A stretch of 64,000 bases of DNA from Candidatus Tectimicrobiota bacterium. Its GTDB lineage: Bacteria; Tectomicrobia; Entotheonellia; Entotheonellales; Entotheonellaceae. Position 1 is the stretch's first letter. Each line of letters opens with the position of its first letter. A model generated the notes under the pieces. That model did no database searches. It saw only the letters and a list, made by a program, of their open reading frames with translations, and was not told the origin of the DNA. Of the stretch, positions 1-64,000 are shown one piece after another. The stretch spans positions 186,001 to 250,000 of the forward strand of contig BPKO01000004.1 in assembly GCA_026005175.1 (NCBI GenBank). Direction: 5' to 3'. Both the position numbers and the translations under genes were made by a program.

Positions 1-496
1 AGTTTGCCAGACGCGGGGTGGCACGCACCTTCCAGATCACCCGGCCCTTTCGGCGCCTGACGGTGCTCGAAAACCTGCTCGTTCCTGCCCTGACCCGCCC
101 CGAGGGCCCCGCGGCAAGGCGGCGCGCGAGAAAGGGGAAGCGATTCTCGAGTTCCTTGGCCTCTTGCCCCTGGCGCAGGAAGAGGCGCGCAACCTCTCCG
201 GGGGCCAGCAGAAGCTCCTGGAGCTGGGACGCGCCCTCATGCTGGACCCGGTGCTCCTGCTGCTGGACGAACCCTTTGCCGGCGTCCATCCCCGCCTGCG
301 CGATCAGCTCATTGAGTGCCTGCTGGCCCTGCACCAGCGAGGGCACACCCTGCTCGTGGTCGATCACAACGTGGAGGCCATCCAGAAAGTGGCGCGGCGT
401 CTGGTGGTCATGGCGCGGGGGGAGAAAATTGCCGATGGCGCGCCCGAAGTGGTCCTGCAGGATCAGGCCGTGATTGCCGCCTATACCGGCCGCTGA
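1..496 (+). CDS. livG: Branched-chain amino-acid ABC transporter ATPase LivG (5' partial, frameshifted)
   Basis: C-terminal part of a LivG-type cytoplasmic ATPase that powers import of branched-chain amino acids or related compounds. The window opens inside the gene. Bases 3-90 read in one frame and give the Q-loop region (RTFQITRPF, then LTVLENLLVPAL). From about base 100 onward the continuation lies in another frame, with the ABC signature LSGGQQ, Walker B LLLLDEPFAG and the H-loop (VVDHN). A single base is therefore missing between about 85 and 120. The family is about 250 aa; about 165 aa are visible. livF follows after 9 bases with a GAGGAGG-type ribosome site. The break is probably a sequencing error, since livF next door also carries one. 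Confidence 0.85.
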   Translation, partial: VCQTRGGTHLPDHPALSAPDGARKPARSCPDPPRGPRGKAAREKGEAILEFLGLLPLAQEEARNLSGGQQKLLELGRALMLDPVLLLLDEPFAGVHPRLRDQLIECLLALHQRGHTLLVVDHNVEAIQKVARRLVVMARGEKIADGAPEVVLQDQAVIAAYTGR

Positions 497-505
497 GGAG
501 GCAGG

Positions 506-1265
506 ATGGAAGGCCAGCAGAGCACCGCGCCCGCCATCTTGGTGGCCGAAGACCTGGTGGCGGGGGTACTTCGAGGACATCCCCATCTTGCAGGGCATTT
601 CGGTCCAGGCCTGGCCAGGGCGCATCGCCTGCGTGCTCGGGCCCAACGGAACCGGGAAATCGACGCTGCTGAAAACCCTCTTTGGCTTCCTGCGGCCGGT
701 GCGGGGACGGGTCCTCTACCGGGGAGAGGACATCACCGGCCTTCCCCCTTACGCGATGCCCTACCGGGGCATCGCCTACCTGCCGCAGCGGCCCAGCATT
801 TTTCCCTTTCTCTCGGTAGAGGTCAATCTGCGGCTGGGCGCCTGGCACGAGCGCCGCCAGCGCAAGCAGATCCAGGAGAAGATCGAGGCGCTCTATGCCC
901 AGTTTCCCCTCCTGCGGGAAAAACGGGCGCAGCCGGCAGGGCAGCTTTCAGGCGGGCAGCAGCGCCAGCTGGAGCTGGCACGCAGCCTGATGGCCGACCC
1001 GGCGCTTTACCTGATCGACGAGCCAACGGCCGGGATCGATCCCCAGACCAGCGAAGCGATCTACCGGACGATCCAACACCTGGCCCGCGAGCAGGGAAAG
1101 GCGATCCTGCTCGTCGACCAGAACATCCAAAAAGCGCTCGAGATCGCCGACTACCTCTACGTGGTGCGGGTAGGAACCCTCTTTGCCGAAGGCCCCCGGG
1201 AGGCCTTTGGGCAAGACACCGAAGCGCTAGTAGCCCGCTGGCTCTACGCCAGCGGCGAGCCGTAG
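506..1265 (+). CDS. livF: Branched-chain amino-acid ABC transporter ATPase LivF (one frameshift)
   Basis: Second ATPase of a Liv-type importer. The ATG at 506 is chosen because it follows AGGAGGCAGG and gives MEGQQSTAPAILVAEDLVAG, which joins the LivF body only if one G is removed from the G5 run at 562-566. After the join the protein shows Walker A GPNGTGKST, signature LSGGQQ, Walker B LYLIDEPTAG and H-loop LLVDQN, in the usual order for about 250 aa. The uncorrected downstream frame opens at 474, but its first 35 residues do not resemble the family. It pairs with livG; the permeases and binding protein would lie upstream of the window. A LivK-like protein is present far away at 40.2-41.6 kb. 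Confidence 0.88.
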
Positions 1266-1315
1266 CTGCGGCGCCACCGGGCGCCCAAGAAGCCGGTGAT
1301 CTGCTTATGGCGCTT

Positions 1316-1344
1316 TTGCTTCCAGGTGACATGCCGGGTATAGT
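1316..1344 (+). promoter_or_regulatory. Sigma-70-type promoter for the CMD gene
   Basis: TTGCTT (1316-1321), 17 bases, TATAGT (1339-1344). The start would fall near 1351, about 50 bases before the ATG at 1403, which has an AGGAGG ribosome site at about 1391. It separates the CMD-like gene from the liv operon. Assigned by pattern only. Confidence 0.55.
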
Positions 1345-1402
1345 TAGCAGCGCCCGCACGGCGGGCCGTGTCTAGAACACTCCCACCTACAGGAGGCCTC
1401 CT

Positions 1403-1714
1403 ATGGCAGAAGCACGACCGGCGATTTACGATCACTTCCCGCAGCTCGGGCGCCTGCGCGACGAGGTGCTCTTTGGCGACGTGTGGGAGCAGCCCGAACT
1501 GTCCAAGCGCGACCGCAGCCTCATCACCGTGGCCGTGCTGACGGCGCTCTACCGCACCGAAGAGCTGCGGGGCCACCTGCGGCGCGCCCTGCGTAACGGC
1601 GTAACCAAGGACGAAATCCGCGGCCTCATCACCCACCTGGCCTTTTACGCCGGCTGGCCTACCGCGGTCAACGCCGCGCGCGTGGCCCTGGAAGTGTTTG
1701 CCGAAAGCGAGTGA
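1403..1714 (+). CDS. Carboxymuconolactone decarboxylase (CMD/AhpD-like) family protein
   Basis: 103-aa, all-helical CMD-fold protein. The start follows AGGAGG closely. The central block (SLITVAVLTALYRTEELRGH) and the C-terminal HLAFYAGWPTAVNAARVA segment are typical of the 4-carboxymuconolactone decarboxylase-like family. The AhpD C-x-x-C redox pair is absent, so a peroxidase role is unlikely. Known members decarboxylate gamma-carboxymuconolactone, but many stand-alone homologues beside catabolic genes have no assigned reaction. It has its own promoter and converges tail-to-tail with the BtpA gene with no spacing. A role in aromatic or organic-acid breakdown is inference. Confidence 0.85.
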   Translation: MAEARPAIYDHFPQLGRLRDEVLFGDVWEQPELSKRDRSLITVAVLTALYRTEELRGHLRRALRNGVTKDEIRGLITHLAFYAGWPTAVNAARVALEVFAESE

Positions 1715-2518
1715 CTACTGCAGGCGGGACACGAGGTCGACGTAGGCCCGCACGCGGTCGACGTCGACCCGGGCCTCGCCAGGCCCGGCTTTCAGGCACG
1801 TGCCGACAAAGACCCCGTCGGCCTCGGCAAGGCGGCGGGCGACGTTTTCGTGGGTTGTGTAGCCGCCCAGCAGCACCGGCACCTGCGGCAGCGCCTCCTT
1901 GACTTCCCGCACCAGGCGGGCGTTGGTGGCCTCGTCGGGGTGGGCCACTTCCACCGCGTCGGCGCCGGCGCGCACCGCCATGCGCGCCACCTCGGCCACC
2001 GAGCGCTCCCCGCCCAACCAGCGGAAGTGGACGCTGTGCACCTCGGCGATGAGCTTGATCTCCTCGGCCCCCAGGCAGGCACGGTAAGTAAGAACGTCGA
2101 GGGGATTGGCCTGCACCAGCCCGGCGGCAGTCAGGGTGGCGCCCACCAGCGCCGTGCACCGCAGGAAGGCGCCGCCGCACACCTTGGCCACCGCCAGCGA
2201 GGCCTTGAGGGCATTGAGCATAATCTGCACCCCCACGGCAAACTCCGGGCCGGTGGCCTCGACAATGGCCCGGGTGATGACGGCCACCGCCGCCACGCGG
2301 GCGGCGTCGGCGTCATCGACCGCCGCATAGACGCGGTCGACCGTCTGCACCAGGCAGCCGTCGGCGCCACCGCGGTAAAGCGCCAGGGCGTCGGCCACCG
2401 CCCCTTCCAGGATCTGCGCCAGGCTGCCTTCGCGGTAAAACGGCGTGCCCGGTAAGGGGGGAAGGTGCACCAAGCCGATGACCACTTTTTTGCGGCCCAG
2501 GCTGTCGAAGCGCTGCAC
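1715..2518 (-). CDS. BtpA/SgcQ family protein
   Basis: 267-aa TIM-barrel-like protein of the BtpA family. Family hallmarks visible are the N-terminal VIGLVHLPPLPGTP, the central EFAVGVQIMLNA and FLRCTALVGA blocks, and the C-terminal PVLLGGYTTHENVARRL and DGVFVGTCLK segments, which look like a phosphate-binding barrel end. BtpA stabilises photosystem I in cyanobacteria, but most bacterial homologues (SgcQ) sit in sugar or catabolic operons and have no proven reaction. This is the last gene of a minus-strand run behind the cupin and MetE-like genes, 11 bases after the cupin. No photosynthesis genes are near, so the photosystem role does not apply. Confidence 0.85.
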   Translation of the reverse strand: MQRFDSLGRKKVVIGLVHLPPLPGTPFYREGSLAQILEGAVADALALYRGGADGCLVQTVDRVYAAVDDADAARVAAVAVITRAIVEATGPEFAVGVQIMLNALKASLAVAKVCGGAFLRCTALVGATLTAAGLVQANPLDVLTYRACLGAEEIKLIAEVHSVHFRWLGGERSVAEVARMAVRAGADAVEVAHPDEATNARLVREVKEALPQVPVLLGGYTTHENVARRLAEADGVFVGTCLKAGPGEARVDVDRVRAYVDLVSRLQ

Positions 2519-2529
2519 GGCCGCCGCCT

Positions 2530-2880
2530 TCAGTCAAGGGTAACGAAAATGCAGTGGCGCACGCGCTCGTTGATCGCCTTGCTGAGGTGGCCTTTGCCGG
2601 TGGTGTCCTCGACGAGCAGCACCTCACCGGCGCCGATGATGCGCGTTTCGCCGTCGCTGGCGGTGATCTGCACGCCGTTGTCGAGGTTGATGATGTATTG
2701 GCGGCGCGGTGCCGGGTGCCAGTCGAGGTCGTAGGTGGGTGGCACCTCCCGGAAGATGATCCCCGTGGCCGGCAAGCGAGCCGAGAACCGCCCGGCCGGG
2801 GTGGTCTCCACGTACTCGATTTCGACGTCTTCGAAGTGCGATTCTCCTTGCGCGTCGGTGTAGAGGCGATGGATCTTCAC
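2530..2880 (-). CDS. Cupin-domain protein, small
   Basis: 116-aa protein with a single cupin barrel: the core runs from WHPAPRRQYIINLDNGVQI through RIIGAGEVLLVEDTTGKGH, a degenerate form of the two cupin metal motifs, with a histidine in each half. Proteins of this type are common in catabolic clusters, and their substrate is unknown. It is co-oriented with the MetE-like gene upstream (about 106 bases away) and the BtpA gene downstream (11 bases). The N-terminus (MKIHRLYTDAQGESHFEDVEIEY) is typical of the subfamily, which supports the ATG start. Confidence 0.8.
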   Translation of the reverse strand: MKIHRLYTDAQGESHFEDVEIEYVETTPAGRFSARLPATGIIFREVPPTYDLDWHPAPRRQYIINLDNGVQITASDGETRIIGAGEVLLVEDTTGKGHLSKAINERVRHCIFVTLD

Positions 2881-2986
2881 GCACCCTCTCCTTTGGCTTG
2901 AACCCTCACAGCCCGGCGCTTACCAGGCCATCCTTCCGCGGTGCCGCTGCCAAGGACCGCGGCCCGGCTCACCCTTTCTCTCCGCG

Positions 2987-4144
2987 CTAGGGCCAGAGGC
3001 GACGCGCCACCTCCACAACCCGGCGCAGCTTGGCCTCCTGCTCCTGCGGGGTAAGCGGGTTGCCGGCCTCGCCTGAGGCAAAGCCACACTGGGGACTCAC
3101 CGCCAGCCGCTCCAGGGGCACGTACTGGCTGGCTTCCCGCACGCGGGCAACCACGGCGTCGGTGTCCTCCAGCGCGCCCTGCTTGGTGGTAAGGAGCCCC
3201 AGCACCACCTCCGTGTGCGCGGGGACATGACGCAGCGGAGCAAAGTCCCCGGCGCGCGCGGTGTCGTACTCGAGCAAGAAGCGGTCGAAGTTCGTCAGGC
3301 GCGGGAAGACCTCGGCAGCAATGCGCTCGTAACCGCCGCTGGCCAGCCAGCGTCCCCCGGGGGCGTTGCCGCGGCAGATGTGCAGGGCGCAGGTGATGCC
3401 GCTAAACCCGGCCACGGTGGCGTTATCGATTTCGGCATCAGCCACCAGCTCGGCATCCATGTCGTGCCCCCAGGCAACAAACGCCGCCCGGTTGCCCGGA
3501 TCGACGTGCCATTGGGCGTAGTTGGGCGCATCGAGCTGGATGTAGTCGCCGCCCAGGGCAATGAGCTTGGCAATCACCTCGCGGCGCAAGTACTCGGCCA
3601 CCGCTTCGAGAAATGCCTCCGGGGTGGGATAGGCAGCCCGGGAGTACTCTGGGTGCCAGAAAATGCGGTGCCAGCTGGGCGCAGGGACGGTGAACTTGGT
3701 GCGCTGTCGCGCGTGGGCTTTCAAAAAGGCGTACTCCTCGGCCACGAGGTCGCGCACCACCCGCAGCGGCTGGGTGATAAACGGCCGCGTGGGCGAGGTC
3801 CACACCTGCGCCGGCCGCCCGTCGGGCTCCTTCCACAGCGACCACCAGCCCGGCTCGGCAGGCAAAAACTCGTACCCGGCCAGCGGCGCCCGCGCCGCGC
3901 CCTCCTCACGCAGTGGAATGGTCACCACCCAGGACTGCCGCCGCAGCTCCCCATCGGTAATGACGTCCAGCCCTACCCCTTCTTGCAGCGCAATGGCCTC
4001 GAGCACGGCGCGGTCCTCAACGGCGCGCAGTGCCGCCTCGTCAAGGCGCCCCTGGCGAAACGCCCGCCGCGCCTCGCGCAAGTAGTCCGGCCGCAGCAGA
4101 CTGCCGACCACGTCGGCACGCGGAACAGCGGTTGCCTGTGGCAT
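2987..4144 (-). CDS. Cobalamin-independent methionine synthase (MetE C-terminal)-like protein
   Basis: 385-aa protein resembling the catalytic C-terminal half of MetE. N-terminal RADVVGSLLRP and the GLDVITDGELRR block are hallmarks; the likely zinc ligands are the His and Cys of ALHICRGN and the Cys of SPQCGFAS, with the glutamate between them less certain. It lacks the MetE N-terminal barrel, as do archaeal MetE and many paralogues that act on non-homocysteine thiols. In this catabolic run a methyl transfer to or from a small substrate, rather than methionine synthesis, is plausible inference. The aminotransferase gene lies 13 bases upstream, so co-transcription is likely. Confidence 0.85.
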   Translation of the reverse strand: MPQATAVPRADVVGSLLRPDYLREARRAFRQGRLDEAALRAVEDRAVLEAIALQEGVGLDVITDGELRRQSWVVTIPLREEGAARAPLAGYEFLPAEPGWWSLWKEPDGRPAQVWTSPTRPFITQPLRVVRDLVAEEYAFLKAHARQRTKFTVPAPSWHRIFWHPEYSRAAYPTPEAFLEAVAEYLRREVIAKLIALGGDYIQLDAPNYAQWHVDPGNRAAFVAWGHDMDAELVADAEIDNATVAGFSGITCALHICRGNAPGGRWLASGGYERIAAEVFPRLTNFDRFLLEYDTARAGDFAPLRHVPAHTEVVLGLLTTKQGALEDTDAVVARVREASQYVPLERLAVSPQCGFASGEAGNPLTPQEQEAKLRRVVEVARRLWP

Positions 4145-4157
4145 CCTCCCGTCCTCC

Positions 4158-5491
<1,334 letters not shown>

Positions 5492-5495
<4 letters not shown>

Positions 5496-7504
5496 GCTTC
5501 GCCCTGCCCTTCCTCGGCAAGCGGCCCGCCGTCGAGGGCTTCTTGCATGGCCAGAGCCACGTAGCGCTCGGCGTCTTCTGCAAGCAGCAGGCGCTGCTCG
5601 AGGAGGCGCTGCGCCGCCAGGGCAATGGCCCACACGTAGTGGGCCCGCGAGCGATAGCGCTCGGCCAGCGCGGGGCGGGGATCGCCGCGGCGCTGCCGCG
5701 CCCAAGCGGTGGCGGCAAAAGGAAGGTAGCGGCCGGTGAGGCCGGCCAGGTCGCGCTCGGCACACCCCAGCAGGCGCAGGTTCCAGCCCAGGTAAGTGGC
5801 CAGGGGCACGGCCACGTGCGGGGTGCGGATGCCGGCCACGTCGTTGCCGTCGGCATCCACTTGCGGCACGAGCACGGCGTATTCCCTGCTCCGATCCACC
5901 ACCGGCGGCTCCTTGCCAAGGCGCCCGCGCGCGTCGTCCGGACCGTGATCCTGCACGAACAGCCGATTGGGCTGGGGAAGGCCGCCAAGGCCAGGAAGGG
6001 CTGCCAAGCGCGCCTGCACCTCGGCTGCCGGCACCAGGGTGCCGTCGGCCCGGCGCGGCACCTGGCTGGGCGGCGGCGGGATGCCCTGAGTGGCCCAGGC
6101 GTCTAGCGCCACGAGCAAGGCACGCAGCAGCGGCGTGGTGTTGAGGGGATTGGCCAGGCCGCGGTAGGGCCCCGGCAGGGGACCAGTGTTGGGATCGGCA
6201 AAGTGCTGGGCGCTGGCAAAGAGGTAAAGGCGCACTTTGGGGTGCTCGGGCAAGTCGTGGCCCAGCGGATCGGTGTGCACCAGCGAACCGCGCCGCTGCC
6301 AGTACTCGGTCGAGGTCTGGGTGTGGATGACCAAGGGATCGGTGTCAGGGCGCTTGAGGATGCCGTCGCTCTGGCCGGTAAGGGGATCGGTGAGCACGGC
6401 GTAGGCAAAAGGAAACTGGTCCGAGGGATAGAGGTGGTCCTCGTGCTGGCGCGGGTGCCGCCCGGGCTGGGCAAAGCGGCAGTTGAGCACCACGCGGCCG
6501 CCACCGGCCACGTGCGGGGCAATGGCGTTGAAAACGCGGCGCCCGCGCAGGTCGCGGTTAAAGCCGCGATAGACGAACTCGCGCAGGAAACGGCCGCTCT
6601 GCGAGCGCCCCCAGCCGTAGACCTTTTCGATGCCCACCTCGCCTTGCCGCAGCGGATTGGGCGTGCCCTCGGCATCCACCGCCGCGTGGCGCAGGAAAGC
6701 CAGCAAGTCGCGCACTGCGACAAACCCCAGGCCCAGCACCAGGGGATCTTTGGCCGTATAAATCAGCTCGTAAATCCACCCCGGCCGGAAGCCGGCAGGC
6801 AAGTAGCAGTGGCGCGGCGAGGGCTGCGGCCGGCCAGCGGCGTCGAGGCAGGCAAACTGCCACGCCTCGGGCGGAATGGGCCGGCGTGGGTCCGCTTCGT
6901 GCTCGCGGCAGGTGAAGGTGGCCAGCCGGGTATCGAGCGACACGCTCTCGTAGCTGGCCGTGTAGGCATTGCCGCTGAGCGGCAAGCAGGTGATGCCCGG
7001 CTCGTCGACGACGAACTCGGCGCGCACCACCCCGGTGAGCTCGCCGTTGGCGCCGCGCGCCACCGGCACCTGCAGCGTCAGGCGGCCGTCGCCCGGCAGC
7101 AAGTCCCCCTGCCAGCCCGAGGCCACCAGGGTATAGCCCTGGCGCATGAGAAAGCCGTTGCCGGCGTGCGCCACGCTGTGGGGCGTATTGCTGGGCGGCG
7201 CGTCGTTGAAAAACTGCAAAGCGCGCAAGTTGCCGCGGTTGACCACGTCGTAGAGCACCCGGCGGTTGCCGCGGTGAAGGTCGAGCGGCTTGAGAATAAG
7301 CAGGTCGGCCACGCATTCCACCAGCCCTTCGGCGTTGCGCGGCGCCAGGTCAAGGTCAACGAGGTCGCGATGGGCCGGCTCGGCCGGGTCGAACGCAAAC
7401 CGCACCTGCCCGCTGAGGCGCTCGTAGGGGCCGACGTGGCCAAAGGCCAAGCCGTCGGCAAAAGGTGCGCGGTCGGTAAGCCGCAGGCGGATCTGGGTCT
7501 CCAT
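5492..7504 (-). CDS. Large alpha/beta hydrolase-domain protein (Abhydrolase_10-like)
   Basis: 670-aa protein of the family annotated as alpha/beta hydrolase domain-containing. The N-terminal half is beta-rich (FGHVGPYERLSGQVRFAFDP), and GWGRSQSGRF near residues 297-306 is the likely nucleophile elbow (Ser301). A conserved LFASAQHFADP block carries the probable catalytic histidine. No signal peptide is seen, so it is probably cytoplasmic. The gene overlaps the aminotransferase start by 4 bases and lies 24 bases after the SMP-30 gene, pointing to one transcript. The substrate is unknown; a carboxylic ester or lactone is an inference from the neighbouring lactonase. Confidence 0.82.
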
Positions 7505-7528
7505 GCCTCAAGTCTCCTCCATCCCGTC

Positions 7529-8387
7529 TCAGGCCGCAGCGGGCAGCGCCACCCGCGCCGGGGCCTGCGGCAGTCCCGGAACGGCCACGCGGGTGCGATA
7601 GACGGTGCCACAGGCATCGTGGGGGCCACCGCGGGAGCCGGTGACCACGTAGAGGTCGCGCAAGTCGTCGCCGCCAAAGCAGAGACTGGTCACCATCGGC
7701 AGCGGCACCGGCAAGCGCTGGCGCTCCGTGCCGTCAGGCGCAAAGACGACCACACACCCGCCTCCGGCCAGCGCCACCCACACCGAGCCGTCCTCAGCCA
7801 CCGCCAGGCCGTCTGGCACCCCTTCGCGCACCGCGGCAAAGGGCCGCCAGGGCCCGAGGCTGCCGTCGGCATGCACGTCGTAAACCCGCACCAGACCAGC
7901 ACGCGAATCGCTGTGGTAGAGGCGGGTGCCCTCAGGAGAAAAGCCCAGGCCGTTGCTGAGCAGGATGCCGTCGGCCACAGGGCGCACGCTGCCGTCGAGG
8001 TCAAGACAGTAGAGGTGAGCGGGGCGCGGCGGCTCATGGCCAAAAACGCGGAAGGCCAGGGCACCGACGTAGAGCCGCCCCGCCGCGTCCGTGGTGAGGT
8101 CGTTGAAGCCCACCGTCTGCGGGGCAACCGTGCTGTCAAGCAGCACCCCCAGGGCAGAACCGTCAAAGCGCACCACCGCGATGTCGCGGCCCCCCCACCA
8201 CCAGGCCCCCGGCGGCGTGGAGGGCCATGCCGCCGATGCCCCGGCGGCCGGGCACCACCGTCGCTACCGTGCCTGCCGGCGACAGAAGGTAGACACCGCC
8301 GCGCAGCACGTCGCTAAAGAAAAGGCCTCGTTCGGCGTCCCACACCGGCGCTTCGATCAGCGTGTAGCCCGTTGCCAGCGGCTCCAT
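7529..8387 (-). CDS. SMP-30/gluconolactonase/LRE-like protein (one frameshift)
   Basis: Calcium-dependent lactonase-type beta-propeller of about 285 aa. The N-terminus (MEPLATGYTLIEAPVWDAER with EAPVW, the metal-binding glutamate) reads from 8387 to the C7 run at 8190-8196. Removing one C joins it to the rest, which contains GFNDLTTDAAGRLYVG, SNGLGFSPEG, HSDSRAG and PDGLAVAEDGSVWVA, all propeller hallmarks. Without the correction the two halves would be 74 and 215 aa. Its start overlaps the upstream stop as TGATG. It probably hydrolyses a sugar or organic-acid lactone for the downstream catabolic enzymes. The break is most likely a homopolymer error. Confidence 0.83.
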
Positions 8388-9583
8388 CAGGCAGGCCTCC
8401 GCGGCACGGCAGTGGCAGGGGGAAAAGGCTGTCCGCTCTGCTGCAGGGCGGCTGCCACCGCCAGCAACCGGCGCTTGAGCTGCTGGCGCCGCTCCTGGTA
8501 CACGGGCGCCGCCAGCTCCCCGGCAGCGTGGCGATCGTCAAGGCGGGCAAGGGCGCGCAGCAGTCGCCCGTATTCTGCCTCTAAGCGTGACACCTCCTGG
8601 GGCAAGAGGGGCGCTGCCCTCCCCTGCCGGCGGCGGGCCCCGTACAGCGGCGCCGCCAGCCCCCCCAGAACCAGCGCGCCCACCAGGGCATAGGCGCCAA
8701 GGCGCAGCCAGCGGCTCGCCCCGTGCACCACGGCAAGCTGGAGCCAGGAGCGGCTCCGGGCTTCCAGGTCGAGGCCGCGAAAGTGGAGAAACTGGTGGGG
8801 CTCAAGGGCGAGGCGGCCGACAAACCCCAGGTCGCTGTTGGCCGCCAGGTGCGTGGCGTCGACGAGCACGTCGAGCACTTCGGTGGGCAAAGCGCGCTCA
8901 AATAGCACCGTGGTGACGCGGCCGCGGCGGGGCAATTCGTACGTGTAAACGATGCGCCGGTCGCCTGGCGGCAGCGGGGCGGTATAGTACAGCCCGGCCG
9001 GCAAGGCGTGCAGGTGCTCGGACTCAAGCCCCTCAAGGAGCCGCACGTCGGTATACCCAGGCGGCAGCGGCAAGTGCAGGGAAAAGGTGGCATGTCCGGA
9101 AGCCACCGCCTCCCCGGTGTAAGGCGTCGTGCCGCGGTGGCGCAGCTCCACGATCTCGCGCACCACGAAGCGCTCGTCTTGCAGCGCCACGAGCACCACC
9201 TGGCGCGCAATGCGCAGCGGCGGAGCGGCCGCCGCCTCGCCCACGCGCAGGACCACGTCGCTTCGCACTTCCCCTGCCTGCAAGACGATAGGATCGCTTT
9301 GGTACAGCGCGTCGCCGTAGCGCACCCCCACCACGTAGGTGAACGCCTCGCCTGTTTCCAGGTTGTCAAAGCGAAAGCGCCCTTCGGCGTCGGTCTCTCC
9401 CGGGAAGCGCTCTACACGCTGGTCAGGGCCGAAGCGAATGAGCATCACCCGCTGGTGGGCTACCCCCTCGCCCTGGTGGACCACGGTGCCGCGGATGCTT
9501 CCCGTGGCACTGGCCGCCGCGGTGCTGCACCACAACACCAGCGCGCCGATCAGGACCGCGGCCACCCGCTTGCCCTGCCGCAT
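8387..9583 (-). CDS. Exported carboxypeptidase-regulatory-like / CcmI-like membrane protein
   Basis: 398-aa protein. Residues 1-28 form a signal peptide (AAVLIGALVLWCSTAAASA). Residues about 29-110 resemble a carboxypeptidase-regulatory (Ig-like) domain with GSIRGTVVHQGEGVA. A beta-rich region follows, and one transmembrane helix lies near 292-312 (LGAYALVGALVLGGLAAPLY). The cytoplasmic C-terminus (LEAEYGRLLRALARLDDRHAAGELAAPVYQERR) resembles the helical region of CcmI, a cytochrome c maturation factor. It sits 27 bases after ccmE in the same direction, supporting a role in c-type cytochrome assembly. The domain combination looks unusual. The CcmI match is by eye and moderate. Confidence 0.65.
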   Translation of the reverse strand: MRQGKRVAAVLIGALVLWCSTAAASATGSIRGTVVHQGEGVAHQRVMLIRFGPDQRVERFPGETDAEGRFRFDNLETGEAFTYVVGVRYGDALYQSDPIVLQAGEVRSDVVLRVGEAAAAPPLRIARQVVLVALQDERFVVREIVELRHRGTTPYTGEAVASGHATFSLHLPLPPGYTDVRLLEGLESEHLHALPAGLYYTAPLPPGDRRIVYTYELPRRGRVTTVLFERALPTEVLDVLVDATHLAANSDLGFVGRLALEPHQFLHFRGLDLEARSRSWLQLAVVHGASRWLRLGAYALVGALVLGGLAAPLYGARRRQGRAAPLLPQEVSRLEAEYGRLLRALARLDDRHAAGELAAPVYQERRQQLKRRLLAVAAALQQSGQPFPPATAVPRRPA

Positions 9584-9610
9584 GGTCCTGCCCCCTCCCC
9601 TGGCTGCCGC

Positions 9611-10015
9611 TTACGAGCGGCGCGTCTTTTCTTCTTCGTACTTGGAAGGACAGCGCGTCAGCAGCGTCGAGGCCTCCAGCACCCCGTCCGGCCGCAGCCG
9701 CCCCTCCACGATCACTTCCGCCCCGGGCTGAAACAGGTCCGGCTTCACCCCCCGGTACTGCACCGGCAGGCGCGCTTGCCCCTCGCCCAGCACAAAGGCC
9801 AGCTCTAGCGCCCGCCCGTCCCACCGCACCGGTTCGTGGCTCACCTGCCCCGCCACGCGAATGGGGCGCCCTTGCAAGGTGGCGGCGCGCTGCTGCACTT
9901 CAGACACCGTCAGAAAATACACCGTGCTCTTGGTGGCCCCCGAAAGCACCAGGTAGCCAATGGCGGCCACGATCACCGCCGCCCCGATGCCCAGCTTGAC
10001 ATGCTGCGTGGCCAT
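9611..10015 (-). CDS. ccmE: Cytochrome c maturation haem chaperone CcmE, Cys-type
   Basis: 134-aa membrane-anchored OB-fold haem chaperone. One N-terminal helix (GIGAAVIVAAIGYLVLSG, about 9-26) anchors it, and the soluble domain carries RVAGQV and VIVEGRLRPDGVLEA. In the E. coli protein haem binds covalently to a histidine in H-x-x-x-Y. Here the motif is RCPSKYEEE, that is Cys122-x3-Tyr126, the variant known from archaea, some Deltaproteobacteria and Gram-positives. The gene lies between hslO (14 bases) and the CcmI-like gene (27 bases). CcmABCF are not in the window. Confidence 0.9.
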   Translation of the reverse strand: MATQHVKLGIGAAVIVAAIGYLVLSGATKSTVYFLTVSEVQQRAATLQGRPIRVAGQVSHEPVRWDGRALELAFVLGEGQARLPVQYRGVKPDLFQPGAEVIVEGRLRPDGVLEASTLLTRCPSKYEEEKTRRS

Positions 10016-10029
10016 CGCTTCTCCTCCAC

Positions 10030-10905
10030 TTACGTCAGCGCCTCGCGCAGGAGCGCTTCCAGCTCCTCACGAGTAAACGTATAAGCGGTGGTGCAAAATT
10101 CGCAGCGCACGTGCGTCACTTCCTCCTCGGCAATGAGCTGCCGCAGCTCGCGCGCGCCCAGGGCCACCAGCGCCGCCACCACACGCTCACGCGAACAACG
10201 GCAGTGCCACTGGGGAGTGGCCTGGCGCACCACCTGCAGCGGCAAGCCGGCCAGCGCCTGTTGCAGCATCTCGTAAGGCGTGTTGCCCTCGCGCACCATG
10301 GCAGTCACCGGCGGCACCGCCGCCAGGGTGCGCTCGAGGTGCTCGAGCAGGCTCTCGGGCACCGAAGCCAGCGTCTGCACCAGGAAGCCGCCAGCGGCGG
10401 TCACCGTGTAGTCCGGACTGACAAACACGCCCAGGGCCACGGCGCTCGGGATCTGCTCAGATTGCAGCAAGTAAGCGGCAAGGTCCTCGGCGATTTCCCC
10501 CGACACCAGCGGCACGGTGCCGCTGGCGGGCTGGGGCAAGCCCACGTCTTTGATCACGTGCAAGATGCCCTTGCCTACGGCAGCGGCCACGTCGAGCTTG
10601 CCGTTACGCGAGGGCACTTGCACCACGGGCTGCCCGAGGTATCCCCGCACCCGGCCGGCCCCGTCAGCCTCTGCCACCACCTTGCGCACCGGCCCCCGCC
10701 CGCTCACTTGCAAAAGCAGCCGGTGGCTGGGGTCCTTGAGCTGGGTGCTCAGCAGCACCCCGCCGGTCAGCAGGCGGCCCAGGGCAGCGGCCGCCGTCGG
10801 GCTGGCGCCGTGCAAAGCCCGCGCCTGCTCCACCAGCTCGGTGGTCACCGCCGCCACCCCGTACACCTGCTCTCCTGGCACCACGACACTGACCAGGCAA
10901 TCCAC
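10030..10905 (-). CDS. hslO: Hsp33 redox-regulated chaperonin
   Basis: 291-aa cytoplasmic holdase activated by oxidation and unfolding. The zinc switch is complete: Cys235-x-Cys237 (HCRCSRE) and Cys268-x2-Cys271 (RCEFC) near the C-terminus. Family blocks include the middle GKGILHVIKDVG, PLVSGEIAEDLAAYL, and the GGFLVQ segment. The start GTG/ATG region lies just after AAGGAGGAAG. A promoter on the same strand (TTGTCC-N17-TACAAT, 10937-10965) precedes it. Together with ccmE it makes a redox-stress and cytochrome-assembly unit. Confidence 0.95.
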   Translation of the reverse strand: MDCLVSVVVPGEQVYGVAAVTTELVEQARALHGASPTAAAALGRLLTGGVLLSTQLKDPSHRLLLQVSGRGPVRKVVAEADGAGRVRGYLGQPVVQVPSRNGKLDVAAAVGKGILHVIKDVGLPQPASGTVPLVSGEIAEDLAAYLLQSEQIPSAVALGVFVSPDYTVTAAGGFLVQTLASVPESLLEHLERTLAAVPPVTAMVREGNTPYEMLQQALAGLPLQVVRQATPQWHCRCSRERVVAALVALGARELRQLIAEEEVTHVRCEFCTTAYTFTREELEALLREALT

Positions 10906-10936
10906 GCGGCTTCCTCCTTGCGAGGCGTCTTACGGC

Positions 10937-10965
10937 ATTGTAGCGTGCCTGGCCGCCGCGGACAA
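10937..10965 (-). promoter_or_regulatory. Promoter for hslO-ccmE unit
   Basis: On the minus strand, TTGTCC (10960-10965), 17 bases, TACAAT (10937-10942). The start is expected near 10930, about 25 bases before the hslO start. It lies back to back with the larA promoter at 10978-11006. Confidence 0.55.
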
Positions 10966-10977
10966 GTCAGGCCGGCC

Positions 10978-11006
10978 TTGACAAGCGACGTCGCTGCCAG
11001 TACAAA
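10978..11006 (+). promoter_or_regulatory. Promoter for the first larA-family gene
   Basis: Consensus -35 TTGACA (10978-10983), exactly 17 bases, -10 TACAAA (11001-11006). The start is expected near 11013, with the ATG at 11038. It is divergent from the hslO promoter, 12 bases apart. Confidence 0.6.
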
Positions 11007-11037
11007 TAGCCCAACCAGCCACAGGGGAGTCCCCGCC

Positions 11038-12423
11038 ATGCGCACCACGGCACCCTACGAAGTCTGCGTTGATTTGCCACGCGTGACCTTCACCGTGCCG
11101 GCCGGCACCGACCTTCTCACCGTGCCGCATCCGGCGCCGCCCCTGGGCGACGCGGCAGCGGCCATCGCCCGCGCCCTGGCAGCGCCCATCGGCACGCCGC
11201 CGCTGGCCGACCTCGTGGCGGCGGCAGCGCCGGGCAAGCCGCCCTCAGAAAAGACGGCCACCATCGTGGTCTCCGACATCACCCGCCCCGACATTCCCTA
11301 CCGGGGCGAAGCCGGCATTTTGCCGCCCCTGCTGCGCCTCCTCGAAGCCCAGGGGCTGCAGCGGCAGCACATCACCCTTCTGGTGGCCACCGGCACCCAC
11401 CGCGCCAGCACCCTGGCCGAGAAGCTCCAGCTCTTTGGCCCCGAGGTGGTGTCCCACTACCCGATCATCGACCACTGCGCCACCGACAGCAAGACGCTGC
11501 GCTACGTGGGGCAGACGGCAAGCGGCACGCAGGTCTACATCAACCGCCACTACCTCGATGCTGACTTCAAGATCCTGACCGGCGAGATCAAGCCCCACTT
11601 TATGGCCGGCTTTTCCGGCGGGCGCAAGGCCATCTGTCCCGGGATTGCCAACCTGGAAACGCTGCAAAAGTTCCACAGCCCGCAGTTTCTCGAACACCCC
11701 TGCGCCACCAACCTGGTGCTCGAGGGCAACCCGTGCCACCAGGAAGCCATGGAAGTGGCGGCGCGCGTGGGCGCCGACTTTCTCCTCAACGTTACCCTGA
11801 ACGAGGCCAAGCAGCTCACCGGCGTCTTTGCCGGCGACTGGCGCCAGGCGTTTGCGCGCGCCACGGCGTCGCTGGCCGACGCGGTGCGCGTGCCGGTGAG
11901 CGAACCGTACGAGGTGGTGGTCACCATCGATGCCACCCTCAACCACTACCAGGCGGCCAAAGCGGCGGTGGCGGCACTGCCGGTGCTGGTGCGGGGCGGC
12001 ACGCTGATCCAGGTGGCCAACAGCAGCGACGGCATCGGGCCTCCGGAGTACGCCCACGAGCTGGCCTTGCTGCGCAGCCTGCCCAGCCACCGCGACTACC
12101 TTGCCCTTCTCTGGCAGCGCCCTGCCGTGCACAAGGACCAGTGGGAAGTGGAGATGTGGTGCAAAGTGCTCGAGAAAGTGGGGGGACCGGCAGGGCTGAT
12201 TTACTGCACCACGGGCATCAGCCCCGAAGCGCTCGAGAAGCTGCCGCTTACTTCTGGCTATGCATACACCGGCGAGCAGGACTTGAGCCGCATGGTGCAG
12301 CGCGCCCTCGCGCGCACCCTGGCTGCCTGGCAGCGCCGCCTGGGACGGCCGCCGCGCCTGGGGGTAATTCTCGACGGCGCGCACGCCATTCCCTGTCTGG
12401 AGACGGCCGCGGCGAAGGCATGA
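11038..12423 (+). CDS. LarA family (nickel-pincer) racemase/epimerase, copy 1
   Basis: 461-aa LarA-like protein. The ATG at 11038 is chosen because it follows the promoter and AGGGGAG; the frame stays open far upstream but has no family similarity there. Hallmarks are VVSDITRPD (about 83), LLVATGTHR, the block GEIKPHFMAGFSGGRKAICPG with the pincer-bearing lysine of LarA (Lys in GGRKA) and the metal-side histidine (IKPH), and FHSPQF for the second histidine. LarA racemises lactate; related enzymes act on other 2-hydroxy acids. It overlaps the next gene as ATGA. LarE, needed for the cofactor, is at 57.2-58.1 kb. The substrate is unknown. Confidence 0.88.
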   Translation: MRTTAPYEVCVDLPRVTFTVPAGTDLLTVPHPAPPLGDAAAAIARALAAPIGTPPLADLVAAAAPGKPPSEKTATIVVSDITRPDIPYRGEAGILPPLLRLLEAQGLQRQHITLLVATGTHRASTLAEKLQLFGPEVVSHYPIIDHCATDSKTLRYVGQTASGTQVYINRHYLDADFKILTGEIKPHFMAGFSGGRKAICPGIANLETLQKFHSPQFLEHPCATNLVLEGNPCHQEAMEVAARVGADFLLNVTLNEAKQLTGVFAGDWRQAFARATASLADAVRVPVSEPYEVVVTIDATLNHYQAAKAAVAALPVLVRGGTLIQVANSSDGIGPPEYAHELALLRSLPSHRDYLALLWQRPAVHKDQWEVEMWCKVLEKVGGPAGLIYCTTGISPEALEKLPLTSGYAYTGEQDLSRMVQRALARTLAAWQRRLGRPPRLGVILDGAHAIPCLETAAAKA

Positions 12424-13271
12424 GCGATCCTTTTCCCCTTGTCAGGCGGCCGCCACAGACCCCGGGGCTGCCGGTGCTGGTGAGCATCCCCCACTACGGC
12501 ACCCAGCCCCTGCCCCACATTCGCCCCAGCGACTACCGGGAAGCCTGGTTCGCTACGTTTGCTTACGGCTTTGCCGACACCTTTGTGGGCGACATCTACG
12601 CCGACTTGCACCGGCAAGGGGCCACCGTGCTGGCGACCCCTTACTCGCGGCTCTTTGTCGACGTCAACCGGCGGCGCAACGACTTCGAGTGCGGCCCGCA
12701 GGGGGTCTACTCGCGCCGCGGCGTGGTGCGCACCCACACCCGCCGCGAGACGCCCATTTTCACGCGGCCGCTGTCCCTGGCCGAGCTGGAAGCCCGCTTG
12801 CAGGCCTACTACGACCCCTACTACCGCACCCTGGAGCAGCTGCTGGGCGAGCTGCGCGCCGCCCACGGCACCGTGGTGCTTCTTGACGGCCACACCGGCA
12901 GCCCGCAGCGCATGGGGGACTACGAAGTCATTCTCGGCACGCGCCACGGCACCACCTGCCACCCGGCGCTGGCTGCCGCCATTGCCGACGTTTTCGCCGC
13001 CCACGGCTTTCGCGTCTCCCACAACGTCAGCGGCTACGCCGGGGGCAACATCGTGCGCACTTACGGCCAGCCAAGGCGGCGGCAGGTACACGCGGTGCAG
13101 ATTGAAATCAACGCCGCCCTGCTGATGACCACTTCCCGCCAGGAGTTCATCGCCCAGGTGTCGCGCGGGGAAATCCCGGCCAAAGCCGAAGCCGCCCTCG
13201 CCCGCTGCCGCGCCTGCGTGCAGGCGGTGGTCACCACCCTGCCCGCGGCGCTGGCAGCGCTTAGCGCCTAG
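12420..13271 (+). CDS. N-formylglutamate amidohydrolase family protein
   Basis: 283-aa zinc hydrolase-like protein. Motifs are VLVSIPHYGT (18-27), the VDVNRRRNDFE block, LLDGHTGS (metal-binding His), and a C-terminal VHAVQIEINAAL containing the conserved glutamate. Known members hydrolyse N-formyl-L-glutamate in histidine breakdown or act on related N-acyl acids. Translation is coupled to the upstream larA homologue through an ATGA overlap, so both probably serve one pathway; no hut genes are present. It converges with grpE with a 4-base overlap. Confidence 0.85.
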   Translation: MSDPFPLVRRPPQTPGLPVLVSIPHYGTQPLPHIRPSDYREAWFATFAYGFADTFVGDIYADLHRQGATVLATPYSRLFVDVNRRRNDFECGPQGVYSRRGVVRTHTRRETPIFTRPLSLAELEARLQAYYDPYYRTLEQLLGELRAAHGTVVLLDGHTGSPQRMGDYEVILGTRHGTTCHPALAAAIADVFAAHGFRVSHNVSGYAGGNIVRTYGQPRRRQVHAVQIEINAALLMTTSRQEFIAQVSRGEIPAKAEAALARCRACVQAVVTTLPAALAALSA

Positions 13272-13921
13272 GCTTCCGCCGGCGGCGCGGCAGGGGCTTC
13301 GGCTTCCGGGGCCTCTTCGGCCCGCGCCACCACCACGCGCGCCGGGCGCAGCAGGCGGCCCTGGAAGAGGTAGCCGGCGCTGGCCTCGGCCACCACGGTA
13401 TTGGGCGGGTGGGCCTCACTGGCCGGGGCGGTGGAGAGCGCCTCGTGGCGGGTGGGATCAAACGGCTCGCCTACCGCCGCAATGCGCTCCACCCCCTGGG
13501 CGCGCAAGAAATCCTCGAACTGCTGCCAGATCAGCTGGACCCCCTGGCGCACCGCATTGGCGTCCTGGTCGGCGTGCTGCAAGGCCAGGCGCAGGTTGTC
13601 AAGAATAGGCAGCAAGGCGCGCAGCAGCTCTTCCTTGCCGCGGCTGGCAGCCTGCTGCTGCTCCTGCATGACGCGCCGGCGGTAGTTGCTGAACTCGGCC
13701 TGCAAACGCCGCAAGTGGTCGAGGTACTCCTCGGCCTGGCGGCGCTGCTGCTCGAGCTCGGCCTGCAAGTCTTCAAGCGTCGGCTCTGGCGCCACGCCTG
13801 CCCCCTGCGCGGTGCCGTCTCCTGCCTGCGGCTCGCCGGCAGGGGCGGCCTCCGGGGCCGCCGCCTCAGACGCTGCGGCCTCCGGGGCCGGCGGCACGGG
13901 TCGCTCCTCGTGGCTGTCCAT
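13268..13921 (-). CDS. grpE: Nucleotide exchange factor GrpE
   Basis: 217-aa exchange factor for DnaK. After an Ala/Pro/Glu-rich low-complexity tail (1-48) comes the long coiled coil (LEDLQAELEQQRRQAEEYLDHLRRLQAEF), the NYRRR motif, the dimerising helices and the beta domain with GVERIAAVGEPFDPTRHEAL and VVAEASAGYLFQGRLLRPARVVVA. The C-terminus carries a further Glu/Pro/Ala tail. It lies 29 bases downstream of dnaK on the same strand, so dnaK-grpE is one unit, the reverse of the common grpE-dnaK order. dnaJ and hrcA are not visible. Confidence 0.96.
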   Translation of the reverse strand: MDSHEERPVPPAPEAAASEAAAPEAAPAGEPQAGDGTAQGAGVAPEPTLEDLQAELEQQRRQAEEYLDHLRRLQAEFSNYRRRVMQEQQQAASRGKEELLRALLPILDNLRLALQHADQDANAVRQGVQLIWQQFEDFLRAQGVERIAAVGEPFDPTRHEALSTAPASEAHPPNTVVAEASAGYLFQGRLLRPARVVVARAEEAPEAEAPAAPPAEA

Positions 13922-13950
13922 CGGACACTCCCCTCTTGCTGGCAGCAGGC

Positions 13951-15849
<1,899 letters not shown>

Positions 15850-15938
15850 ACCCTCTCGCTCCTTCTTCGCAAATGCTTAGTCCTCCGCCCCCTTCCGGCG
15901 GCAGCCTCCTCCCCTGCCTTGTTCCTGCTACACAGCGA

Positions 15939-15967
15939 AATATATTTGTTGAGCCTGCTTTTGTCAA
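15939..15967 (-). promoter_or_regulatory. dnaK: Strong promoter for dnaK-grpE
   Basis: Minus strand: consensus TTGACA (15962-15967), 17 bases, TATATT (15939-15944) in an AT-rich island. The transcript would start near 15931, leaving about 80 untranslated bases before the dnaK ATG. The rest of the 15850-16025 gap shows nothing else that I recognise. Confidence 0.7.
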
Positions 15968-16025
15968 GGCAAGCAGCGCAACGCCTCGGGAAAGGGCTTT
16001 ATAAGCCTGAATGAGGACTATTTAG

Positions 16026-16265
16026 CTACTTGAAGACATTGAAGACAATGCGGGTTTCGGTTTCGCGGATGCCGGGGATGGCGTGCACTTTGTCGGGGAT
16101 GGCTTCGCCCAGGGCGTCATAAGTGGGCACCATCACTTTGGCGATGAGGTCGTGGGGGCCGGAGATCGAGTGCACTTCGCTCACTTCTTCGAGCTCGATG
16201 AGGCGGTTGGCCACCTCGCGCACTTTGCCCCGCTCGACTTTGATGAGAATGTAAGCAAACCGCAT
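16026..16265 (-). CDS. Stand-alone Lrp/AsnC ligand-binding (RAM) domain protein
   Basis: 79-aa protein made of one alpha-beta RAM domain (FAYILIKVERGKVREVANRL, SEVHSISGPHDLIAKVMV, IPGIRETETRIVFNVFK), with no DNA-binding helix-turn-helix. Such small proteins can bind amino acids or pair with full-length Lrp proteins. A TATAAA-like -10 lies about 30 bases upstream on the same strand. Gene neighbours are dnaK downstream and a small membrane protein upstream; no function can be inferred from them. Confidence 0.85.
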   Translation of the reverse strand: MRFAYILIKVERGKVREVANRLIELEEVSEVHSISGPHDLIAKVMVPTYDALGEAIPDKVHAIPGIRETETRIVFNVFK

Positions 16266-16353
16266 CCTCGTCCCTCCTCCCGCGCTGCGGCCGCCATCCC
16301 CGCCTTTTATAGCATAGCGCCGCGCCCCGCTCCAGGGGACCAGGGCGACGCCC

Positions 16354-16626
16354 CTAGCGCGGCGTCAGGATGTACATCAGCTGATCGATGAAGTAGCCGC
16401 GAAACTCGGCCAGCATGAGCAGCAAAGTAAACAGCGTGAGCAGGACGATGACACTGAAGGCCAGAAGGCCGGGGACGTTGTCGCGCATCCAGCGCAGCAC
16501 CTGCTCACGCCGCGCCTCGCGCTCCTCGGCCCGCGGGTCGTCTTTTCCCGCCGTGTAGACCCAGAAGCGCCGAGGCATCCTTCCTGTGACCATCGCTCGC
16601 CGTCTCCTCTCTTCCTGCGTCGTCAT
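16354..16626 (-). CDS. Small single-pass membrane protein, unknown
   Basis: 90-aa hypothetical protein. The ATG at 16626 is preferred to the GTG at 16632 because GAGGAGGT lies seven bases upstream. The first 50 residues are strongly charged (Arg/Glu-rich, EEREARREQVLRW) and would be cytosolic. One transmembrane helix follows (about 55-75, LLAFSVIVLLTLFTLLLMLAEF), then a short tail. I do not recognise the family. It is 12 bases downstream of the methyltransferase gene, suggesting co-transcription. Confidence 0.65.
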   Translation of the reverse strand: MTTQEERRRRAMVTGRMPRRFWVYTAGKDDPRAEEREARREQVLRWMRDNVPGLLAFSVIVLLTLFTLLLMLAEFRGYFIDQLMYILTPR

Positions 16627-16638
16627 TGCCACACCTCC

Positions 16639-17337
16639 TCAAGGGAGATGCACCGCCGCAAGATTATACGGCCGCTGCCGCGTGGGCACCAGCACCACGT
16701 GCGCCGCCGGCAAAGCGGTGCGCAGCAGCGCCAGCAGCTCGGCCTGCGTGTACAGCGTGTACTCTTCGGCGCCGCAGCTTGCCGCCAGCCGCGACAGGCC
16801 GCGGTTGAGCAGGTGGAACAGCGTGTAGGAGGTCACCCCCCAGGGCGGGGCAAAGGCGTAGCGGCGCAGCGCGCGCTCGGGGTGAACCACCAGCAGCACC
16901 CCTTGCGGCCGCACCGCCGCCGCCGCCTGGCGCAGGGTCCGCAGGGCCCGCGGCGGCGACATGTAAAGGCTGCGCTTGAAAAGCACGAGATCGAAGCCGC
17001 GCCCCCCCAGCACCTGACGCTGCACCGCGGGCAAGGCGTCGTACGAGCCGTGGTACAGCAGCACCTGGCCGCTGGCCACCGCTTTGGCCAGGCGCCGGCG
17101 AGCCCGCGCCAGCATGCGCCGGTTGGCGTCGATGGCCACCACCCGCGCCGCCCCGGCTCGCAAGAACTTCTCGCTTACCACCCCCGGGCCGCAACCACAG
17201 TCGGCCACCGTGGCCCCTACCACGCGCGCCCCAAGGTAAGCCAGCAAATCGCTGTCGGTCTGGTGGGCCACGCGCACGTAAGCGCGCTCGTAAAGCAGCG
17301 CCGCCACCGACCAGCCCCACTGTCGTCGCAACGCCAT
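16639..17337 (-). CDS. Class I SAM-dependent methyltransferase
   Basis: 232-aa methyltransferase with a Rossmann fold: motif I VADCGCGPGVVSEKFL (about 44-59), motif II VVAIDANRRML with the acidic residue that binds the SAM ribose, and a later DLVLFKRSLYM block. The substrate is unknown. A TATAAT -10 for this strand lies at 17358-17363, facing the TATACT of rqcH (17398-17403), so the two genes are divergently expressed from a 90-base gap. Confidence 0.8.
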   Translation of the reverse strand: MALRRQWGWSVAALLYERAYVRVAHQTDSDLLAYLGARVVGATVADCGCGPGVVSEKFLRAGAARVVAIDANRRMLARARRRLAKAVASGQVLLYHGSYDALPAVQRQVLGGRGFDLVLFKRSLYMSPPRALRTLRQAAAAVRPQGVLLVVHPERALRRYAFAPPWGVTSYTLFHLLNRGLSRLAASCGAEEYTLYTQAELLALLRTALPAAHVVLVPTRQRPYNLAAVHLP

Positions 17338-17423
17338 TCCCTTCTCCTCTTTGGGGCATTATACCCCGTGGTGCAGCCGCCGCCCCAGCCAGCGTGCTAT
17401 ACTCTCTCGCCGGAGCGCCCCTT

Positions 17424-19073
17424 ATGGACCTTTTCGTACTCAAAGCCCTGGTCGATGCCTTGCAGCCGCGGCTGCAGGGGGCGCGGCTGAGCAAGGTGTC
17501 GCAGCTCAACCCCCACGACCTGCTGCTGCGCCTGCGGCGGCAGCGCCCGTGGCGGCTGCTTCTGTCGACGCAGCCGGAGGTCCCCTGCCTCTTCTTGACC
17601 GAGGCCGCCCCGCCGGCGCTGCCGGCGCCACCGCGCTTTGCCGCTTTGCTGCGCGCGCGGCTGCACGGCCTGCGCCTGCACGCCCTTACCGTGCGCCCCT
17701 ACGAACGGGTTGTCTGCCTGGCCTGGAGCCGGCCAGGGGAGGCCGCGCCGGCCTTTACCCTGGTCCACGAGCTGACAGGACAGCGGGCCAACGTGGTGCT
17801 GCTTGACGCCCAGGGCACGGTGGTCGATGCCCTAAAGCCCGAGAACCTGCGTCTGCTGGCCCCCGGGCAGCCCTACTGTCCCCCGGCGCCGCCGCGCCGG
17901 CACCTGGGCGACCTCACCCTGGCAGCGCTGCAGGCCCTGGGTACCCCCCTTACGGCCGACGCCTTGCGGCGAGCGCTGGTGGGCCTCTCGCCGCAGCTGG
18001 CCGCCGAGCTGGTGCACCGCAGCCAGGGCCAGCCCCAGGCCTGCTGGTCGCTGCTGCAAGCACTGCGGCAGCAGTACGACGCGGGATGCCTGACCCTGTG
18101 GCGCTGCACCACTGCTACCGGCGAGCAGCACCTCAGCGTCTTGCCCTTGACGCACGGCGCGGCCAGCGCCGTCCCCTGCCACGACGTGCCGGCCGCAGTG
18201 GCCGCATACTACCAAAGGCGGCAAGGCGACTGCGCCGTCGCCGCGCTGCGGCAGCGGGTGGTGCGGCAAGCACAGCGGCAGCTGGAGCGCCTGCGCCGCA
18301 AGCTAGACCATCTGGCCCAAGACCGCCGGCGGCTTGAAGCCTACCTCCCTTACCAGCGCTACGGCACCCTGCTGCTTGGCCAGCAGCTGCCGCGCGGCGC
18401 CACGCAGGCTACGGTGATCGACTACTACCACCCCGAGCAGCCGCTGCTGACCATCCCCCTTGACCCGCGCAAATCGGTGCGCGACAATGCCGAGGCGTAT
18501 TTTCGCAAGTACCGCAAGGCCAAAAACGGCCTGGCCAAGGTTGAGGCCCTGCTGGCGCAGGGCACGGCGGAAGCCGAGCGCCTCACGGCGCTGCTGGCCG
18601 AGGCGGCGCAGAGCCAAGACGTGGCGCAGCTTCAGGCGCTGGCGCAAGCCCTGGCACCCCAGCTGCCCGCCGCGTCCCCTGCCGCGGCGCCGGCGCCGCA
18701 GGCGGTGCCGTACCGGACGTTTACTTCGAGCGACGGCTACCGGCTTTACTGCGGCAAGAGCGCCCAGGGCAATGCGTGGCTGCTGCGCCAGGTGGCACGG
18801 CCTGACGACTTGTGGTTCCACGCTTATGGCCGCCGCGGCGCCCACGTGGTGCTCAAGGTGCCGCCGCACGGCCAAGTTCCGGCCCGCACCCTGCAGGAGG
18901 CCGCTGCCCTGGCGGCGTTTTACAGCCAGGGGCGAGAAGCGGCCACGGTGGCGGTCATGTACGCGCAAGTCAAAGATGTGCGGGCAAGCCGGGGCGGCGG
19001 CCCCGGGCAAGTGCAGGTGCAGCGCTACCGCCTGCTGGAAGTCACGCCCGCGCTCCCAGGAACGCCGCCATGA
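17424..19073 (+). CDS. rqcH: Ribosome quality control factor RqcH (NFACT family)
   Basis: 549-aa NFACT protein. The ATG at 17424 gives MDLFVLKALVDAL, the typical start; the frame extends 10 codons upstream without similarity. NFACT-N covers 1-270 with LVHELTGQRANVVLLD, followed by a helical coiled-coil region (about 280-400) and the NFACT-R domain near the C-terminus (DDLWFHAYGRRGAHVVLK). RqcH binds stalled 50S subunits and recruits alanyl-tRNA to add Ala tails. The acidic-Arg pair needed for tRNA binding appears as Glu94-Arg95 rather than Asp-Arg. The stop overlaps the next ATG (ATGA). Confidence 0.9.
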   Translation: MDLFVLKALVDALQPRLQGARLSKVSQLNPHDLLLRLRRQRPWRLLLSTQPEVPCLFLTEAAPPALPAPPRFAALLRARLHGLRLHALTVRPYERVVCLAWSRPGEAAPAFTLVHELTGQRANVVLLDAQGTVVDALKPENLRLLAPGQPYCPPAPPRRHLGDLTLAALQALGTPLTADALRRALVGLSPQLAAELVHRSQGQPQACWSLLQALRQQYDAGCLTLWRCTTATGEQHLSVLPLTHGAASAVPCHDVPAAVAAYYQRRQGDCAVAALRQRVVRQAQRQLERLRRKLDHLAQDRRRLEAYLPYQRYGTLLLGQQLPRGATQATVIDYYHPEQPLLTIPLDPRKSVRDNAEAYFRKYRKAKNGLAKVEALLAQGTAEAERLTALLAEAAQSQDVAQLQALAQALAPQLPAASPAAAPAPQAVPYRTFTSSDGYRLYCGKSAQGNAWLLRQVARPDDLWFHAYGRRGAHVVLKVPPHGQVPARTLQEAAALAAFYSQGREAATVAVMYAQVKDVRASRGGGPGQVQVQRYRLLEVTPALPGTPP

Positions 19074-19813
19074 CGTATGCCATTCTTTCCGACATTCATG
19101 CCAACCTCGAAGCCCTCACCGCGGTGCTGGCCGACGCCCGCCAGCACGCCGAGACCTTGATTTGCCTAGGCGACATCGTTGGCTACAACGCCAACCCGCG
19201 CGAGTGCTTGCAGCTGGTGCAGCAGCACTGCGCCGTGGTCATTGCCGGCAACCACGACCTCGCCGCCGCCGGCGTGCGCCCCTACCACGACTTTAACCGC
19301 TACGCGCGCCAGGCCATCGACTGGACTCGTGCCCGCCTCACCCCGGCCGAGGTGCTGTACTTGCGCCAGCTGCCCCGCATCGCCCGCTTTGGCCGCGCCT
19401 GCCTGGCGGCGCACGGCTCGCCGCGCGACACCGACGAGTACCTGCTAACGCGGCTCCAGTTTGTTCAGAGCTTTGCCTACTTGCAGCAGCACGCCCCTGA
19501 GGTGCGCTACTGCTTCGTGGGACACACCCACTTGCCTACCATTTGGCGCTGCACGGCGGCAGGCGAGGTCGAGCCAGAGACGGTGACCTCTCCCCGGCTT
19601 GCTCTTGATCCGGCGTGTCGCTACCTCATTAACCCCGGCAGCGTCGGGCAGCCGCGCTACGGGGAACCGCTGTCGACTTACGTGCTCTTTGACGAGGAGG
19701 CGCTGCAGGTGGAGTTTCGCTTCGTGGCCTACGACATCGAGACGGCCCAGGACAAGATCTATGCTGCCGGCCTGCCGCCTTACCTGGCGGAGCGCTTGGC
19801 CATCGGGCAGTGA
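19070..19813 (+). CDS. Metallophosphoesterase family protein
   Basis: 247-aa calcineurin-like phosphoesterase, coupled to rqcH by an ATGA overlap. Metal motifs are in order: SDIHANLEAL (Asp8, His10), LGDIVGYNANP, IAGNHD, AAHGSP, and GHTHLP. The YfcE-like fold suggests a phosphodiesterase or phosphatase on small substrates. NPGSVGQPR near the C-terminus is typical. The close link with rqcH may be only transcriptional. Confidence 0.88.
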   Translation: MTYAILSDIHANLEALTAVLADARQHAETLICLGDIVGYNANPRECLQLVQQHCAVVIAGNHDLAAAGVRPYHDFNRYARQAIDWTRARLTPAEVLYLRQLPRIARFGRACLAAHGSPRDTDEYLLTRLQFVQSFAYLQQHAPEVRYCFVGHTHLPTIWRCTAAGEVEPETVTSPRLALDPACRYLINPGSVGQPRYGEPLSTYVLFDEEALQVEFRFVAYDIETAQDKIYAAGLPPYLAERLAIGQ

Positions 19814-19816
19814 GCC

Positions 19817-21874
19817 GTGGCGCCCTGCCTGATCGCCGTCGACGTGGGCGGCACCTTTACCGACGTGGCCCTGGCCGACCTGGAGGGCGGGCAGCTGTGG
19901 ACGACGAAGACCCCCACCACCCCGGCCGACCAGGCGCAGGGGTTTGCTGCCGGCATTGCCAAGGTGCTGCAGCTGGCCGGCAAAGCGGCCAGCGAGGTGG
20001 TGGCCGTGGTCCACGGCTCGACGCTGGCCACCAACCTCATTCTTGAAGGCAAAGGCGCCCCGCCGGTGCTGCTCACCACGGCGGGCTGCCGCTACGTGCT
20101 GCACATTGGCCGCCATGACGTGCCCAAAGGCGCCAACATGTACCTGTGGGTGAAGCCGCCGCGGCTGGTGCGCCCCGAACACATCTATGAAGTGCGCGAG
20201 CGACTCGACCCGAGCGGCGCCGTGCTGCAGCCCCTGGACGAGGCGGCCTGTGCGGCGCTGCTAAAGCAGCTGCGGGACTTGCAGCCGCCGGCCATCGCCA
20301 TCTGCCTGCTGCACGCCTACGCCAACCCGGTGCACGAGCAGCGCCTGCGGGCCCTCTGCCAGCAGCTGTGCCCCGAGGTGCCGCTGTCGCTGTCGTCGGA
20401 GGTGCTGCCGCAGTTTCGCGAGTACGAGCGCACCCTGGTGACGGTGCTCAACGCCTACTTGCTGCCGCAGATGGGCCGCTACTACCGGCGGCTGGCGCAG
20501 CAGGCGGCCCGCCTGCACCTGCGCGCTCCCCTGCGCATCATGCAGTCCAACGGCGGCATGGCCAGTGCCGAAGCGGCCGCCGTGCGGCCCGTGCTGACCG
20601 TGCTGTCGGGGCCGGCAGCGGCGGCGGTGGGGGCAACGGCGGTGGCCCGCCACGCCGGCTTTCGCCACTGCCTGAGCATCGACGTGGGCGGCACCTCGGC
20701 CGACGTCTGCCTGGCGGTGGACGCGCAGCCCACGCTGACCACCGAAGGCGCCCTGGCCGACCTCCCCCTCCCCTTCCCCATGCTCGACGTGCACAGCATC
20801 GGCGCCGGAGGCGGCAGCCTGGCCCGCGTCACGCCCGGCGGCGGCTTGCAGGTGGGGCCGGAATCGGCCGGGGCCGAGCCCGGGCCGGCCTGCTACGGCC
20901 GCGGGGGCCGCGAGCCCACGGTCACCGACGCCCACCTCGTCCTGGGGCGCCTGGGGGAGACCCTGCTTGGCGGCGAGCTGCGGCTGCGGCGCGATCTGGC
21001 CCATGAGGCGATTGCCCGCGGCGTGGCGCGGCCGCTTGACCTCAGCGTGGAAGCCGCCGCCCAGGGCATCCTGGACCTCGCCAACCACGCCATGGTGGGA
21101 GCCATGCGCGCGCTCTCTGTGGAGCGCGGCTACGACCCGCGCGACTTCGTGCTGCTGGCCTGCGGCGGCGCCGGGCCGCTGCACGCCGGCCGCCTGGCCG
21201 AGCTGCTGGGCATCCCTACAGTGCTCATCCCGGCCCACGCCGGGGTGCTTTCCACGCTGGGCCTGCTCGGCAGCGACTGCCAGCGCGACTACGTGCGCAC
21301 CGTCATGCAGCGCCACGGCCGCTTCGACCTTGCGGCCCTGGAAGCGGCCTGGCAGGCGCTCGAGCACGAGGCGCGCGCCTGGCTTGCCGCCGAAGGCATT
21401 CCCCCGGCAGCGCAGCGCCTGGTGCGCTTTGCCGACTTGCGCTACGCCAACCAGGGCTACGAGCTCACCGTGCCGGTGGCCGCCGCACCGCTTCGCGCCG
21501 AAACCCTGGCGCAGATGCTCGAGGCCTTTCACCACCAGCACCGGCGCCTCTACACGTACGCCTCGCCAGACATGCCGGTGGAGCTGGTCAACGTCCGCCT
21601 CACCGCTTCCGGCCCCGCCTGGTCCTTCACCCCGGCTCCCCTGCCGGCAGGCAGCGGCCCGCCTCCTGCCCCAGCACACACGCGGCCGGTCTACTTCCCG
21701 GCCCTCGGGGGTTGGGTGTCCTGTCCCGTTTACGAGGCCGCCACCCTGCCGCCGGACTTCCAGTGCCAGGGGCCGGCCATTCTCGCCCAGCCCCTGAGCA
21801 CCGTGGTCGTTGAGCCCGGCCACCGCGTCCGCGTGGATCCGTACGGCAACCTGATCATGACGATCGGTTCCTGA
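19817..21874 (+). CDS. hyuA: Hydantoinase/oxoprolinase family protein, HyuA-type (ATP-binding subunit)
   Basis: 685-aa ASKHA-fold subunit. GTG start three bases after the upstream stop; it opens with LIAVDVGGTFTDVAL. Other family blocks are HGSTLATNLILEGKGA, SNGGMASAEAA, the second nucleotide motif LSIDVGGTSADVCLA, and GGAGPLHAGRLAELLGIPTVLIP. With HyuB it forms ATP-dependent hydantoinases, 5-oxoprolinases or acetone/acetophenone carboxylases; sequence alone does not decide which. HyuB begins 10 bases downstream behind GGAG. Confidence 0.9.
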   Translation: MAPCLIAVDVGGTFTDVALADLEGGQLWTTKTPTTPADQAQGFAAGIAKVLQLAGKAASEVVAVVHGSTLATNLILEGKGAPPVLLTTAGCRYVLHIGRHDVPKGANMYLWVKPPRLVRPEHIYEVRERLDPSGAVLQPLDEAACAALLKQLRDLQPPAIAICLLHAYANPVHEQRLRALCQQLCPEVPLSLSSEVLPQFREYERTLVTVLNAYLLPQMGRYYRRLAQQAARLHLRAPLRIMQSNGGMASAEAAAVRPVLTVLSGPAAAAVGATAVARHAGFRHCLSIDVGGTSADVCLAVDAQPTLTTEGALADLPLPFPMLDVHSIGAGGGSLARVTPGGGLQVGPESAGAEPGPACYGRGGREPTVTDAHLVLGRLGETLLGGELRLRRDLAHEAIARGVARPLDLSVEAAAQGILDLANHAMVGAMRALSVERGYDPRDFVLLACGGAGPLHAGRLAELLGIPTVLIPAHAGVLSTLGLLGSDCQRDYVRTVMQRHGRFDLAALEAAWQALEHEARAWLAAEGIPPAAQRLVRFADLRYANQGYELTVPVAAAPLRAETLAQMLEAFHHQHRRLYTYASPDMPVELVNVRLTASGPAWSFTPAPLPAGSGPPPAPAHTRPVYFPALGGWVSCPVYEAATLPPDFQCQGPAILAQPLSTVVVEPGHRVRVDPYGNLIMTIGS

Positions 21875-21884
21875 GGAGAGTCCG

Positions 21885-23738
21885 ATGCCGATAGACGCCA
21901 TCACCGTGGAGATCGTCAAAGGGGCGCTGCGCGCCGCGGTGCAGGAGATGGGATTGCTCATTGAGCGCACCGCCATGTCGGCCTTTATCCGCGAAAAGAA
22001 AGACTTCTTTGCTGGCATCTACGACCCTGCCGGGCGGCTGGTCTACACGGACCACGACAAGTTCGGCGCCGGCATGGTGGACTGTGTGCTCGCGCAGTAC
22101 CCTGCGGCCACCATGGCACCGGGCGACGTCTACTGGTTCAGCGACTGCTACCTGTCAGGTGGCGCCATTTCCCACTCCCCCGACATGTGCTTTGTGGCCC
22201 CGGTGTTTGACGGCAGGACGCTGCTCGGCTTTGTCGCCGCCTTTGGCCACTTCTGGGACATCGGCGGCATGAAGCCCGGCACCCTGTCGCCGCTGGCCAC
22301 CGAAATCTTCCACGAAGGGCTGGCCATCCCGCCCATCCGCATCGTCGCCCAGGGGCACTTCAACGACGAAGCCTACCGGCTCATCCTGCGCAACTCGCGC
22401 TTTCCCGACTTGCTGCGCGGCGACACCCGGGCGATGATCGCCGCCTGCCACCTCGGCCAGCGCCGCCTGCAGGAGCTCGGCCAGCGCCTGGGCGCCGCGC
22501 GCCTGCACGCGGCTTTTGCCGCCATTTTCGACCAGGCCGAGCGGGCCGTGCGCGCTGCCCTGGCCGCCCTCCCCGACGGCCACTACACCTTTGCCGACTA
22601 CGTCGACAGCGACTGCCTCAGCGACCGGCCTTTCCGCGTGCAGGTGACACTCACCGTGCAGGGTGACACGGCAAGCCTCGACTTTCGCGGCTGCGACGAC
22701 CAGGCCGCGGGGCCGATCAACTTCCTCCTTCACCCCGACAACGCCCGCCTGCTGCTGGCCCGCGTCCTGGGCTGGCGCGACCCGGCGGTGCTGCTCAACC
22801 ACGGGGCCTGCCGGCCTATCCCGACGGTTGAGCTGCGCCCCGGCAGCCTGGTGCAGCCGCGCTACCCGGCGGCCTTGGGACTGCGCGCCCACACCCTGTA
22901 CCGGGTGCTCAACAGCCTTCTGGGCTGCCTGGCACAAGCCACTGGCGGCGACACCCCGGCGGGCTCGGGCGACTACGTCCTCTACATGCTGCGCGCGTTG
23001 GATCCGCAAAGCGGGGCCTTTACCCTGCTCATCGACGGCGTCGGCGTGGGGCAAGGCGCTCGCCCCTTTGCCGACGGCCTGGACGTCATTTACTCTTCGC
23101 GCGGCCAGAAGAACTTTCCCATGGAGTTCGTCGAGCACCACTTCCCGGTACAGGTGCTCACGTACGCCATCCACCCCGACAGCGGCGGGCCGGGCAAGTT
23201 CCGCGGCGGCACCGGAGTCATCCGCGACCTGCGTATCCTGGCACCGCGGGTGATCCTGGGCACGCGCATGAACGGCACCAAGAGCCCGTGCTGGGGCGTA
23301 AAAGGGGGCAAGGCGGGCAAAATCGGCTGCTTCGTGCTCAACCCCGGCACGCCGCAGGAGCGCCGCCTGCCGCCTTTTGGCGACAACCTCGAGCTGCGCC
23401 AGGGCGATGTGCTGCGCGTGCAAACGGCAGGGGGCGGCGGCTGGGGCAACCCGGCCGAGCGCGACCCGCTCTTGGTGCTACAGGACGTCAAGGACGGCTT
23501 CGTGTCGCTGCAAAGCGCTTACCAGGACTACGGCGTGGTCATCGACCCGCAGACCTGGAAAATCGACTGGGCGCGCACCCAGGCACGCCGCCAGGCCATG
23601 GCGCCGCCGGCGGCGCTGTTTGACCGCGGCGCCGACTTCTGGCGCCTGGAAGCGGCCCGCCACGGCCCTGCAGCGCTCAGCCCGGAGGCAGGGGCGTGCC
23701 GCAGCGGCGGGCCTGGGCCAGCAGGCTACCGGCAGTAA
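21885..23738 (+). CDS. hyuB: Hydantoinase B/oxoprolinase family protein, HyuB-type
   Basis: 617-aa partner subunit of HyuA. Typical blocks are ITVEIVKGALRAAVQEMGLLIERTA, the SDCYLSGGAISHSPDM metal-like region, FGHFWDIGGMKPGT, the GCDDQAAGPIN segment and FRGGTGVIRDL. The C-terminal AGGGGWGNPAERDP motif marks the usual end of the domain; about 90 further residues run on. The last 62 bases overlap the convergent lipoprotein gene, so the true C-terminus or one of the two gene ends deserves checking. The substrate is uncertain as for HyuA. Confidence 0.9.
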   Translation: MPIDAITVEIVKGALRAAVQEMGLLIERTAMSAFIREKKDFFAGIYDPAGRLVYTDHDKFGAGMVDCVLAQYPAATMAPGDVYWFSDCYLSGGAISHSPDMCFVAPVFDGRTLLGFVAAFGHFWDIGGMKPGTLSPLATEIFHEGLAIPPIRIVAQGHFNDEAYRLILRNSRFPDLLRGDTRAMIAACHLGQRRLQELGQRLGAARLHAAFAAIFDQAERAVRAALAALPDGHYTFADYVDSDCLSDRPFRVQVTLTVQGDTASLDFRGCDDQAAGPINFLLHPDNARLLLARVLGWRDPAVLLNHGACRPIPTVELRPGSLVQPRYPAALGLRAHTLYRVLNSLLGCLAQATGGDTPAGSGDYVLYMLRALDPQSGAFTLLIDGVGVGQGARPFADGLDVIYSSRGQKNFPMEFVEHHFPVQVLTYAIHPDSGGPGKFRGGTGVIRDLRILAPRVILGTRMNGTKSPCWGVKGGKAGKIGCFVLNPGTPQERRLPPFGDNLELRQGDVLRVQTAGGGGWGNPAERDPLLVLQDVKDGFVSLQSAYQDYGVVIDPQTWKIDWARTQARRQAMAPPAALFDRGADFWRLEAARHGPAALSPEAGACRSGGPGPAGYRQ

Positions 23739-24312
23739 AGGCCCACGCCGGGCGCATGGGGCAGCCGGCGGCCAGGAGGGCCTTTGCCACCCAGGTGTTG
23801 CAGGTGTTGAAGAGGTGGTAGCTGCCGCGCGCCAGGTAAAAGGCGCTGGGGCGCCGGGGGCCCTGGCCAACCCGGAGGGGCTGTCCTGCGGCGTCGTGCT
23901 GGTACGTTTCGTGGATAAAGTCGAGCAGGCGCCCCAGCCCCTGCGGCGGCAGGGAAATAGCAAGGATCTCGCGCTGCGGGTACATGCGGCGCGGCGAGGC
24001 GTCAAAGCCCACCACGTACAGCACGCTGGGGGTGGGGTGCAGCGCCGCCTTGAGGGCCAGCCCCAGGGAAGGCCGCGGCGCCATGTAGAACGCCTTGTCC
24101 CCCCAGCCCACTTCCAGGTATGCGGTGTCGGGCAGGTCGCGGTGCTCGGGCCACCGGCCAGGCGGGATGTCGGCACGCCGCACCACGATCCCGGTATGCC
24201 AGCCGTGGCCAACCACATAGACCGTCTTGGCCTCAGGCGAAGGCGCGGGGGGCACCGGCGGCACCGGCGCGCAGGCACCGGCCAGCAGCGCCAGCAGGAG
24301 GCATGGCCACAC
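23677..24312 (-). CDS. DUF2459 (TIGR02117-type) lipoprotein
   Basis: About 211 aa. I place the start at GTG 24312, because it gives a lipoprotein signal (VWPCLLLALLAGACAPVPP, lipobox LAGAC) preceded by GAGG; the frame is open 47 codons further upstream, but that part is Arg/Pro-rich and looks non-coding. The body matches the DUF2459 family: VGHGWHTGIVVRRADI, VGWGDKAFYMAPRPS, and FNTCNTWVAKAL with a possible Cys/His active site. Function unknown; the family resembles cysteine-type hydrolases. It overlaps hyuB's end by 62 bases. Confidence 0.75.
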   Translation of the reverse strand: MWPCLLLALLAGACAPVPPVPPAPSPEAKTVYVVGHGWHTGIVVRRADIPPGRWPEHRDLPDTAYLEVGWGDKAFYMAPRPSLGLALKAALHPTPSVLYVVGFDASPRRMYPQREILAISLPPQGLGRLLDFIHETYQHDAAGQPLRVGQGPRRPSAFYLARGSYHLFNTCNTWVAKALLAAGCPMRPAWAFTAGSLLAQARRCGTPLPPG

Positions 24313-24319
24313 GGCGACC

Positions 24320-24514
24320 TCAGGACGACGGCGCCTCCTCGGAGGGCGCCTCGCGGCACAGGGCGGCGGTGAGCTCTTCCCAGTTGGCAATGGTGTGGCC
24401 GCAGCCGGGGCAGGTGCGGCGCACCGCCGCGTCGCGGTAGCGGCAGAGGGCATAGCAGTGCTGGCACTCGAGCACCACGCCTTGGTAGCGCTGCATGGTG
24501 GTCTGTGGCGTCAC
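24320..24514 (-). CDS. Small zinc-ribbon protein, unknown
   Basis: About 64 aa from a GTG at 24514 (an ATG at 24496 is the alternative). Two Cys pairs, LECQHCYAL and RTCPGCGHTI, make a four-cysteine zinc ribbon, followed by an acidic tail. It lies 8 bases upstream of the DUF2459 lipoprotein gene and 13 bases after the cobalamin-binding-protein gene. I recognise no named family. Confidence 0.6.
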   Translation of the reverse strand: MTPQTTMQRYQGVVLECQHCYALCRYRDAAVRRTCPGCGHTIANWEELTAALCREAPSEEAPSS

Positions 24515-24527
24515 GGCGTCTCTTGCC

Positions 24528-25451
24528 TCAAGGCGGCACCGGCTGGTAAGCCTGGCCGGCCGCCGGCAAAAAATCGCCAAAGAGGTCGGGATGTACCAGG
24601 CCGGCGAGCAGCTCCAGGCTGTCGACGATGCGGGGGCCGGGGCGGTTGAAGTACGTGTGGCCGTCCACCGCGTACACCCGGCCCTGGCGCACCGCCGGCA
24701 GTGCCTGCCAGCCGGGCAGCCGCTGCAGCCGCGGCAGCTCAGCCAGGGTCTGCGCCAGGGAATAGCCGCAAGGGGCGATGAGCAGCACCTCGGGGGCGTA
24801 CTGGCGCAGCGTCTCCCACGCCACGGTCGGCGAGTGCTGCCCGGGGCGGCACAGCCCGTCGGTGCCGCCGGCCAGCTGGATGAGCTCCGGCATCCAGTTG
24901 CCGGCCAGCATGAGGGGCTCGATCCACTCGATCATCGCCACGCGCGGCGGCTGGCGGATGAGCATGGTCTGGGCCACCAGCGCCTTGACGCGCTCGAAAA
25001 GCCCCTCGAGCAAAGCCGCGGCCTGCCGCTGCCGGCCGGTGGCCTCCCCCACCCGCGCGATGTCGTCCCAGATGTCCTGCAGCAGCACGGGGCGCAGCGA
25101 CAGCACCTGCACGTGCGCGCCCAGCACCTGGCGCGCGGCGGCCATCACCTCGTCGTAAGTCACGGCGCACACTTGGCACTGGTCCTGGGTGACGATGAGG
25201 TCGGGCTGCAGGGCCCGCAGCCGCTCGCTGTCCAGGCGGTACACGCTGAGGCCTTCGCGTACCAGGGCGCGCACGTCGCGGTCGATGGTGCGGCTGTCGG
25301 CATGGGGGTTGATTTTGGGCGCGGTCAGGCGCGGCCGGTCGGTGATTTCTGGGGGATAGTCGCACTCGTGCGAGATGCCCACCACCTGCGCGGCCAGTCC
25401 CAGGGCACAGAGAATTTCGGTGCTGCTCGGGAGAAGCGAAACAATGCGCAT
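24528..25451 (-). CDS. Cobalamin-binding (BtuF-like) helical-backbone protein
   Basis: 307-aa BtuF-type periplasmic-binding-fold protein. ATG 25451 gives MRIVSLLPSSTEILCALGLA, the canonical start of this family after GGAGGG; the open frame upstream is not used. Blocks are VGISHECDYPPE, IVTQDQCQVCAV, RVAMIEWIEPLMLAGNWMPELI and LLIAPCGYS. No signal peptide is present, which is common for this cobalamin-binding subgroup and leaves its location unclear. No BtuCD transporter is next to it, though two B12-domain radical SAM proteins lie at 58-64 kb. Confidence 0.87.
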   Translation of the reverse strand: MRIVSLLPSSTEILCALGLAAQVVGISHECDYPPEITDRPRLTAPKINPHADSRTIDRDVRALVREGLSVYRLDSERLRALQPDLIVTQDQCQVCAVTYDEVMAAARQVLGAHVQVLSLRPVLLQDIWDDIARVGEATGRQRQAAALLEGLFERVKALVAQTMLIRQPPRVAMIEWIEPLMLAGNWMPELIQLAGGTDGLCRPGQHSPTVAWETLRQYAPEVLLIAPCGYSLAQTLAELPRLQRLPGWQALPAVRQGRVYAVDGHTYFNRPGPRIVDSLELLAGLVHPDLFGDFLPAAGQAYQPVPP

Positions 25452-25550
25452 GCCGCCCTCCTGCAGGGCAAGCCAAAGTCTGCTACAATTCAAGCCCTTG
25501 CACAATGGTACCAGCAATGCGCGCCGCATGCATCCTGTGGAGACGCCACC

Positions 25551-26537
25551 ATGAAAGCCATTGTCTTTGAGGCCCCCGGTGACCCCGAGGTGTTGCACTT
25601 GGCCGAAGTGCCCGATCCGACGCCCGGCCCCGAGCACTTGCTGGTGCGGGTGCGTGCCACCGCGCTCAACCGGGCCGACACCTTGCAGCGCCGCGGCCTT
25701 TATCCGCCGCCGCCAGGGGAGTCGGAGATCCTCGGCCTGGAGCTGGCCGGCGAAGTAGAAGCGGTGGGCGAGGCGACGCAGGGCTTTCGCCCCGGGGACC
25801 GCGTTTTTGGCCTGGTGGGCGGCGGGGCGTATGCCGAAAAGGCCTTGCTCCACTACCGCATGGCCATGCCCATCCCGGCCGGCTGGAGCTTTGTCGAGGC
25901 GGCGGCGGTGCCGGAAGTCTTCTTCACCGCCAACGAGACCCTCTTCACCCTGGGGGGCTTGCAGCCGGGCGAAACGGTGCTCATCCACGCCGGGGCCAGC
26001 GGCGTGGGCACGGCCGGCATCCAGATGGCCCATTACATCGGGGCGCGGGTTCTCGTCACCGCCGGCTCGGCAGCCAAAATCACCCGCACCCTGGAGCTGG
26101 GCGCCGACGCCGGCATCAACTACAAAGAAGAAGACTTTGCCGCCCGCGTCCTGGAGCTCACCGAGGGGGTGGGCGTCGACCTCATCCAGGACTTCATCGG
26201 CGCCGCTTACTGGGAGCGCAACCTGCGCTGCCTCAAAGAGGCCGGCCGCCTGGTGCTGGTGGGACTCATGGGCGGCGCCAAAGTCGAAGCCGACCTGGGC
26301 CTCATCATGCGCAAGCGCCTGCACATCATCGGCTCGGTGATGCGCAGCCAGCCGCTGGCCAACAAAATCGCCATCACCCAGCGCTTTCGCGAGCGCTGGC
26401 TGCCGCTGCTGGCCCAAGGCATCCTGCGGCCGGTGATCGACCGCACCTTTCCCCTGGCCGAGGCGGCCGCCGCCCATCGCTACATGGAAGAAAACCGCAA
26501 CATCGGCAAAATCGTGCTGGTGGTCGATGGCGCCTAG
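25551..26537 (+). CDS. NAD(P)H quinone oxidoreductase, PIG3/zeta-crystallin type
   Basis: 328-aa zinc-free medium-chain reductase. N-terminal MKAIVFEAPGDPEVLHLAEV, RADTLQRRGLYPPPPGES (a PIG3-subfamily hallmark), and the NADPH fold HAGASGVGTAGIQMAHYIGA are clear; structural zinc cysteines are absent. It reduces quinones or other conjugated ketones by one or two electrons. A TACAAT -10 lies at 25484-25489. It is divergent from the BtuF-like gene and converges with the PIG-L gene with a 4-base overlap. Confidence 0.92.
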   Translation: MKAIVFEAPGDPEVLHLAEVPDPTPGPEHLLVRVRATALNRADTLQRRGLYPPPPGESEILGLELAGEVEAVGEATQGFRPGDRVFGLVGGGAYAEKALLHYRMAMPIPAGWSFVEAAAVPEVFFTANETLFTLGGLQPGETVLIHAGASGVGTAGIQMAHYIGARVLVTAGSAAKITRTLELGADAGINYKEEDFAARVLELTEGVGVDLIQDFIGAAYWERNLRCLKEAGRLVLVGLMGGAKVEADLGLIMRKRLHIIGSVMRSQPLANKIAITQRFRERWLPLLAQGILRPVIDRTFPLAEAAAAHRYMEENRNIGKIVLVVDGA

Positions 26538-27388
26538 CGCAAGCCGGCAAAGAGGTCGTCTTCACTCGCGGCCACCGGCACGTGCGAGGCGACGCGCACG
26601 AAGCACTCCTCGCCGAAGTGCTCGCGGCGCACCTCGTCGGGCAGGCGCAAGAACCAGTAGTCGGGCGCAATCTGGCTGCGGTGGCAGCGCAGTGCCGCAA
26701 GCTTGCTCTCTAGAAAGGGGCGGATATCGACGCGGGTGGTGATCTGCGCGTCGGGCGTGCCCACCCGGGTGGGATCGAAGTCCGGCCGCTCCAGCGGCGT
26801 GGGCAGGCCCATGGCCTGAAGGAGGCGGTAGCGCAGCAGCACCCGGGAGCGGGGAGCGGCAGTGTAGTAGAGCTTGCGGGGCTGCCACGGCGCCGGGCCA
26901 ATTTCGGGAAACCGGTGCAGGTCGCCAGCCGCGTGAAAGGCGGCCACGGTGATGCGGTTGACGCGCACATGGTCGGGGTGGCCGTAGCCGCCCTGCTCGT
27001 CGTAGCAAATCAGCACGTGGGGGCGCACGGCGCGGATGAGGCGCACCAGGCGCCCGGTGGCCTCGTGCAGGTCGGCCTGCGCCAGGCAGGCGGGGTGGGC
27101 GTTGGCCGGCGTGCCGGCCATGCCCGAGTCGCGATAGCCCAGAAGGTACAGCGCGGCCACTTGCAGGCGCTTACAAGCACACAGCAGCTCTTGCACCCGC
27201 ACCTCGCCCAGGCGCGGGCGCAGGGGTGCCAGCTGCGGGTCGACGATCTCGCCTTCCTCGCCGCGGGTGGCGGTGACCACCACGGTGCGCACGCCCTCGC
27301 GGGCCAAGCGGGCGAGCACGCCGCCGGTGCTCAGGCACTCGTCGTCGGGGTGGGCGTGCACGGCCATCAACGTCAGGGGCTCGGCCAT
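26534..27388 (-). CDS. PIG-L/LmbE family deacetylase
   Basis: 284-aa zinc deacetylase. ATG 27388 is placed one base after the HIT gene's stop and gives MAEPLTLMAVHAHPDDE, with the metal motif His-Pro-Asp-Asp at 13-16. The second metal site is GHPDHVRVNR. Known members remove acetyl groups from GlcNAc-type substrates, including bacillithiol and mycothiol precursors (BshB, MshB) and their S-conjugates (Mca). The length and GEEGEIVDPQLAPLRPRLGEVR block resemble the MshB/Mca group, but no thiol biosynthesis gene is adjacent, so the substrate is open. Confidence 0.9.
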   Translation of the reverse strand: MAEPLTLMAVHAHPDDECLSTGGVLARLAREGVRTVVVTATRGEEGEIVDPQLAPLRPRLGEVRVQELLCACKRLQVAALYLLGYRDSGMAGTPANAHPACLAQADLHEATGRLVRLIRAVRPHVLICYDEQGGYGHPDHVRVNRITVAAFHAAGDLHRFPEIGPAPWQPRKLYYTAAPRSRVLLRYRLLQAMGLPTPLERPDFDPTRVGTPDAQITTRVDIRPFLESKLAALRCHRSQIAPDYWFLRLPDEVRREHFGEECFVRVASHVPVAASEDDLFAGLR

Positions 27389-27389
27389 C

Positions 27390-27899
27390 TCAGTCGCCGC
27401 CCTCCGGCGTGGGCAAGGCACGGAAGTAAGGCAGCAGCTGCTGGTAAGTGGCTTCGAGGTGCTGGGGAATGACCCGCACCTCGCCCACCACGGTCATGTA
27501 GTTGGTGTCGCCCTGCCAGCGCGGCACCACGTGCACGTGCAGGTGCTCGGCGACGCCGGCGCCGGCGGCGCTGCCCAGGTTGAGGCCGATGTTGAAGCCG
27601 TGGGGGCGCAGGGCCTGCTGCAGCACCGCCTCGCAGGTGGCGGTGAGGTCGATGAGCTCGGCCCGCTGCGGGCCGGGCAGGGCGCTAAGGGAGGGCACGT
27701 GGGCCACGGGCACCACCATGAGGTGGCCGTTGTTGTAGGGGTAGCGGTTGAGCATGACGAACGTCGTTTGTCCTCGCCACAGGATCAAGTTTTCGGCGTC
27801 GCGCTGCTCGCGCAGCTTGGTGCAAAAGAGGCACCCCTCGGGTGACTTACTGGCCGCAATGTACTGCATGCGCCAGGGTGCCCACAGGACTTCCCCCAT
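27390..27899 (-). CDS. HIT family hydrolase (Ap4A phosphorylase-like)
   Basis: 169-aa histidine-triad protein. It opens LWAPWRMQYI and carries CLFCTKL plus the catalytic triad HLHVHVVPRW, matching the HIT subgroup often annotated as AP-4-A phosphorylase or HIT domain protein. Only the first Cys pair of the zinc site of this group is obvious. It acts on nucleotide phosphoanhydrides or phosphoramidates. The PIG-L gene follows after one base, so the two are co-translated. Confidence 0.9.
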   Translation of the reverse strand: MGEVLWAPWRMQYIAASKSPEGCLFCTKLREQRDAENLILWRGQTTFVMLNRYPYNNGHLMVVPVAHVPSLSALPGPQRAELIDLTATCEAVLQQALRPHGFNIGLNLGSAAGAGVAEHLHVHVVPRWQGDTNYMTVVGEVRVIPQHLEATYQQLLPYFRALPTPEGGD

Positions 27900-27968
27900 C
27901 CTCGGCCTCCTTCTGATTGGGGCACACGCTGGCAGATTGTAGCAGGTTGGCGGCGAAAATGCTCCCGC

Positions 27969-27997
27969 TTGGCGGCGGGCGCCGCCTGCGGCATAAT
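27969..27997 (+). promoter_or_regulatory. Candidate promoter for the small membrane gene at 28029
   Basis: TTGGCG (27969-27974), 17 bases, CATAAT (27992-27997), with the ATG 32 bases past the -10. A pattern match only. Confidence 0.4.
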
Positions 27998-28028
27998 GGT
28001 GCCAAATCCGGCATGGAGGAGCCTTGCC

Positions 28029-28196
28029 ATGACCCTCGTCGCGACCGTCATTTTGGGCTTGGCCGTGGTGGTGTGCGGCGTGACGATCCTCACCACCCTG
28101 CGCGCGGCCCTGGCAGAGGCGCCGGCCTCGCTTGCCCGCATCGCCGAAATCCGCCGCCTACGCCAGGAGGGGCTGGCCGCGTCGCCCCGCGCCTAG
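28029..28196 (+). CDS. Very small membrane protein, unknown
   Basis: 55 aa. ATG at 28029 follows GGAGGAG. Residues 3-26 form one hydrophobic helix (LVATVILGLAVVVCGVTILTTL), followed by a charged stretch (RIAEIRRLRQEG). No family recognised. Coding nature rests on the ribosome site, a matching promoter and GC-rich third positions. The HNH gene begins 71 bases further on. Confidence 0.55.
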   Translation: MTLVATVILGLAVVVCGVTILTTLRAALAEAPASLARIAEIRRLRQEGLAASPRA

Positions 28197-28267
28197 GGTG
28201 GCAGGCCGCCGCCAAGTGGTGTAGAATAAGCGCGCAAGCTGCTGCCCGTGCGAGAAGACGGAGGCGT

Positions 28268-28798
28268 ATGGAACCGGTTCTCCTCTTGAACGCTTCCTTC
28301 GAGCCGCTGCGCGTCATCAACTGGAAACGGGCACTCACCTTGCTCTTTGCCGGCAAAGTCGAGGTGCTCGAAGAGTACAGCCGCGAAATTCACAGCGTCC
28401 GCCTCACCCTGCGCCTGCCTGCGGTGGTGCGGCTTCATCACTTGATCCGCGTGCGCCACAACGGCGTGAAGTTTTCGCGGCAAAACCTCTATGCCCGCGA
28501 CGGCTACCAGTGCCAGTACTGCGGCCGCCGGCCGCCGCTGCACGAACTGACTTACGACCACGTCATTCCCCGCGCCCTGGGGGGTCCTACCGACTGGACC
28601 AACATCGTTACTTGCTGCGTGGTCTGCAACCGGCGCAAGGGCGGCAAGCCCCTTGAAGAGTCCGGCCTGCGCCTGCTGCGGCCGCCGCGCAAGCCGGCCT
28701 GGAACGCCCAGATCAGCATGATGCTCGGGCTGCACAACCCCCCCGACAGCTGGCGCGCCTACCTCTTCCCTACTTCCCACAGCGCACCCCCCGCCTGA
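28268..28798 (+). CDS. HNH endonuclease family protein
   Basis: 176-aa HNH nuclease-fold protein. VLLLNASFEPLRVINWKRAL opens a well-known bacterial family; the nuclease motif is CQYCGRRPPLHELTYDHVIP, with the second Cys pair in CCVVCNRRKGG. The family is widespread and chromosomal; it is not linked to a phage or intein here. The cellular role is unknown, and DNA repair or RNA cleavage is speculation. A TAGAAT -10 lies at 28222-28227. Confidence 0.88.
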   Translation: MEPVLLLNASFEPLRVINWKRALTLLFAGKVEVLEEYSREIHSVRLTLRLPAVVRLHHLIRVRHNGVKFSRQNLYARDGYQCQYCGRRPPLHELTYDHVIPRALGGPTDWTNIVTCCVVCNRRKGGKPLEESGLRLLRPPRKPAWNAQISMMLGLHNPPDSWRAYLFPTSHSAPPA

Positions 28799-28823
28799 GC
28801 CCAAAAATTTCCCTCGCCCCCCC

Positions 28824-28852
28824 TTGACAAGCCCCCGCCACCTCTCTAATGT
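28824..28852 (+). promoter_or_regulatory. groES: groESL promoter
   Basis: Consensus TTGACA (28824-28829), 17 bases, TAATGT (28847-28852). The transcript would start inside the CIRCE operator that begins five bases downstream, the classic HrcA-controlled layout. Confidence 0.8.
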
Positions 28853-28856
28853 TTTA

Positions 28857-28883
28857 TTAGCACTCACCGGAGGAGAGTGCTAA
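28857..28883 (+). promoter_or_regulatory. CIRCE operator (HrcA binding site)
   Basis: Perfect CIRCE inverted repeat: TTAGCACTC, nine bases (ACCGGAGGA), GAGTGCTAA. HrcA bound here represses groESL until heat shock. The hrcA gene is not in this window. No second CIRCE was found before dnaK. Confidence 0.97.
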
Positions 28884-28939
28884 CACTCCCCCAAACACCT
28901 GAGCGTTCCGCACCCGTACCGTCAAGAGGAGAGGTGGCG

Positions 28940-29230
28940 ATGAACTTCCGTCCGCTGCATGACCACGTGCTGGTCAGGCGCATCGAGCCTGGCGAAGAGC
29001 GCCAGGGCGGCATCATCATCCCGGACACGGCCAAAGAAAAGCCGCAGGAAGGCGAGGTGCTGGCCGTGGGACCGGGCAAGATCCTGGAGGACGGCAGCCG
29101 TCGTCCGGTGGCCGTGAGCGTGGGCAACCGGGTGATTTTCGGCAAGTATGCCGGCACCGAGGTCACGCTCGACGGCGAGGAGTACTTGGTCTTGCGCGAA
29201 TCGGACATCCTGGGCGTTTTGGAGAGCTAA
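28940..29230 (+). CDS. groES: Co-chaperonin GroES
   Basis: 96-aa Hsp10. ATG 28940 follows AGAGGAGAGGTGG and gives [20 protein letters not shown]; the frame is open 21 codons upstream but begins inside the CIRCE leader. The mobile loop ([20 protein letters not shown]) and the C-terminal [13 protein letters not shown] are present. It caps GroEL, which starts 15 bases downstream. Heat regulated by CIRCE. Confidence 0.97.
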
Positions 29231-30875
<1,645 letters not shown>

Positions 30876-30891
30876 CCTCCCGCACCCGGTA

Positions 30892-30932
30892 GCCGCCCTG
30901 GCGGGGCCGCCCGCCAGGGCGGTTTGCTTTTT
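30892..30932 (+). terminator. Rho-independent terminator after groEL
   Basis: Perfect 13-bp stem CCGCCCTGGCGGG (30893-30905) with CCCGCCAGGGCGG (30910-30922), a four-base loop, then TTTGCTTTTT. It ends the groESL transcript 17 bases after the stop codon. Confidence 0.9.
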
Positions 30933-30995
30933 GCGCCTGCCGCTGCCCGACTCTGCTATACTTCTCCCAGGGTCACCTGCGGGGAGAGACGTGGC

Positions 30996-31511
30996 ATGCC
31001 GCTGCCGCCACCGCGCCCCAGTGCGCTTACGGCTTCTCTGGAAGCGCTCTACGAGCGCTGCGTGGAGGAAATCAAGGCGCGCCTTGGCCACCCCACCGCC
31101 CTGACGGCAGAGGCGGTGCGCCTGGCCGCCGAGGCGGCCCGCGAAAGCCTGAGCCGCATGGCCGCCTGGCGCCCGGAAGACGTCCACGCCGTCATCGATT
31201 CCTTGCTGCGCAGCTGGCAGCAGGTCTTTGCCGGTGACGAGCGAGACGGCCGCCGCCCGCTTCCCCCGGCGGTGCAGGCGTGGACGGAGCGCGGCATCGC
31301 CACCCTGGCCCACCTCGCCGCGCGGGTCAAAGGGCTTGCCGAAGACGTGGAGCGGCGCCTGCAGCGCGCCCTGGAGTACCACACCGGCACCTCTGTCGGC
31401 CCCGGCGCTTTTGAGTGCACGCGGTGTGCGAAACGCCTCCACAAACGCAAAGCCGGGCCGCTGCCGCCGTGCCGCCGCTGCCGCGGCACGGTGTTTCGCC
31501 GCTGCCGATGA
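30996..31511 (+). CDS. Zinc-ribbon protein, unknown
   Basis: 171 aa from ATG 30996 after GGGGAGAG. Residues about 10-125 are helical (LEALYERCVEEIKARL, VHAVIDSLLRSWQQVF). The C-terminus holds a four-cysteine ribbon (CTRCAKRLHKRK, then CRRC). The family is not recognised. Its stop overlaps the ABC ATPase start as ATGA, so its product is made with the exporter below. A TATACT -10 is at 30957-30962. Confidence 0.75.
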   Translation: MPLPPPRPSALTASLEALYERCVEEIKARLGHPTALTAEAVRLAAEAARESLSRMAAWRPEDVHAVIDSLLRSWQQVFAGDERDGRRPLPPAVQAWTERGIATLAHLAARVKGLAEDVERRLQRALEYHTGTSVGPGAFECTRCAKRLHKRKAGPLPPCRRCRGTVFRRCR

Positions 31512-32434
31512 TTGTCGTCGACCGCCTGCGCAAGACCTACGGTGCCACTACCGCCTTGGCCGAGGTGTCGTTTGAGGTCCAGGCGGGAGAGATCGTTGGC
31601 TTGCTGGGCCCCCACGGGGCGGGGAAAACGACGCTGCTGCGCATTCTCAGCGGCCACACGCCGGCCAGCGGCGGCCGTGCCCTGGTGGCCGGCCACGACG
31701 TGAGCACGCAGCCCTTGGCGGTGCGCCAGCGCGTGGGCTACCTGCCGGCCGCCGTGCCGCTTTACGCGGAGATGACGGTGTGGGACTTCCTCGCCTTTAT
31801 CGCCGCCGCCAAAGGCGTGCCGCGGCGAGCGGCGGCGGTGGCCGAGGTCTTGGCCACTTGTGGTCTTCAGGAGGTGGCTCGCCGGCGCATCGGCAGCCTG
31901 TCGTTGGCCCAGCGGCGCTGGGTGGGCCTGGCCCAGGCCCTGCTCGGGCCGCCTGCCGTCCTCTTGCTCGACGCCCCTACTGCCGGCCTTGACCCCGCTC
32001 AGCGTACTGCCGTCTACCGGCTGCTTGCCGCGCTCACCCCCCGGCCAACGGTGCTGCTCAGCACCACCGAGCTCGCCGAGGCGTGCCAGCTCTGCCAGCG
32101 CATCGTCATTCTTCATGCCGGCCGCCTGCGGGCGATCGAGACGCCCCGGCGCCTGCGCGCGTACGAACAGCCTTACGGCCTGCTGGCGCTGGAAATCGAA
32201 GGCCCGCAAGCCTTGGTGGTCTACCGCCTGCGTCAAATCGACGGGGTGATCGACGTGGAACCCGGCGAGTCGGGAACCGCAGGTGTGAGGCGCTACACGG
32301 TGCTCACCGACCGGGACTTGCGCGCCGCTTTGGCGCAAGCGGTGGTGCAGTGCGGCTGGCACCTGCGTGAGCTGCGCCCCCTGAGTTCTACCCTGGCCGA
32401 CGTCTTGCCACAGCTAATGGCAGACCATGCGTAA
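31508..32434 (+). CDS. ABC exporter ATPase, GldA-like
   Basis: 308-aa ABC ATPase of the ABC-2/GldA type. Walker A is GPHGAGKTT, with the usual Asn/Ser after Pro replaced by His. The signature region is SLSLAQRRWVGLAQ, a degenerate LSGGQ. Walker B is VLLLDAPTAGLD, with Ala where the catalytic Glu usually sits, and the switch histidine position reads STTELAE. The C-terminal region carries the GldA-type substrate-domain extension. It pairs with the fused permease gene, which starts inside its last codons (8-base overlap). Impaired ATP hydrolysis is possible. Confidence 0.88.
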   Translation: MIVVDRLRKTYGATTALAEVSFEVQAGEIVGLLGPHGAGKTTLLRILSGHTPASGGRALVAGHDVSTQPLAVRQRVGYLPAAVPLYAEMTVWDFLAFIAAAKGVPRRAAAVAEVLATCGLQEVARRRIGSLSLAQRRWVGLAQALLGPPAVLLLDAPTAGLDPAQRTAVYRLLAALTPRPTVLLSTTELAEACQLCQRIVILHAGRLRAIETPRRLRAYEQPYGLLALEIEGPQALVVYRLRQIDGVIDVEPGESGTAGVRRYTVLTDRDLRAALAQAVVQCGWHLRELRPLSSTLADVLPQLMADHA

Positions 32435-34583
32435 GCTGGGCATTGTCTACGCGCGCGAGCTGCGTGCCTTGTGCGCGCAGCCTGCCCTCTACCTTGCCAC
32501 GGGGGGCGGCCTGCTCCTTGTCGGCGCCCTTTATGCCTTTGTTACGGGGCAGGCGACCGGCACGCCGCCCTTTTCCTTGCCGCTGCACTGGCTACTGCCG
32601 GCGCCACCGGTAACTGTTCTGGGAGCGCGCGACGCTGCCACCGCAGTGGTGGAGACCACCTTCGGCATCGTCGGGGTGGTCAGCGTGCTCGCCTTGCCCC
32701 TGCTCAGCATGTCCCTGTGGGCCGCCGAGCAGCAACGGGGAACGGCAGAGCTGCTCCTCACCCTGCCCCTGCGCCTGAGCGAGCTCGTGCTGGGAAAATT
32801 CCTCGCCGCTCTGACCCTCTATGCCCTGCTGCTCTGCCTCACCCTGCTTTATCCCCTGCTGGCTACCACCTTTGGCCGTCCTGACCCCGGCCTGGTGCTG
32901 TCGAGCTACGTCGGCACGCTGCTGCTGGGGGCGGCGCTTCTGGCCCTGGGCTTGTTTTACTCTGCCCTTACCGCCCAGCGGCTGGCAGCAGCCGTGCTTT
33001 CCTGGGCCAGCGGCCTCGCCTTATGGCTTGCCGGCCAGGCTGCCGACTTGGCCAGCGGCAGCCTGGGGTTCCTTTTCACCCACCTCTCTTTGGCCTACCA
33101 CCACGGCACGTTTGTGAAAGGCCTGCTCACCACCGCCGATGCGGCGTTTTTCGTCCTCCTTGCCCTGGTGGCGCTGGTCTGCACCCGTCAGGTGCTCGCC
33201 GCCCGCGTTCCGCAGGCGCCCGCAGGCCGGCGACTGCGGGCCTTGGTGTGGCGCCCGCCGGTGGTGCTGGCCGGCGCCGTGGCCCTCTACGCGTTGGCCG
33301 CCCAGCACCCGCAGTCCTTGGACTTGACGCGCGCCCAGCAGCACCGGCTGGCGCAGCACACCCTGCGGCGGCTGCGGCAAGCGCCGCAGCCGCTCAAAGT
33401 GATCGGCTTTTTCCACCGCAAAGACCCGCAGCGCCGCCGCTTTCTCCAGCTCCTGGGTGAGTACATGACCCGCGGCGCGGCCCTCTCCTTCGAGCTCGTC
33501 GATCCACACCGCCAGCCGGCGCTGGCCAAGCACTACCGCGTGGCGGCCGACCGCACCCTGGTTGTGGTGGGCAGCCACCGGGTGGAACAGGTCGAGGGTC
33601 TCGACGAGACGGCGCTGCTGCGGGCCATGGCCCGGGTTCTGGGGGCAGTGCCTACGGTGGTCTACTTCGTCACCGGGCACGGGGAGGCCAGCACCACCGA
33701 CGAGGAAGAGAGCGGCTACCGCCTGGCCAGGCAGTCCCTGGAAGCGCAGCACTACCAGGTGCGCGAGCTGGCGCTTCCTGCCGCCACGCGGGTGCCGCCC
33801 GATGCCACCGTGGTGGTGGTGGCCGGGCCGCGGCAAGACGTGTCTTCATCCGAACGCTCGCTGCTGGCCGCGTACCTCGAAAGCGGTGGCCGCTTGCTGC
33901 TGCTGCTGGACCCCCAGAGTGCCCCCGGCCTGGCATCTTTTGTGGCCCGCTACGGCCTCGAGCTTGGCAACGACGTGATCCTCACCCCCAACGCCCTCTT
34001 TCGCCTCCTGGGGGGCGATTACCACGTGGCGGTGGCCACCGCCTATGCGGACCACCCCATTACCCGCCCGCTGGCCGAGACGCTGACGTTCTTTCCCCTG
34101 GCCCGCTCGGTGCGCCTTGCCGCTTCCCTGCCGGCCGGCGTCACCGCGCAGGTGCTGGCCACCACCCCGCCGGAGAGCTGGGCAGAGACCGATCTTCTGG
34201 CGCTGCAAGAAGGCCGGGCGGCCTTTGACGCCGACCGCGACCGCCCGGGCCCGCTGGGCCTGGCCGCCGCCGCCACCGTCCGCCCCACCCCCAGCCAGCC
34301 CCCGGTGAAGCGGCCGGCCGCTGGCCGCCTGGTGGTCGTTGGAGATGCCGATTTTGCCACCAACGCCTTTTTCTCCCTGCACGGCAACGGCGACTTTTTC
34401 CTGAACGCCATCCGCTGGCTGGCCGGCGACGCCCCCCCGCCGGCCATGCCGCCTCGCCCCCACCCGCCCGCCCTTACCCGGCACCAGGCCGCCCTCGTTT
34501 TCTGGCTGCCCGTCCTCGCCTTCCCCCTCCTGCCCGTGCTGGGTAGCGCCTGCCTCTTGGGCCGCCGCGGGTACCCCCGCTGA
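32427..34583 (+). CDS. Fused ABC-2 permease and GldG-like auxiliary subunit
   Basis: 718 aa. Residues 1-255 are an ABC-2/GldF-type permease with six hydrophobic helices (first about 18-38, RELRALCAQPALYLATGGGL). From about 290 the protein changes to a GldG/ABC_transp_aux extracytoplasmic region: LDLTRAQQHRLAQHTL, VIGFFHRKDPQRRRFLQLL, VYFVTGHGEAST, LLLLLDPQSAPG and RLVVVGDADFATNAFF. A last helix lies near 690-712. GldF and GldG are usually separate genes; here they are one polypeptide. Transport substrate unknown; in Bacteroidetes the homologues support gliding and secretion. Confidence 0.88.
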   Translation: MRKLGIVYARELRALCAQPALYLATGGGLLLVGALYAFVTGQATGTPPFSLPLHWLLPAPPVTVLGARDAATAVVETTFGIVGVVSVLALPLLSMSLWAAEQQRGTAELLLTLPLRLSELVLGKFLAALTLYALLLCLTLLYPLLATTFGRPDPGLVLSSYVGTLLLGAALLALGLFYSALTAQRLAAAVLSWASGLALWLAGQAADLASGSLGFLFTHLSLAYHHGTFVKGLLTTADAAFFVLLALVALVCTRQVLAARVPQAPAGRRLRALVWRPPVVLAGAVALYALAAQHPQSLDLTRAQQHRLAQHTLRRLRQAPQPLKVIGFFHRKDPQRRRFLQLLGEYMTRGAALSFELVDPHRQPALAKHYRVAADRTLVVVGSHRVEQVEGLDETALLRAMARVLGAVPTVVYFVTGHGEASTTDEEESGYRLARQSLEAQHYQVRELALPAATRVPPDATVVVVAGPRQDVSSSERSLLAAYLESGGRLLLLLDPQSAPGLASFVARYGLELGNDVILTPNALFRLLGGDYHVAVATAYADHPITRPLAETLTFFPLARSVRLAASLPAGVTAQVLATTPPESWAETDLLALQEGRAAFDADRDRPGPLGLAAAATVRPTPSQPPVKRPAAGRLVVVGDADFATNAFFSLHGNGDFFLNAIRWLAGDAPPPAMPPRPHPPALTRHQAALVFWLPVLAFPLLPVLGSACLLGRRGYPR

Positions 34584-34587
34584 CGTT

Positions 34588-34632
34588 CGGAGGCAAAAAT
34601 TTTTTCAAACAACCGGTTGTTTTTTGCCTCCG
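34588..34632. promoter_or_regulatory. Nested palindrome: terminator and/or operator
   Basis: Outer perfect 12-bp repeat CGGAGGCAAAAA (34588-34599) / TTTTTGCCTCCG (34621-34632), with an inner perfect 16-bp palindrome AAACAACCGGTTGTTT (34607-34622). The inner palindrome overlaps the -35 of the following promoter, so it could be a repressor site. The same segment could act as a bidirectional terminator for the exporter operon ending at 34583. The two readings are not exclusive. Confidence 0.6.
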
Positions 34633-34645
34633 GGTCTGCTATAGT
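34617..34645 (+). promoter_or_regulatory. Promoter of the non-coding interval
   Basis: TTGTTT (34617-34622), exactly 17 bases, TATAGT (34640-34645). The start is predicted at about 34652. It sits 310 bases before the next ATG, so the first product is a long leader or a separate RNA. Confidence 0.6.
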
Positions 34646-34651
34646 CTTGTT

Positions 34652-34876
34652 CTAGCCGACGCCTTGCCTGCGAGACGCATGCGAGACGGGAAACCGCGAG
34701 GGCGAAAGACGCGTGCCTGTGAAGAGGCGTTTGGCGAGCAACGCAAGCCGGTCGATCCCGCGCGGGCACCTGTTGCCTGTGAAGACGCCTGCTACCAGCT
34801 GCTGCCGGTATTGCTGCGAGTGCTGCTGCTTGCTGCCGTGACGGCCGCCAGCCCGGCGTGGGATTGACCGGCTTTC
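34652..34876 (+). ncRNA. Candidate structured RNA or long leader, unknown class
   Basis: This fills the only stretch over 300 bases without a protein gene (34584-34962). From the predicted start, AGCCGACGCC (34654-34663) can pair with GGCGT (34855-34859) plus CGGCT (34869-34873), closing a domain of about 220 bases with a nine-base bulge. Three related motifs, TGCCTGCGA-GACGC (34665), TGCCTGTGAAGAGGC (34714) and TGCCTGTGAAGACGC (34774), lie inside; the second can form a hairpin. I tested it by eye against 6S, tmRNA, RNase P, SRP, cobalamin, TPP and c-di-GMP models without a match. A T7 tract at 34893-34899 could end it. Confidence 0.35.
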
Positions 34877-34962
34877 TTGTGTGTGACCTGCCTTTTTTTC
34901 TTCCAGCACACCGGGTACAATACGCCCCAGCCCTGGTTCGTCCCTCCAAAGGGAGTCTGCGT

Positions 34963-36253
34963 ATGCACTTCGAGAGCGTGCTTGCCGAGCTGCGTGCCGC
35001 CCTGCCGGCCATCGTGCCACAGGTGGTGCGGCCCAAAACGCCTGCCACGCCGCCGGCCCCACAACGTCGTGGCCGAGGCCTTGCGCCACAGCCTGGGCCC
35101 TTACCCCGAGCTGGCGGCCTTTGTGCGCGAAGCCGTGGCGCGCGACGAAGCCATTCTGGTGCTGGTCAACGACCTTGACCGCGCCACCGATACCGCCACC
35201 GCCCTGCAGGCGGTGCGCGAGGTGCTGCAGGCCACCGGCCTCGCCCCCGCCCTGCACTTTCTGGTCGCCACCGGCACCCACGGCGTGCCGGCCCGCCGCA
35301 CCGCTGCCGAGAAGGCGATTTTTGGTCCGCTCTACCCCTGGGTGGCGGGTCGCCTGACGTGGCACCACGCCGAGCGCTCCGAAATGGCCGAGCTCAAGGT
35401 GCCTGACGACGAGCCGGTGCGCCTCAACCGTCTGGTGCTGGAACACACCTACCTGCTGCCCATTGGCAGCATGGAGCCGCACTACTTTGCCGGCGTCACC
35501 GGCCCGCACAAAACGGTCACCATCGGCGTGCTGAGCCGCGACAGCGTCGAGCGCAACCACGCCGGCGCGCTACATCCTGGCTCGCGCATCCTGGCCACCG
35601 CCGGCAATCCGGTCTACGAGGGCATCCTGCGCATGGTGGCCGCCTTGCAGGCCAGCGGCAAGAAGATCTTTGCCATCAACGAGCTGCTCGACCAGGCGGG
35701 CCACGTCCTGTGGTGCGCCGCCGGCGACGTGGCGGCGGTGCTGGCCGCCGGCATGCCCCTGGTGCGAGAGCGCTTCGTGCACACGGTGGATGCCCCTGCC
35801 GACTTGCTCGTCTTGCACGTGAGCGGGCCGCTGGCCAAAAACCTCTACCAGGCCGACAAAGGCATCAAAAACAACGAGTGGGCGGTGCGCGATGGCGGCC
35901 GCATGCTCCTTGTGGCCGAGTGCCCGGAAGGGGTTGGTATCGACCACTTCTTGCAGCTTCTGGCCGCCGCCCCCGACCTGGCCCAGGCCCAGGCGGTGGT
36001 GGCGGCGCGGGGCTACCGTCTGGGCGACCACAAGGCGGTGAAGCTGCGCGCCCTCACCGACCCGGCCGGCCGCGGCGTGCGCCTCGGGGTGGTGAGCAAG
36101 GGGCTTGATGCCGACAGCGCCCGCCTGGCCGGCATGACCGCCTATCCCTCGGTGCGGCAGGCGGTGCAGGCGCTCACCGCCGACCTTGACCCCCGCACCC
36201 TGCGCGTGCTGGTGGTAGAAGACGCCGGCAACGTCACGGTGCAGCCGGCCTGA
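34963..36253 (+). CDS. LarA family protein, copy 2 (one frameshift)
   Basis: About 430 aa. ATG 34963 follows AAAGGGAG and gives MHFESVLAELRAALP. One extra C in the C4 run at 35057-35060 shifts the frame; correction joins TPP to HNVVAEALRHSLGPYP. Conserved LarA features are LVATGTHG, the block IGSMEPHYFAGVTGPHKTVTIG with the pincer-type lysine, and the second histidine in ERNHAGAL. The N-terminal Asp-x-Thr-Arg-Pro motif of LarA copy 1 is replaced by LVNDLDRAT, so the substrate differs. The SDR gene starts five bases after its stop, suggesting linked oxidation and racemisation of a 2-hydroxy acid (inference). Confidence 0.85.
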
Positions 36254-36258
36254 AGGCC

Positions 36259-37047
36259 ATGCGCATTTTCGCCGAGGGGCTGCTGCGCGACAAAGTGGTG
36301 CTCGTCACCGGCGGCGGCACCGGCATCGGCCGCTGTGTCGCCCTGACCATGGCCGCTTACGGCGCGCAGGTGGTGGTCGCCGGCCGCACCCCTGCTCCCC
36401 TGCAGGCCACCGCCACCGCGGCCCAGGCCCACGGCGTGCGCGCCCTGGCCGTGCCCACCGACATCCGCCAGCCCGCGCAAGTGGCCGCCATGGCGCAGGC
36501 AGCGGTAGAGGCTTTCGGGCGCATCGACGTGCTGGTCAACAACGCCGCCGCCAGTTTCCTGGCAGCGGCGCGCAAGCTCTCCCCCGGCGGCTGGCAGGCA
36601 GTGCTCGACACCACCCTGAGCGGCACGTTTTATTGCTGTCAGGCGGTGGGACGGCAGATGATCGCCCAGGGCGGGGGCAGAATCATCAACATCACCGCCA
36701 CCCTGCACTTTAAGGGGGCGCCGGGACTGGCAGCGCCGGCAGCCGCCAAGGCCGGCGTGGAAGCCCTGACCAAAACCCTGGCTCTGGAGTGGGCCAAGTT
36801 CAACATCCTGGTCAACGCCATTGCCCCTGGCCCCATTCACACCGAAGGCGCCGACCGCAACCTGTGGTCCAACCCGGCGTTTTACGAAACGGTGCGGCGC
36901 GGCGTGCCACTGGGCCGCTTTGGCCGCCCCGAAGACATTGCCAACATGGCCGTTTACCTGGCCTCGCCGGCCGGCGACTACCTCACCGGCGCCACGCTGG
37001 TGGTCGATGGCGGGGAGTGGCTGCTGAAAGGCGCCTCGGCGCTCTAG
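36259..37047 (+). CDS. SDR family oxidoreductase (2,4-dienoyl-CoA reductase-like, no catalytic Tyr)
   Basis: 262-aa short-chain dehydrogenase. Cofactor motif TGGGTGIG (17-24), structural LVNNAAASF, and the C-terminal LTGATLVVDGGEW are complete. The usual Tyr-x3-Lys reads APAAAK in LAAPAAAKAGVEALTKTLALEW: the lysine is kept but the tyrosine is gone. This form matches the TER/DECR branch (2,4-dienoyl-CoA reductase and peroxisomal enoyl reductase), which uses another residue. It may be co-transcribed with the second larA. Confidence 0.87.
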   Translation: MRIFAEGLLRDKVVLVTGGGTGIGRCVALTMAAYGAQVVVAGRTPAPLQATATAAQAHGVRALAVPTDIRQPAQVAAMAQAAVEAFGRIDVLVNNAAASFLAAARKLSPGGWQAVLDTTLSGTFYCCQAVGRQMIAQGGGRIINITATLHFKGAPGLAAPAAAKAGVEALTKTLALEWAKFNILVNAIAPGPIHTEGADRNLWSNPAFYETVRRGVPLGRFGRPEDIANMAVYLASPAGDYLTGATLVVDGGEWLLKGASAL

Positions 37048-37164
37048 CGCCCCGCGTGGTTTGCCAAACCCGCCGCGATGCGTTACAACCTCTCAAGGAA
37101 GGCCGTCAGGACGCCGAGAAAAAACCCGAGCGCTCTGCGTCTAGCTAGCCAGAAGGAAGCCGCG

Positions 37165-39243
37165 ATGATCACGCTGCCGCCTTACTGTGCGCATCCCTTT
37201 TCTTACCGCCGCCGCCCCAGCCGCGTGGTCTACGTGGGCGACGTGCCGCTGGGCGGCCATTACCCCATCCGCGTGCAGTCGATGACCACCAGCGACACCA
37301 TGGACACCGCGGCCACCGTGGCAGAAATCGTGCAACTGGTGGAAGCGGGCTGTGAGATCGTGCGCCTCACCGTCCCCTCCCTCAACGAAGCCGAAAACCT
37401 GCGCCACATCAAAGCCGAGCTCAAGCGCCGTGGCGTGCGCGTGCCCCTGGTGGCCGACATCCACTACACCCCCAACGCGGCGCTCAAAGCGGTGGAATAC
37501 GTGGAGAAAGTGCGCATCAACCCCGGCAACTACGCCGACAAGAAAAAATTCGCCGTGCGCGAGTACAGCGACCGCGAGTACCAAGAAGAGCTGGAGCGCA
37601 TCGCCGAGCGCTTCAAGCCCCTGGTGCTCAAAGCCAAGCAGTACGGCGTGGCCATGCGCATCGGCACCAACCACGGCTCGCTCTCCGACCGCATCGTCAA
37701 CCGCTACGGCGACACGCCCCAGGGCATGGTGGAGTCGGCCCTGGAGTTCGTGCGCATCTGCGAGCTTTACGACTACCACGACCTCGTGCTGTCCATGAAG
37801 GCCTCCAACCCCCTGGTGATGATCCAGGCGTACCGCCTGCTGGTGGCGCGCATGGAGGAGCTGGGGATGGACTACCCCATCCACCTTGGGGTGACGGAGG
37901 CGGGCAGCGGCGAGGAAGGCCGTGTCAAGTCGGCGGTGGGCATCGGAGCGCTGCTCGAAGACGGCATCGGCGACACCATCCGCGTCTCGCTCACCGAGGA
38001 CGCGGTGCACGAGATCCCGGCGGCGTTTGCCCTGGTGCGGCCCTACAACGAGCGGCGAGCGCAGCGCCAGCCCGCGCCGCTGCCGCTGACCATCGCTTCT
38101 CGTCCCTTGCCCCGCGAGCGCCGCAACCCCTACGCGTACCAGCGCCGCCCCAGCCGCGAGGTCGCCCTGGCCGGCCTTGGCGTGGGCGGCAGCCAGCCGG
38201 TGCGGGTGGAGCTGTCGCCGACCGCAGCGCTGGCCGCAGTGGAGGACACGGTGGCCCAGATCCGTGCCCTGTGCACGCCCCTTTCTCCCGCCGCGCCCGG
38301 GTGCGAAATCGTGCGGCTGCGGGCCACCTCGGCCGCAGACCTGGCCGCCCTTGCTGCCCTGCCGCCGGCACTGCAAGCCGCCGGCCTCACCCCACCGCTG
38401 GCCCTGGCACTGCCCGCCGCGCTGGTGGCCGAGCTGCCGCCCCTGCCGCTGGCCAAGCTGGCCACCGCTCCCGATCCCACGCTGCCGGAAGCGGCGTGGC
38501 AGGCGCAAGCGCAGGCCTGCCTGGAAGCCGCAGCGGCGCGGAGCGCAGCGGTGGAATGGGCGCTAAGCGCGGCGGCGATTCCGCACTTCCTGCACCCCAC
38601 GCACGGCGTCACCCTGGAGGGGCTGGCAGAAACGGCGGTGCGCCTGGTGCGCCTGGCGGCGCCGCACCCGGTGCTGGTCTCCCTCGACACGGCGCAGCCG
38701 GTGCACGCCTATCGCCTGCTGGCCGCCAGGCTCGATGCCGAGGGGCTGCCCGTGCCCTTGCACCTCAAGACGCCGCCGCTCGCGGGGGAAGAAGAGACCC
38801 TGTACCGCGCCTCGGTGTGGCTGGGGGCGCTGCTGTGCGACGGCATTGGCGACAGCCTGCAAATCGACAGCGACGTGTCGCCGGCTGCTGCCGTGCGCCT
38901 GTGCTACAACCTCTTGCAAGCGTGCCGCCTGCGCATGTCGAAGACGGAGTTTATTTCTTGTCCTTCCTGCGGCCGCACCCTCTTTGACTTGCAAACCACC
39001 ACGGCGCGCATCAAGTCCAAGATGGCGCACCTACAAGGCGTCAAAATCGCCATCATGGGGTGCATCGTCAACGGACCCGGAGAGATGGCTGACGCCGACT
39101 TTGGCTACGTGGGCGCCGGGCCGGGAAAGATCAATCTCTACGTGGGCAAAGCGTGCGTGCAGCGCAACGTCCCCGTCGAGGAGGCCGACGCCCGCCTCAT
39201 CGCGCTCATCAAAGCCCACGGCAAGTGGGTGGAGCCGGCATAG
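37165..39243 (+). CDS. ispG: (E)-4-hydroxy-3-methylbut-2-enyl-diphosphate synthase IspG, long form
   Basis: 692-aa iron-sulfur enzyme of the MEP isoprenoid pathway, converting MEcPP to HMBPP. ATG 37165 follows AAGGAAG. Residues about 10-310 are the TIM barrel (PIRVQSMTTSDT, PLVADIHYTP, VRINPGNYAD, IGTNHGSLSDR, GVTEAGSGEEGRVKSA). About 330-600 is the extra A* insert domain, which looks like a decayed second barrel (Ala/Leu-rich). The cluster domain follows: Cys pair CPSCGRTLFD and MGCIVNGPGE, where the third Cys and the essential glutamate lie. The three-domain architecture is known in plants, chlamydiae and Bacteroidetes. Confidence 0.95.
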   Translation: MITLPPYCAHPFSYRRRPSRVVYVGDVPLGGHYPIRVQSMTTSDTMDTAATVAEIVQLVEAGCEIVRLTVPSLNEAENLRHIKAELKRRGVRVPLVADIHYTPNAALKAVEYVEKVRINPGNYADKKKFAVREYSDREYQEELERIAERFKPLVLKAKQYGVAMRIGTNHGSLSDRIVNRYGDTPQGMVESALEFVRICELYDYHDLVLSMKASNPLVMIQAYRLLVARMEELGMDYPIHLGVTEAGSGEEGRVKSAVGIGALLEDGIGDTIRVSLTEDAVHEIPAAFALVRPYNERRAQRQPAPLPLTIASRPLPRERRNPYAYQRRPSREVALAGLGVGGSQPVRVELSPTAALAAVEDTVAQIRALCTPLSPAAPGCEIVRLRATSAADLAALAALPPALQAAGLTPPLALALPAALVAELPPLPLAKLATAPDPTLPEAAWQAQAQACLEAAAARSAAVEWALSAAAIPHFLHPTHGVTLEGLAETAVRLVRLAAPHPVLVSLDTAQPVHAYRLLAARLDAEGLPVPLHLKTPPLAGEEETLYRASVWLGALLCDGIGDSLQIDSDVSPAAAVRLCYNLLQACRLRMSKTEFISCPSCGRTLFDLQTTTARIKSKMAHLQGVKIAIMGCIVNGPGEMADADFGYVGAGPGKINLYVGKACVQRNVPVEEADARLIALIKAHGKWVEPA

Positions 39244-39253
39244 GAGGCAGCCG

Positions 39254-40228
39254 GTGGCTGTGGTGCCGGCCACGACGGAAACCCTTGCCCGCGCTGCCGC
39301 CTTGCTGCGGGAAGGACAGCTGGTGGCCTTTCCCACCGAGACGGTTTACGGCTTGGGGGCAGATGCTGGCAATGTGCAGGCGGTGGCTCGCCTCTTTGCC
39401 GTCAAGCGCCGGCCGGCCTTTGATCCCCTCATTGTGCACCTGGCCGCTCCGGCCTGGGTAGAGACAGTCTGCCAGGACGTCGACGTGCGGGCGCGCCGGC
39501 TCATGGCCGCCTTCTGGCCTGGCCCCCTCACCCTGGTGCTGCCCAAGCGCGACACGGTGCCGGACCTGGTCACCGCCGGCCTGCCCACGGTGGCGGTGCG
39601 CATGCCTGCCCACCCCGTAGCACTGGCGCTTATCAGCCAGGCCGGGCGGCCCATCGCTGCCCCCAGCGCCAACCCCTTTGGCTACCTCAGCCCCACCACC
39701 GCCGAGCACGTCTACGCCCAGCTGGGTGAGGAAGTTGCGCTGATTCTCGACGGTGGCCCTTGCCCGGTCGGGGTGGAGTCGACCATCCTCGACCTGAGTG
39801 GCCCGGAGCCCGAGCTGCTGCGGGCCGGCGGCGTTCCGGTAGAGGAACTCGCGCGCGTGCTCGGCGCCCCGCCACGCCTACCGCAGGAAAGCAGCGACGC
39901 CCGGCCGCGCGCGCCCGGGCGCCTGCCGCACCACTATGCCCCGCGCACCCCGCTGCGGCTGCTGCCTGCGGGCGCCAGCCTGCCGCCGCCGGCAGGAAAG
40001 CGCGTAGGCCTGCTGGCCTTTCGCCCCCCGGCATCCCTGCCTCGCGGGTATGCCTGTCTCGAGGTGCTCTCCCCTCGTGGCGACTTGCAGGAAGCGGCGG
40101 CCAACCTCTTTGCCGCCCTTCACCGCCTGGACCGGGCCGGGCTCGACCTCATCTTGGCCGAGCCGGTGCCCGCCGAAGGCCTTGGCCGCGCCATCAACGA
40201 GCGGCTGCGCAAGGCTGCGGCTTCCTGA
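39254..40228 (+). CDS. tsaC: L-threonylcarbamoyladenylate synthase, Sua5 type
   Basis: 324 aa from GTG 39254 (AGGAGGCAG seven bases upstream). The YrdC domain fills 1-200: EGQLVAFPTETVYGLGADA, FAVKRRPAFDPLIVHLA, FWPGPLTLVLPK, RPIAAPSANPFGYLSPTTAEHV and VGVESTILDL. The C-terminal Sua5 domain follows, linked by PGRLPHHYAPRTPL, which marks the long Sua5 form rather than TsaC. It makes the activated threonylcarbamate for t6A in ANN-decoding tRNAs. It lies 10 bases downstream of ispG. Confidence 0.93.
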   Translation: MAVVPATTETLARAAALLREGQLVAFPTETVYGLGADAGNVQAVARLFAVKRRPAFDPLIVHLAAPAWVETVCQDVDVRARRLMAAFWPGPLTLVLPKRDTVPDLVTAGLPTVAVRMPAHPVALALISQAGRPIAAPSANPFGYLSPTTAEHVYAQLGEEVALILDGGPCPVGVESTILDLSGPEPELLRAGGVPVEELARVLGAPPRLPQESSDARPRAPGRLPHHYAPRTPLRLLPAGASLPPPAGKRVGLLAFRPPASLPRGYACLEVLSPRGDLQEAAANLFAALHRLDRAGLDLILAEPVPAEGLGRAINERLRKAAAS

Positions 40229-40247
40229 GGACGCAGTCGATGTCCTC

Positions 40248-41621
40248 CTAGCCGTAAGCCTTGGGCCAGGTCTCCTGGATCCAGGTGTACGTCGCCGTGG
40301 GCTCCTTCTTGGGCCAACCGGGCGGCGCGGTGACGTTGCGGATGGGAATGGTAATCATGCGCTGGGGATCGAGAATAGGGAACGGGTAGTCGGGGTACTT
40401 CATAGCAAACCCGGTCACTGCGTCCTTGTAAGCCTGGTGGTTGTCCGGCCGGATGTAAATGTACCCAGCCGGCGCCACCATAGACAGCCCTTCCAGTTCG
40501 GCAATGATCGCCTCGTCGTCAGGCCACCCCCCGACGAGCTTGTTGGCGCGCTCGATGGCCGTCTTGAGGAGGTAAAGTGCCGTGTAAGCGCCCTCCGCCT
40601 CAAAGTTGGGGTACTCCTGCCAGCGCTTGTAGAAGCGCTCGACGAAGCCCTTGTTGACCGGCCACATGTTGCCAGGGGGATACGTGAAGTAGTAGTTGGC
40701 GTGCACACCGGCGATCACCCCGGTGGGGTGGTCGCTGCCAATGGCGTGTGGCGCCACGCCAAAGGCGATCGTGCTAGCAAACTTCATCTTGTCGAACAAG
40801 CCGTAGCGCAGCGCCTGCTTGTAAAAGGCCACGTAATCACTGCCCCACAGCGAAGAGACCAGCAGATGCGGCCTGGCAGCCATCACTTTGGTAATGTAAG
40901 GCGTAAAGTCGGTGGTGAAGAGTTTCGGCCAGCCTTGAAAAACGACCTCGGTATGGGGCAGCAGCTTCTCGATAGCAACGGTGAAGTGGTCAAAGGCATT
41001 GCGGCCGTAGCTGTAATCAGGGTGAAGGTGGGCAATTTTGCGCACTTCCGGCCACGTCTGCGCTACGGCCACGGCGCAGGTGACGCCGTCAGCCGACTGG
41101 AGGTTGGTCACCCGAAAGACGTACTTGGGCGTAGGGAGAACGCGGTCAAAGAGCAGGTCGGTGCAGCCATCGGTAAAGAGGGTGAGCAGCTTGAGCTCTT
41201 CGGCCACCGGGCCCAACACCAGGGCATTGCCGCTCGAAATGACGCCGGTGAAAACCTCGATGCCTTCTAGGCGCTTCAGACGCTGCAAGGCCTCGACGTT
41301 GGCATCGGTCCCTGCCGCTTCGTCGGCAGGGACGGTTTCGATGAGGCGCTTGCCTAAGAGGCCGCCCGCAGCGTTGATCTCCTCAGCAGCCAAGAGGTGC
41401 CCTTTGTATGACGGCGCCGCGAGGACCGCCCCGGGGCCGGTAAAGAAGGTCATATGGCCAACGCGGAGCGGCTTGCTGGGGATCTTGCCCTTAGGCGGCG
41501 CCTGGGCCACCGTCGGCATGGGGACAGCAAGAGTCGCCCCCCTCCCTACGGTGGCCACTCCCACGGAGAGTCCAAGTGCCCTTAGGAAGTCACGCCGATT
41601 CACCTCCTGCCGCCCCCACAT
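40248..41621 (-). CDS. LivK-like ABC substrate-binding protein, Tat-exported
   Basis: 457-aa periplasmic leucine-binding-fold protein. A twin-arginine signal is visible (NRRDFLRALGLSVGVATVG), so it is probably folded before export. Type I binding-protein features are LAAEEINAAGGLLGKRLIE, EVFTGVISSGNALVLGPVAEE, and PDYSYGRNAFDHF. No permease or ATPase is adjacent; the liv genes at the window start are 39 kb away. It may bind amides, aromatic acids or amino acids. The gene points away from ispG/sua5. Confidence 0.85.
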   Translation of the reverse strand: MWGRQEVNRRDFLRALGLSVGVATVGRGATLAVPMPTVAQAPPKGKIPSKPLRVGHMTFFTGPGAVLAAPSYKGHLLAAEEINAAGGLLGKRLIETVPADEAAGTDANVEALQRLKRLEGIEVFTGVISSGNALVLGPVAEELKLLTLFTDGCTDLLFDRVLPTPKYVFRVTNLQSADGVTCAVAVAQTWPEVRKIAHLHPDYSYGRNAFDHFTVAIEKLLPHTEVVFQGWPKLFTTDFTPYITKVMAARPHLLVSSLWGSDYVAFYKQALRYGLFDKMKFASTIAFGVAPHAIGSDHPTGVIAGVHANYYFTYPPGNMWPVNKGFVERFYKRWQEYPNFEAEGAYTALYLLKTAIERANKLVGGWPDDEAIIAELEGLSMVAPAGYIYIRPDNHQAYKDAVTGFAMKYPDYPFPILDPQRMITIPIRNVTAPPGWPKKEPTATYTWIQETWPKAYG

Positions 41622-41693
41622 TGCGCCTCTCCCTGCCCGTTCCCCTCACCCCGAGGGTCCCCTTGCCTAACCCCTGTCAATCCATCTCCCATC

Positions 41694-43247
41694 TTAGCCA
41701 GCCCAGCCCCGGCGCTGCCAGCGCAGCCACCAGCCCATCAGCTGCTGCACCCGCGGCGTCAGGCGCGTGCGCTGGTACAAGTCTGCGGTTTTGCGCACCG
41801 CCTCGGCCAAGGTGGGATAAGGCTGAATGCAGGCGCCCAGCGCTTTGAGTCCCAGGCCGCGGCTCAGGGCCAGGGTGTAGAGGCCGATGAGCTCCCCGGC
41901 GTGCGGGGCCACGATGGTCGCTCCGACAATGCGGTCCGTTCCCCGCTTGACGTGCACTTTGACAAAGCCCTCGCTCTCGCCGTCGAGCACCGCCCGGTCG
42001 ACCTCGGCCAGGGGCTGCACGTAGGTGTCGATGGCTACCCCGGCGGCGGTGGCCTGCGCGGCGCTTAAGCCCACGCGGGCCAGCTGGGGATCGGTATAGG
42101 TGCACCAAGGAATAGTGAGCGCCGAAGCCTTGCGGCGGCCGGGAAAGAGGGCGTTGGCGAGCACGGTGCGCGCCAGGAAGTCGGCAGCATGGGTGAACTT
42201 GTAGGCCGAGCAGACGTCGCCGGCGGCAAAAATGCGCCGGTTGCTCGTGCGCAGGCACTCGTCGACGTGCACGCCGCGTTCCAGGTCGTACGCCACCCCG
42301 GCCGCTTCCAGGCCCAGGTCCTGCACCACCGGCCGGCGCCCGGTGGCCACCAAAATGGCGTCCACCGTCGCCTCGTGGCGCTGCCCCCGGGCGTCCTGGT
42401 AGTGGATCACGCGGTCGGCCTCGCGCCGCGCGACCGCCAAAACGGTGACGGGGAGCGCCAAAATCACGCCGTCGCGCCGCAAGGCCTGCTGCACCACGGC
42501 AGCGGCTTCGGGGTCTTCGCGGGACAGCAGGTGGGCGCCGCGGTGCAGCAGCGTCACTTGCGCCCCCAGGCGCTGGAAGGCTTGCGCCAGCTCGCAGCCA
42601 ATAGGGCCGCCGCCGATGATGCCCAGCCGCCGCGGGCAGGCGGTGAGCCCAAAGACCGTCTCGTTGGTCAGGTAACCGGCTTCGCGCAGCCCGGAGATGG
42701 GTGGCACCGCCGGGCGGCTGCCGGTGGCAATGAGCGCCCGGGCAAAGGTGAGCACCATGCCGGCCACCTGGAGCTGGCGGGGGCCGGTGAAGCGCCCGTG
42801 CCCCAGAAAGACGTCCACGCCCAGGGCGGCAAAGCGTGACGCTGCGTCGTGGGCGCTGAGGTCGGCACGCAGGCGCCGCAGGCGCGCCATCACCGCGGCA
42901 AAGTCCACCCGTGCCTCGCCGGCCAGGCGCACGCCAAAGCGCGCTGCGTCGCGTACCGCCGCGACCGCTGCCGCCGAGCGCAGCAGCGCCTTGCTCGGCA
43001 CGCAGCCGGTGTTGAGGCAGTCGCCCCCCAAAAGGTGCTTTTCCACCAGGGCCACCCGCGCGCCCAGCGCCGCCGCCCCGGCGGCGGCCACCAGCCCGGC
43101 GGTGCCGCCGCCAAGCACCACCAGGTTGTAAGGATTCCTCGGCGCGGGCGGCTGCCAGCCAGGCGGATGGACCTGTTGTAGCAGGCGGGCGTCGTCTTCG
43201 TCCTCTGGCAGCAAGCCAAACGCTGCCACGTGGCGCGCATCCAGCAC
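41694..43247 (-). CDS. Flavin disulfide reductase (mercuric reductase/dihydrolipoamide dehydrogenase-like)
   Basis: 517 aa. The GTG at 43247 is chosen: it follows GGGAGGAAG at a good distance and overlaps the upstream stop as TAGTG. After a 40-residue N-terminal stretch comes the FAD fold (NLVVLGGGTAGLVAAAGAA), the redox-active Cys pair GGDCLNTGCVPSKALL, the NAD fold (LGIIGGGPIGCELAQAF), IFAAGDVC, and the dimer domain. The C-terminal MerA Cys pair is absent, so mercury reduction is unlikely. The tight link to a TVP38 membrane protein is common for this subgroup; the substrate is unknown. Confidence 0.88.
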   Translation of the reverse strand: MLDARHVAAFGLLPEDEDDARLLQQVHPPGWQPPAPRNPYNLVVLGGGTAGLVAAAGAAALGARVALVEKHLLGGDCLNTGCVPSKALLRSAAAVAAVRDAARFGVRLAGEARVDFAAVMARLRRLRADLSAHDAASRFAALGVDVFLGHGRFTGPRQLQVAGMVLTFARALIATGSRPAVPPISGLREAGYLTNETVFGLTACPRRLGIIGGGPIGCELAQAFQRLGAQVTLLHRGAHLLSREDPEAAAVVQQALRRDGVILALPVTVLAVARREADRVIHYQDARGQRHEATVDAILVATGRRPVVQDLGLEAAGVAYDLERGVHVDECLRTSNRRIFAAGDVCSAYKFTHAADFLARTVLANALFPGRRKASALTIPWCTYTDPQLARVGLSAAQATAAGVAIDTYVQPLAEVDRAVLDGESEGFVKVHVKRGTDRIVGATIVAPHAGELIGLYTLALSRGLGLKALGACIQPYPTLAEAVRKTADLYQRTRLTPRVQQLMGWWLRWQRRGWAG

Positions 43248-43999
43248 TATGGCTTCCTCCCGTTGCAAACCGCGGGACCTTGCCGCGCTTTGTACTGCCG
43301 GTACAGCACCGGCAGCAGCACCAGCGCTGCCAAGCCGCCCAGCGCCAGCCCCAGCCGCAGGGCCAGCGCCCGCTGCAAGCTGAAGTGGCCCCCCCTGGCC
43401 AGCACCTCTCCCAGGCCAGCACCTACCGAGACGTAGGCGAAAGCCCCGGGAATGATGCCGCAAAACGTGGCCAGCACGTACACGCCGAGGCGCACCCCCA
43501 GCAGGGCCGGCACCAGGTTCACTACCCAGAAGGGAAAAAGCGGCACCAAGCGCAGCACCAGCAAGTAACCCAGCGCGTGGGCCTGAAAGCCGGCCTGCAG
43601 CCGCCGCAGCCAGGGCGCCGCCTGCGCCCGCAGCGCTTCGCCCACCGCCGTCTGGGCGAGCACGAAAAGCGCCGTCGCCCCGGCGGTGGCGCTCACCACC
43701 ACGTACAGCGTCCCCCACAGGGGACCAAAGAGCAGGCCGCCCGCCATGCTCAGCACCGTGGCCCCGGGCACCGAACAGGTCACCGCCAGCGCGTAAACCA
43801 GCATGTAAGCAAGCGGCGCCAGGGCGGGGTGCGCCGCCACCCAGCGCCGCAGCGCCGCGTGGTGCGCCTGCAAGGCGGCGAGGCTCAAGTAGCGGTCGAG
43901 GTCAAACAGCCAGAAAGCCCCCGCGCCGGCCAACAGCACGGCGACGAGGGCAAGGCGCGCCAGCCAGACCCGGCACGCCCGCGGCACGGCATGGGTCAT
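43247..43999 (-). CDS. TVP38/TMEM64 family (DedA-like VTT domain) membrane protein
   Basis: 250-aa inner-membrane protein with about six hydrophobic stretches. Family blocks are VTCSVPGATVLSMAGGLLFGPLWGTL and LVLRLVPLFPFWVVNLVPALLGV, with FCGIIPGAFAYVSVGAGLGE; the paired Phe/Pro re-entrant loops are typical of VTT domains that scramble or flip lipids. Co-translated with the flavin reductase gene downstream by TAGTG overlap. It diverges from the dpp operon across a 193-base regulatory gap. Confidence 0.9.
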   Translation of the reverse strand: MTHAVPRACRVWLARLALVAVLLAGAGAFWLFDLDRYLSLAALQAHHAALRRWVAAHPALAPLAYMLVYALAVTCSVPGATVLSMAGGLLFGPLWGTLYVVVSATAGATALFVLAQTAVGEALRAQAAPWLRRLQAGFQAHALGYLLVLRLVPLFPFWVVNLVPALLGVRLGVYVLATFCGIIPGAFAYVSVGAGLGEVLARGGHFSLQRALALRLGLALGGLAALVLLPVLYRQYKARQGPAVCNGRKP

Positions 44000-44079
44000 C
44001 TCTGCTGCTCCAAAACAGAAAAACGCGCCTTACCGAAAACCGCACCCAAAGACAGTGCCATTCCATCCCCTTTATTTTT

Positions 44080-44124
44080 CATGCAATTTTTGCATGTTGA
44101 TTTGCGAAAAAATTTCTGTATACT
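44080..44124 (+). promoter_or_regulatory. dpp operon promoter with operator palindrome
   Basis: Promoter TTGATT (44097-44102), 16 bases, TATACT (44119-44124) in an AT-rich island. Immediately upstream is a perfect inverted repeat CATGCAA-TTT-TTGCATG (44080-44096) ending one base before the -35, an obvious place for a regulator. Nothing else in the 44000-44192 gap is recognised. Confidence 0.65.
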
Positions 44125-44192
44125 GCGACCGCTTTCCCGGCAGGTGGTCTTTGCCTGCCCTTGCCCAGACCTTCCAGCAGAGGAGGCACCCC

Positions 44193-45797
44193 ATGGCCAG
44201 ACGCCTGCACGGCAACGAGGCCGGTCTTTCCCGGCGCCAGTTTCTCGCCACCACCGGCAGCACCCTGGCCGGGGCTGCCGCGTTTGGGCTGGTGCGCCCT
44301 GCCCACGCCAGCAAGCGCCACCCCACGCGCGGCGGCAGCCTACGCTTTGCCATGCGCTCGGACTCTACCGGCCTTGACCCGCACCGCAACATCATCTACC
44401 TGGTGTCGCACCCCCTGGCGGCCACGACGCAGGGCTTGCTCGACCTCAACCTGAAGTCCGAGCCGGTGCCGGGCATCGCTTATGAGTGGGAAGCGTCCAA
44501 GGACCTGCAGACGTATACCTTCAAGTTGCAAAAAGGGGTGCTCTTCCACAACGGTCGTGAGGTGGACGCCGCCGCCGTGAAGTGGAACTACGAGCGCATC
44601 AAAGATCCAAAAAAATCGCACGCCTTTACGCGTTCGGCCCTGGGCAACCTGAAAGAAGTCGAAGTCATCGACAAGTACACGCTGCGCTGCCACCTGCACC
44701 AGCCCAGCGCCGCCTTTCCGGCCAACGTCGTCTACTATCCCTGCAACCTCATGGCGCCCGACAGCGAGGAGCAGGCCGACATCCACCCCATTGGCTGCGG
44801 CCCCTTCAAGTTCGTCAAGTGGGAGCGGCACAACGTCACCGTGCTCGAGCGCTTTGAAAACTACTTCGAGACCGACGCCGAAGGCAACAGCTTACCTTAC
44901 CTCGACGAGTTCATCGGCCGCCCCAAGAAGCAAGACCGCGTGCGCCTTACCGCCCTGCGCGCCGGCGAAGTGGACCTCATCGACAACATGGCCTACGCCG
45001 ACGCGGCCGAGTTCCCGCAGAGGTATGCCGGCCAGTTTCAGACCTGGGAAGTGCCGGCGCTGGGCACCTCGTTTATCACCTTCAACCTGGAAAACGGCCC
45101 CTTTACCGACAAGCGGCTGCGACTGGCGGCGGCTCACGCCATCGATCACGAGGCCATCCATCAGGCGGTCTTTTACGGCCGCGGTGACATCGCGGTGAGC
45201 TACTACCCGCGCGTCAGCCCCTGGCACGCCCCCAACGTGCGCCCCTGGCCCGAATACGACCCCGACAAGGCCAAGTTCCTGATCCGCCAGGCACGCGCCG
45301 AAGGCACCACCATCGTCTTGCAAGCGCAGGACGCCTGGCCTTACATGCAGCAGACCGCCGAAATCGTGCAGGCCATGTGGACCGAAGTGGGCTTCAAGGT
45401 GCAGTTTAACATTTACGACGCCGCCGTGCTGCAGCAGAAGCGCCGCGCCGGCGACTTCCACGCCGATTCGATGGCCGGCAGCTACCGCTTCGATCCCGAC
45501 GGCTGGTTCTCGCGCCAGATCCTGTCGAGCTCGCCGCTGACGCAGGGACAGTCGCGCTTTCACAACGAAAAAGTGGACAAGCTTATTCTCGAAGCCCGCC
45601 GCACCGCCGACAAGCAAAAGCGCCTCGAGATCTATGGCGAAATCGACAGCCTGATCAACGAAGAACTGCCGGTGCTCTACATCCACCACTTGACGCTGCT
45701 CGAAGCCGGCGTTATGAATCTCAAAGGCTATCAGCCGGCGATCTCGGGTCCCTACAGCACCAAAGGCGCTGGCATCCGCACTGCCTGGCTAGCATAA
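44193..45797 (+). CDS. dppA: ABC transporter family 5 substrate-binding protein (Dpp/Opp-like), Tat-exported
   Basis: 534-aa periplasmic peptide/nickel-type binding protein. ATG 44193 follows GAGGAGGCACC. The twin-arginine signal SRRQFLATTGSTLAGAAAFG is followed by PAHA cleavage. Family blocks are GGSLRFAMRSDSTGLDPHRN, YTFKLQKGVLFHNG, and the C-terminal LINEELPVLYIHHLT. It delivers peptides or other solutes to the permeases downstream. The two ATPases (DppD/DppF) do not follow, so they must be encoded elsewhere. Confidence 0.9.
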   Translation: MARRLHGNEAGLSRRQFLATTGSTLAGAAAFGLVRPAHASKRHPTRGGSLRFAMRSDSTGLDPHRNIIYLVSHPLAATTQGLLDLNLKSEPVPGIAYEWEASKDLQTYTFKLQKGVLFHNGREVDAAAVKWNYERIKDPKKSHAFTRSALGNLKEVEVIDKYTLRCHLHQPSAAFPANVVYYPCNLMAPDSEEQADIHPIGCGPFKFVKWERHNVTVLERFENYFETDAEGNSLPYLDEFIGRPKKQDRVRLTALRAGEVDLIDNMAYADAAEFPQRYAGQFQTWEVPALGTSFITFNLENGPFTDKRLRLAAAHAIDHEAIHQAVFYGRGDIAVSYYPRVSPWHAPNVRPWPEYDPDKAKFLIRQARAEGTTIVLQAQDAWPYMQQTAEIVQAMWTEVGFKVQFNIYDAAVLQQKRRAGDFHADSMAGSYRFDPDGWFSRQILSSSPLTQGQSRFHNEKVDKLILEARRTADKQKRLEIYGEIDSLINEELPVLYIHHLTLLEAGVMNLKGYQPAISGPYSTKGAGIRTAWLA

Positions 45798-45846
45798 GCA
45801 GCGGGCCGCCGGTCTCCGGGCCGGCGGCCCTACGCGGAGGGGTCCT

Positions 45847-46804
45847 ATGCTCAGGTACACCGTGAACCGGATTTTGTACCTCATTCCGGTGCTGTTTATC
45901 CTCTCGGTGGCCGTCTTTTCGTTCGTCCCACTTCCTGCCCGGCGACGTCATCGACATTCTGGCCGGAGAGGAGGACGTCAGCGACCCGGCGGTGCGCAAG
46001 GCGATGGAGAAGGAGCTCGGCCTCGACAAGCCCATTTACGTCCAGTACCTGGTGTGGCTGGGGCGGGTGCTGCGGGGCAACTTTGGCACTTCTCTGGTGA
46101 CGCGACGCCCTATCTCTATTGAGCTCTTCGAGCGCATCCCGGGCCCACCATCTACCTGGCGGTGGTGGGGGTGGCCCTGTCGCTGGCCATTGCCATCCCT
46201 CTGGGCACCCTGGCCGCGGTCAAGCGCAACACCCTTGTCGACTACCTGGCACAACTGGTGTCGCTCTTTGGCATTTCGATTCCCGAGTTCTGGTTTGCCA
46301 TCATGTGCATCCTGCTCTTTTCCCTCTACCTGGGCTGGCTGCCCTCCTCGGAGTACTACAGCCCCTTTGAAGACCTCGGCCGCAGCCTCAAGCACCTCAT
46401 TTTGCCGGCCGCGGCACTGGGCTTCCGCCAGGCGGCCATCACTACCCGCCTGACGCGCTCGAGCATGCTCGACGAGGTGCAAAAAGAGTACGTCGATACC
46501 GCCCGCGCCATGGGGCTGCCCGAGCGCAAGGTGATTTACAAGTACACGCTGCGCAAACGCCCTGATTCCCACCCTCACCATCAGCGGGCCTGCAGCTGGC
46601 GCAGCTGCTGGGCGGCACGGTGGTCATCGAGACCATTTTTGCCTGGCCGGGCGTGGGGCGCGCCCCTCTACGAGGCGATCATCGCTCGCGACTTCCCCGC
46701 TCATCCAGGCGGGAGTGCTCATCCTGGGCACCACGGTGGTGGTGATCAACCTGCTGGTGGACCTCATGTACCGCGTCTTGAATCCGCGGGTACGCCTGGC
46801 ATAA
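45847..46804 (+). pseudogene. dppB: ABC dipeptide permease DppB (six indels; pseudogene or sequence errors)
   Basis: Reconstructs to about 317 aa with typical DppB blocks (MLRYTVNRILYLIPVLFILS, FLPGDVIDILAG, LGTLAAVKRNTLVDYL, AWPGVGR). I place indels by restoring family sequence: extra C near 45928, missing C near 46142, extra A near 46556, extra G near 46586, extra C near 46664, extra C near 46697. These corrections bring the frame precisely to the TAA at 46802, so the order is right. All sit in homopolymer or repeated-base runs. The gene lies between intact dppA and dppC. Sequencing error is more likely than decay, but six in one gene is exceptional here. Confidence 0.85.
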
Positions 46805-46816
46805 GGGACAAAGACG

Positions 46817-47770
46817 ATGCGCACGGTCCGCACCCCCCTGCAACCCGACGCCCTGCTCGACCTCGAGGTCCAGGCACCAACGCTGCGGGATTCCCTGCGC
46901 CGCGTTGGCCAGTCCCTGGCCAACGCGGCGCGCGAGCTCTACAAGAGCAAGACGGCCTTCATCGGCGCCATCATGCTGGCGATTCTCTTTACCGCCTGTC
47001 TCCTCACCCCCTATATTGACCGCTACAGCCCGGTGAAGCAGAACTACCGCGAGCTGCTGCAGCCCCCCAGCGCCAAGCACTTCTTCGGCACCGACCGCTA
47101 CGGACGTGACATCTGGTCGCGGGTACTGTGGGGCGGCCGCCGTCTCATCACCATCAGCCTGCTGGCGGTCTCGCTGGGGCTGGTGCTGGGGGTGCCGTTT
47201 GGGGCGCTGTCGGGCTACTACGGCGGCTGGATCGACACCGTGGCCATGCGCCTTGTCGATGCCTGGCTGGCCTTTCCCGGGCTGCTGTTCTATCTCATTC
47301 TCATCACCATCGCCCGCGAGTGGAAGCTCGAAGGGGTGTGGAACGACGCCGCGCTTGTCTTTGCCCTGGGGGTGGCCCAGGTGCCGCGCCTGGCCCGCCT
47401 GGTGCGCGGCACGGTGCTCGCCGAAAAGGAAAAGGAGTACGTCGAGGCCTCGCGGGTGATCGGCGAAAGTGACCTCTACATTGCCCTGCGCCAGATCCTG
47501 CCCAACTGCCTCTCGCCGGTGATCGTGCAGGCCACCGTGTCGCTGGGCTTCATCTTGCTCGTCGTTGCCGCCCTCTCTTTCCTCGGCCTGGGCTCGCCCC
47601 CTCCCACCCCGGACTGGGGGGCCGACCTCAACCTGGCGCGCGACCATATGGAAACCCGGCCCTACGTCGCCATTTTTCCCGGCCTGGCCATCTCCTACGC
47701 GGTGCTCGCCTTTAACCTGTTTGGCGACGGCCTGCGCGACATCCTCGACCCGCGAACCGTGGAGCGCTAG
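46817..47770 (+). CDS. dppC: ABC dipeptide permease DppC
   Basis: 317-aa inner-membrane permease, about six helices. It shows FGTDRYGRDIWSRVLWGGRRL, the cytoplasmic EAA loop (EYVEASRVIGESDLYIALRQILPN) that touches the ATPases, and a C-terminal DPRT region. The N-terminus is an extended cytosolic tail. It starts 12 bases after dppB. Intact, in contrast to dppB. No ATPase gene follows; a hairpin lies after it. Confidence 0.93.
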   Translation: MRTVRTPLQPDALLDLEVQAPTLRDSLRRVGQSLANAARELYKSKTAFIGAIMLAILFTACLLTPYIDRYSPVKQNYRELLQPPSAKHFFGTDRYGRDIWSRVLWGGRRLITISLLAVSLGLVLGVPFGALSGYYGGWIDTVAMRLVDAWLAFPGLLFYLILITIAREWKLEGVWNDAALVFALGVAQVPRLARLVRGTVLAEKEKEYVEASRVIGESDLYIALRQILPNCLSPVIVQATVSLGFILLVVAALSFLGLGSPPPTPDWGADLNLARDHMETRPYVAIFPGLAISYAVLAFNLFGDGLRDILDPRTVER

Positions 47771-47808
47771 CCAACCGCCCGCCAACGCCCTGACGCCTCT
47801 GCACCGCA

Positions 47809-47833
47809 CGGCTGAGACCGCCCGTCTCAGCCG
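47809..47833 (+). terminator. Hairpin after dppC
   Basis: Perfect 10-bp stem CGGCTGAGAC / GTCTCAGCCG with a five-base loop, 38 bases past the stop. No T run follows, so it may stabilise the 3' end or be a weak or Rho-assisted terminator. Confidence 0.5.
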
Positions 47834-47893
47834 CGAGAGTCCCCTCCTGCCACCGCACGCCTCGCCCCGCCTGCCCCGCCGCTCGCCCAGAGG

Positions 47894-47910
47894 TGGCACG
47901 AATCTTGCTT
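47894..47910 (+). promoter_or_regulatory. Sigma-54 (RpoN) promoter
   Basis: TGGCACG-AATC-TTGCTT: the GG of the -24 element (47895-47896) and the GC of the -12 element (47907-47908) are separated by the required 10 bases, and the match to TGGCACG-N4-TTGCW is complete. It faces the small gene at 47968, FGE-fold gene and ExeA-like gene. An activator binding site upstream was not identified. Confidence 0.85.
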
Positions 47911-47967
47911 CTGATTAAAGCCGAGAAACCACCGCAAGCAACGTCAGGGACGGGAGGAACGGACAAG

Positions 47968-48278
47968 ATGTCGCTATCACATGAGCCGGAAGGGGCGTAC
48001 GAGCCGCGCGCGGCGATCCACACCACGCTGTTTGACTTGGGCCGCTGCCGTCCAAGATGCGGCGCCGCCAGGAGACGATGCCCTGGTGGTGGCCACCCTG
48101 GTACACCTGCTGCAGACGCACCGCATCACGTACTGGGGCCATCCCGGCGTGTTCGAAACGTGGCGCGACGAGGCAGCGCAGCACGCGTTGCCGGAATTTG
48201 CTTGAGGAAGCCGGCACCCTTGCCGATAAGATCCCGAACCTGTCTCCAGAGCGCGGTGGCATGGCCTGTCGCCAGTAG
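47968..48278 (+). pseudogene. Small unknown protein, broken by two indels
   Basis: ATG 47968 follows GGGAGGAACGG, 58 bases downstream of the sigma-54 promoter. The reading frame continues only if one G is removed near 48040 and one T near 48200, giving a protein of about 100 aa: MSLSHEPEGAYEPRAAIHTT, then VVATLVHLLQTHRITYWGH, and a C-terminal LLEEAGTLADKIPNL, ending at TAG 48276. I recognise no family. Three overlapping frames with consistent composition and a good ribosome site suggest a real gene with sequence errors rather than non-coding DNA. Confidence 0.5.
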
Positions 48279-48344
48279 CGTTTTGGCACGGCGCAAGGGC
48301 CGGAAAACGCCGAAGCCCGCGAGATGATGCAAGAGGAACCGAGC

Positions 48345-49205
48345 ATGTGGCCTTTCCAGCGCCGAAAACACCCTGCCGATCCCCATCTGGCCTTTCAGGG
48401 GACGGTCGACGCCTGGCTGCGTCGCCCGCGCGACGGCCGCACGGCGCTGCTGCCTCCCGCCGCAAGGCAAGAAGTACCCCAGCCGGCCACGGCGGCCGAC
48501 GGCTGCATCCGCAACGAACAGGACGACACGCCGCTGGTGCTGATTCCAGAAGGCACGTTCCTGGCTGGGGAAGGACGCCAGGAGGTGTACTTGCCGGCTT
48601 TCTACCTCGCCCTGCATCCGGTGACCAACGCCCAGTACAAGCGCTTTATCGAGGCCACCGGGCACCGGCCACCCGACCAGAGCGACTACGGTGACCCTGT
48701 GTGGCGCGGGCGCGACTTCCCCCCTGCCCTGGCCGACCACCCGGTGGTGTGCGTGAGTTGGGAGGATGCCGAGGCTTACTGCCGCTGGGCGGGGCTGCGC
48801 CTGCCCAGCGAGCTGGAGTGGGAAAAAGGCGCCCGCGGCCTCGACGGCCGCCGGTATCCCTGGGGCGACACTTGGCAGCCGCAGGGCTGCCGCTGGGCCG
48901 GCAACCGCGGTCAGGAGACCACCTGCAGCGTGTGGAGCTACCCCCAGGGCCGCAGTCCCTGGGGGCTGTACCACATGGCGGGCAACGTGCTGGAGTGGTG
49001 CGCCAGCGCCTACGTGACCGCAGAGCTCTCCCCGGAGGCCGCAAATGGCTTTAAGCCCGCCACTGCCCCCGGCGTGCGGGTGCTGCGCGGCGGCTCCTGG
49101 CGTACCGCCCATCCCGCCTTCTTGCGCTGCAGCGCCCGTCTTTTCAGCGAGGGAAGGCTGCGCTACGCCACCGTCGGCTTTCGCTGCGCCAAGACGGCTC
49201 CCTAA
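48345..49205 (+). CDS. FGE-sulfatase (SUMF1) fold protein
   Basis: 286 aa. ATG 48345 (AGAGGA upstream) preferred; an ATG at 48324 would add seven residues. The FGE-fold runs from about 65: [75 protein letters not shown], and the NVLEWCAS block, then [10 protein letters not shown]. True formylglycine-generating enzymes need two Cys in the last motif; here one is retained (FLRCSAR) but the other is replaced by Pro. It is therefore probably not a sulfatase activator. Second gene of the sigma-54 unit. Confidence 0.85.
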
Positions 49206-49223
49206 ACCGCCTGGAGTTCCGGC

Positions 49224-50747
49224 ATGTACCTTGAGTTCTACGAGCTGCACAAAGCGCCGTTTCACATCACCCCCGACCCCGAGTTCCTCTTTCTCAGTCC
49301 CAGCCACAAAGCAGCGCTGGGTGCGATCATTTACGGCATCGAGGAGCGCCAGGGCTTTGTGGCCATCACCGGCGAGGTGGGCCTGGGCAAAACCACCCTT
49401 TTGCGCTCGTACCTCGAGCGCGTCGATCCGCGCACGCTGAAGACCATTTACATTTTCAACGCCAACATTGCCTTTCCCGAGCTGCTTAGGCTCGTTGCCC
49501 GCGAGTTTGGCCTAGAGGCCGAGGGCGAGGACCCCTTTGCCCTGCTGCAGCGGCTGCAGCAGGCCCTGGTCGAGGAATACCAGCGCGGGCGCAACGTTGC
49601 CCTCATCATCGACGAGGCGCAGAACATGCCCGTCGAGACGCTGGAAAACCTGCGCCTGCTGTCCAACCTGGAGACGGCCACCGAAAAGCTGCTGCAAATC
49701 GTGCTGGTGGGCCAGCCCGAGCTGGAACACAAGCTGGCACGGAGCGAGCTGCGCCAGCTCAAGCAGCGCATTGTCATCCACGCCACCCTGCAGCCGCTGA
49801 CCCCGGAGGAAAGCCTGGCTTACATCCGCCATCGCCTGGCCAAAGTGACCACCAGCCCCACGCCCATTTTTAGCAAGCGGGCCCTCAAGTGCATCGTCGA
49901 GCACGCCCGCGGCACCCCGCGCCTGCTCAACATCCTGTGCACCAACGCCTTGATTGCCGGCTTTGGCTACCGCCAGCGGCCCATTCGCGCGCGCACCGTG
50001 CGCCAGGTCATAGCCGAGCTGGAGGGCCGCCGCCTGCCACGCCGCGCCTGGGCCGTGGCGGCGACCGCCGCCGGCGTGCTGCTGGCGGCGGGCCTCTTTT
50101 GGGCCTCGCCCTACCGGCCGCTGCTGCTGTCGCGCTTTTCTTCTTCGCCGGCGGCCACCCTGCGGGACCTCTACAGTGCGCTGCCGCAAGTGACGCAAAA
50201 AATGCGCCACAAGCTGCTGCCGCAGGCGCCTTCTGCTCCCGACAACGGTGCCACCTCGCCACTCCCCACCGGCAACGGGCACCGCCAGACGGTGGCCCCT
50301 GCTCCCGCGGCTTACCTGGCCCCCTTGCCGGCGCCGCCGGCGGCGGAGAGCACGCCGCCGCCCGGCGACCCTGAAGCCTCCCCGGCAGCGATCGCCACCC
50401 TGCCGGCACCCCCGGCGTCGCCGGCAGAGCCCCCGGCGCCCCCCGCGCCGCCAGGAGAGCCGTCGGTACCGCCCATCGCCCTCCCGGCTCCGGCGGCCGC
50501 GCCCCCGCCCGCCGCAGAGAGCCCCTCTCCCAGCCCGCCGCCCGCGGCTCCCGGCCGCCGCTTTCCGGTGCTACACACGGCGCAGAAAGGAGACTACGTC
50601 TCCAAGCTGGCCAAAGTCATATACGGCTATACCGACGACGCCCTCATTGCCTGGATTGCCAAGCACAACCCCCACCTCAAGGACATCAACCACATCGAGG
50701 TGGGCGACGTCATTCTCTTTCCGGCACCGGAGAGCCCAAGAGAATAG
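49224..50747 (+). CDS. ExeA/GspA-like AAA ATPase with C-terminal LysM-like domain
   Basis: 507 aa. Residues 1-270 are an ExeA/GspA-type AAA ATPase: MYLEFYELHKAPFHITPDPEF, Walker A GEVGLGKTT (about 50-58), Walker B ALIIDEAQNM, sensor VGQPELE. One transmembrane helix is near 275-295, then a Pro/Ala-rich periplasmic linker (about 330-450), then a LysM-like domain (LHTAQKGDYVSKLAKVIYG, INHIEVGDVILFP) that could hold peptidoglycan. In ExeAB the ATPase helps a secretin cross the cell wall. It follows the FGE-fold gene by 18 bases and is sigma-54 driven. Confidence 0.9.
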   Translation: MYLEFYELHKAPFHITPDPEFLFLSPSHKAALGAIIYGIEERQGFVAITGEVGLGKTTLLRSYLERVDPRTLKTIYIFNANIAFPELLRLVAREFGLEAEGEDPFALLQRLQQALVEEYQRGRNVALIIDEAQNMPVETLENLRLLSNLETATEKLLQIVLVGQPELEHKLARSELRQLKQRIVIHATLQPLTPEESLAYIRHRLAKVTTSPTPIFSKRALKCIVEHARGTPRLLNILCTNALIAGFGYRQRPIRARTVRQVIAELEGRRLPRRAWAVAATAAGVLLAAGLFWASPYRPLLLSRFSSSPAATLRDLYSALPQVTQKMRHKLLPQAPSAPDNGATSPLPTGNGHRQTVAPAPAAYLAPLPAPPAAESTPPPGDPEASPAAIATLPAPPASPAEPPAPPAPPGEPSVPPIALPAPAAAPPPAAESPSPSPPPAAPGRRFPVLHTAQKGDYVSKLAKVIYGYTDDALIAWIAKHNPHLKDINHIEVGDVILFPAPESPRE

Positions 50748-50751
50748 GCGC

Positions 50752-51429
50752 TTAGCCCTCCAGGTCGGGCGGCGGGGCCACGCCGTGGGCGCGGCAGAAG
50801 GCCAGCAGCTCTTCGGTTGAGTGGACTTTCTTGTAGCGGGCGCCGCGGGCGCCACGCACCCGCGCCGCGCAGGAAGGCCAGTCGTCATCTACCGCCACCT
50901 GCCCGCCGACAAGACTCACGTAGCGCACGCGAGACCCTTGGTCAGCAGGGGCGGGAGAACCTGCCTCGCGGCAAACGAGCGGCAGGGGTTTGCCGCGGGC
51001 AAAGGCGCGGGCAATGGCGTCAACGCGCGCGTTGTGGGCGTCGCCGCGGTGGCCCGGCACATAGCGCCAGGAAAAGCCCGGACGGTTGAGCTGCGCCAGC
51101 GCTTGCCACAGCTCGCGGTTCTTGACCGGCGTTCCCACTTTGGTCTTCCAGCCGCGCCGCTGCCACTGGGGCAGCCAGCGGGTCAGGCCGTCGAGCAAGT
51201 AGCGGCTGTCGGTGTAAATGACTGCCTGCGGCACCTCGCCTAGGCGCCGCAGGGCCTCGATGGCCGCCTGCAACTCCATGCGGTTGTTGGTGGTTGCCGC
51301 CGCCGCCCCGCCCCACTCGCAGATGCGGCCGTCGGGGTAAAGAATGCGCACCCCCCAGCCGCCGGGGCCCGGATTGCCCAGGCAGGCCCCATCGGTGTAA
51401 ACTACCGGAATCGCCTCCTGCTTGCCCAT
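50752..51429 (-). CDS. rnhA: Ribonuclease HI with C-terminal viroplasmin-like domain
   Basis: 225 aa from ATG 51429. Residues 8-148 are RNase HI, with the four acidic residues at Asp13 (YTDGACLGNP), Glu52 (NRMELQAA), Asp74 (YTDSRYL) and Asp137, plus His127 in GHRGDAHN. It degrades RNA in RNA-DNA hybrids. Residues about 169-214 (VSLVGGQVAV, WPSCAARVRGARGARYKKVH) look like the viroplasmin/hybrid-binding domain that eukaryotic RNase H1 carries at its N-terminus; here it is at the C-terminus. It ends 4 bases after exeA's stop, convergently. Confidence 0.9.
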   Translation of the reverse strand: MGKQEAIPVVYTDGACLGNPGPGGWGVRILYPDGRICEWGGAAAATTNNRMELQAAIEALRRLGEVPQAVIYTDSRYLLDGLTRWLPQWQRRGWKTKVGTPVKNRELWQALAQLNRPGFSWRYVPGHRGDAHNARVDAIARAFARGKPLPLVCREAGSPAPADQGSRVRYVSLVGGQVAVDDDWPSCAARVRGARGARYKKVHSTEELLAFCRAHGVAPPPDLEG

Positions 51430-51510
51430 TCCCTTCTCCCTGGCACGGTCATCCAGACTCTGAAATAATACCCCTGCCCCGCCTGGGCGGGAAGGCAGGA
51501 GGAGCGGCCC

Positions 51511-52824
51511 ATGCGCGCGTTTCTGGATGCCTACTTTGGCCTTCGCGCCGCCGGTACCACGGTGCGCCGCGAGGTGCTGGCTGGCTGTACCACTTTTCTC
51601 ACCATGGCCTACATCATCATCGTCAACCCGGCGATTCTGGAAGCCGCCGGCATCCCCAAAGGGCCGTCTACCGTGGCCACCATTCTCACCGCTTTCCTGG
51701 GCACCCTGCTCATGGCCCTTTACGCCCGGCGGCCCTTTGCCATTGCCCCTTACATGGGCGAAAACGCCTTTATTGCCTACACCGTGGTGGGGGTGCTGGG
51801 CTACCCGTGGCAGACGGCGCTGGGGGCCGTTTTTATCGGCGGTGCGCTCTTCGTGCTGCTTACCGTGCTGCGCATCCGCACCTGGTTCGTGCAGGCCATC
51901 CCTGCTTCGCTCAAGTACGCCTTTGCCGTGGGCATCGGGCTCTTTCTCACCCTCATCGGCCTGGTCAATACCGGTATCGTCACCGTGGGCGTGCCCGGCG
52001 CGCCGCTCAAAGTGGGCATGCTGACCAGCGCCCCGGTGCTGCTGGCCATTGTTGGCCTGCTGGGCACCAGCTTGCTGCTGGCGCGGCGCGTGCCCGGGGC
52101 GCTGCTGTGCGGCATTTTGGGCACCACGCTGCTGGGCTACCTCAGCGGGGTGACGCCGCCGCCCTCGCGCCTCACCGGCCTGCCCCCCGCTCTGAGCCCC
52201 ATTTTCCTGAAACTCGACGTGATGGGGGCGCTCACCTGGGGCTTTTTCCCGGTGATTCTCACCGTCTTCATCATGGACTTCGTCGACACCATGGGCACCC
52301 TCATCGGCCTGGCGGCGCGCGCCAACTTTCTCGACGACAAGGGCAACCTGCCCGAGATCGAAAAGCCGATGCTCTCGGACGCCCTGGCCACGGTGGTGGG
52401 GGCGCTGCTGGGCACCACCACCAGCGGCACCTACATCGAATCGGCGGCCGGCATTGCCGCCGGCGGCCGCACCGGCCTGACGGCGCTCGTCACCGCGGTG
52501 CTCTTTCTCCTGGGCCTCTTCTTCGCTCCGTTTCTGACCAGCGTGCCGGCCTACGCCTACGGGCCAGCCCTCATCCTCGTGGGCTGCCTCATGCTCGGCG
52601 TGGTGCAGCACCTGGACTTCCACGACCCCACCGAGCTCATCCCGGCTTTTGTCACCATCGCCCTTATGGTGTTCACGTACAACCTGGGCATCGGCATCAC
52701 CGCCGGCTTTGTCGTCTATCCCCTGCTCAAAGCCTGTACCGGCCGCGCCCGCGAGGTCCACCCCGGCCTCTGGGGCCTCGGCGCCCTGTCGCTGCTTTTT
52801 TACGTCTTTTACCCTTACCACTGA
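51511..52824 (+). CDS. NCS2 family nucleobase permease (guanine/hypoxanthine-type)
   Basis: 437-aa membrane transporter with about 12-14 helices. It shows the AzgA/PbuG subfamily start (FLDAYFGLRAAGTTVRREVLAGCTTFLTMAYIIIVNP), the GENAFIAYTVV block of TM3, FIMDFVDTMGTLIGL and TTTSGTYIESAAGIAAGGRTGLTA. It imports purine bases with protons. AGGAGG precedes ATG 51511. It is divergent from rnhA. Confidence 0.93.
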   Translation: MRAFLDAYFGLRAAGTTVRREVLAGCTTFLTMAYIIIVNPAILEAAGIPKGPSTVATILTAFLGTLLMALYARRPFAIAPYMGENAFIAYTVVGVLGYPWQTALGAVFIGGALFVLLTVLRIRTWFVQAIPASLKYAFAVGIGLFLTLIGLVNTGIVTVGVPGAPLKVGMLTSAPVLLAIVGLLGTSLLLARRVPGALLCGILGTTLLGYLSGVTPPPSRLTGLPPALSPIFLKLDVMGALTWGFFPVILTVFIMDFVDTMGTLIGLAARANFLDDKGNLPEIEKPMLSDALATVVGALLGTTTSGTYIESAAGIAAGGRTGLTALVTAVLFLLGLFFAPFLTSVPAYAYGPALILVGCLMLGVVQHLDFHDPTELIPAFVTIALMVFTYNLGIGITAGFVVYPLLKACTGRAREVHPGLWGLGALSLLFYVFYPYH

Positions 52825-52942
52825 AGCGACGCTGCGGCTTGCAGACGGGCGCCGGAGCAGGTACCTTGAAGCATCACCCGTATGGCAACCGGCGCGCGTG
52901 GCCCGGGGGTTGCGTGCGCAGTGACGGAGGAGGACAAGCGCG

Positions 52943-53275
52943 ATGACCCAACCTGTGACCCTGACGGCAGACAACTTCGACGCCGAGGTCTTGCAGTCCC
53001 CGCTGCCCGTGCTGGTGGACTTCTGGGCGCCGTGGTGCGGCCCTTGCCGCATGGTGGCGCCGGTGGTGGAAGAGCTGGCGGCGACGTATGCCGGGCGGCT
53101 GAAAGTGGGCAAGCTCAACGTCGACGACCACCCCGAAGTGGCGCAGCGCTACGGCATCAGCGGCATTCCGGCGCTGTTTTTCTTCCACAAGGGGGAAGTG
53201 GTGGACACGGTCATCGGCGCCGTGCCCAAGAGCGTGCTGCAAAAGCACGCCGAAGACGTCCTCAGCCGCGCCTGA
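52943..53275 (+). CDS. trxA: Thioredoxin
   Basis: 110-aa thiol reductase. Active site WCGPC at 31-35 in FWAPWCGPCRMVAP, cis-proline region GISGIPALFFF, and the C-terminal helix are standard. It reduces cytosolic disulfides with thioredoxin reductase. AGGAGGA lies upstream of ATG 52943. The 119-base gap from the permease holds no clear site. It converges with pdxH. Confidence 0.97.
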   Translation: MTQPVTLTADNFDAEVLQSPLPVLVDFWAPWCGPCRMVAPVVEELAATYAGRLKVGKLNVDDHPEVAQRYGISGIPALFFFHKGEVVDTVIGAVPKSVLQKHAEDVLSRA

Positions 53276-53283
53276 GCCCGCCC

Positions 53284-53889
53284 TTAGGGCACCAGGAGCT
53301 GGCAGCGCCAGCCCTGCGGGGTGCGCAGGCACAGGCGTCGCTCGTGCAGCAAGTCGGCAGGCGAGCCGTGCCAGAGCTCGACTTCGGTGGGCACCAGGTA
53401 GACGCCGCGCAGCGTCTCGGGCAAAGGCACGGCCTCGGGGTCGGGATAGCGCTGCTGCAGAGCGGCAATGCCTTGCAGGAGCGCGTCGCGGGAAGGGAGG
53501 GGCTGGCTCTGGCCGCGGAAGGCCCCGTAGTAGTGCTCGAGCAGCTTTGAGGCATACCCTTTGCGCGCCCAGTACGCTTGCAGGCGTGCTGGCGGCATGG
53601 GCACCACCGGGCCAAAAATGCGGTACTGGCGCTGCACGCTGCGCCAAAGAAGCAGCAGGGCGGCTTCGCCGCGGGCGCTGAGCTGCTGCCACTTGGGACT
53701 GGTGGCGTTGAGCAGCAAGGCAACGCCCTGGGCGTCGATGTCCCGCAGCACCAGGGCGCGCATCGCCGGCCGCCCCTCTGCCGTCACCGTGGCCAAAAAG
53801 CACACGTCGGCGTAGGCATCGCCGCGCCGGCGGGCTTCCTCCCAAGCGGCGGCGATTTCTGCCAGCGGCTCCGGCGCCGCTTCGCCCAC
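53284..53889 (-). CDS. pdxH: Pyridoxamine 5'-phosphate oxidase family protein, PdxH-like
   Basis: 201-aa FMN split-barrel enzyme. AMRALVLRDIDAQGVALLLNATSPKW, QYRIFGPVVPM and the C-terminal VELWHGSPADLLHER block match PdxH, which converts pyridoxine/pyridoxamine phosphate to PLP using O2. The last residues (RCQLLVP) are the usual end. It lies 3 bases after the PAC2 gene's stop, so they are co-transcribed. Length is near the family's about 210 aa. Confidence 0.9.
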   Translation of the reverse strand: MGEAAPEPLAEIAAAWEEARRRGDAYADVCFLATVTAEGRPAMRALVLRDIDAQGVALLLNATSPKWQQLSARGEAALLLLWRSVQRQYRIFGPVVPMPPARLQAYWARKGYASKLLEHYYGAFRGQSQPLPSRDALLQGIAALQQRYPDPEAVPLPETLRGVYLVPTEVELWHGSPADLLHERRLCLRTPQGWRCQLLVP

Positions 53890-53892
53890 CCC

Positions 53893-54774
53893 TTATTCCT
53901 CCTGGCGGCCGCGGCGCTGTTCGCGCAGGAAGCGCTCGAACTGCTCGGCCAGCTCCTCGCCGCTCACCGTCCTTTCTGGGGGTCGCTGCCGCTGCTGGCG
54001 CGCGGCGCGCCGCTCGAGTTCGCGCACGTGCGCCGCCACTTTGGGGTCCTTGGCAATTGCTCTGGCAACCCGCGCTTCGAAGGCCCTCGCCTCGCGCTCC
54101 AGCTGCGGGAAGTGGGCCGGCAAGCCGACGAGCGCCATGGCCCGCTGCACCAGGGCGAGGATGCCGATGGGGTTAGGGGTGGTGGTGATGTAGTAGGGCA
54201 TGTTGGCCCACAGGCTGGCGGCCGGCAGCCCCTGGCGGCGCAGGGTGTCGTGCAGCACCCCCACCATGCCCGTGGGGCCCTCGTAGCGCGAGCCGCTGCC
54301 CAGCCCCAGGCGCGCCGCCAGCTGCGGGTCGGTGGCCGAGCCCGAAAAGGCCACCGGCGCCGAGTAAAGCACGTCGGCCCACAGCGCCGCCAGGGTGATG
54401 GTCTGGTAGACCTGGCAGCGGCGGATGAGCTCGACGATGAGCCCCACAAACGTGCGCCACTTCAGGTGGGGCTCGACACCCACCGCGATGATGATGTCGT
54501 GCGCCAGCGCCGGCTGCTGGCTGTAGAAGAACTCGTTGCCCGGCCAGACGATTTCGCGCTCGCCGGCGGCGTTATAGAGCGCCTGCGGCCGCAGCTCGCT
54601 AAAGCAGTAAAACTCCTCGGGGTCGATCCAGGCAAAGCGCTGGGCCTGCAGGTGCTCGACGAGAAAGCGCCCGGCGGCCGTCGACACCTCGGCGGCGTCG
54701 CTCCAGCCGGCAAAGGTGAGAAACAGGTAAGGCTGGCGCAGGCTCGGCAGCTGCTCAAAGCGTAAGGCATCCAT
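53893..54774 (-). CDS. PAC2 (proteasome assembly chaperone 2) family protein
   Basis: 293-aa PAC2-fold protein. Typical blocks are YLFLTFAGWSDAAEVSTAAGRFLVEHL, WPGNEFFYSQ, DIIIAVGVEPHLKW, GPTGMVGVLHDTL and ASLWANMPYYITTTPNP. In actinobacteria and archaea the family assists proteasome assembly, but no proteasome gene is seen here and bacterial homologues often lack any. The C-terminal 70 residues are a charged coil (ELERRAARQQRQRPPERTVS). pdxH follows after 3 bases. Confidence 0.88.
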   Translation of the reverse strand: MDALRFEQLPSLRQPYLFLTFAGWSDAAEVSTAAGRFLVEHLQAQRFAWIDPEEFYCFSELRPQALYNAAGEREIVWPGNEFFYSQQPALAHDIIIAVGVEPHLKWRTFVGLIVELIRRCQVYQTITLAALWADVLYSAPVAFSGSATDPQLAARLGLGSGSRYEGPTGMVGVLHDTLRRQGLPAASLWANMPYYITTTPNPIGILALVQRAMALVGLPAHFPQLEREARAFEARVARAIAKDPKVAAHVRELERRAARQQRQRPPERTVSGEELAEQFERFLREQRRGRQEE

Positions 54775-54832
54775 GGCATGTCCTTTCTGTGGTCAAGCGG
54801 GAAGAGCCGGGCTCTCCCGTGGCGCGCCGTCT

Positions 54833-55711
54833 CTAGCCCGTCTCCTTGAGGAAGTCGCGCACCAGGCGCAGGAACTCCTCGAGGCGGTCGTGGTGTACCC
54901 AGTGGCCGGCGCCGGGCACGTTGACGCAGCGCGCGTTCTGAAAGGCGCTGGCGCGTCCGTCCAGCAGCGGATCGGACGCCCAACTCTCGGTGCCCCGCAG
55001 CAAGAGCGTGGGGCAGGTAATGCGCCGCCAGAGGCTTTTGGCCTCTTCGAGGTTGAACTCATAAGGCGAGTGCGCCCGCACGTAGTTGTCGAACTTCCAG
55101 GTATAGGTGCCGTCCTCGTTGCGGTACGTGCCGTGCACGGTGAGGTGCCAGGCCTGCTCGGCCGTCAGCCGCGGGTTGGCTTCCTGCATGCGCTGCACCG
55201 CCGCTTCCAGGGTGGGGTAGCGCCGCGGGTGGCGGCCGGCAAAGGCGCGCATTTGGGCGATCCACTGCTGCATGCGCTGGTGCGCCGGACCGCGCCGCAG
55301 CTGCTCCAGCGGCGGCCCCAGCCCCTCGATGGCCACCAGCTGCTTGACGCGCTCGGGGTAAATGCCGCTGTACTGGCAGGCAATGGCCCCGCCCAGGGAG
55401 TGGCCGATGAGGACGATGGGAAAGAGCTGCAGCTGCTCGAGCAGCTGCGCAATGTCGAGCACGTAATCGATGAGGGCGTACTGGCTGCCGCGCGCCCACT
55501 CCGAGTCGCCGTGACCGCGCAGGTCCGGGGCAATGATGTGGTAGTCCTCGCGCAGCGCCAGCGCCACCCAGTCCCAGCTGCGCGCGTGGTCCCGACCGCC
55601 GTGGATGAGCAGCATGGGAGGCTTGTGGGCATTGCCCCAGTCGACGTAGTGCAGCTTGAGCCGCTGCGAGTAGTAGTAGTGCGACGTCGGTCCCACCACG
55701 TGTTCGGCCAT
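54833..55711 (-). CDS. Alpha/beta hydrolase
   Basis: 292 aa from ATG 55711, which overlaps the upstream stop by one base (TGATG). Classic fold: LLIHGGRDHARSWDWVA (oxyanion), PDLRGHGDSEW, nucleophile elbow IGHSLGGAIA, acid near LLLRGTESWASDPL, and histidine in VPGAGHWVHHDRLEEF. Likely an esterase or C-C hydrolase. Between it and the PAC2 gene is a 58-base gap. The frame is open much further upstream, but that overlaps the phosphatase gene. Confidence 0.9.
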   Translation of the reverse strand: MAEHVVGPTSHYYYSQRLKLHYVDWGNAHKPPMLLIHGGRDHARSWDWVALALREDYHIIAPDLRGHGDSEWARGSQYALIDYVLDIAQLLEQLQLFPIVLIGHSLGGAIACQYSGIYPERVKQLVAIEGLGPPLEQLRRGPAHQRMQQWIAQMRAFAGRHPRRYPTLEAAVQRMQEANPRLTAEQAWHLTVHGTYRNEDGTYTWKFDNYVRAHSPYEFNLEEAKSLWRRITCPTLLLRGTESWASDPLLDGRASAFQNARCVNVPGAGHWVHHDRLEEFLRLVRDFLKETG

Positions 55712-56337
55712 CACCCTTCTCCCGCAGGCCGTCCCGTTTCGTCCAGCCCTTCCAGGTGGCAGACCTCGTTGAGGGTCACCACTTCCCACGCCCCCTCCTG
55801 CCAGGTGACGAGGGTCACCGAAGCATTGGCGATGTGGTACGCCGGCGGGCGCATGACGTCGAGCCCCAGCACGTGGCGCACGAAGAGATCGATCGCCTTG
55901 CCGTGGCTGACACAGAGCACCGTCTCGCCGGCGTGCTGCGCGGCCAGCGCCTCCATCTGGGCCACGATGCGCGCCTGCGTCTGCACCTGCGACTCGCCTC
56001 CTTCGGGCACGTACGTCGCCGGGTGCGCGCCCAAGGCCTGCAGGTGCGCGGCAAAGGCCGCCGCCGGCTGTCCTGCCCAGCGGCCCACGTGCCACTCGCG
56101 CAATCCCGGGCACAGCCGCACCGGCAGGCCCAAGTGGGCCCCGATGATGGCGGCCGTCTGCCGGGCGCGGGCGATGTCGCTGCTGTAGAGCACCTGAGGG
56201 CGCAGGCGGCGCAGGCGCTCGGCCACCCGCGCTGCCTGGCGCTCCCCGCGCGCGCTCAGCGGCACCGCCGTGTAGCCTTGAAAAATCCCTTTGGCATTAT
56301 ACTCCGTCTCGCCGTGTCGCACCAAAACGGCTTTCAT
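55711..56337 (-). CDS. Histidine phosphatase family protein (phosphoglycerate mutase-like)
   Basis: 208 aa from ATG 56337, overlapping the tmk stop as ATGA. Catalytic LVRHGETEYN is at the N-terminus, followed by LSARGERQAARVAERL, YSSDIARARQTA, the acid LREWHVGRWAG and the second histidine VLCVSHGKAIDLF. It belongs to the CobC/GpmB-type phosphatases; the substrate is not set. Part of a tight run tmk, phosphatase, hydrolase. Confidence 0.92.
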   Translation of the reverse strand: MKAVLVRHGETEYNAKGIFQGYTAVPLSARGERQAARVAERLRRLRPQVLYSSDIARARQTAAIIGAHLGLPVRLCPGLREWHVGRWAGQPAAAFAAHLQALGAHPATYVPEGGESQVQTQARIVAQMEALAAQHAGETVLCVSHGKAIDLFVRHVLGLDVMRPPAYHIANASVTLVTWQEGAWEVVTLNEVCHLEGLDETGRPAGEG

Positions 56338-56963
56338 TTCCCCTTCGTCCTTACACACTGCCCCTGCCGCGCCAGGAGCGCCTGCACCTGCGCCCACACC
56401 CGAGCGTGCACTTCTTCAGGCGGCAGCGTCCCCGGAATGCGCCGCAGGGTGGGAAAGTGCAGGCGGGCGAAGATCTCCTCTACCCGGCGCAGGTAGTCGA
56501 GCTCTTCAAAGGCGTCGCGCGGCCGCTGCAAGCGCTCGAGCCCCACTTCGGCCGGCACCTCCAGCAGGAGCACCAAGTCGGGCGGCGGGGCAAAGGCCTC
56601 GTTGCGCTTCTGGATGACCGCCGGGTCGTACCCCAGGGCGCCCTGGTAAGCCATGGTGGAAAAGTAGTAGCGGTCGAGCAGCACGATTTTGCCCTGCGCC
56701 AGGGCCGGCGCGATGTGGTGTTCCACGTTGTCGCGCCGGTCGGCCAGAAACCACTCGAGCTCCTGCGCGGCGCGCCGCCCTTGCGCGGCCAGCTGCCGAA
56801 TTTTCTGTCCCCAGGGGCCAGAGGAGGGCTCTTTCAGGCACACCACGTCGTAGCCGGCCTGCGCCAGGCGCGCGGCCAGCCGCTGCAGCTGCGTGGTTTT
56901 GCCGGCGCCGTCGAGGCCTTCAAAGACGATGAGCAGGCCGCGGCACCGGCGCCTTTCTGCCAT
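56334..56963 (-). CDS. tmk: Thymidylate kinase (dTMP kinase)
   Basis: 209-aa P-loop kinase making dTDP. FEGLDGAGKTTQ is the P-loop, with LDRYYFSTMAYQGA giving the DR(Y/H) substrate loop. LLLEVPAEVGLERLQRP is the Walker B/LID-side helix. ATG 56963 is chosen to give MAERRRCRGLLIVFEG. The LID has Arg residues. It heads the run that includes the phosphatase and hydrolase genes. Length equals the family norm. Confidence 0.95.
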   Translation of the reverse strand: MAERRRCRGLLIVFEGLDGAGKTTQLQRLAARLAQAGYDVVCLKEPSSGPWGQKIRQLAAQGRRAAQELEWFLADRRDNVEHHIAPALAQGKIVLLDRYYFSTMAYQGALGYDPAVIQKRNEAFAPPPDLVLLLEVPAEVGLERLQRPRDAFEELDYLRRVEEIFARLHFPTLRRIPGTLPPEEVHARVWAQVQALLARQGQCVRTKGK

Positions 56964-56997
56964 GCCCTTGCTCCTTGCGGTGCAGCGGTGGCATACT

Positions 56998-57014
56998 CTC
57001 CCGTGCAACGGGAG
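56998..57014 (+). promoter_or_regulatory. Short palindrome at the start of the small lipoprotein transcript
   Basis: Perfect CTCCCGT-GCA-ACGGGAG repeat. It includes the GGGAGG-type ribosome site of the lipoprotein gene and follows a possible promoter TTGCTC-N18-CATACT (56968-56997). It could be an operator or a leader hairpin that hides the ribosome site. Confidence 0.4.
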
Positions 57015-57024
57015 GCATCCGGGA

Positions 57025-57243
57025 ATGAAAGCACGCGTGGCGCTCGTCGCTTTGCTTTTCTTGGTGGGCGGCTGCGCGGTGCAAAGCGCGCCGCCGTCCG
57101 TGCCGCCGCACCGCTTTGACAAAACCGAAGTCGACCTCGAATACGGCCGCCCCGAGCCGGCGGTGCGCTACCGCCCGCCGCGCGGGGCCCACCTCTATGA
57201 CTATGACAAAACCGAGGTCGACCTTGCCACGCCGCGGCGCTGA
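57025..57243 (+). CDS. Small lipoprotein with duplicated DKTEVDL motif
   Basis: 72 aa. A lipoprotein signal is clear (VALVALLFLVGGC, lipobox VGGC with Cys17). The mature chain is Pro/Arg-rich and contains FDKTEVDLEYGRPEP and, about 28 residues on, YDKTEVDLATP, an exact seven-residue repeat DKTEVDL. No family recognised. It is squeezed between divergent tmk and the convergent larE (2 bases from its end). Probably envelope anchored; function unknown. Confidence 0.7.
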   Translation: MKARVALVALLFLVGGCAVQSAPPSVPPHRFDKTEVDLEYGRPEPAVRYRPPRGAHLYDYDKTEVDLATPRR

Positions 57244-57245
57244 GC

Positions 57246-58085
57246 TCAGGAGGCCACCCCCGGCTGGGAAGTCGCCGGCAACGCCTCGTTCAGGCTGCCC
57301 GAGCGAAAGCCGGCCAAGTCGAGAGTGACGTAGGTGTAGCCCAGGGCTTTGAAGTGGGCCACCAGCTCCTGGCGCAGGGGCTCGGCCAGCAAGCGCGGCA
57401 TGTCCTCGGGCAGCACCTCGATGCGCGCCACCTGCTCGTGGTGCCGCACGCGGAAGACACGCAGCCCGCGCTCGCGCAGGAACTGCTCGGCGCGCTCCAC
57501 GGTACTCAGCTTTTCCAGGGTGATGAGCTGCCCGTAAGGCACCCGCGAGGCCAGGCAGGCAAAGGAGGGCTTGTTCCACGTGGGCAGGCCAAAGCGCCGC
57601 GACAGCTCGCGGATTTCTGCCTTGCTGAGCTCGGCCTCGTCCAGCGGCGCCCGCACCGCGTACTCGCGGGCCGCCTGCGCTCCCGGGCGGTGGTCGCCGC
57701 GGTCGTCGAGCATGGCGCCGTACACCACGTGGCGGTAGCCTAGCTGGCGCGCCAGCGGCTGCAGCTTCTGGAAGAGCTCTGACTTGCAGAAGTAGCAGCG
57801 GTTGGTGGGGTTGGCGGCGTAGTTGGGGTTGGCCAGCTCCTCGGTGGCGATGAGCCGGTGGGCAATGCCGATGTGCTTGGCCACGGCAATCGCTTCTTCG
57901 AGCTCTGCCCGCGGCAGCGACGGCGACACCGCGGTCACCGCCAGGGCGCGATCGCCCAGCGCCAGGTAGGCCGCCTGCGCCAGCAGGGAGCTGTCCACGC
58001 CGCCCGAAAAGGCCACGATGACGCTCTCCATGCCGCGCAGGATCTCCAGCAGGCGCTCCAGTTTGGCTTCCAGGGGGTCGGTCAT
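57246..58085 (-). CDS. larE: LarE: ATP-dependent sacrificial (or Fe-S) sulfur transferase
   Basis: 279-aa PP-loop enzyme for the nickel-pincer nucleotide of LarA. The PP-loop SGGVDSS is at 27-33. NPTNRCYFCKSELF gives Cys97-x2-Cys100, and KPSFACLASRVPYG gives Cys177, the position of the sulfur-donating cysteine of L. plantarum LarE. Three cysteines match the form that carries a 4Fe-4S cluster and can use external sulfide, not the single-Cys sacrificial type. ATG 58085 precedes MTDPLEAK. LarB and LarC are not seen here. Confidence 0.92.
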   Translation of the reverse strand: MTDPLEAKLERLLEILRGMESVIVAFSGGVDSSLLAQAAYLALGDRALAVTAVSPSLPRAELEEAIAVAKHIGIAHRLIATEELANPNYAANPTNRCYFCKSELFQKLQPLARQLGYRHVVYGAMLDDRGDHRPGAQAAREYAVRAPLDEAELSKAEIRELSRRFGLPTWNKPSFACLASRVPYGQLITLEKLSTVERAEQFLRERGLRVFRVRHHEQVARIEVLPEDMPRLLAEPLRQELVAHFKALGYTYVTLDLAGFRSGSLNEALPATSQPGVAS

Positions 58086-58096
58086 GGGGCCTCCTT

Positions 58097-60700
58097 TCAT
58101 GCCACCACCGCCCACGGCTCGTACTGCGGCAGCGGCACCAGTTCTGCCTCCTCGCGCACCAGGGTCTCGAGCTTGCGCACCCGCAGCAAGCGCAGCGCCT
58201 CGCCTTCGAGGCCCAGCAGAGCCTGCACCACTTCGGGGGGCTTGGCTTCTCCCTCGTGCAGCAGCATCTCCAGCACCACCGCCTCGGGCGTGTCGGCCAG
58301 CACCTCGAGGCGCACGATGCCCGGGCGCAGGTTGACCCGCCGCGGGCCTTTTTTGTGCCAGCGCCTCACCCACACCGCTTCTTCGGCCAGCAGCGCCGCC
58401 ACGCGCGGCGCCAGCGGGCCGAGGCCGGCCGGCAGCAGCGAGCGCGGCACCTCCACCGTGTAGTGCGCTGCCAGCGGCAGCGCCATCAGCGCCGGGGCGC
58501 GCAGCGGCACTTCCCAGGCGGCCAGCAGGCAGGCGTGCGCCGGCAGCACCGCCTGCAGGCGGGCCGCCACCGCCTCGGGGTCGCAGCGCGCGTAGAGCAC
58601 CACGTCGGCGTACTCCGCCTCGCTTTCCACCCCCACCGGCCGCGCGGTGGCAAAGCTGAGCAGCGGCTGCGGGTGGAAGCCCTGCGAGTACTGCACCGGC
58701 AGGCCGGCGCGGCGCAGGGCGCGGGTAAAGAGGCGCACCGTCTCCAGGTGCGACAGCAAGCGCAGCGGGCCGCGGAGGGCAAAGCGCAGGCGCACTTTCT
58801 GCTGCGGCTGCGTCTGCGGCCGCTGCTGTGCCGAGCGGCGCTGCCAGCTCGCTTCCCGCTTGCGCCCTTCGTGGCTGGCGCGCAGCATGGTAAGGCAGCC
58901 GGCCCTGTTGCGGTCCATCACCCCGCACTGGTGGCACTTGACGGCGCGGCAGTCCTCGGCCAGCAGGGCAAGGCGGGAGCGCCAGTACTCGTCGATGAAG
59001 TACTGCTTGTCCACCAGGCAGTCGATGTGGTCCCAGGGCAGCGGCTCCCGCAGATCGCGCTGGCGCAGGTAAAACGCCATGTCGATGCCGCTGCGCGCCG
59101 CCGCTTCCTGCCACTTGCCAAAGTCAAAGTGCTCGCCCCAGGCATCAAAGCGGCAGCCCAACCGGTGCGCCGCTTCCAGCAAGCGCCCCACCTGGCGGTC
59201 GCCGCGGGAAATCACCCCTTCGAGGAAGCTCATGTGGGCGTCGTGACGGCCGAACTTGAGCCCGAACTGGCGCGTTTCGGCTTGCAGCAGCGCCTGCTTG
59301 TGCAGCGTCTCCTCGATGGAGATCTGGCGCTCCCACTGGAAGGGGGTAAAGGGCTTGGGCACAAACGTCGACACCCCGAGGTTGACGCGCGCCCGCGGGT
59401 TGTGCTGCCGCCCGTGCGCCAGCACGCGCCGCGCCAGGCGGCCAATGGCGCGCACGTCCTCGTCGGTTTCCGTAGGCAGGCCAATCATGAAGTAAAGCTT
59501 CACTGCCTCCCAGCCGCGGGCAAAGACCTCGCCGGTGACGGCGAGCAGCTCCTCGTCGGGGATCCACTTGTTGATCACCGCCCGCAGGCGCGGCGTGGCC
59601 GCTTCCGGGGCAAAGGTGAGGCCGGTCTTGCGCACCGTGGCCACCATCTCCGCCAGCTCCACCGCAAACGAATCGAGGCGCAGCGAGGGCAGCGAGATGG
59701 CCACGTGCTCGGGCAGGCCCAGGGCCACTGCCTGATCCACCAGGTGGCGCACCTGGCTGTAGTCGCAAGTGCTCAGCGACGACAGGGAGATCTCCTCGTA
59801 GCCGGTGCGGGCGATGGTTTCCGTGGTGAGGCGCGCCAGCGTCTCCAAGCTGCGCTCGCGCACCGGGCGGTAGAGCATGCCGGCCTGGCAGAAGCGGCAG
59901 CCCTGGGTGCAGCCGCGTAGCACTTCCAGCGACACGCGGTCGTGCACCTGGGCGGTGAAGGGCACCACGTAGTCGGTGGGAAAGGGGGCGGTGTCGAGGC
60001 TGGCCACCGAGCGCTTGGCGATCACCTGGCCGCCGGTGTCGGGGAGGAGTTCGCCCTGCGGGGTGCGGCGTAGGGGGTAAAGGGCGGGCACGTAGACGCC
60101 AGGTACCGCGGCCAGGCGCCGCAGCTGCTCGTCGCGCCGCAGCCCTTTGGCCTCGCGCAGCGCGGCCACCAGCTCCACCACCACCTCCTCGCCGTCGCCA
60201 ATGACAAAGGCGTCGATGAAGTCAGCCAGCGGCTCGGGGTGAAACGCCCCCGGCCCGCCGGCCAGCACCAGCGGCAAGTCGGCGTCGCGCTGCGCGGTGC
60301 GCAGCGGCAGGCCGCTCAGCGCCAGCATTTGCAAGATGTTGGTGTAGCTCAGCTCGTACTGCAGGGTAAAGCCAATGGCGTCAAAGTGGCGCAGCGGCGT
60401 TTTGCTCTCCAGGCTAAAAAGGGGCAGACCCCGCGCCTGAAGCAGCGCCTCCAAGTCGGGCGCCGGCATGTAGACCCGCTCTGCCCACACCCCGGGCAGC
60501 CGGTTGAGGATGCCGTAAAGAATGAGCAGGCCGAGGTTGGAGAGGCCCAAGTCGTAGAGGTCGGGAAAAGCCAGGGCGATGCGCACCTCGACCGCGGCCG
60601 GGTCCTTGTGCACGCTGTTGAGCTCGCAGCCCAGGTAGCGGCTGGGCTTTTCCACCCGGGGCAAGATTTCTCGGTCGAGCAGCGTGGCCAGAGAACCCAT
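58097..60700 (-). CDS. B12-binding/radical SAM protein fused to DUF2344 (TIGR03960 + TIGR03936 type)
   Basis: 867 aa. Residues 1-170 resemble the B12-binding-type N-domain (LAFPDLYDLGLSNLGLLILYGILN, LPLVLAGGPGAFHPEPLADFIDAFVIGDGEE). The radical SAM domain has LRGCTQGCRFCQAGMLY (Cys-x3-Cys-x2-Cys) near 262-272. After about 640 comes the radical-SAM-linked DUF2344 region (RLRFALRGPLRLLSHLETVRLFTRALRRAGLP), which is often a separate gene. Function unproven. The second Cys pair (KCHQCGVMDR) sits before DUF2344. It is followed 11 bases later by larE. Confidence 0.9.
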   Translation of the reverse strand: MGSLATLLDREILPRVEKPSRYLGCELNSVHKDPAAVEVRIALAFPDLYDLGLSNLGLLILYGILNRLPGVWAERVYMPAPDLEALLQARGLPLFSLESKTPLRHFDAIGFTLQYELSYTNILQMLALSGLPLRTAQRDADLPLVLAGGPGAFHPEPLADFIDAFVIGDGEEVVVELVAALREAKGLRRDEQLRRLAAVPGVYVPALYPLRRTPQGELLPDTGGQVIAKRSVASLDTAPFPTDYVVPFTAQVHDRVSLEVLRGCTQGCRFCQAGMLYRPVRERSLETLARLTTETIARTGYEEISLSSLSTCDYSQVRHLVDQAVALGLPEHVAISLPSLRLDSFAVELAEMVATVRKTGLTFAPEAATPRLRAVINKWIPDEELLAVTGEVFARGWEAVKLYFMIGLPTETDEDVRAIGRLARRVLAHGRQHNPRARVNLGVSTFVPKPFTPFQWERQISIEETLHKQALLQAETRQFGLKFGRHDAHMSFLEGVISRGDRQVGRLLEAAHRLGCRFDAWGEHFDFGKWQEAAARSGIDMAFYLRQRDLREPLPWDHIDCLVDKQYFIDEYWRSRLALLAEDCRAVKCHQCGVMDRNRAGCLTMLRASHEGRKREASWQRRSAQQRPQTQPQQKVRLRFALRGPLRLLSHLETVRLFTRALRRAGLPVQYSQGFHPQPLLSFATARPVGVESEAEYADVVLYARCDPEAVAARLQAVLPAHACLLAAWEVPLRAPALMALPLAAHYTVEVPRSLLPAGLGPLAPRVAALLAEEAVWVRRWHKKGPRRVNLRPGIVRLEVLADTPEAVVLEMLLHEGEAKPPEVVQALLGLEGEALRLLRVRKLETLVREEAELVPLPQYEPWAVVA

Positions 60701-60730
60701 GATCCCTCCTCTTTTTCCAGAATCGGGCCG

Positions 60731-61615
60731 CTAGCGGCGCGCCGCGGCTTCTTGGACGTCGGCATGGTACGAGCTGCGCACCAGGGGGCCGGCTTCCACG
60801 TGGACAAAGCCCAGGGCTTCCCCCGCCTGCCGCAGCGCCGCAAATTCCTCCGGGGTGTAGTAGCGCACCACCGGCAAGTGGTGCGGCGAGGGGCGCAGGT
60901 ACTGGCCGATGGTGAGCAAGTCGACCTCGGCGGCGCGCAAGTCGCGCAGGGTAGCCAGCACCTCCTCGAAGGTCTCGCCCAGCCCCACCATCATTCCCGA
61001 CTTGGTGCGCAGCGTGGGGTCGAGCTGTTTGGCCCGCCGCAGCAGCTCCAGCGAGCGGGCGTAGCGCGCCTGCGGCCGCACCTGGCGGTAGAGGCGCGGC
61101 ACGCTTTCGATGTTGTGGTTGAGCACGTCCGGCCGTGCCGCCACCACTTCGGCCAGCGCCTCCCAGTTGCCTTTGAAGTCGGGAATCAGCACCTCCACCT
61201 TGCAGGCGGGCAGGCGGCGGCGGATGGCGCGAATGGTGGCCGCAAAAATGTGGCTGCCGCCGTCGGGCAAGTCGTCGCGGTTGACCGAGGTAACCACCGC
61301 GTAGCGCAGGTTGAGCAGCGCCACCGCCTGCGCCACCCGCTCGGGTTCGGCCTCGTCCAGCGGCAGCGGCCGCCCCGTTTTGACGGCGCAAAAGCCACAG
61401 CTGCGCGTGCAGGTATCGCCCAGCAGCATGAAGGTGGCGCTGCGGCGCTCCCAGCACTCGCCGATGTTGGGGCACAGGGCCTCCTCGCACACCGTGTGCA
61501 GGCGCCACTGGCGCACCAGGCGCTTGAGGGCGAAGTAGTTGTCGCCGCTGGGCAGCCGCACCCGCAGCCAGGGCGGCTTGCGCGGCGCCGGAGTTTGCAG
61601 CTGCAGCAGCGCCAC
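60731..61615 (-). CDS. lipA: Lipoyl synthase LipA
   Basis: 294-aa radical SAM enzyme that inserts two sulfurs into octanoyl chains. Auxiliary cluster [13 protein letters not shown] and the SAM cluster [13 protein letters not shown] are complete; [18 protein letters not shown] and [17 protein letters not shown] are typical. The usual C-terminal RSSYHAD serine is present. LipB is not in the window. It lies 30 bases before the large radical SAM gene and 12 bases after xdhC. Confidence 0.97.
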
Positions 61616-61627
61616 GGGCCCTTCCTC

Positions 61628-62752
61628 CTAGCCGGCCAGCGAGGCCACCTCGCGCCGCGGGTCGTGGCTGCGCTTGCGGCGCGTCTCTTCCACCTTGCCC
61701 AGGCGCCGCTCGCGGATGAGCTCGGCCACGATGCTGATGGCGATCTCTTCCGGGGTGTCGGCGCCGATGTTGAGCCCGATGGGAGCGTGCACGCGCTCCA
61801 GGCAAGCGCGCGGTACCCCCTTGGCTTCCAGGCGCTTCCACATCTTGGCGATTTTGCTCTTGCTGCCGATCATGCCGATGTAGCGCGCCGGCTGGGCGTA
61901 GATCTGCTCCAGGATGCGCTGGTCGTGCTGGTGGCCGCGGGTAACCAGCACCACGTAGTCGTCCTGCCCGAAGGAAAAGGTCTCGCCCACGCGGTCAAAG
62001 TCCATGACGATCGTCTCGTCGGCCTCGGGAAAGCGCTCCTTGTTGGCAAACGCCGGCCGGTCGTCGATCACCTTGACGCGGAAACCGGCCAGCTTGGCGG
62101 CACGCACCACGAAGAAAGAGACGTGGCCGCCGCCAAAGACGTAGACGGTCGGCGTGGGCAGGATGGGCTCCAGAAAGAGGCGCACCGCCTCCCCGCTTTC
62201 GCTCGTGTAGTCCAGGAGGGCAAACTGCTCGCCTTGCAGGATGGTGCGGCCCTGCTCCTGCACAAACGCCTCCAGCGCCGGGTCGCCAAACGAGCCCACC
62301 ACGCGGCCGTCGTCGCACAGCAGCAGCTTGCGCCGCCCCTGGGGGTAGCGCGGCAAGTCGCTGAGAATGGTGGCCAGGGTGCCGCGGTGGCCGGTTTCTT
62401 TGAGCTGCAAAATGGTGCGGAAGATCTCCACCCCCTGCTCGGGCAGGGGCTCGGTGAGGATCTCCACGATGCCGCCGCAGTTGAGGCCGCTTTCCCCGGC
62501 ATACTTCTCGGTGAGGATGAACTGCTGGATGCGGCTCTTGCCCTCCTCCATCACCCGGCAGGCTTCGGCCCACACGTCGGCTTCCAGACAGCCGCCGCCA
62601 ACGGTGCCCACGATTTTGCCCTCCGGGGTGACCAGCATCTTGCTCTTTTCGCTCATCGGCAGCGAACCTTTCGAGGCGATGATGGTCGACATCGCCCCTT
62701 TTTCGCCGCGTTCCAAAAGCGCGATGGCGGTTTTGAAGACCTCGTCGATCAC
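61628..62752 (-). CDS. XdhC/CoxI family protein
   Basis: 374-aa protein. N-terminal XdhC/CoxI domain (KSKMLVTPEGKIVGTVGGGCLEADVW) and C-terminal Rossmann-like XdhC domain (VYVFGGGHVSFFVVRAAKLAGFRVKVIDDRP, YIGMIGSKSKIAKMW, IGLNIGADTPEEIAISIVAEL). The family sulfurates or inserts the molybdenum cofactor in xanthine dehydrogenase-type enzymes. No molybdoenzyme is visible in the window, so its client must be elsewhere. It is one of a sulfur-chemistry run with lipA and larE. Confidence 0.92.
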   Translation of the reverse strand: MIDEVFKTAIALLERGEKGAMSTIIASKGSLPMSEKSKMLVTPEGKIVGTVGGGCLEADVWAEACRVMEEGKSRIQQFILTEKYAGESGLNCGGIVEILTEPLPEQGVEIFRTILQLKETGHRGTLATILSDLPRYPQGRRKLLLCDDGRVVGSFGDPALEAFVQEQGRTILQGEQFALLDYTSESGEAVRLFLEPILPTPTVYVFGGGHVSFFVVRAAKLAGFRVKVIDDRPAFANKERFPEADETIVMDFDRVGETFSFGQDDYVVLVTRGHQHDQRILEQIYAQPARYIGMIGSKSKIAKMWKRLEAKGVPRACLERVHAPIGLNIGADTPEEIAISIVAELIRERRLGKVEETRRKRSHDPRREVASLAG

Positions 62753-62785
62753 GGCGGCATCCTCCTTTCCAGGGCCCTGCTTTTC

Positions 62786-64000
62786 TCATCCTAGCGCAGG
62801 TGCCGGAGCAAGGCAAGCCTCGCCCGCCAGGGCACGGGTGTACTCGCGCTGCAGCCGCTGCTGCTGGCGGTCGCTGGCCAGGAAGTCCCAGGGCAGGGCG
62901 GCGCCAGGGGAAAGCGGCGTGCACACGAAGCGCTCCCAGTCAAAGTCCAGCTCGCGGGCGGCACGGCGCCAGTCGCCCCCCAGGCGGTGGGTGGCCAGCA
63001 AGAACGTGCGCAGGCGGCGGTCGCCGCGCGCCAGCACCGCCTCCAGGTAAGCGCTTTTTAGGCTTTCGTGCTTGAGGCGGATGTGCGACTGCGGGCGCAA
63101 GGCGCGGCGCAGGGTGGCCAGGCGTGCCTCCACCAGGCGCGGCGGCGCCATGGCGCACCACTGCAAGGGGGTGGCCGGCTTGGGGATAAAGGGGTTGACG
63201 CTCACCGTCAGCGTGCCCAGGGCGCCGCGGGCGCGGCCGTAGCGCACCATGAGGTGCCAGATCTTAAAGACCAGGGCCACCAGCTCCTGCACGTCCTCTT
63301 CGCGCTCGGTGGGCAAGCCGATCATCGAGTAGAGCTTCAAGTCGCGGATGCCTTTGGCCAGCAGGCGCTCGACGCCGCCCAGGATGTCTTCCTCGCTGAG
63401 CTCCTTGCGGATGAGTTGCCGCAGGCGCTCCGAGCCGGCCTCCGGGGCCACCGTGCAGGAGCGCACGCCGCTTTGCACCATGGCCTCGATGAGCACCTCG
63501 GGCATGCGGTCCATGCGCAGCGAGGAGATGCTGATGGCCACCTCGAGGGCGAGCAGCCCTTGCACCACCTCGGCCAAGTGGCGGTAGTCGCCGGTGGCGG
63601 AGCTGATGAGGCCCACGCGGCGCAGCGGCGGATGGCCGCTGGCGCGGTCGCGCTCTTGCTGCGCCCGCACCAGCCCCAGCACCGTCTCGGCCGGCAGCTG
63701 GCGGAACTTGGGGTAAACGTAGCCCACGGTGCAAAAACGGCACTTCCACGGGCAGCCGCGGGTAATCTCGACCAGCAGGGTGTCGCTGAACTCGGTGTCG
63801 GCGGTGAGCACCGTGCTGTAAGCCGGCCACTTGGCAAGATCGGTGATTTTGCGCGGCGGCAAGGCGGCGCAGGAGGCCTCATGCAGGCGCGGCACGTAGA
63901 CCCCGGGCAAAGTGGCAGCCCGGCGCAGGTGCTCCTCCCGCGGCGCGTCCAGGGTGTCGTGTAGCAAGTCGAGGTAGTCGTTGACGGCCTCTTCCCCGTC
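62786..64000 (-). CDS. B12-binding/radical SAM protein, second copy (5' end outside window)
   Basis: 405 aa visible; the start lies beyond base 64000. The SAM cluster motif is ITRGCPWKCRFCTVGY. APEAGSERLRQLIRKELSEEDIL and LKLYSMIGLPTEREEDVQELVAL follow, both typical. The C-terminal region (PLQWCAMAPPRLVEARLATLRRAL, HESLKSAYLEAVLARGDRR) resembles the first copy at 58.1-60.7 kb, but DUF2344 is missing. Two such genes flank xdhC and lipA. Function unknown. Confidence 0.88.
   Translation of the reverse strand, partial: DGEEAVNDYLDLLHDTLDAPREEHLRRAATLPGVYVPRLHEASCAALPPRKITDLAKWPAYSTVLTADTEFSDTLLVEITRGCPWKCRFCTVGYVYPKFRQLPAETVLGLVRAQQERDRASGHPPLRRVGLISSATGDYRHLAEVVQGLLALEVAISISSLRMDRMPEVLIEAMVQSGVRSCTVAPEAGSERLRQLIRKELSEEDILGGVERLLAKGIRDLKLYSMIGLPTEREEDVQELVALVFKIWHLMVRYGRARGALGTLTVSVNPFIPKPATPLQWCAMAPPRLVEARLATLRRALRPQSHIRLKHESLKSAYLEAVLARGDRRLRTFLLATHRLGGDWRRAARELDFDWERFVCTPLSPGAALPWDFLASDRQQQRLQREYTRALAGEACLAPAPALG

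Follow-up and report, generated by a model that had tools for sequence, protein, structure and literature searches.

A sigma-54 promoter with upstream half-sites shared with PEP-CTERM promoters precedes a small helical protein, an FGE-fold protein and an ExeA-like ATPase in a Candidatus Tectimicrobiota genome

In a 64-kb stretch of DNA from a Candidatus Tectimicrobiota bacterium (the whole stretch analysed, hereafter the window), a -24/-12 element faces three co-oriented genes, which raises the question of what controls these genes and what they do at the cell envelope. The preliminary description took them for a sigma-54-controlled unit of a small protein, an FGE-fold protein and an ExeA-like ATPase with a LysM-like end. 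All three genes were recovered, the first one being broken by a frameshift:

47894–47909, + strand: sigma-54 -24/-12 promoter TGGCACGAATCTTGCT (TGGCACG-N4-TTGCTT), an exact pattern match
47968–48208, + strand: small gene encoding 78 aa once a +1 step at TTGG is allowed for, a helical family of the phylum (frame join, profile and homologues)
48345–49205 (longest ORF from 48324), + strand: FGE/C-type-lectin-fold protein with no visible signal peptide and without the FGE catalytic cysteines, kin of DGR variable proteins (PF03781, alignment and tree)
49088–49186, + strand: approximate counterpart of the variable region of DGR targets (GGSW...GFRC; alignment)
49224–50747, + strand: ExeA/GspA-like membrane ATPase, comprising an AAA_22 and TIGR03015 part (residues 1–267), a hydrophobic stretch (about 275–298), a Pro/Ala-rich arm and the LysM-like end (profiles and tree)
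50556–50744, + strand: LysM-like C-terminal domain (Pfam, AlphaFold model and Foldseek)

The reading that we prefer, at slightly better than even chances, is that 47803–50747 is a PrsK/PrsR sigma-54 operon making a wall-anchored accessory for PEP-CTERM/exopolysaccharide surface assembly.

The promoter is the sole exact -24/-12 match in the window and carries the GG and GC dinucleotides within TGGCACG-N4-TTGC. The pattern is enriched in the source genome (G000), with 18 exact copies of TGGCACGNNNNTTGCW in a scan of the whole assembly, where the reversed control pattern does not occur at all; the genomes of relatives hold 1–3 exact sites each. Judged by its sequence, the promoter is genuine, as had been proposed. 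The sigma factor gene rpoN was found neither in the G000 assembly (3.99 Mb, 14 contigs, 77.5% complete) nor in that of the sister genome (G003), although sigma-54 activators are numerous, and is present in three of the five genomes of the class. Since G000 encodes about ten strong sigma-54 activators besides its 18 perfect sites, and since rpoN occurs in those three genomes, its absence probably reflects a gap in the assembly and was discarded as an argument against sigma-54 control.

The preliminary description was right about the promoter and missed a dyad upstream of it, which is shared with PEP-CTERM promoters. The elements of this region are as follows:

47803–47818, + strand: predicted activator site 1, ACCGCACGGCTGAGAC, matching 10/14 positions of the palindrome GTCTCAGNNCTGAGAC
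47809–47833, no strand assigned: perfect 10-bp dyad CGGCTGAGAC-CGCCC-GTCTCAGCCG (N5 spacer), with two exact half-sites as in PEP-CTERM promoters (sequence)
47824–47839, + strand: predicted activator site 2, GTCTCAGCCGCGAGAG, matching 11/14 positions, its centre 21 bp from that of site 1

The full activator site appears to be GTCTCAG-NN-CTGAGAC. Relative to the first base of the -24 element, the 10/14 and 11/14 matches lie at -91 and -70, and two sites of at least 10/14 in this promoter compare with 0.061 expected per 300 bp from the background rate across the window. Exact GTCTCAG/CTGAGAC half-sites occur twice upstream of the window promoter and twice upstream of each of three other sigma-54 sites (L048, L049 and L056); a fourth (L053) has one exact and one single-mismatch copy. 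All four precede genes for PEP-CTERM or exosortase-dependent proteins, and none of the remaining 13 sigma-54 promoters of G000 has an exact GTCTCAG half-site. Searched genome-wide, TCTCAG-N45-75-TGGCNCN6TGC gives three matches (control 0), namely the window promoter, one PEP-CTERM promoter and one site that looks coding. As a separate observation, a further locus (L046) has GTCTCAG-type sites of 10/14 and 11/14 at the same -91/-70 positions, with a GSDH/heme-binding-like protein downstream.

The candidate regulator is encoded in the same genome. PrsR scores 627.3 bits with TIGR02915 (cut-off 502.6), PrsK is split over two frames (236 and 119 bits, cut-off 300) and exosortase A (XrtA) reaches 224 bits (cut-off 208). 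These three genes adjoin the PEP-CTERM gene at L056 with its sigma-54 site. According to Haft et al. 2006 (PMC1569441), proteobacterial PEP-CTERM genes are preceded by a sigma-54 site from which an activator motif of 17 nt is separated by 62.8 +/- 10.6 nt, and PrsR was predicted as the binder of that motif; for the Aquincola PEP-CTERM gene pepA, dependence on RpoN1 has been demonstrated (PMC9850573). The window promoter resembles this regulon in its spacer of about 60 nt between upstream motif and sigma-54 site and in the presence of PrsR, PrsK and XrtA in the genome. It differs in that the operon encodes no PEP-CTERM protein and in that its GTCTCAG-NN-CTGAGAC motif is not the published motif 1, which ends in TTTACA, so that the PrsR link depends on co-occurrence within one genome.

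The motif statistics are partly after the fact, since the half-site was noticed in the window first and then in PEP-CTERM promoters. When every possible 7-mer was allowed, as many promoters contained a repeated 7-mer in 24 of 300 randomised sets; unbiased enrichment was thus not significant and was dropped as stand-alone support, leaving the motif case to depend on the coincidence with the PEP-CTERM promoter class. Six further PEP-CTERM genes of G000, used as an independent test, have neither the upstream motif nor a sigma-54 site. Based on the shared GTCTCAG half-sites and on PrsR, PrsK and exosortase A in the genome, the operon probably belongs to the PrsK/PrsR-RpoN (PEP-CTERM) regulon, with PrsR as the predicted binder of the dyad.

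A one-base frameshift near 48037–48041, at a TTGGG run, breaks the small first gene, whose N-terminal half lies in the frame of 47968 and whose C-terminal half lies in the +1 frame. If TTGG is read as a single step at L24, a 78-aa product results, MSLSHEPEGAYEPRAAIHTTLFDLAAAVQDAAPPGDDALVVATLVHLLQTHRITYWGHPGVFETWRDEAAQHALPEFA; its alignment with homologues from G003 and from a further relative (G004) runs through the break, and a family profile detects both halves in the two frames. The break is likely a sequencing indel, because further genes of this assembly are also frameshifted. The assembly looks rich in indels, with prsK, recJ and gspD broken as well, and with an oppB-like oligopeptide ABC transporter permease at 45847–47019 of the window broken over several frames. 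By its profile matches, the small-protein family is limited almost entirely to the small source phylum, being found in three of five genomes there and, as a weak match, in one of 22 genomes from elsewhere. The predicted model is helical and found no fold match, and the window copy has no Pfam or NCBIfam match. There was only a weak match to an Rrf2 tail, and no convincing plasmid match was found.

The gene order was compared with that of relatives. In the sister genome G003 the FGE-ExeA pair and the convergent rnhA are kept (56/45% identity for FGE/ExeA), with no small gene, sigma-54 site or exact GTCTCAG half-site upstream of the pair. In G003 the small gene follows a perfect sigma-54 site on a different contig, and likewise in G004 it has a perfect sigma-54 site and no FGE or ExeA beside it. 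Among 78 loci with FGE relatives from other genomes, ExeA adjoins in one, solely the G003 record. Wider conservation of the trio was not found in any of these comparisons, and in this respect the preliminary description was not supported. From the separate locations in G003, the set is composed of two modules, sigma-54 promoter with small gene and FGE with ExeA, joined in the source genome; on these comparisons, the three genes form a set in that genome alone. As an aside, the small-gene homologue and perfect sigma-54 site of G004 (L058, G004:C445) precede a secreted-looking protein resembling DUF1571.

This separation favours the best-surviving alternative, in which the sigma-54 promoter drives the small gene alone as an old module of the phylum and FGE-ExeA simply lies downstream, with its own promoter. 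It agrees with the G003 and G004 small-gene orthologues behind perfect sigma-54 sites with no FGE or ExeA adjoining, with the pair standing alone in G003 and with the 136-nt gap between small gene and FGE gene in the window, a length that speaks against taking their co-transcription for granted. Against it, the three genes are co-oriented, no terminator-like site was found on the + strand between small gene and FGE gene, and no sigma-70-like promoter was found in that region. We regard this alternative as possible but rather unlikely, and prefer the PrsR-controlled operon, in which read-through would carry transcription into the FGE-ExeA pair.

The second gene product matches PF03781 with 183 bits in a Pfam search and shares this fold with FGE, EgtB and GldK of the SUMF1 family. 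Unlike them, it has lost both FGE cysteine positions and lies far below all equivalog cut-offs. Both of the positions after GGSW that we take to be those of the FGE active-site cysteines are replaced, which makes formylglycine formation unlikely. The FGE-fold assignment of the preliminary description thus stands, while the kinship with DGR variable proteins had been missed. The closest relatives of the protein include variable proteins in DGR reverse transcriptase loci (L072, L074, L079 and L096); it shares a sequence clade with these RT-linked targets and the same GGSW..FRCA.R....R....GFRC frame. Unlike DGR variable proteins, it has neither an RT nor a template repeat in the window or in the other G000 stretches examined, and its variable positions are largely conserved between genera. 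NNY codons occupy 12 of the 13 hypervariable positions in the window copy, a weak signal (p = 0.011), and eight of the 13 are identical to G003, compared with 11 of 20 positions elsewhere. The pattern agrees with a scaffold whose diversification has ceased, and the variable face looks frozen.

DGR-type arrangements with FGE-fold proteins were also seen at other loci. In G003 itself, L027 (G003:C147) has an RT motif IGHLTSQ...YLRYCDD, together with a variable copy of FGE fold and an N-rich copy that resembles a template. DGR-type RT motifs lie beside FGE-fold proteins at L072/L074, L079, L096 and L126, in MAGs labelled Deltaproteobacteria and Acidobacteriota. The FGE protein of L113, titled as a Klebsiella pneumoniae MAG, groups with Deltaproteobacteria/Binatota, and this contig is probably mislabelled.

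A defence or recognition module, in which a protein that was once a DGR variable protein and is now frozen detects a ligand and passes the signal on through the ATPase, would account for an FGE clade that includes DGR targets adjoining RTs and for the FGE-fold target of the G003 DGR; a precedent exists in the DGR-diversified putative conflict systems described in PMC10907252. It is opposed by the lack of an RT and template repeat in the window, by the conservation of the hypervariable positions with G003 and by the absence of any effector gene among those seen here. Defence genes are not known to be typically under sigma-54/PEP-CTERM control, which also speaks against such a module, and we hold it to be very doubtful. 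In the preferred operon, the FGE-fold protein would instead be a cytosolic binding protein.

The ATPase matches AAA_22 with 103 bits and has intact Walker A (GEVGLGKT) and Walker B (LIIDEAQ) motifs, the G003 copy having DD for DE. At its C-terminus Pfam LysM scores only 12.3 bits; the AlphaFold model of this end has the beta-alpha-alpha-beta order and its PDB neighbours in Foldseek are mostly LysM, though weak. A C-terminal LysM-like domain, as described before, is thus supported by a model of moderate confidence and by weak structural matches. Taken with the hydrophobic stretch and the Pro/Ala-rich arm, it suggests a cytoplasmic motor domain with a wall-binding tail. The AAA part matches TIGR03015, the ATPase of XrtA/PEP-CTERM systems, over its full length. 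The protein differs from that family in its LysM tail, its location outside an EPS cluster and its score of 276.7 bits (cut-off 324.5); since the T2SS paralog of the genome scores higher (311), identification as the XrtA-associated ATPase by TIGR03015 was rejected. In the tree, the window ATPase and the G003 copy form their own clade (100/99), apart from T2SS-type (G000–G003) and EPS-cluster ATPases.

With ExeA/GspA and MshM, known from T2SS and MSHA pili, the ATPase has in common AAA_22, a TM and a periplasmic end of peptidoglycan-binding type. It differs from them in its LysM-like end, its FGE partner and the lack of a secretin or GspB nearby, and from ExeA/GspA also in belonging to a clade separate from the genome's own T2SS ExeA. 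The view towards which the preliminary description leaned, that the ExeA-FGE pair is a secretin-assembly accessory of a type II secretion system, matches the ExeA domain layout and is nevertheless highly improbable, as no secretin was seen near the pair in the window or G003 and a separate ExeA paralog adjoins gspC/D/E-like genes and groups with the G001–G003 copies, so that the secretin/GspB linkage belongs to that paralog.

The PrsK/PrsR-controlled operon remains the preferred reading. In it, PrsR would bind the GTCTCAG dyads 55–91 bp upstream of the promoter and, phosphorylated by PrsK, open the -24/-12 promoter. Transcription would yield the small helical protein first, with read-through adding the FGE-fold protein and the ATPase. 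The latter would cross the membrane once, extend a periplasmic arm and bind peptidoglycan with its LysM domain, while the FGE-fold protein may serve as adaptor or substrate-binding partner of the AAA domain. By analogy with ATPases of the ExeA type in XrtA clusters and in T2SS, the ATPase would most likely act as an energised, wall-anchored accessory in PEP-CTERM/exopolysaccharide surface assembly, in keeping with the envelope theme recognised earlier. In a bolder version, which we consider quite unlikely, the LysM-anchored ATPase, controlled by PrsR/sigma-54, would have as its recognition subunit a domesticated DGR variable protein with frozen specificity, the two forming a new accessory machine of the exosortase surface pathway. 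Should the preferred reading hold, the PEP-CTERM regulon would comprise sorted cargo together with its own wall-anchored ATPase, offering a way into the problem of how export and assembly of exosortase-dependent proteins are driven. It would also exemplify a binding scaffold of retroelement type that is apparently fixed for one task.

Another upstream motif was seen during the promoter comparison. Hsp20-like and Spy/CpxP-like sigma-54 promoters of G000 (L050) and G003 (L038), and also L051, have TGCGAC/GTCGCA in common, which suggests a different activator conserved between genera.
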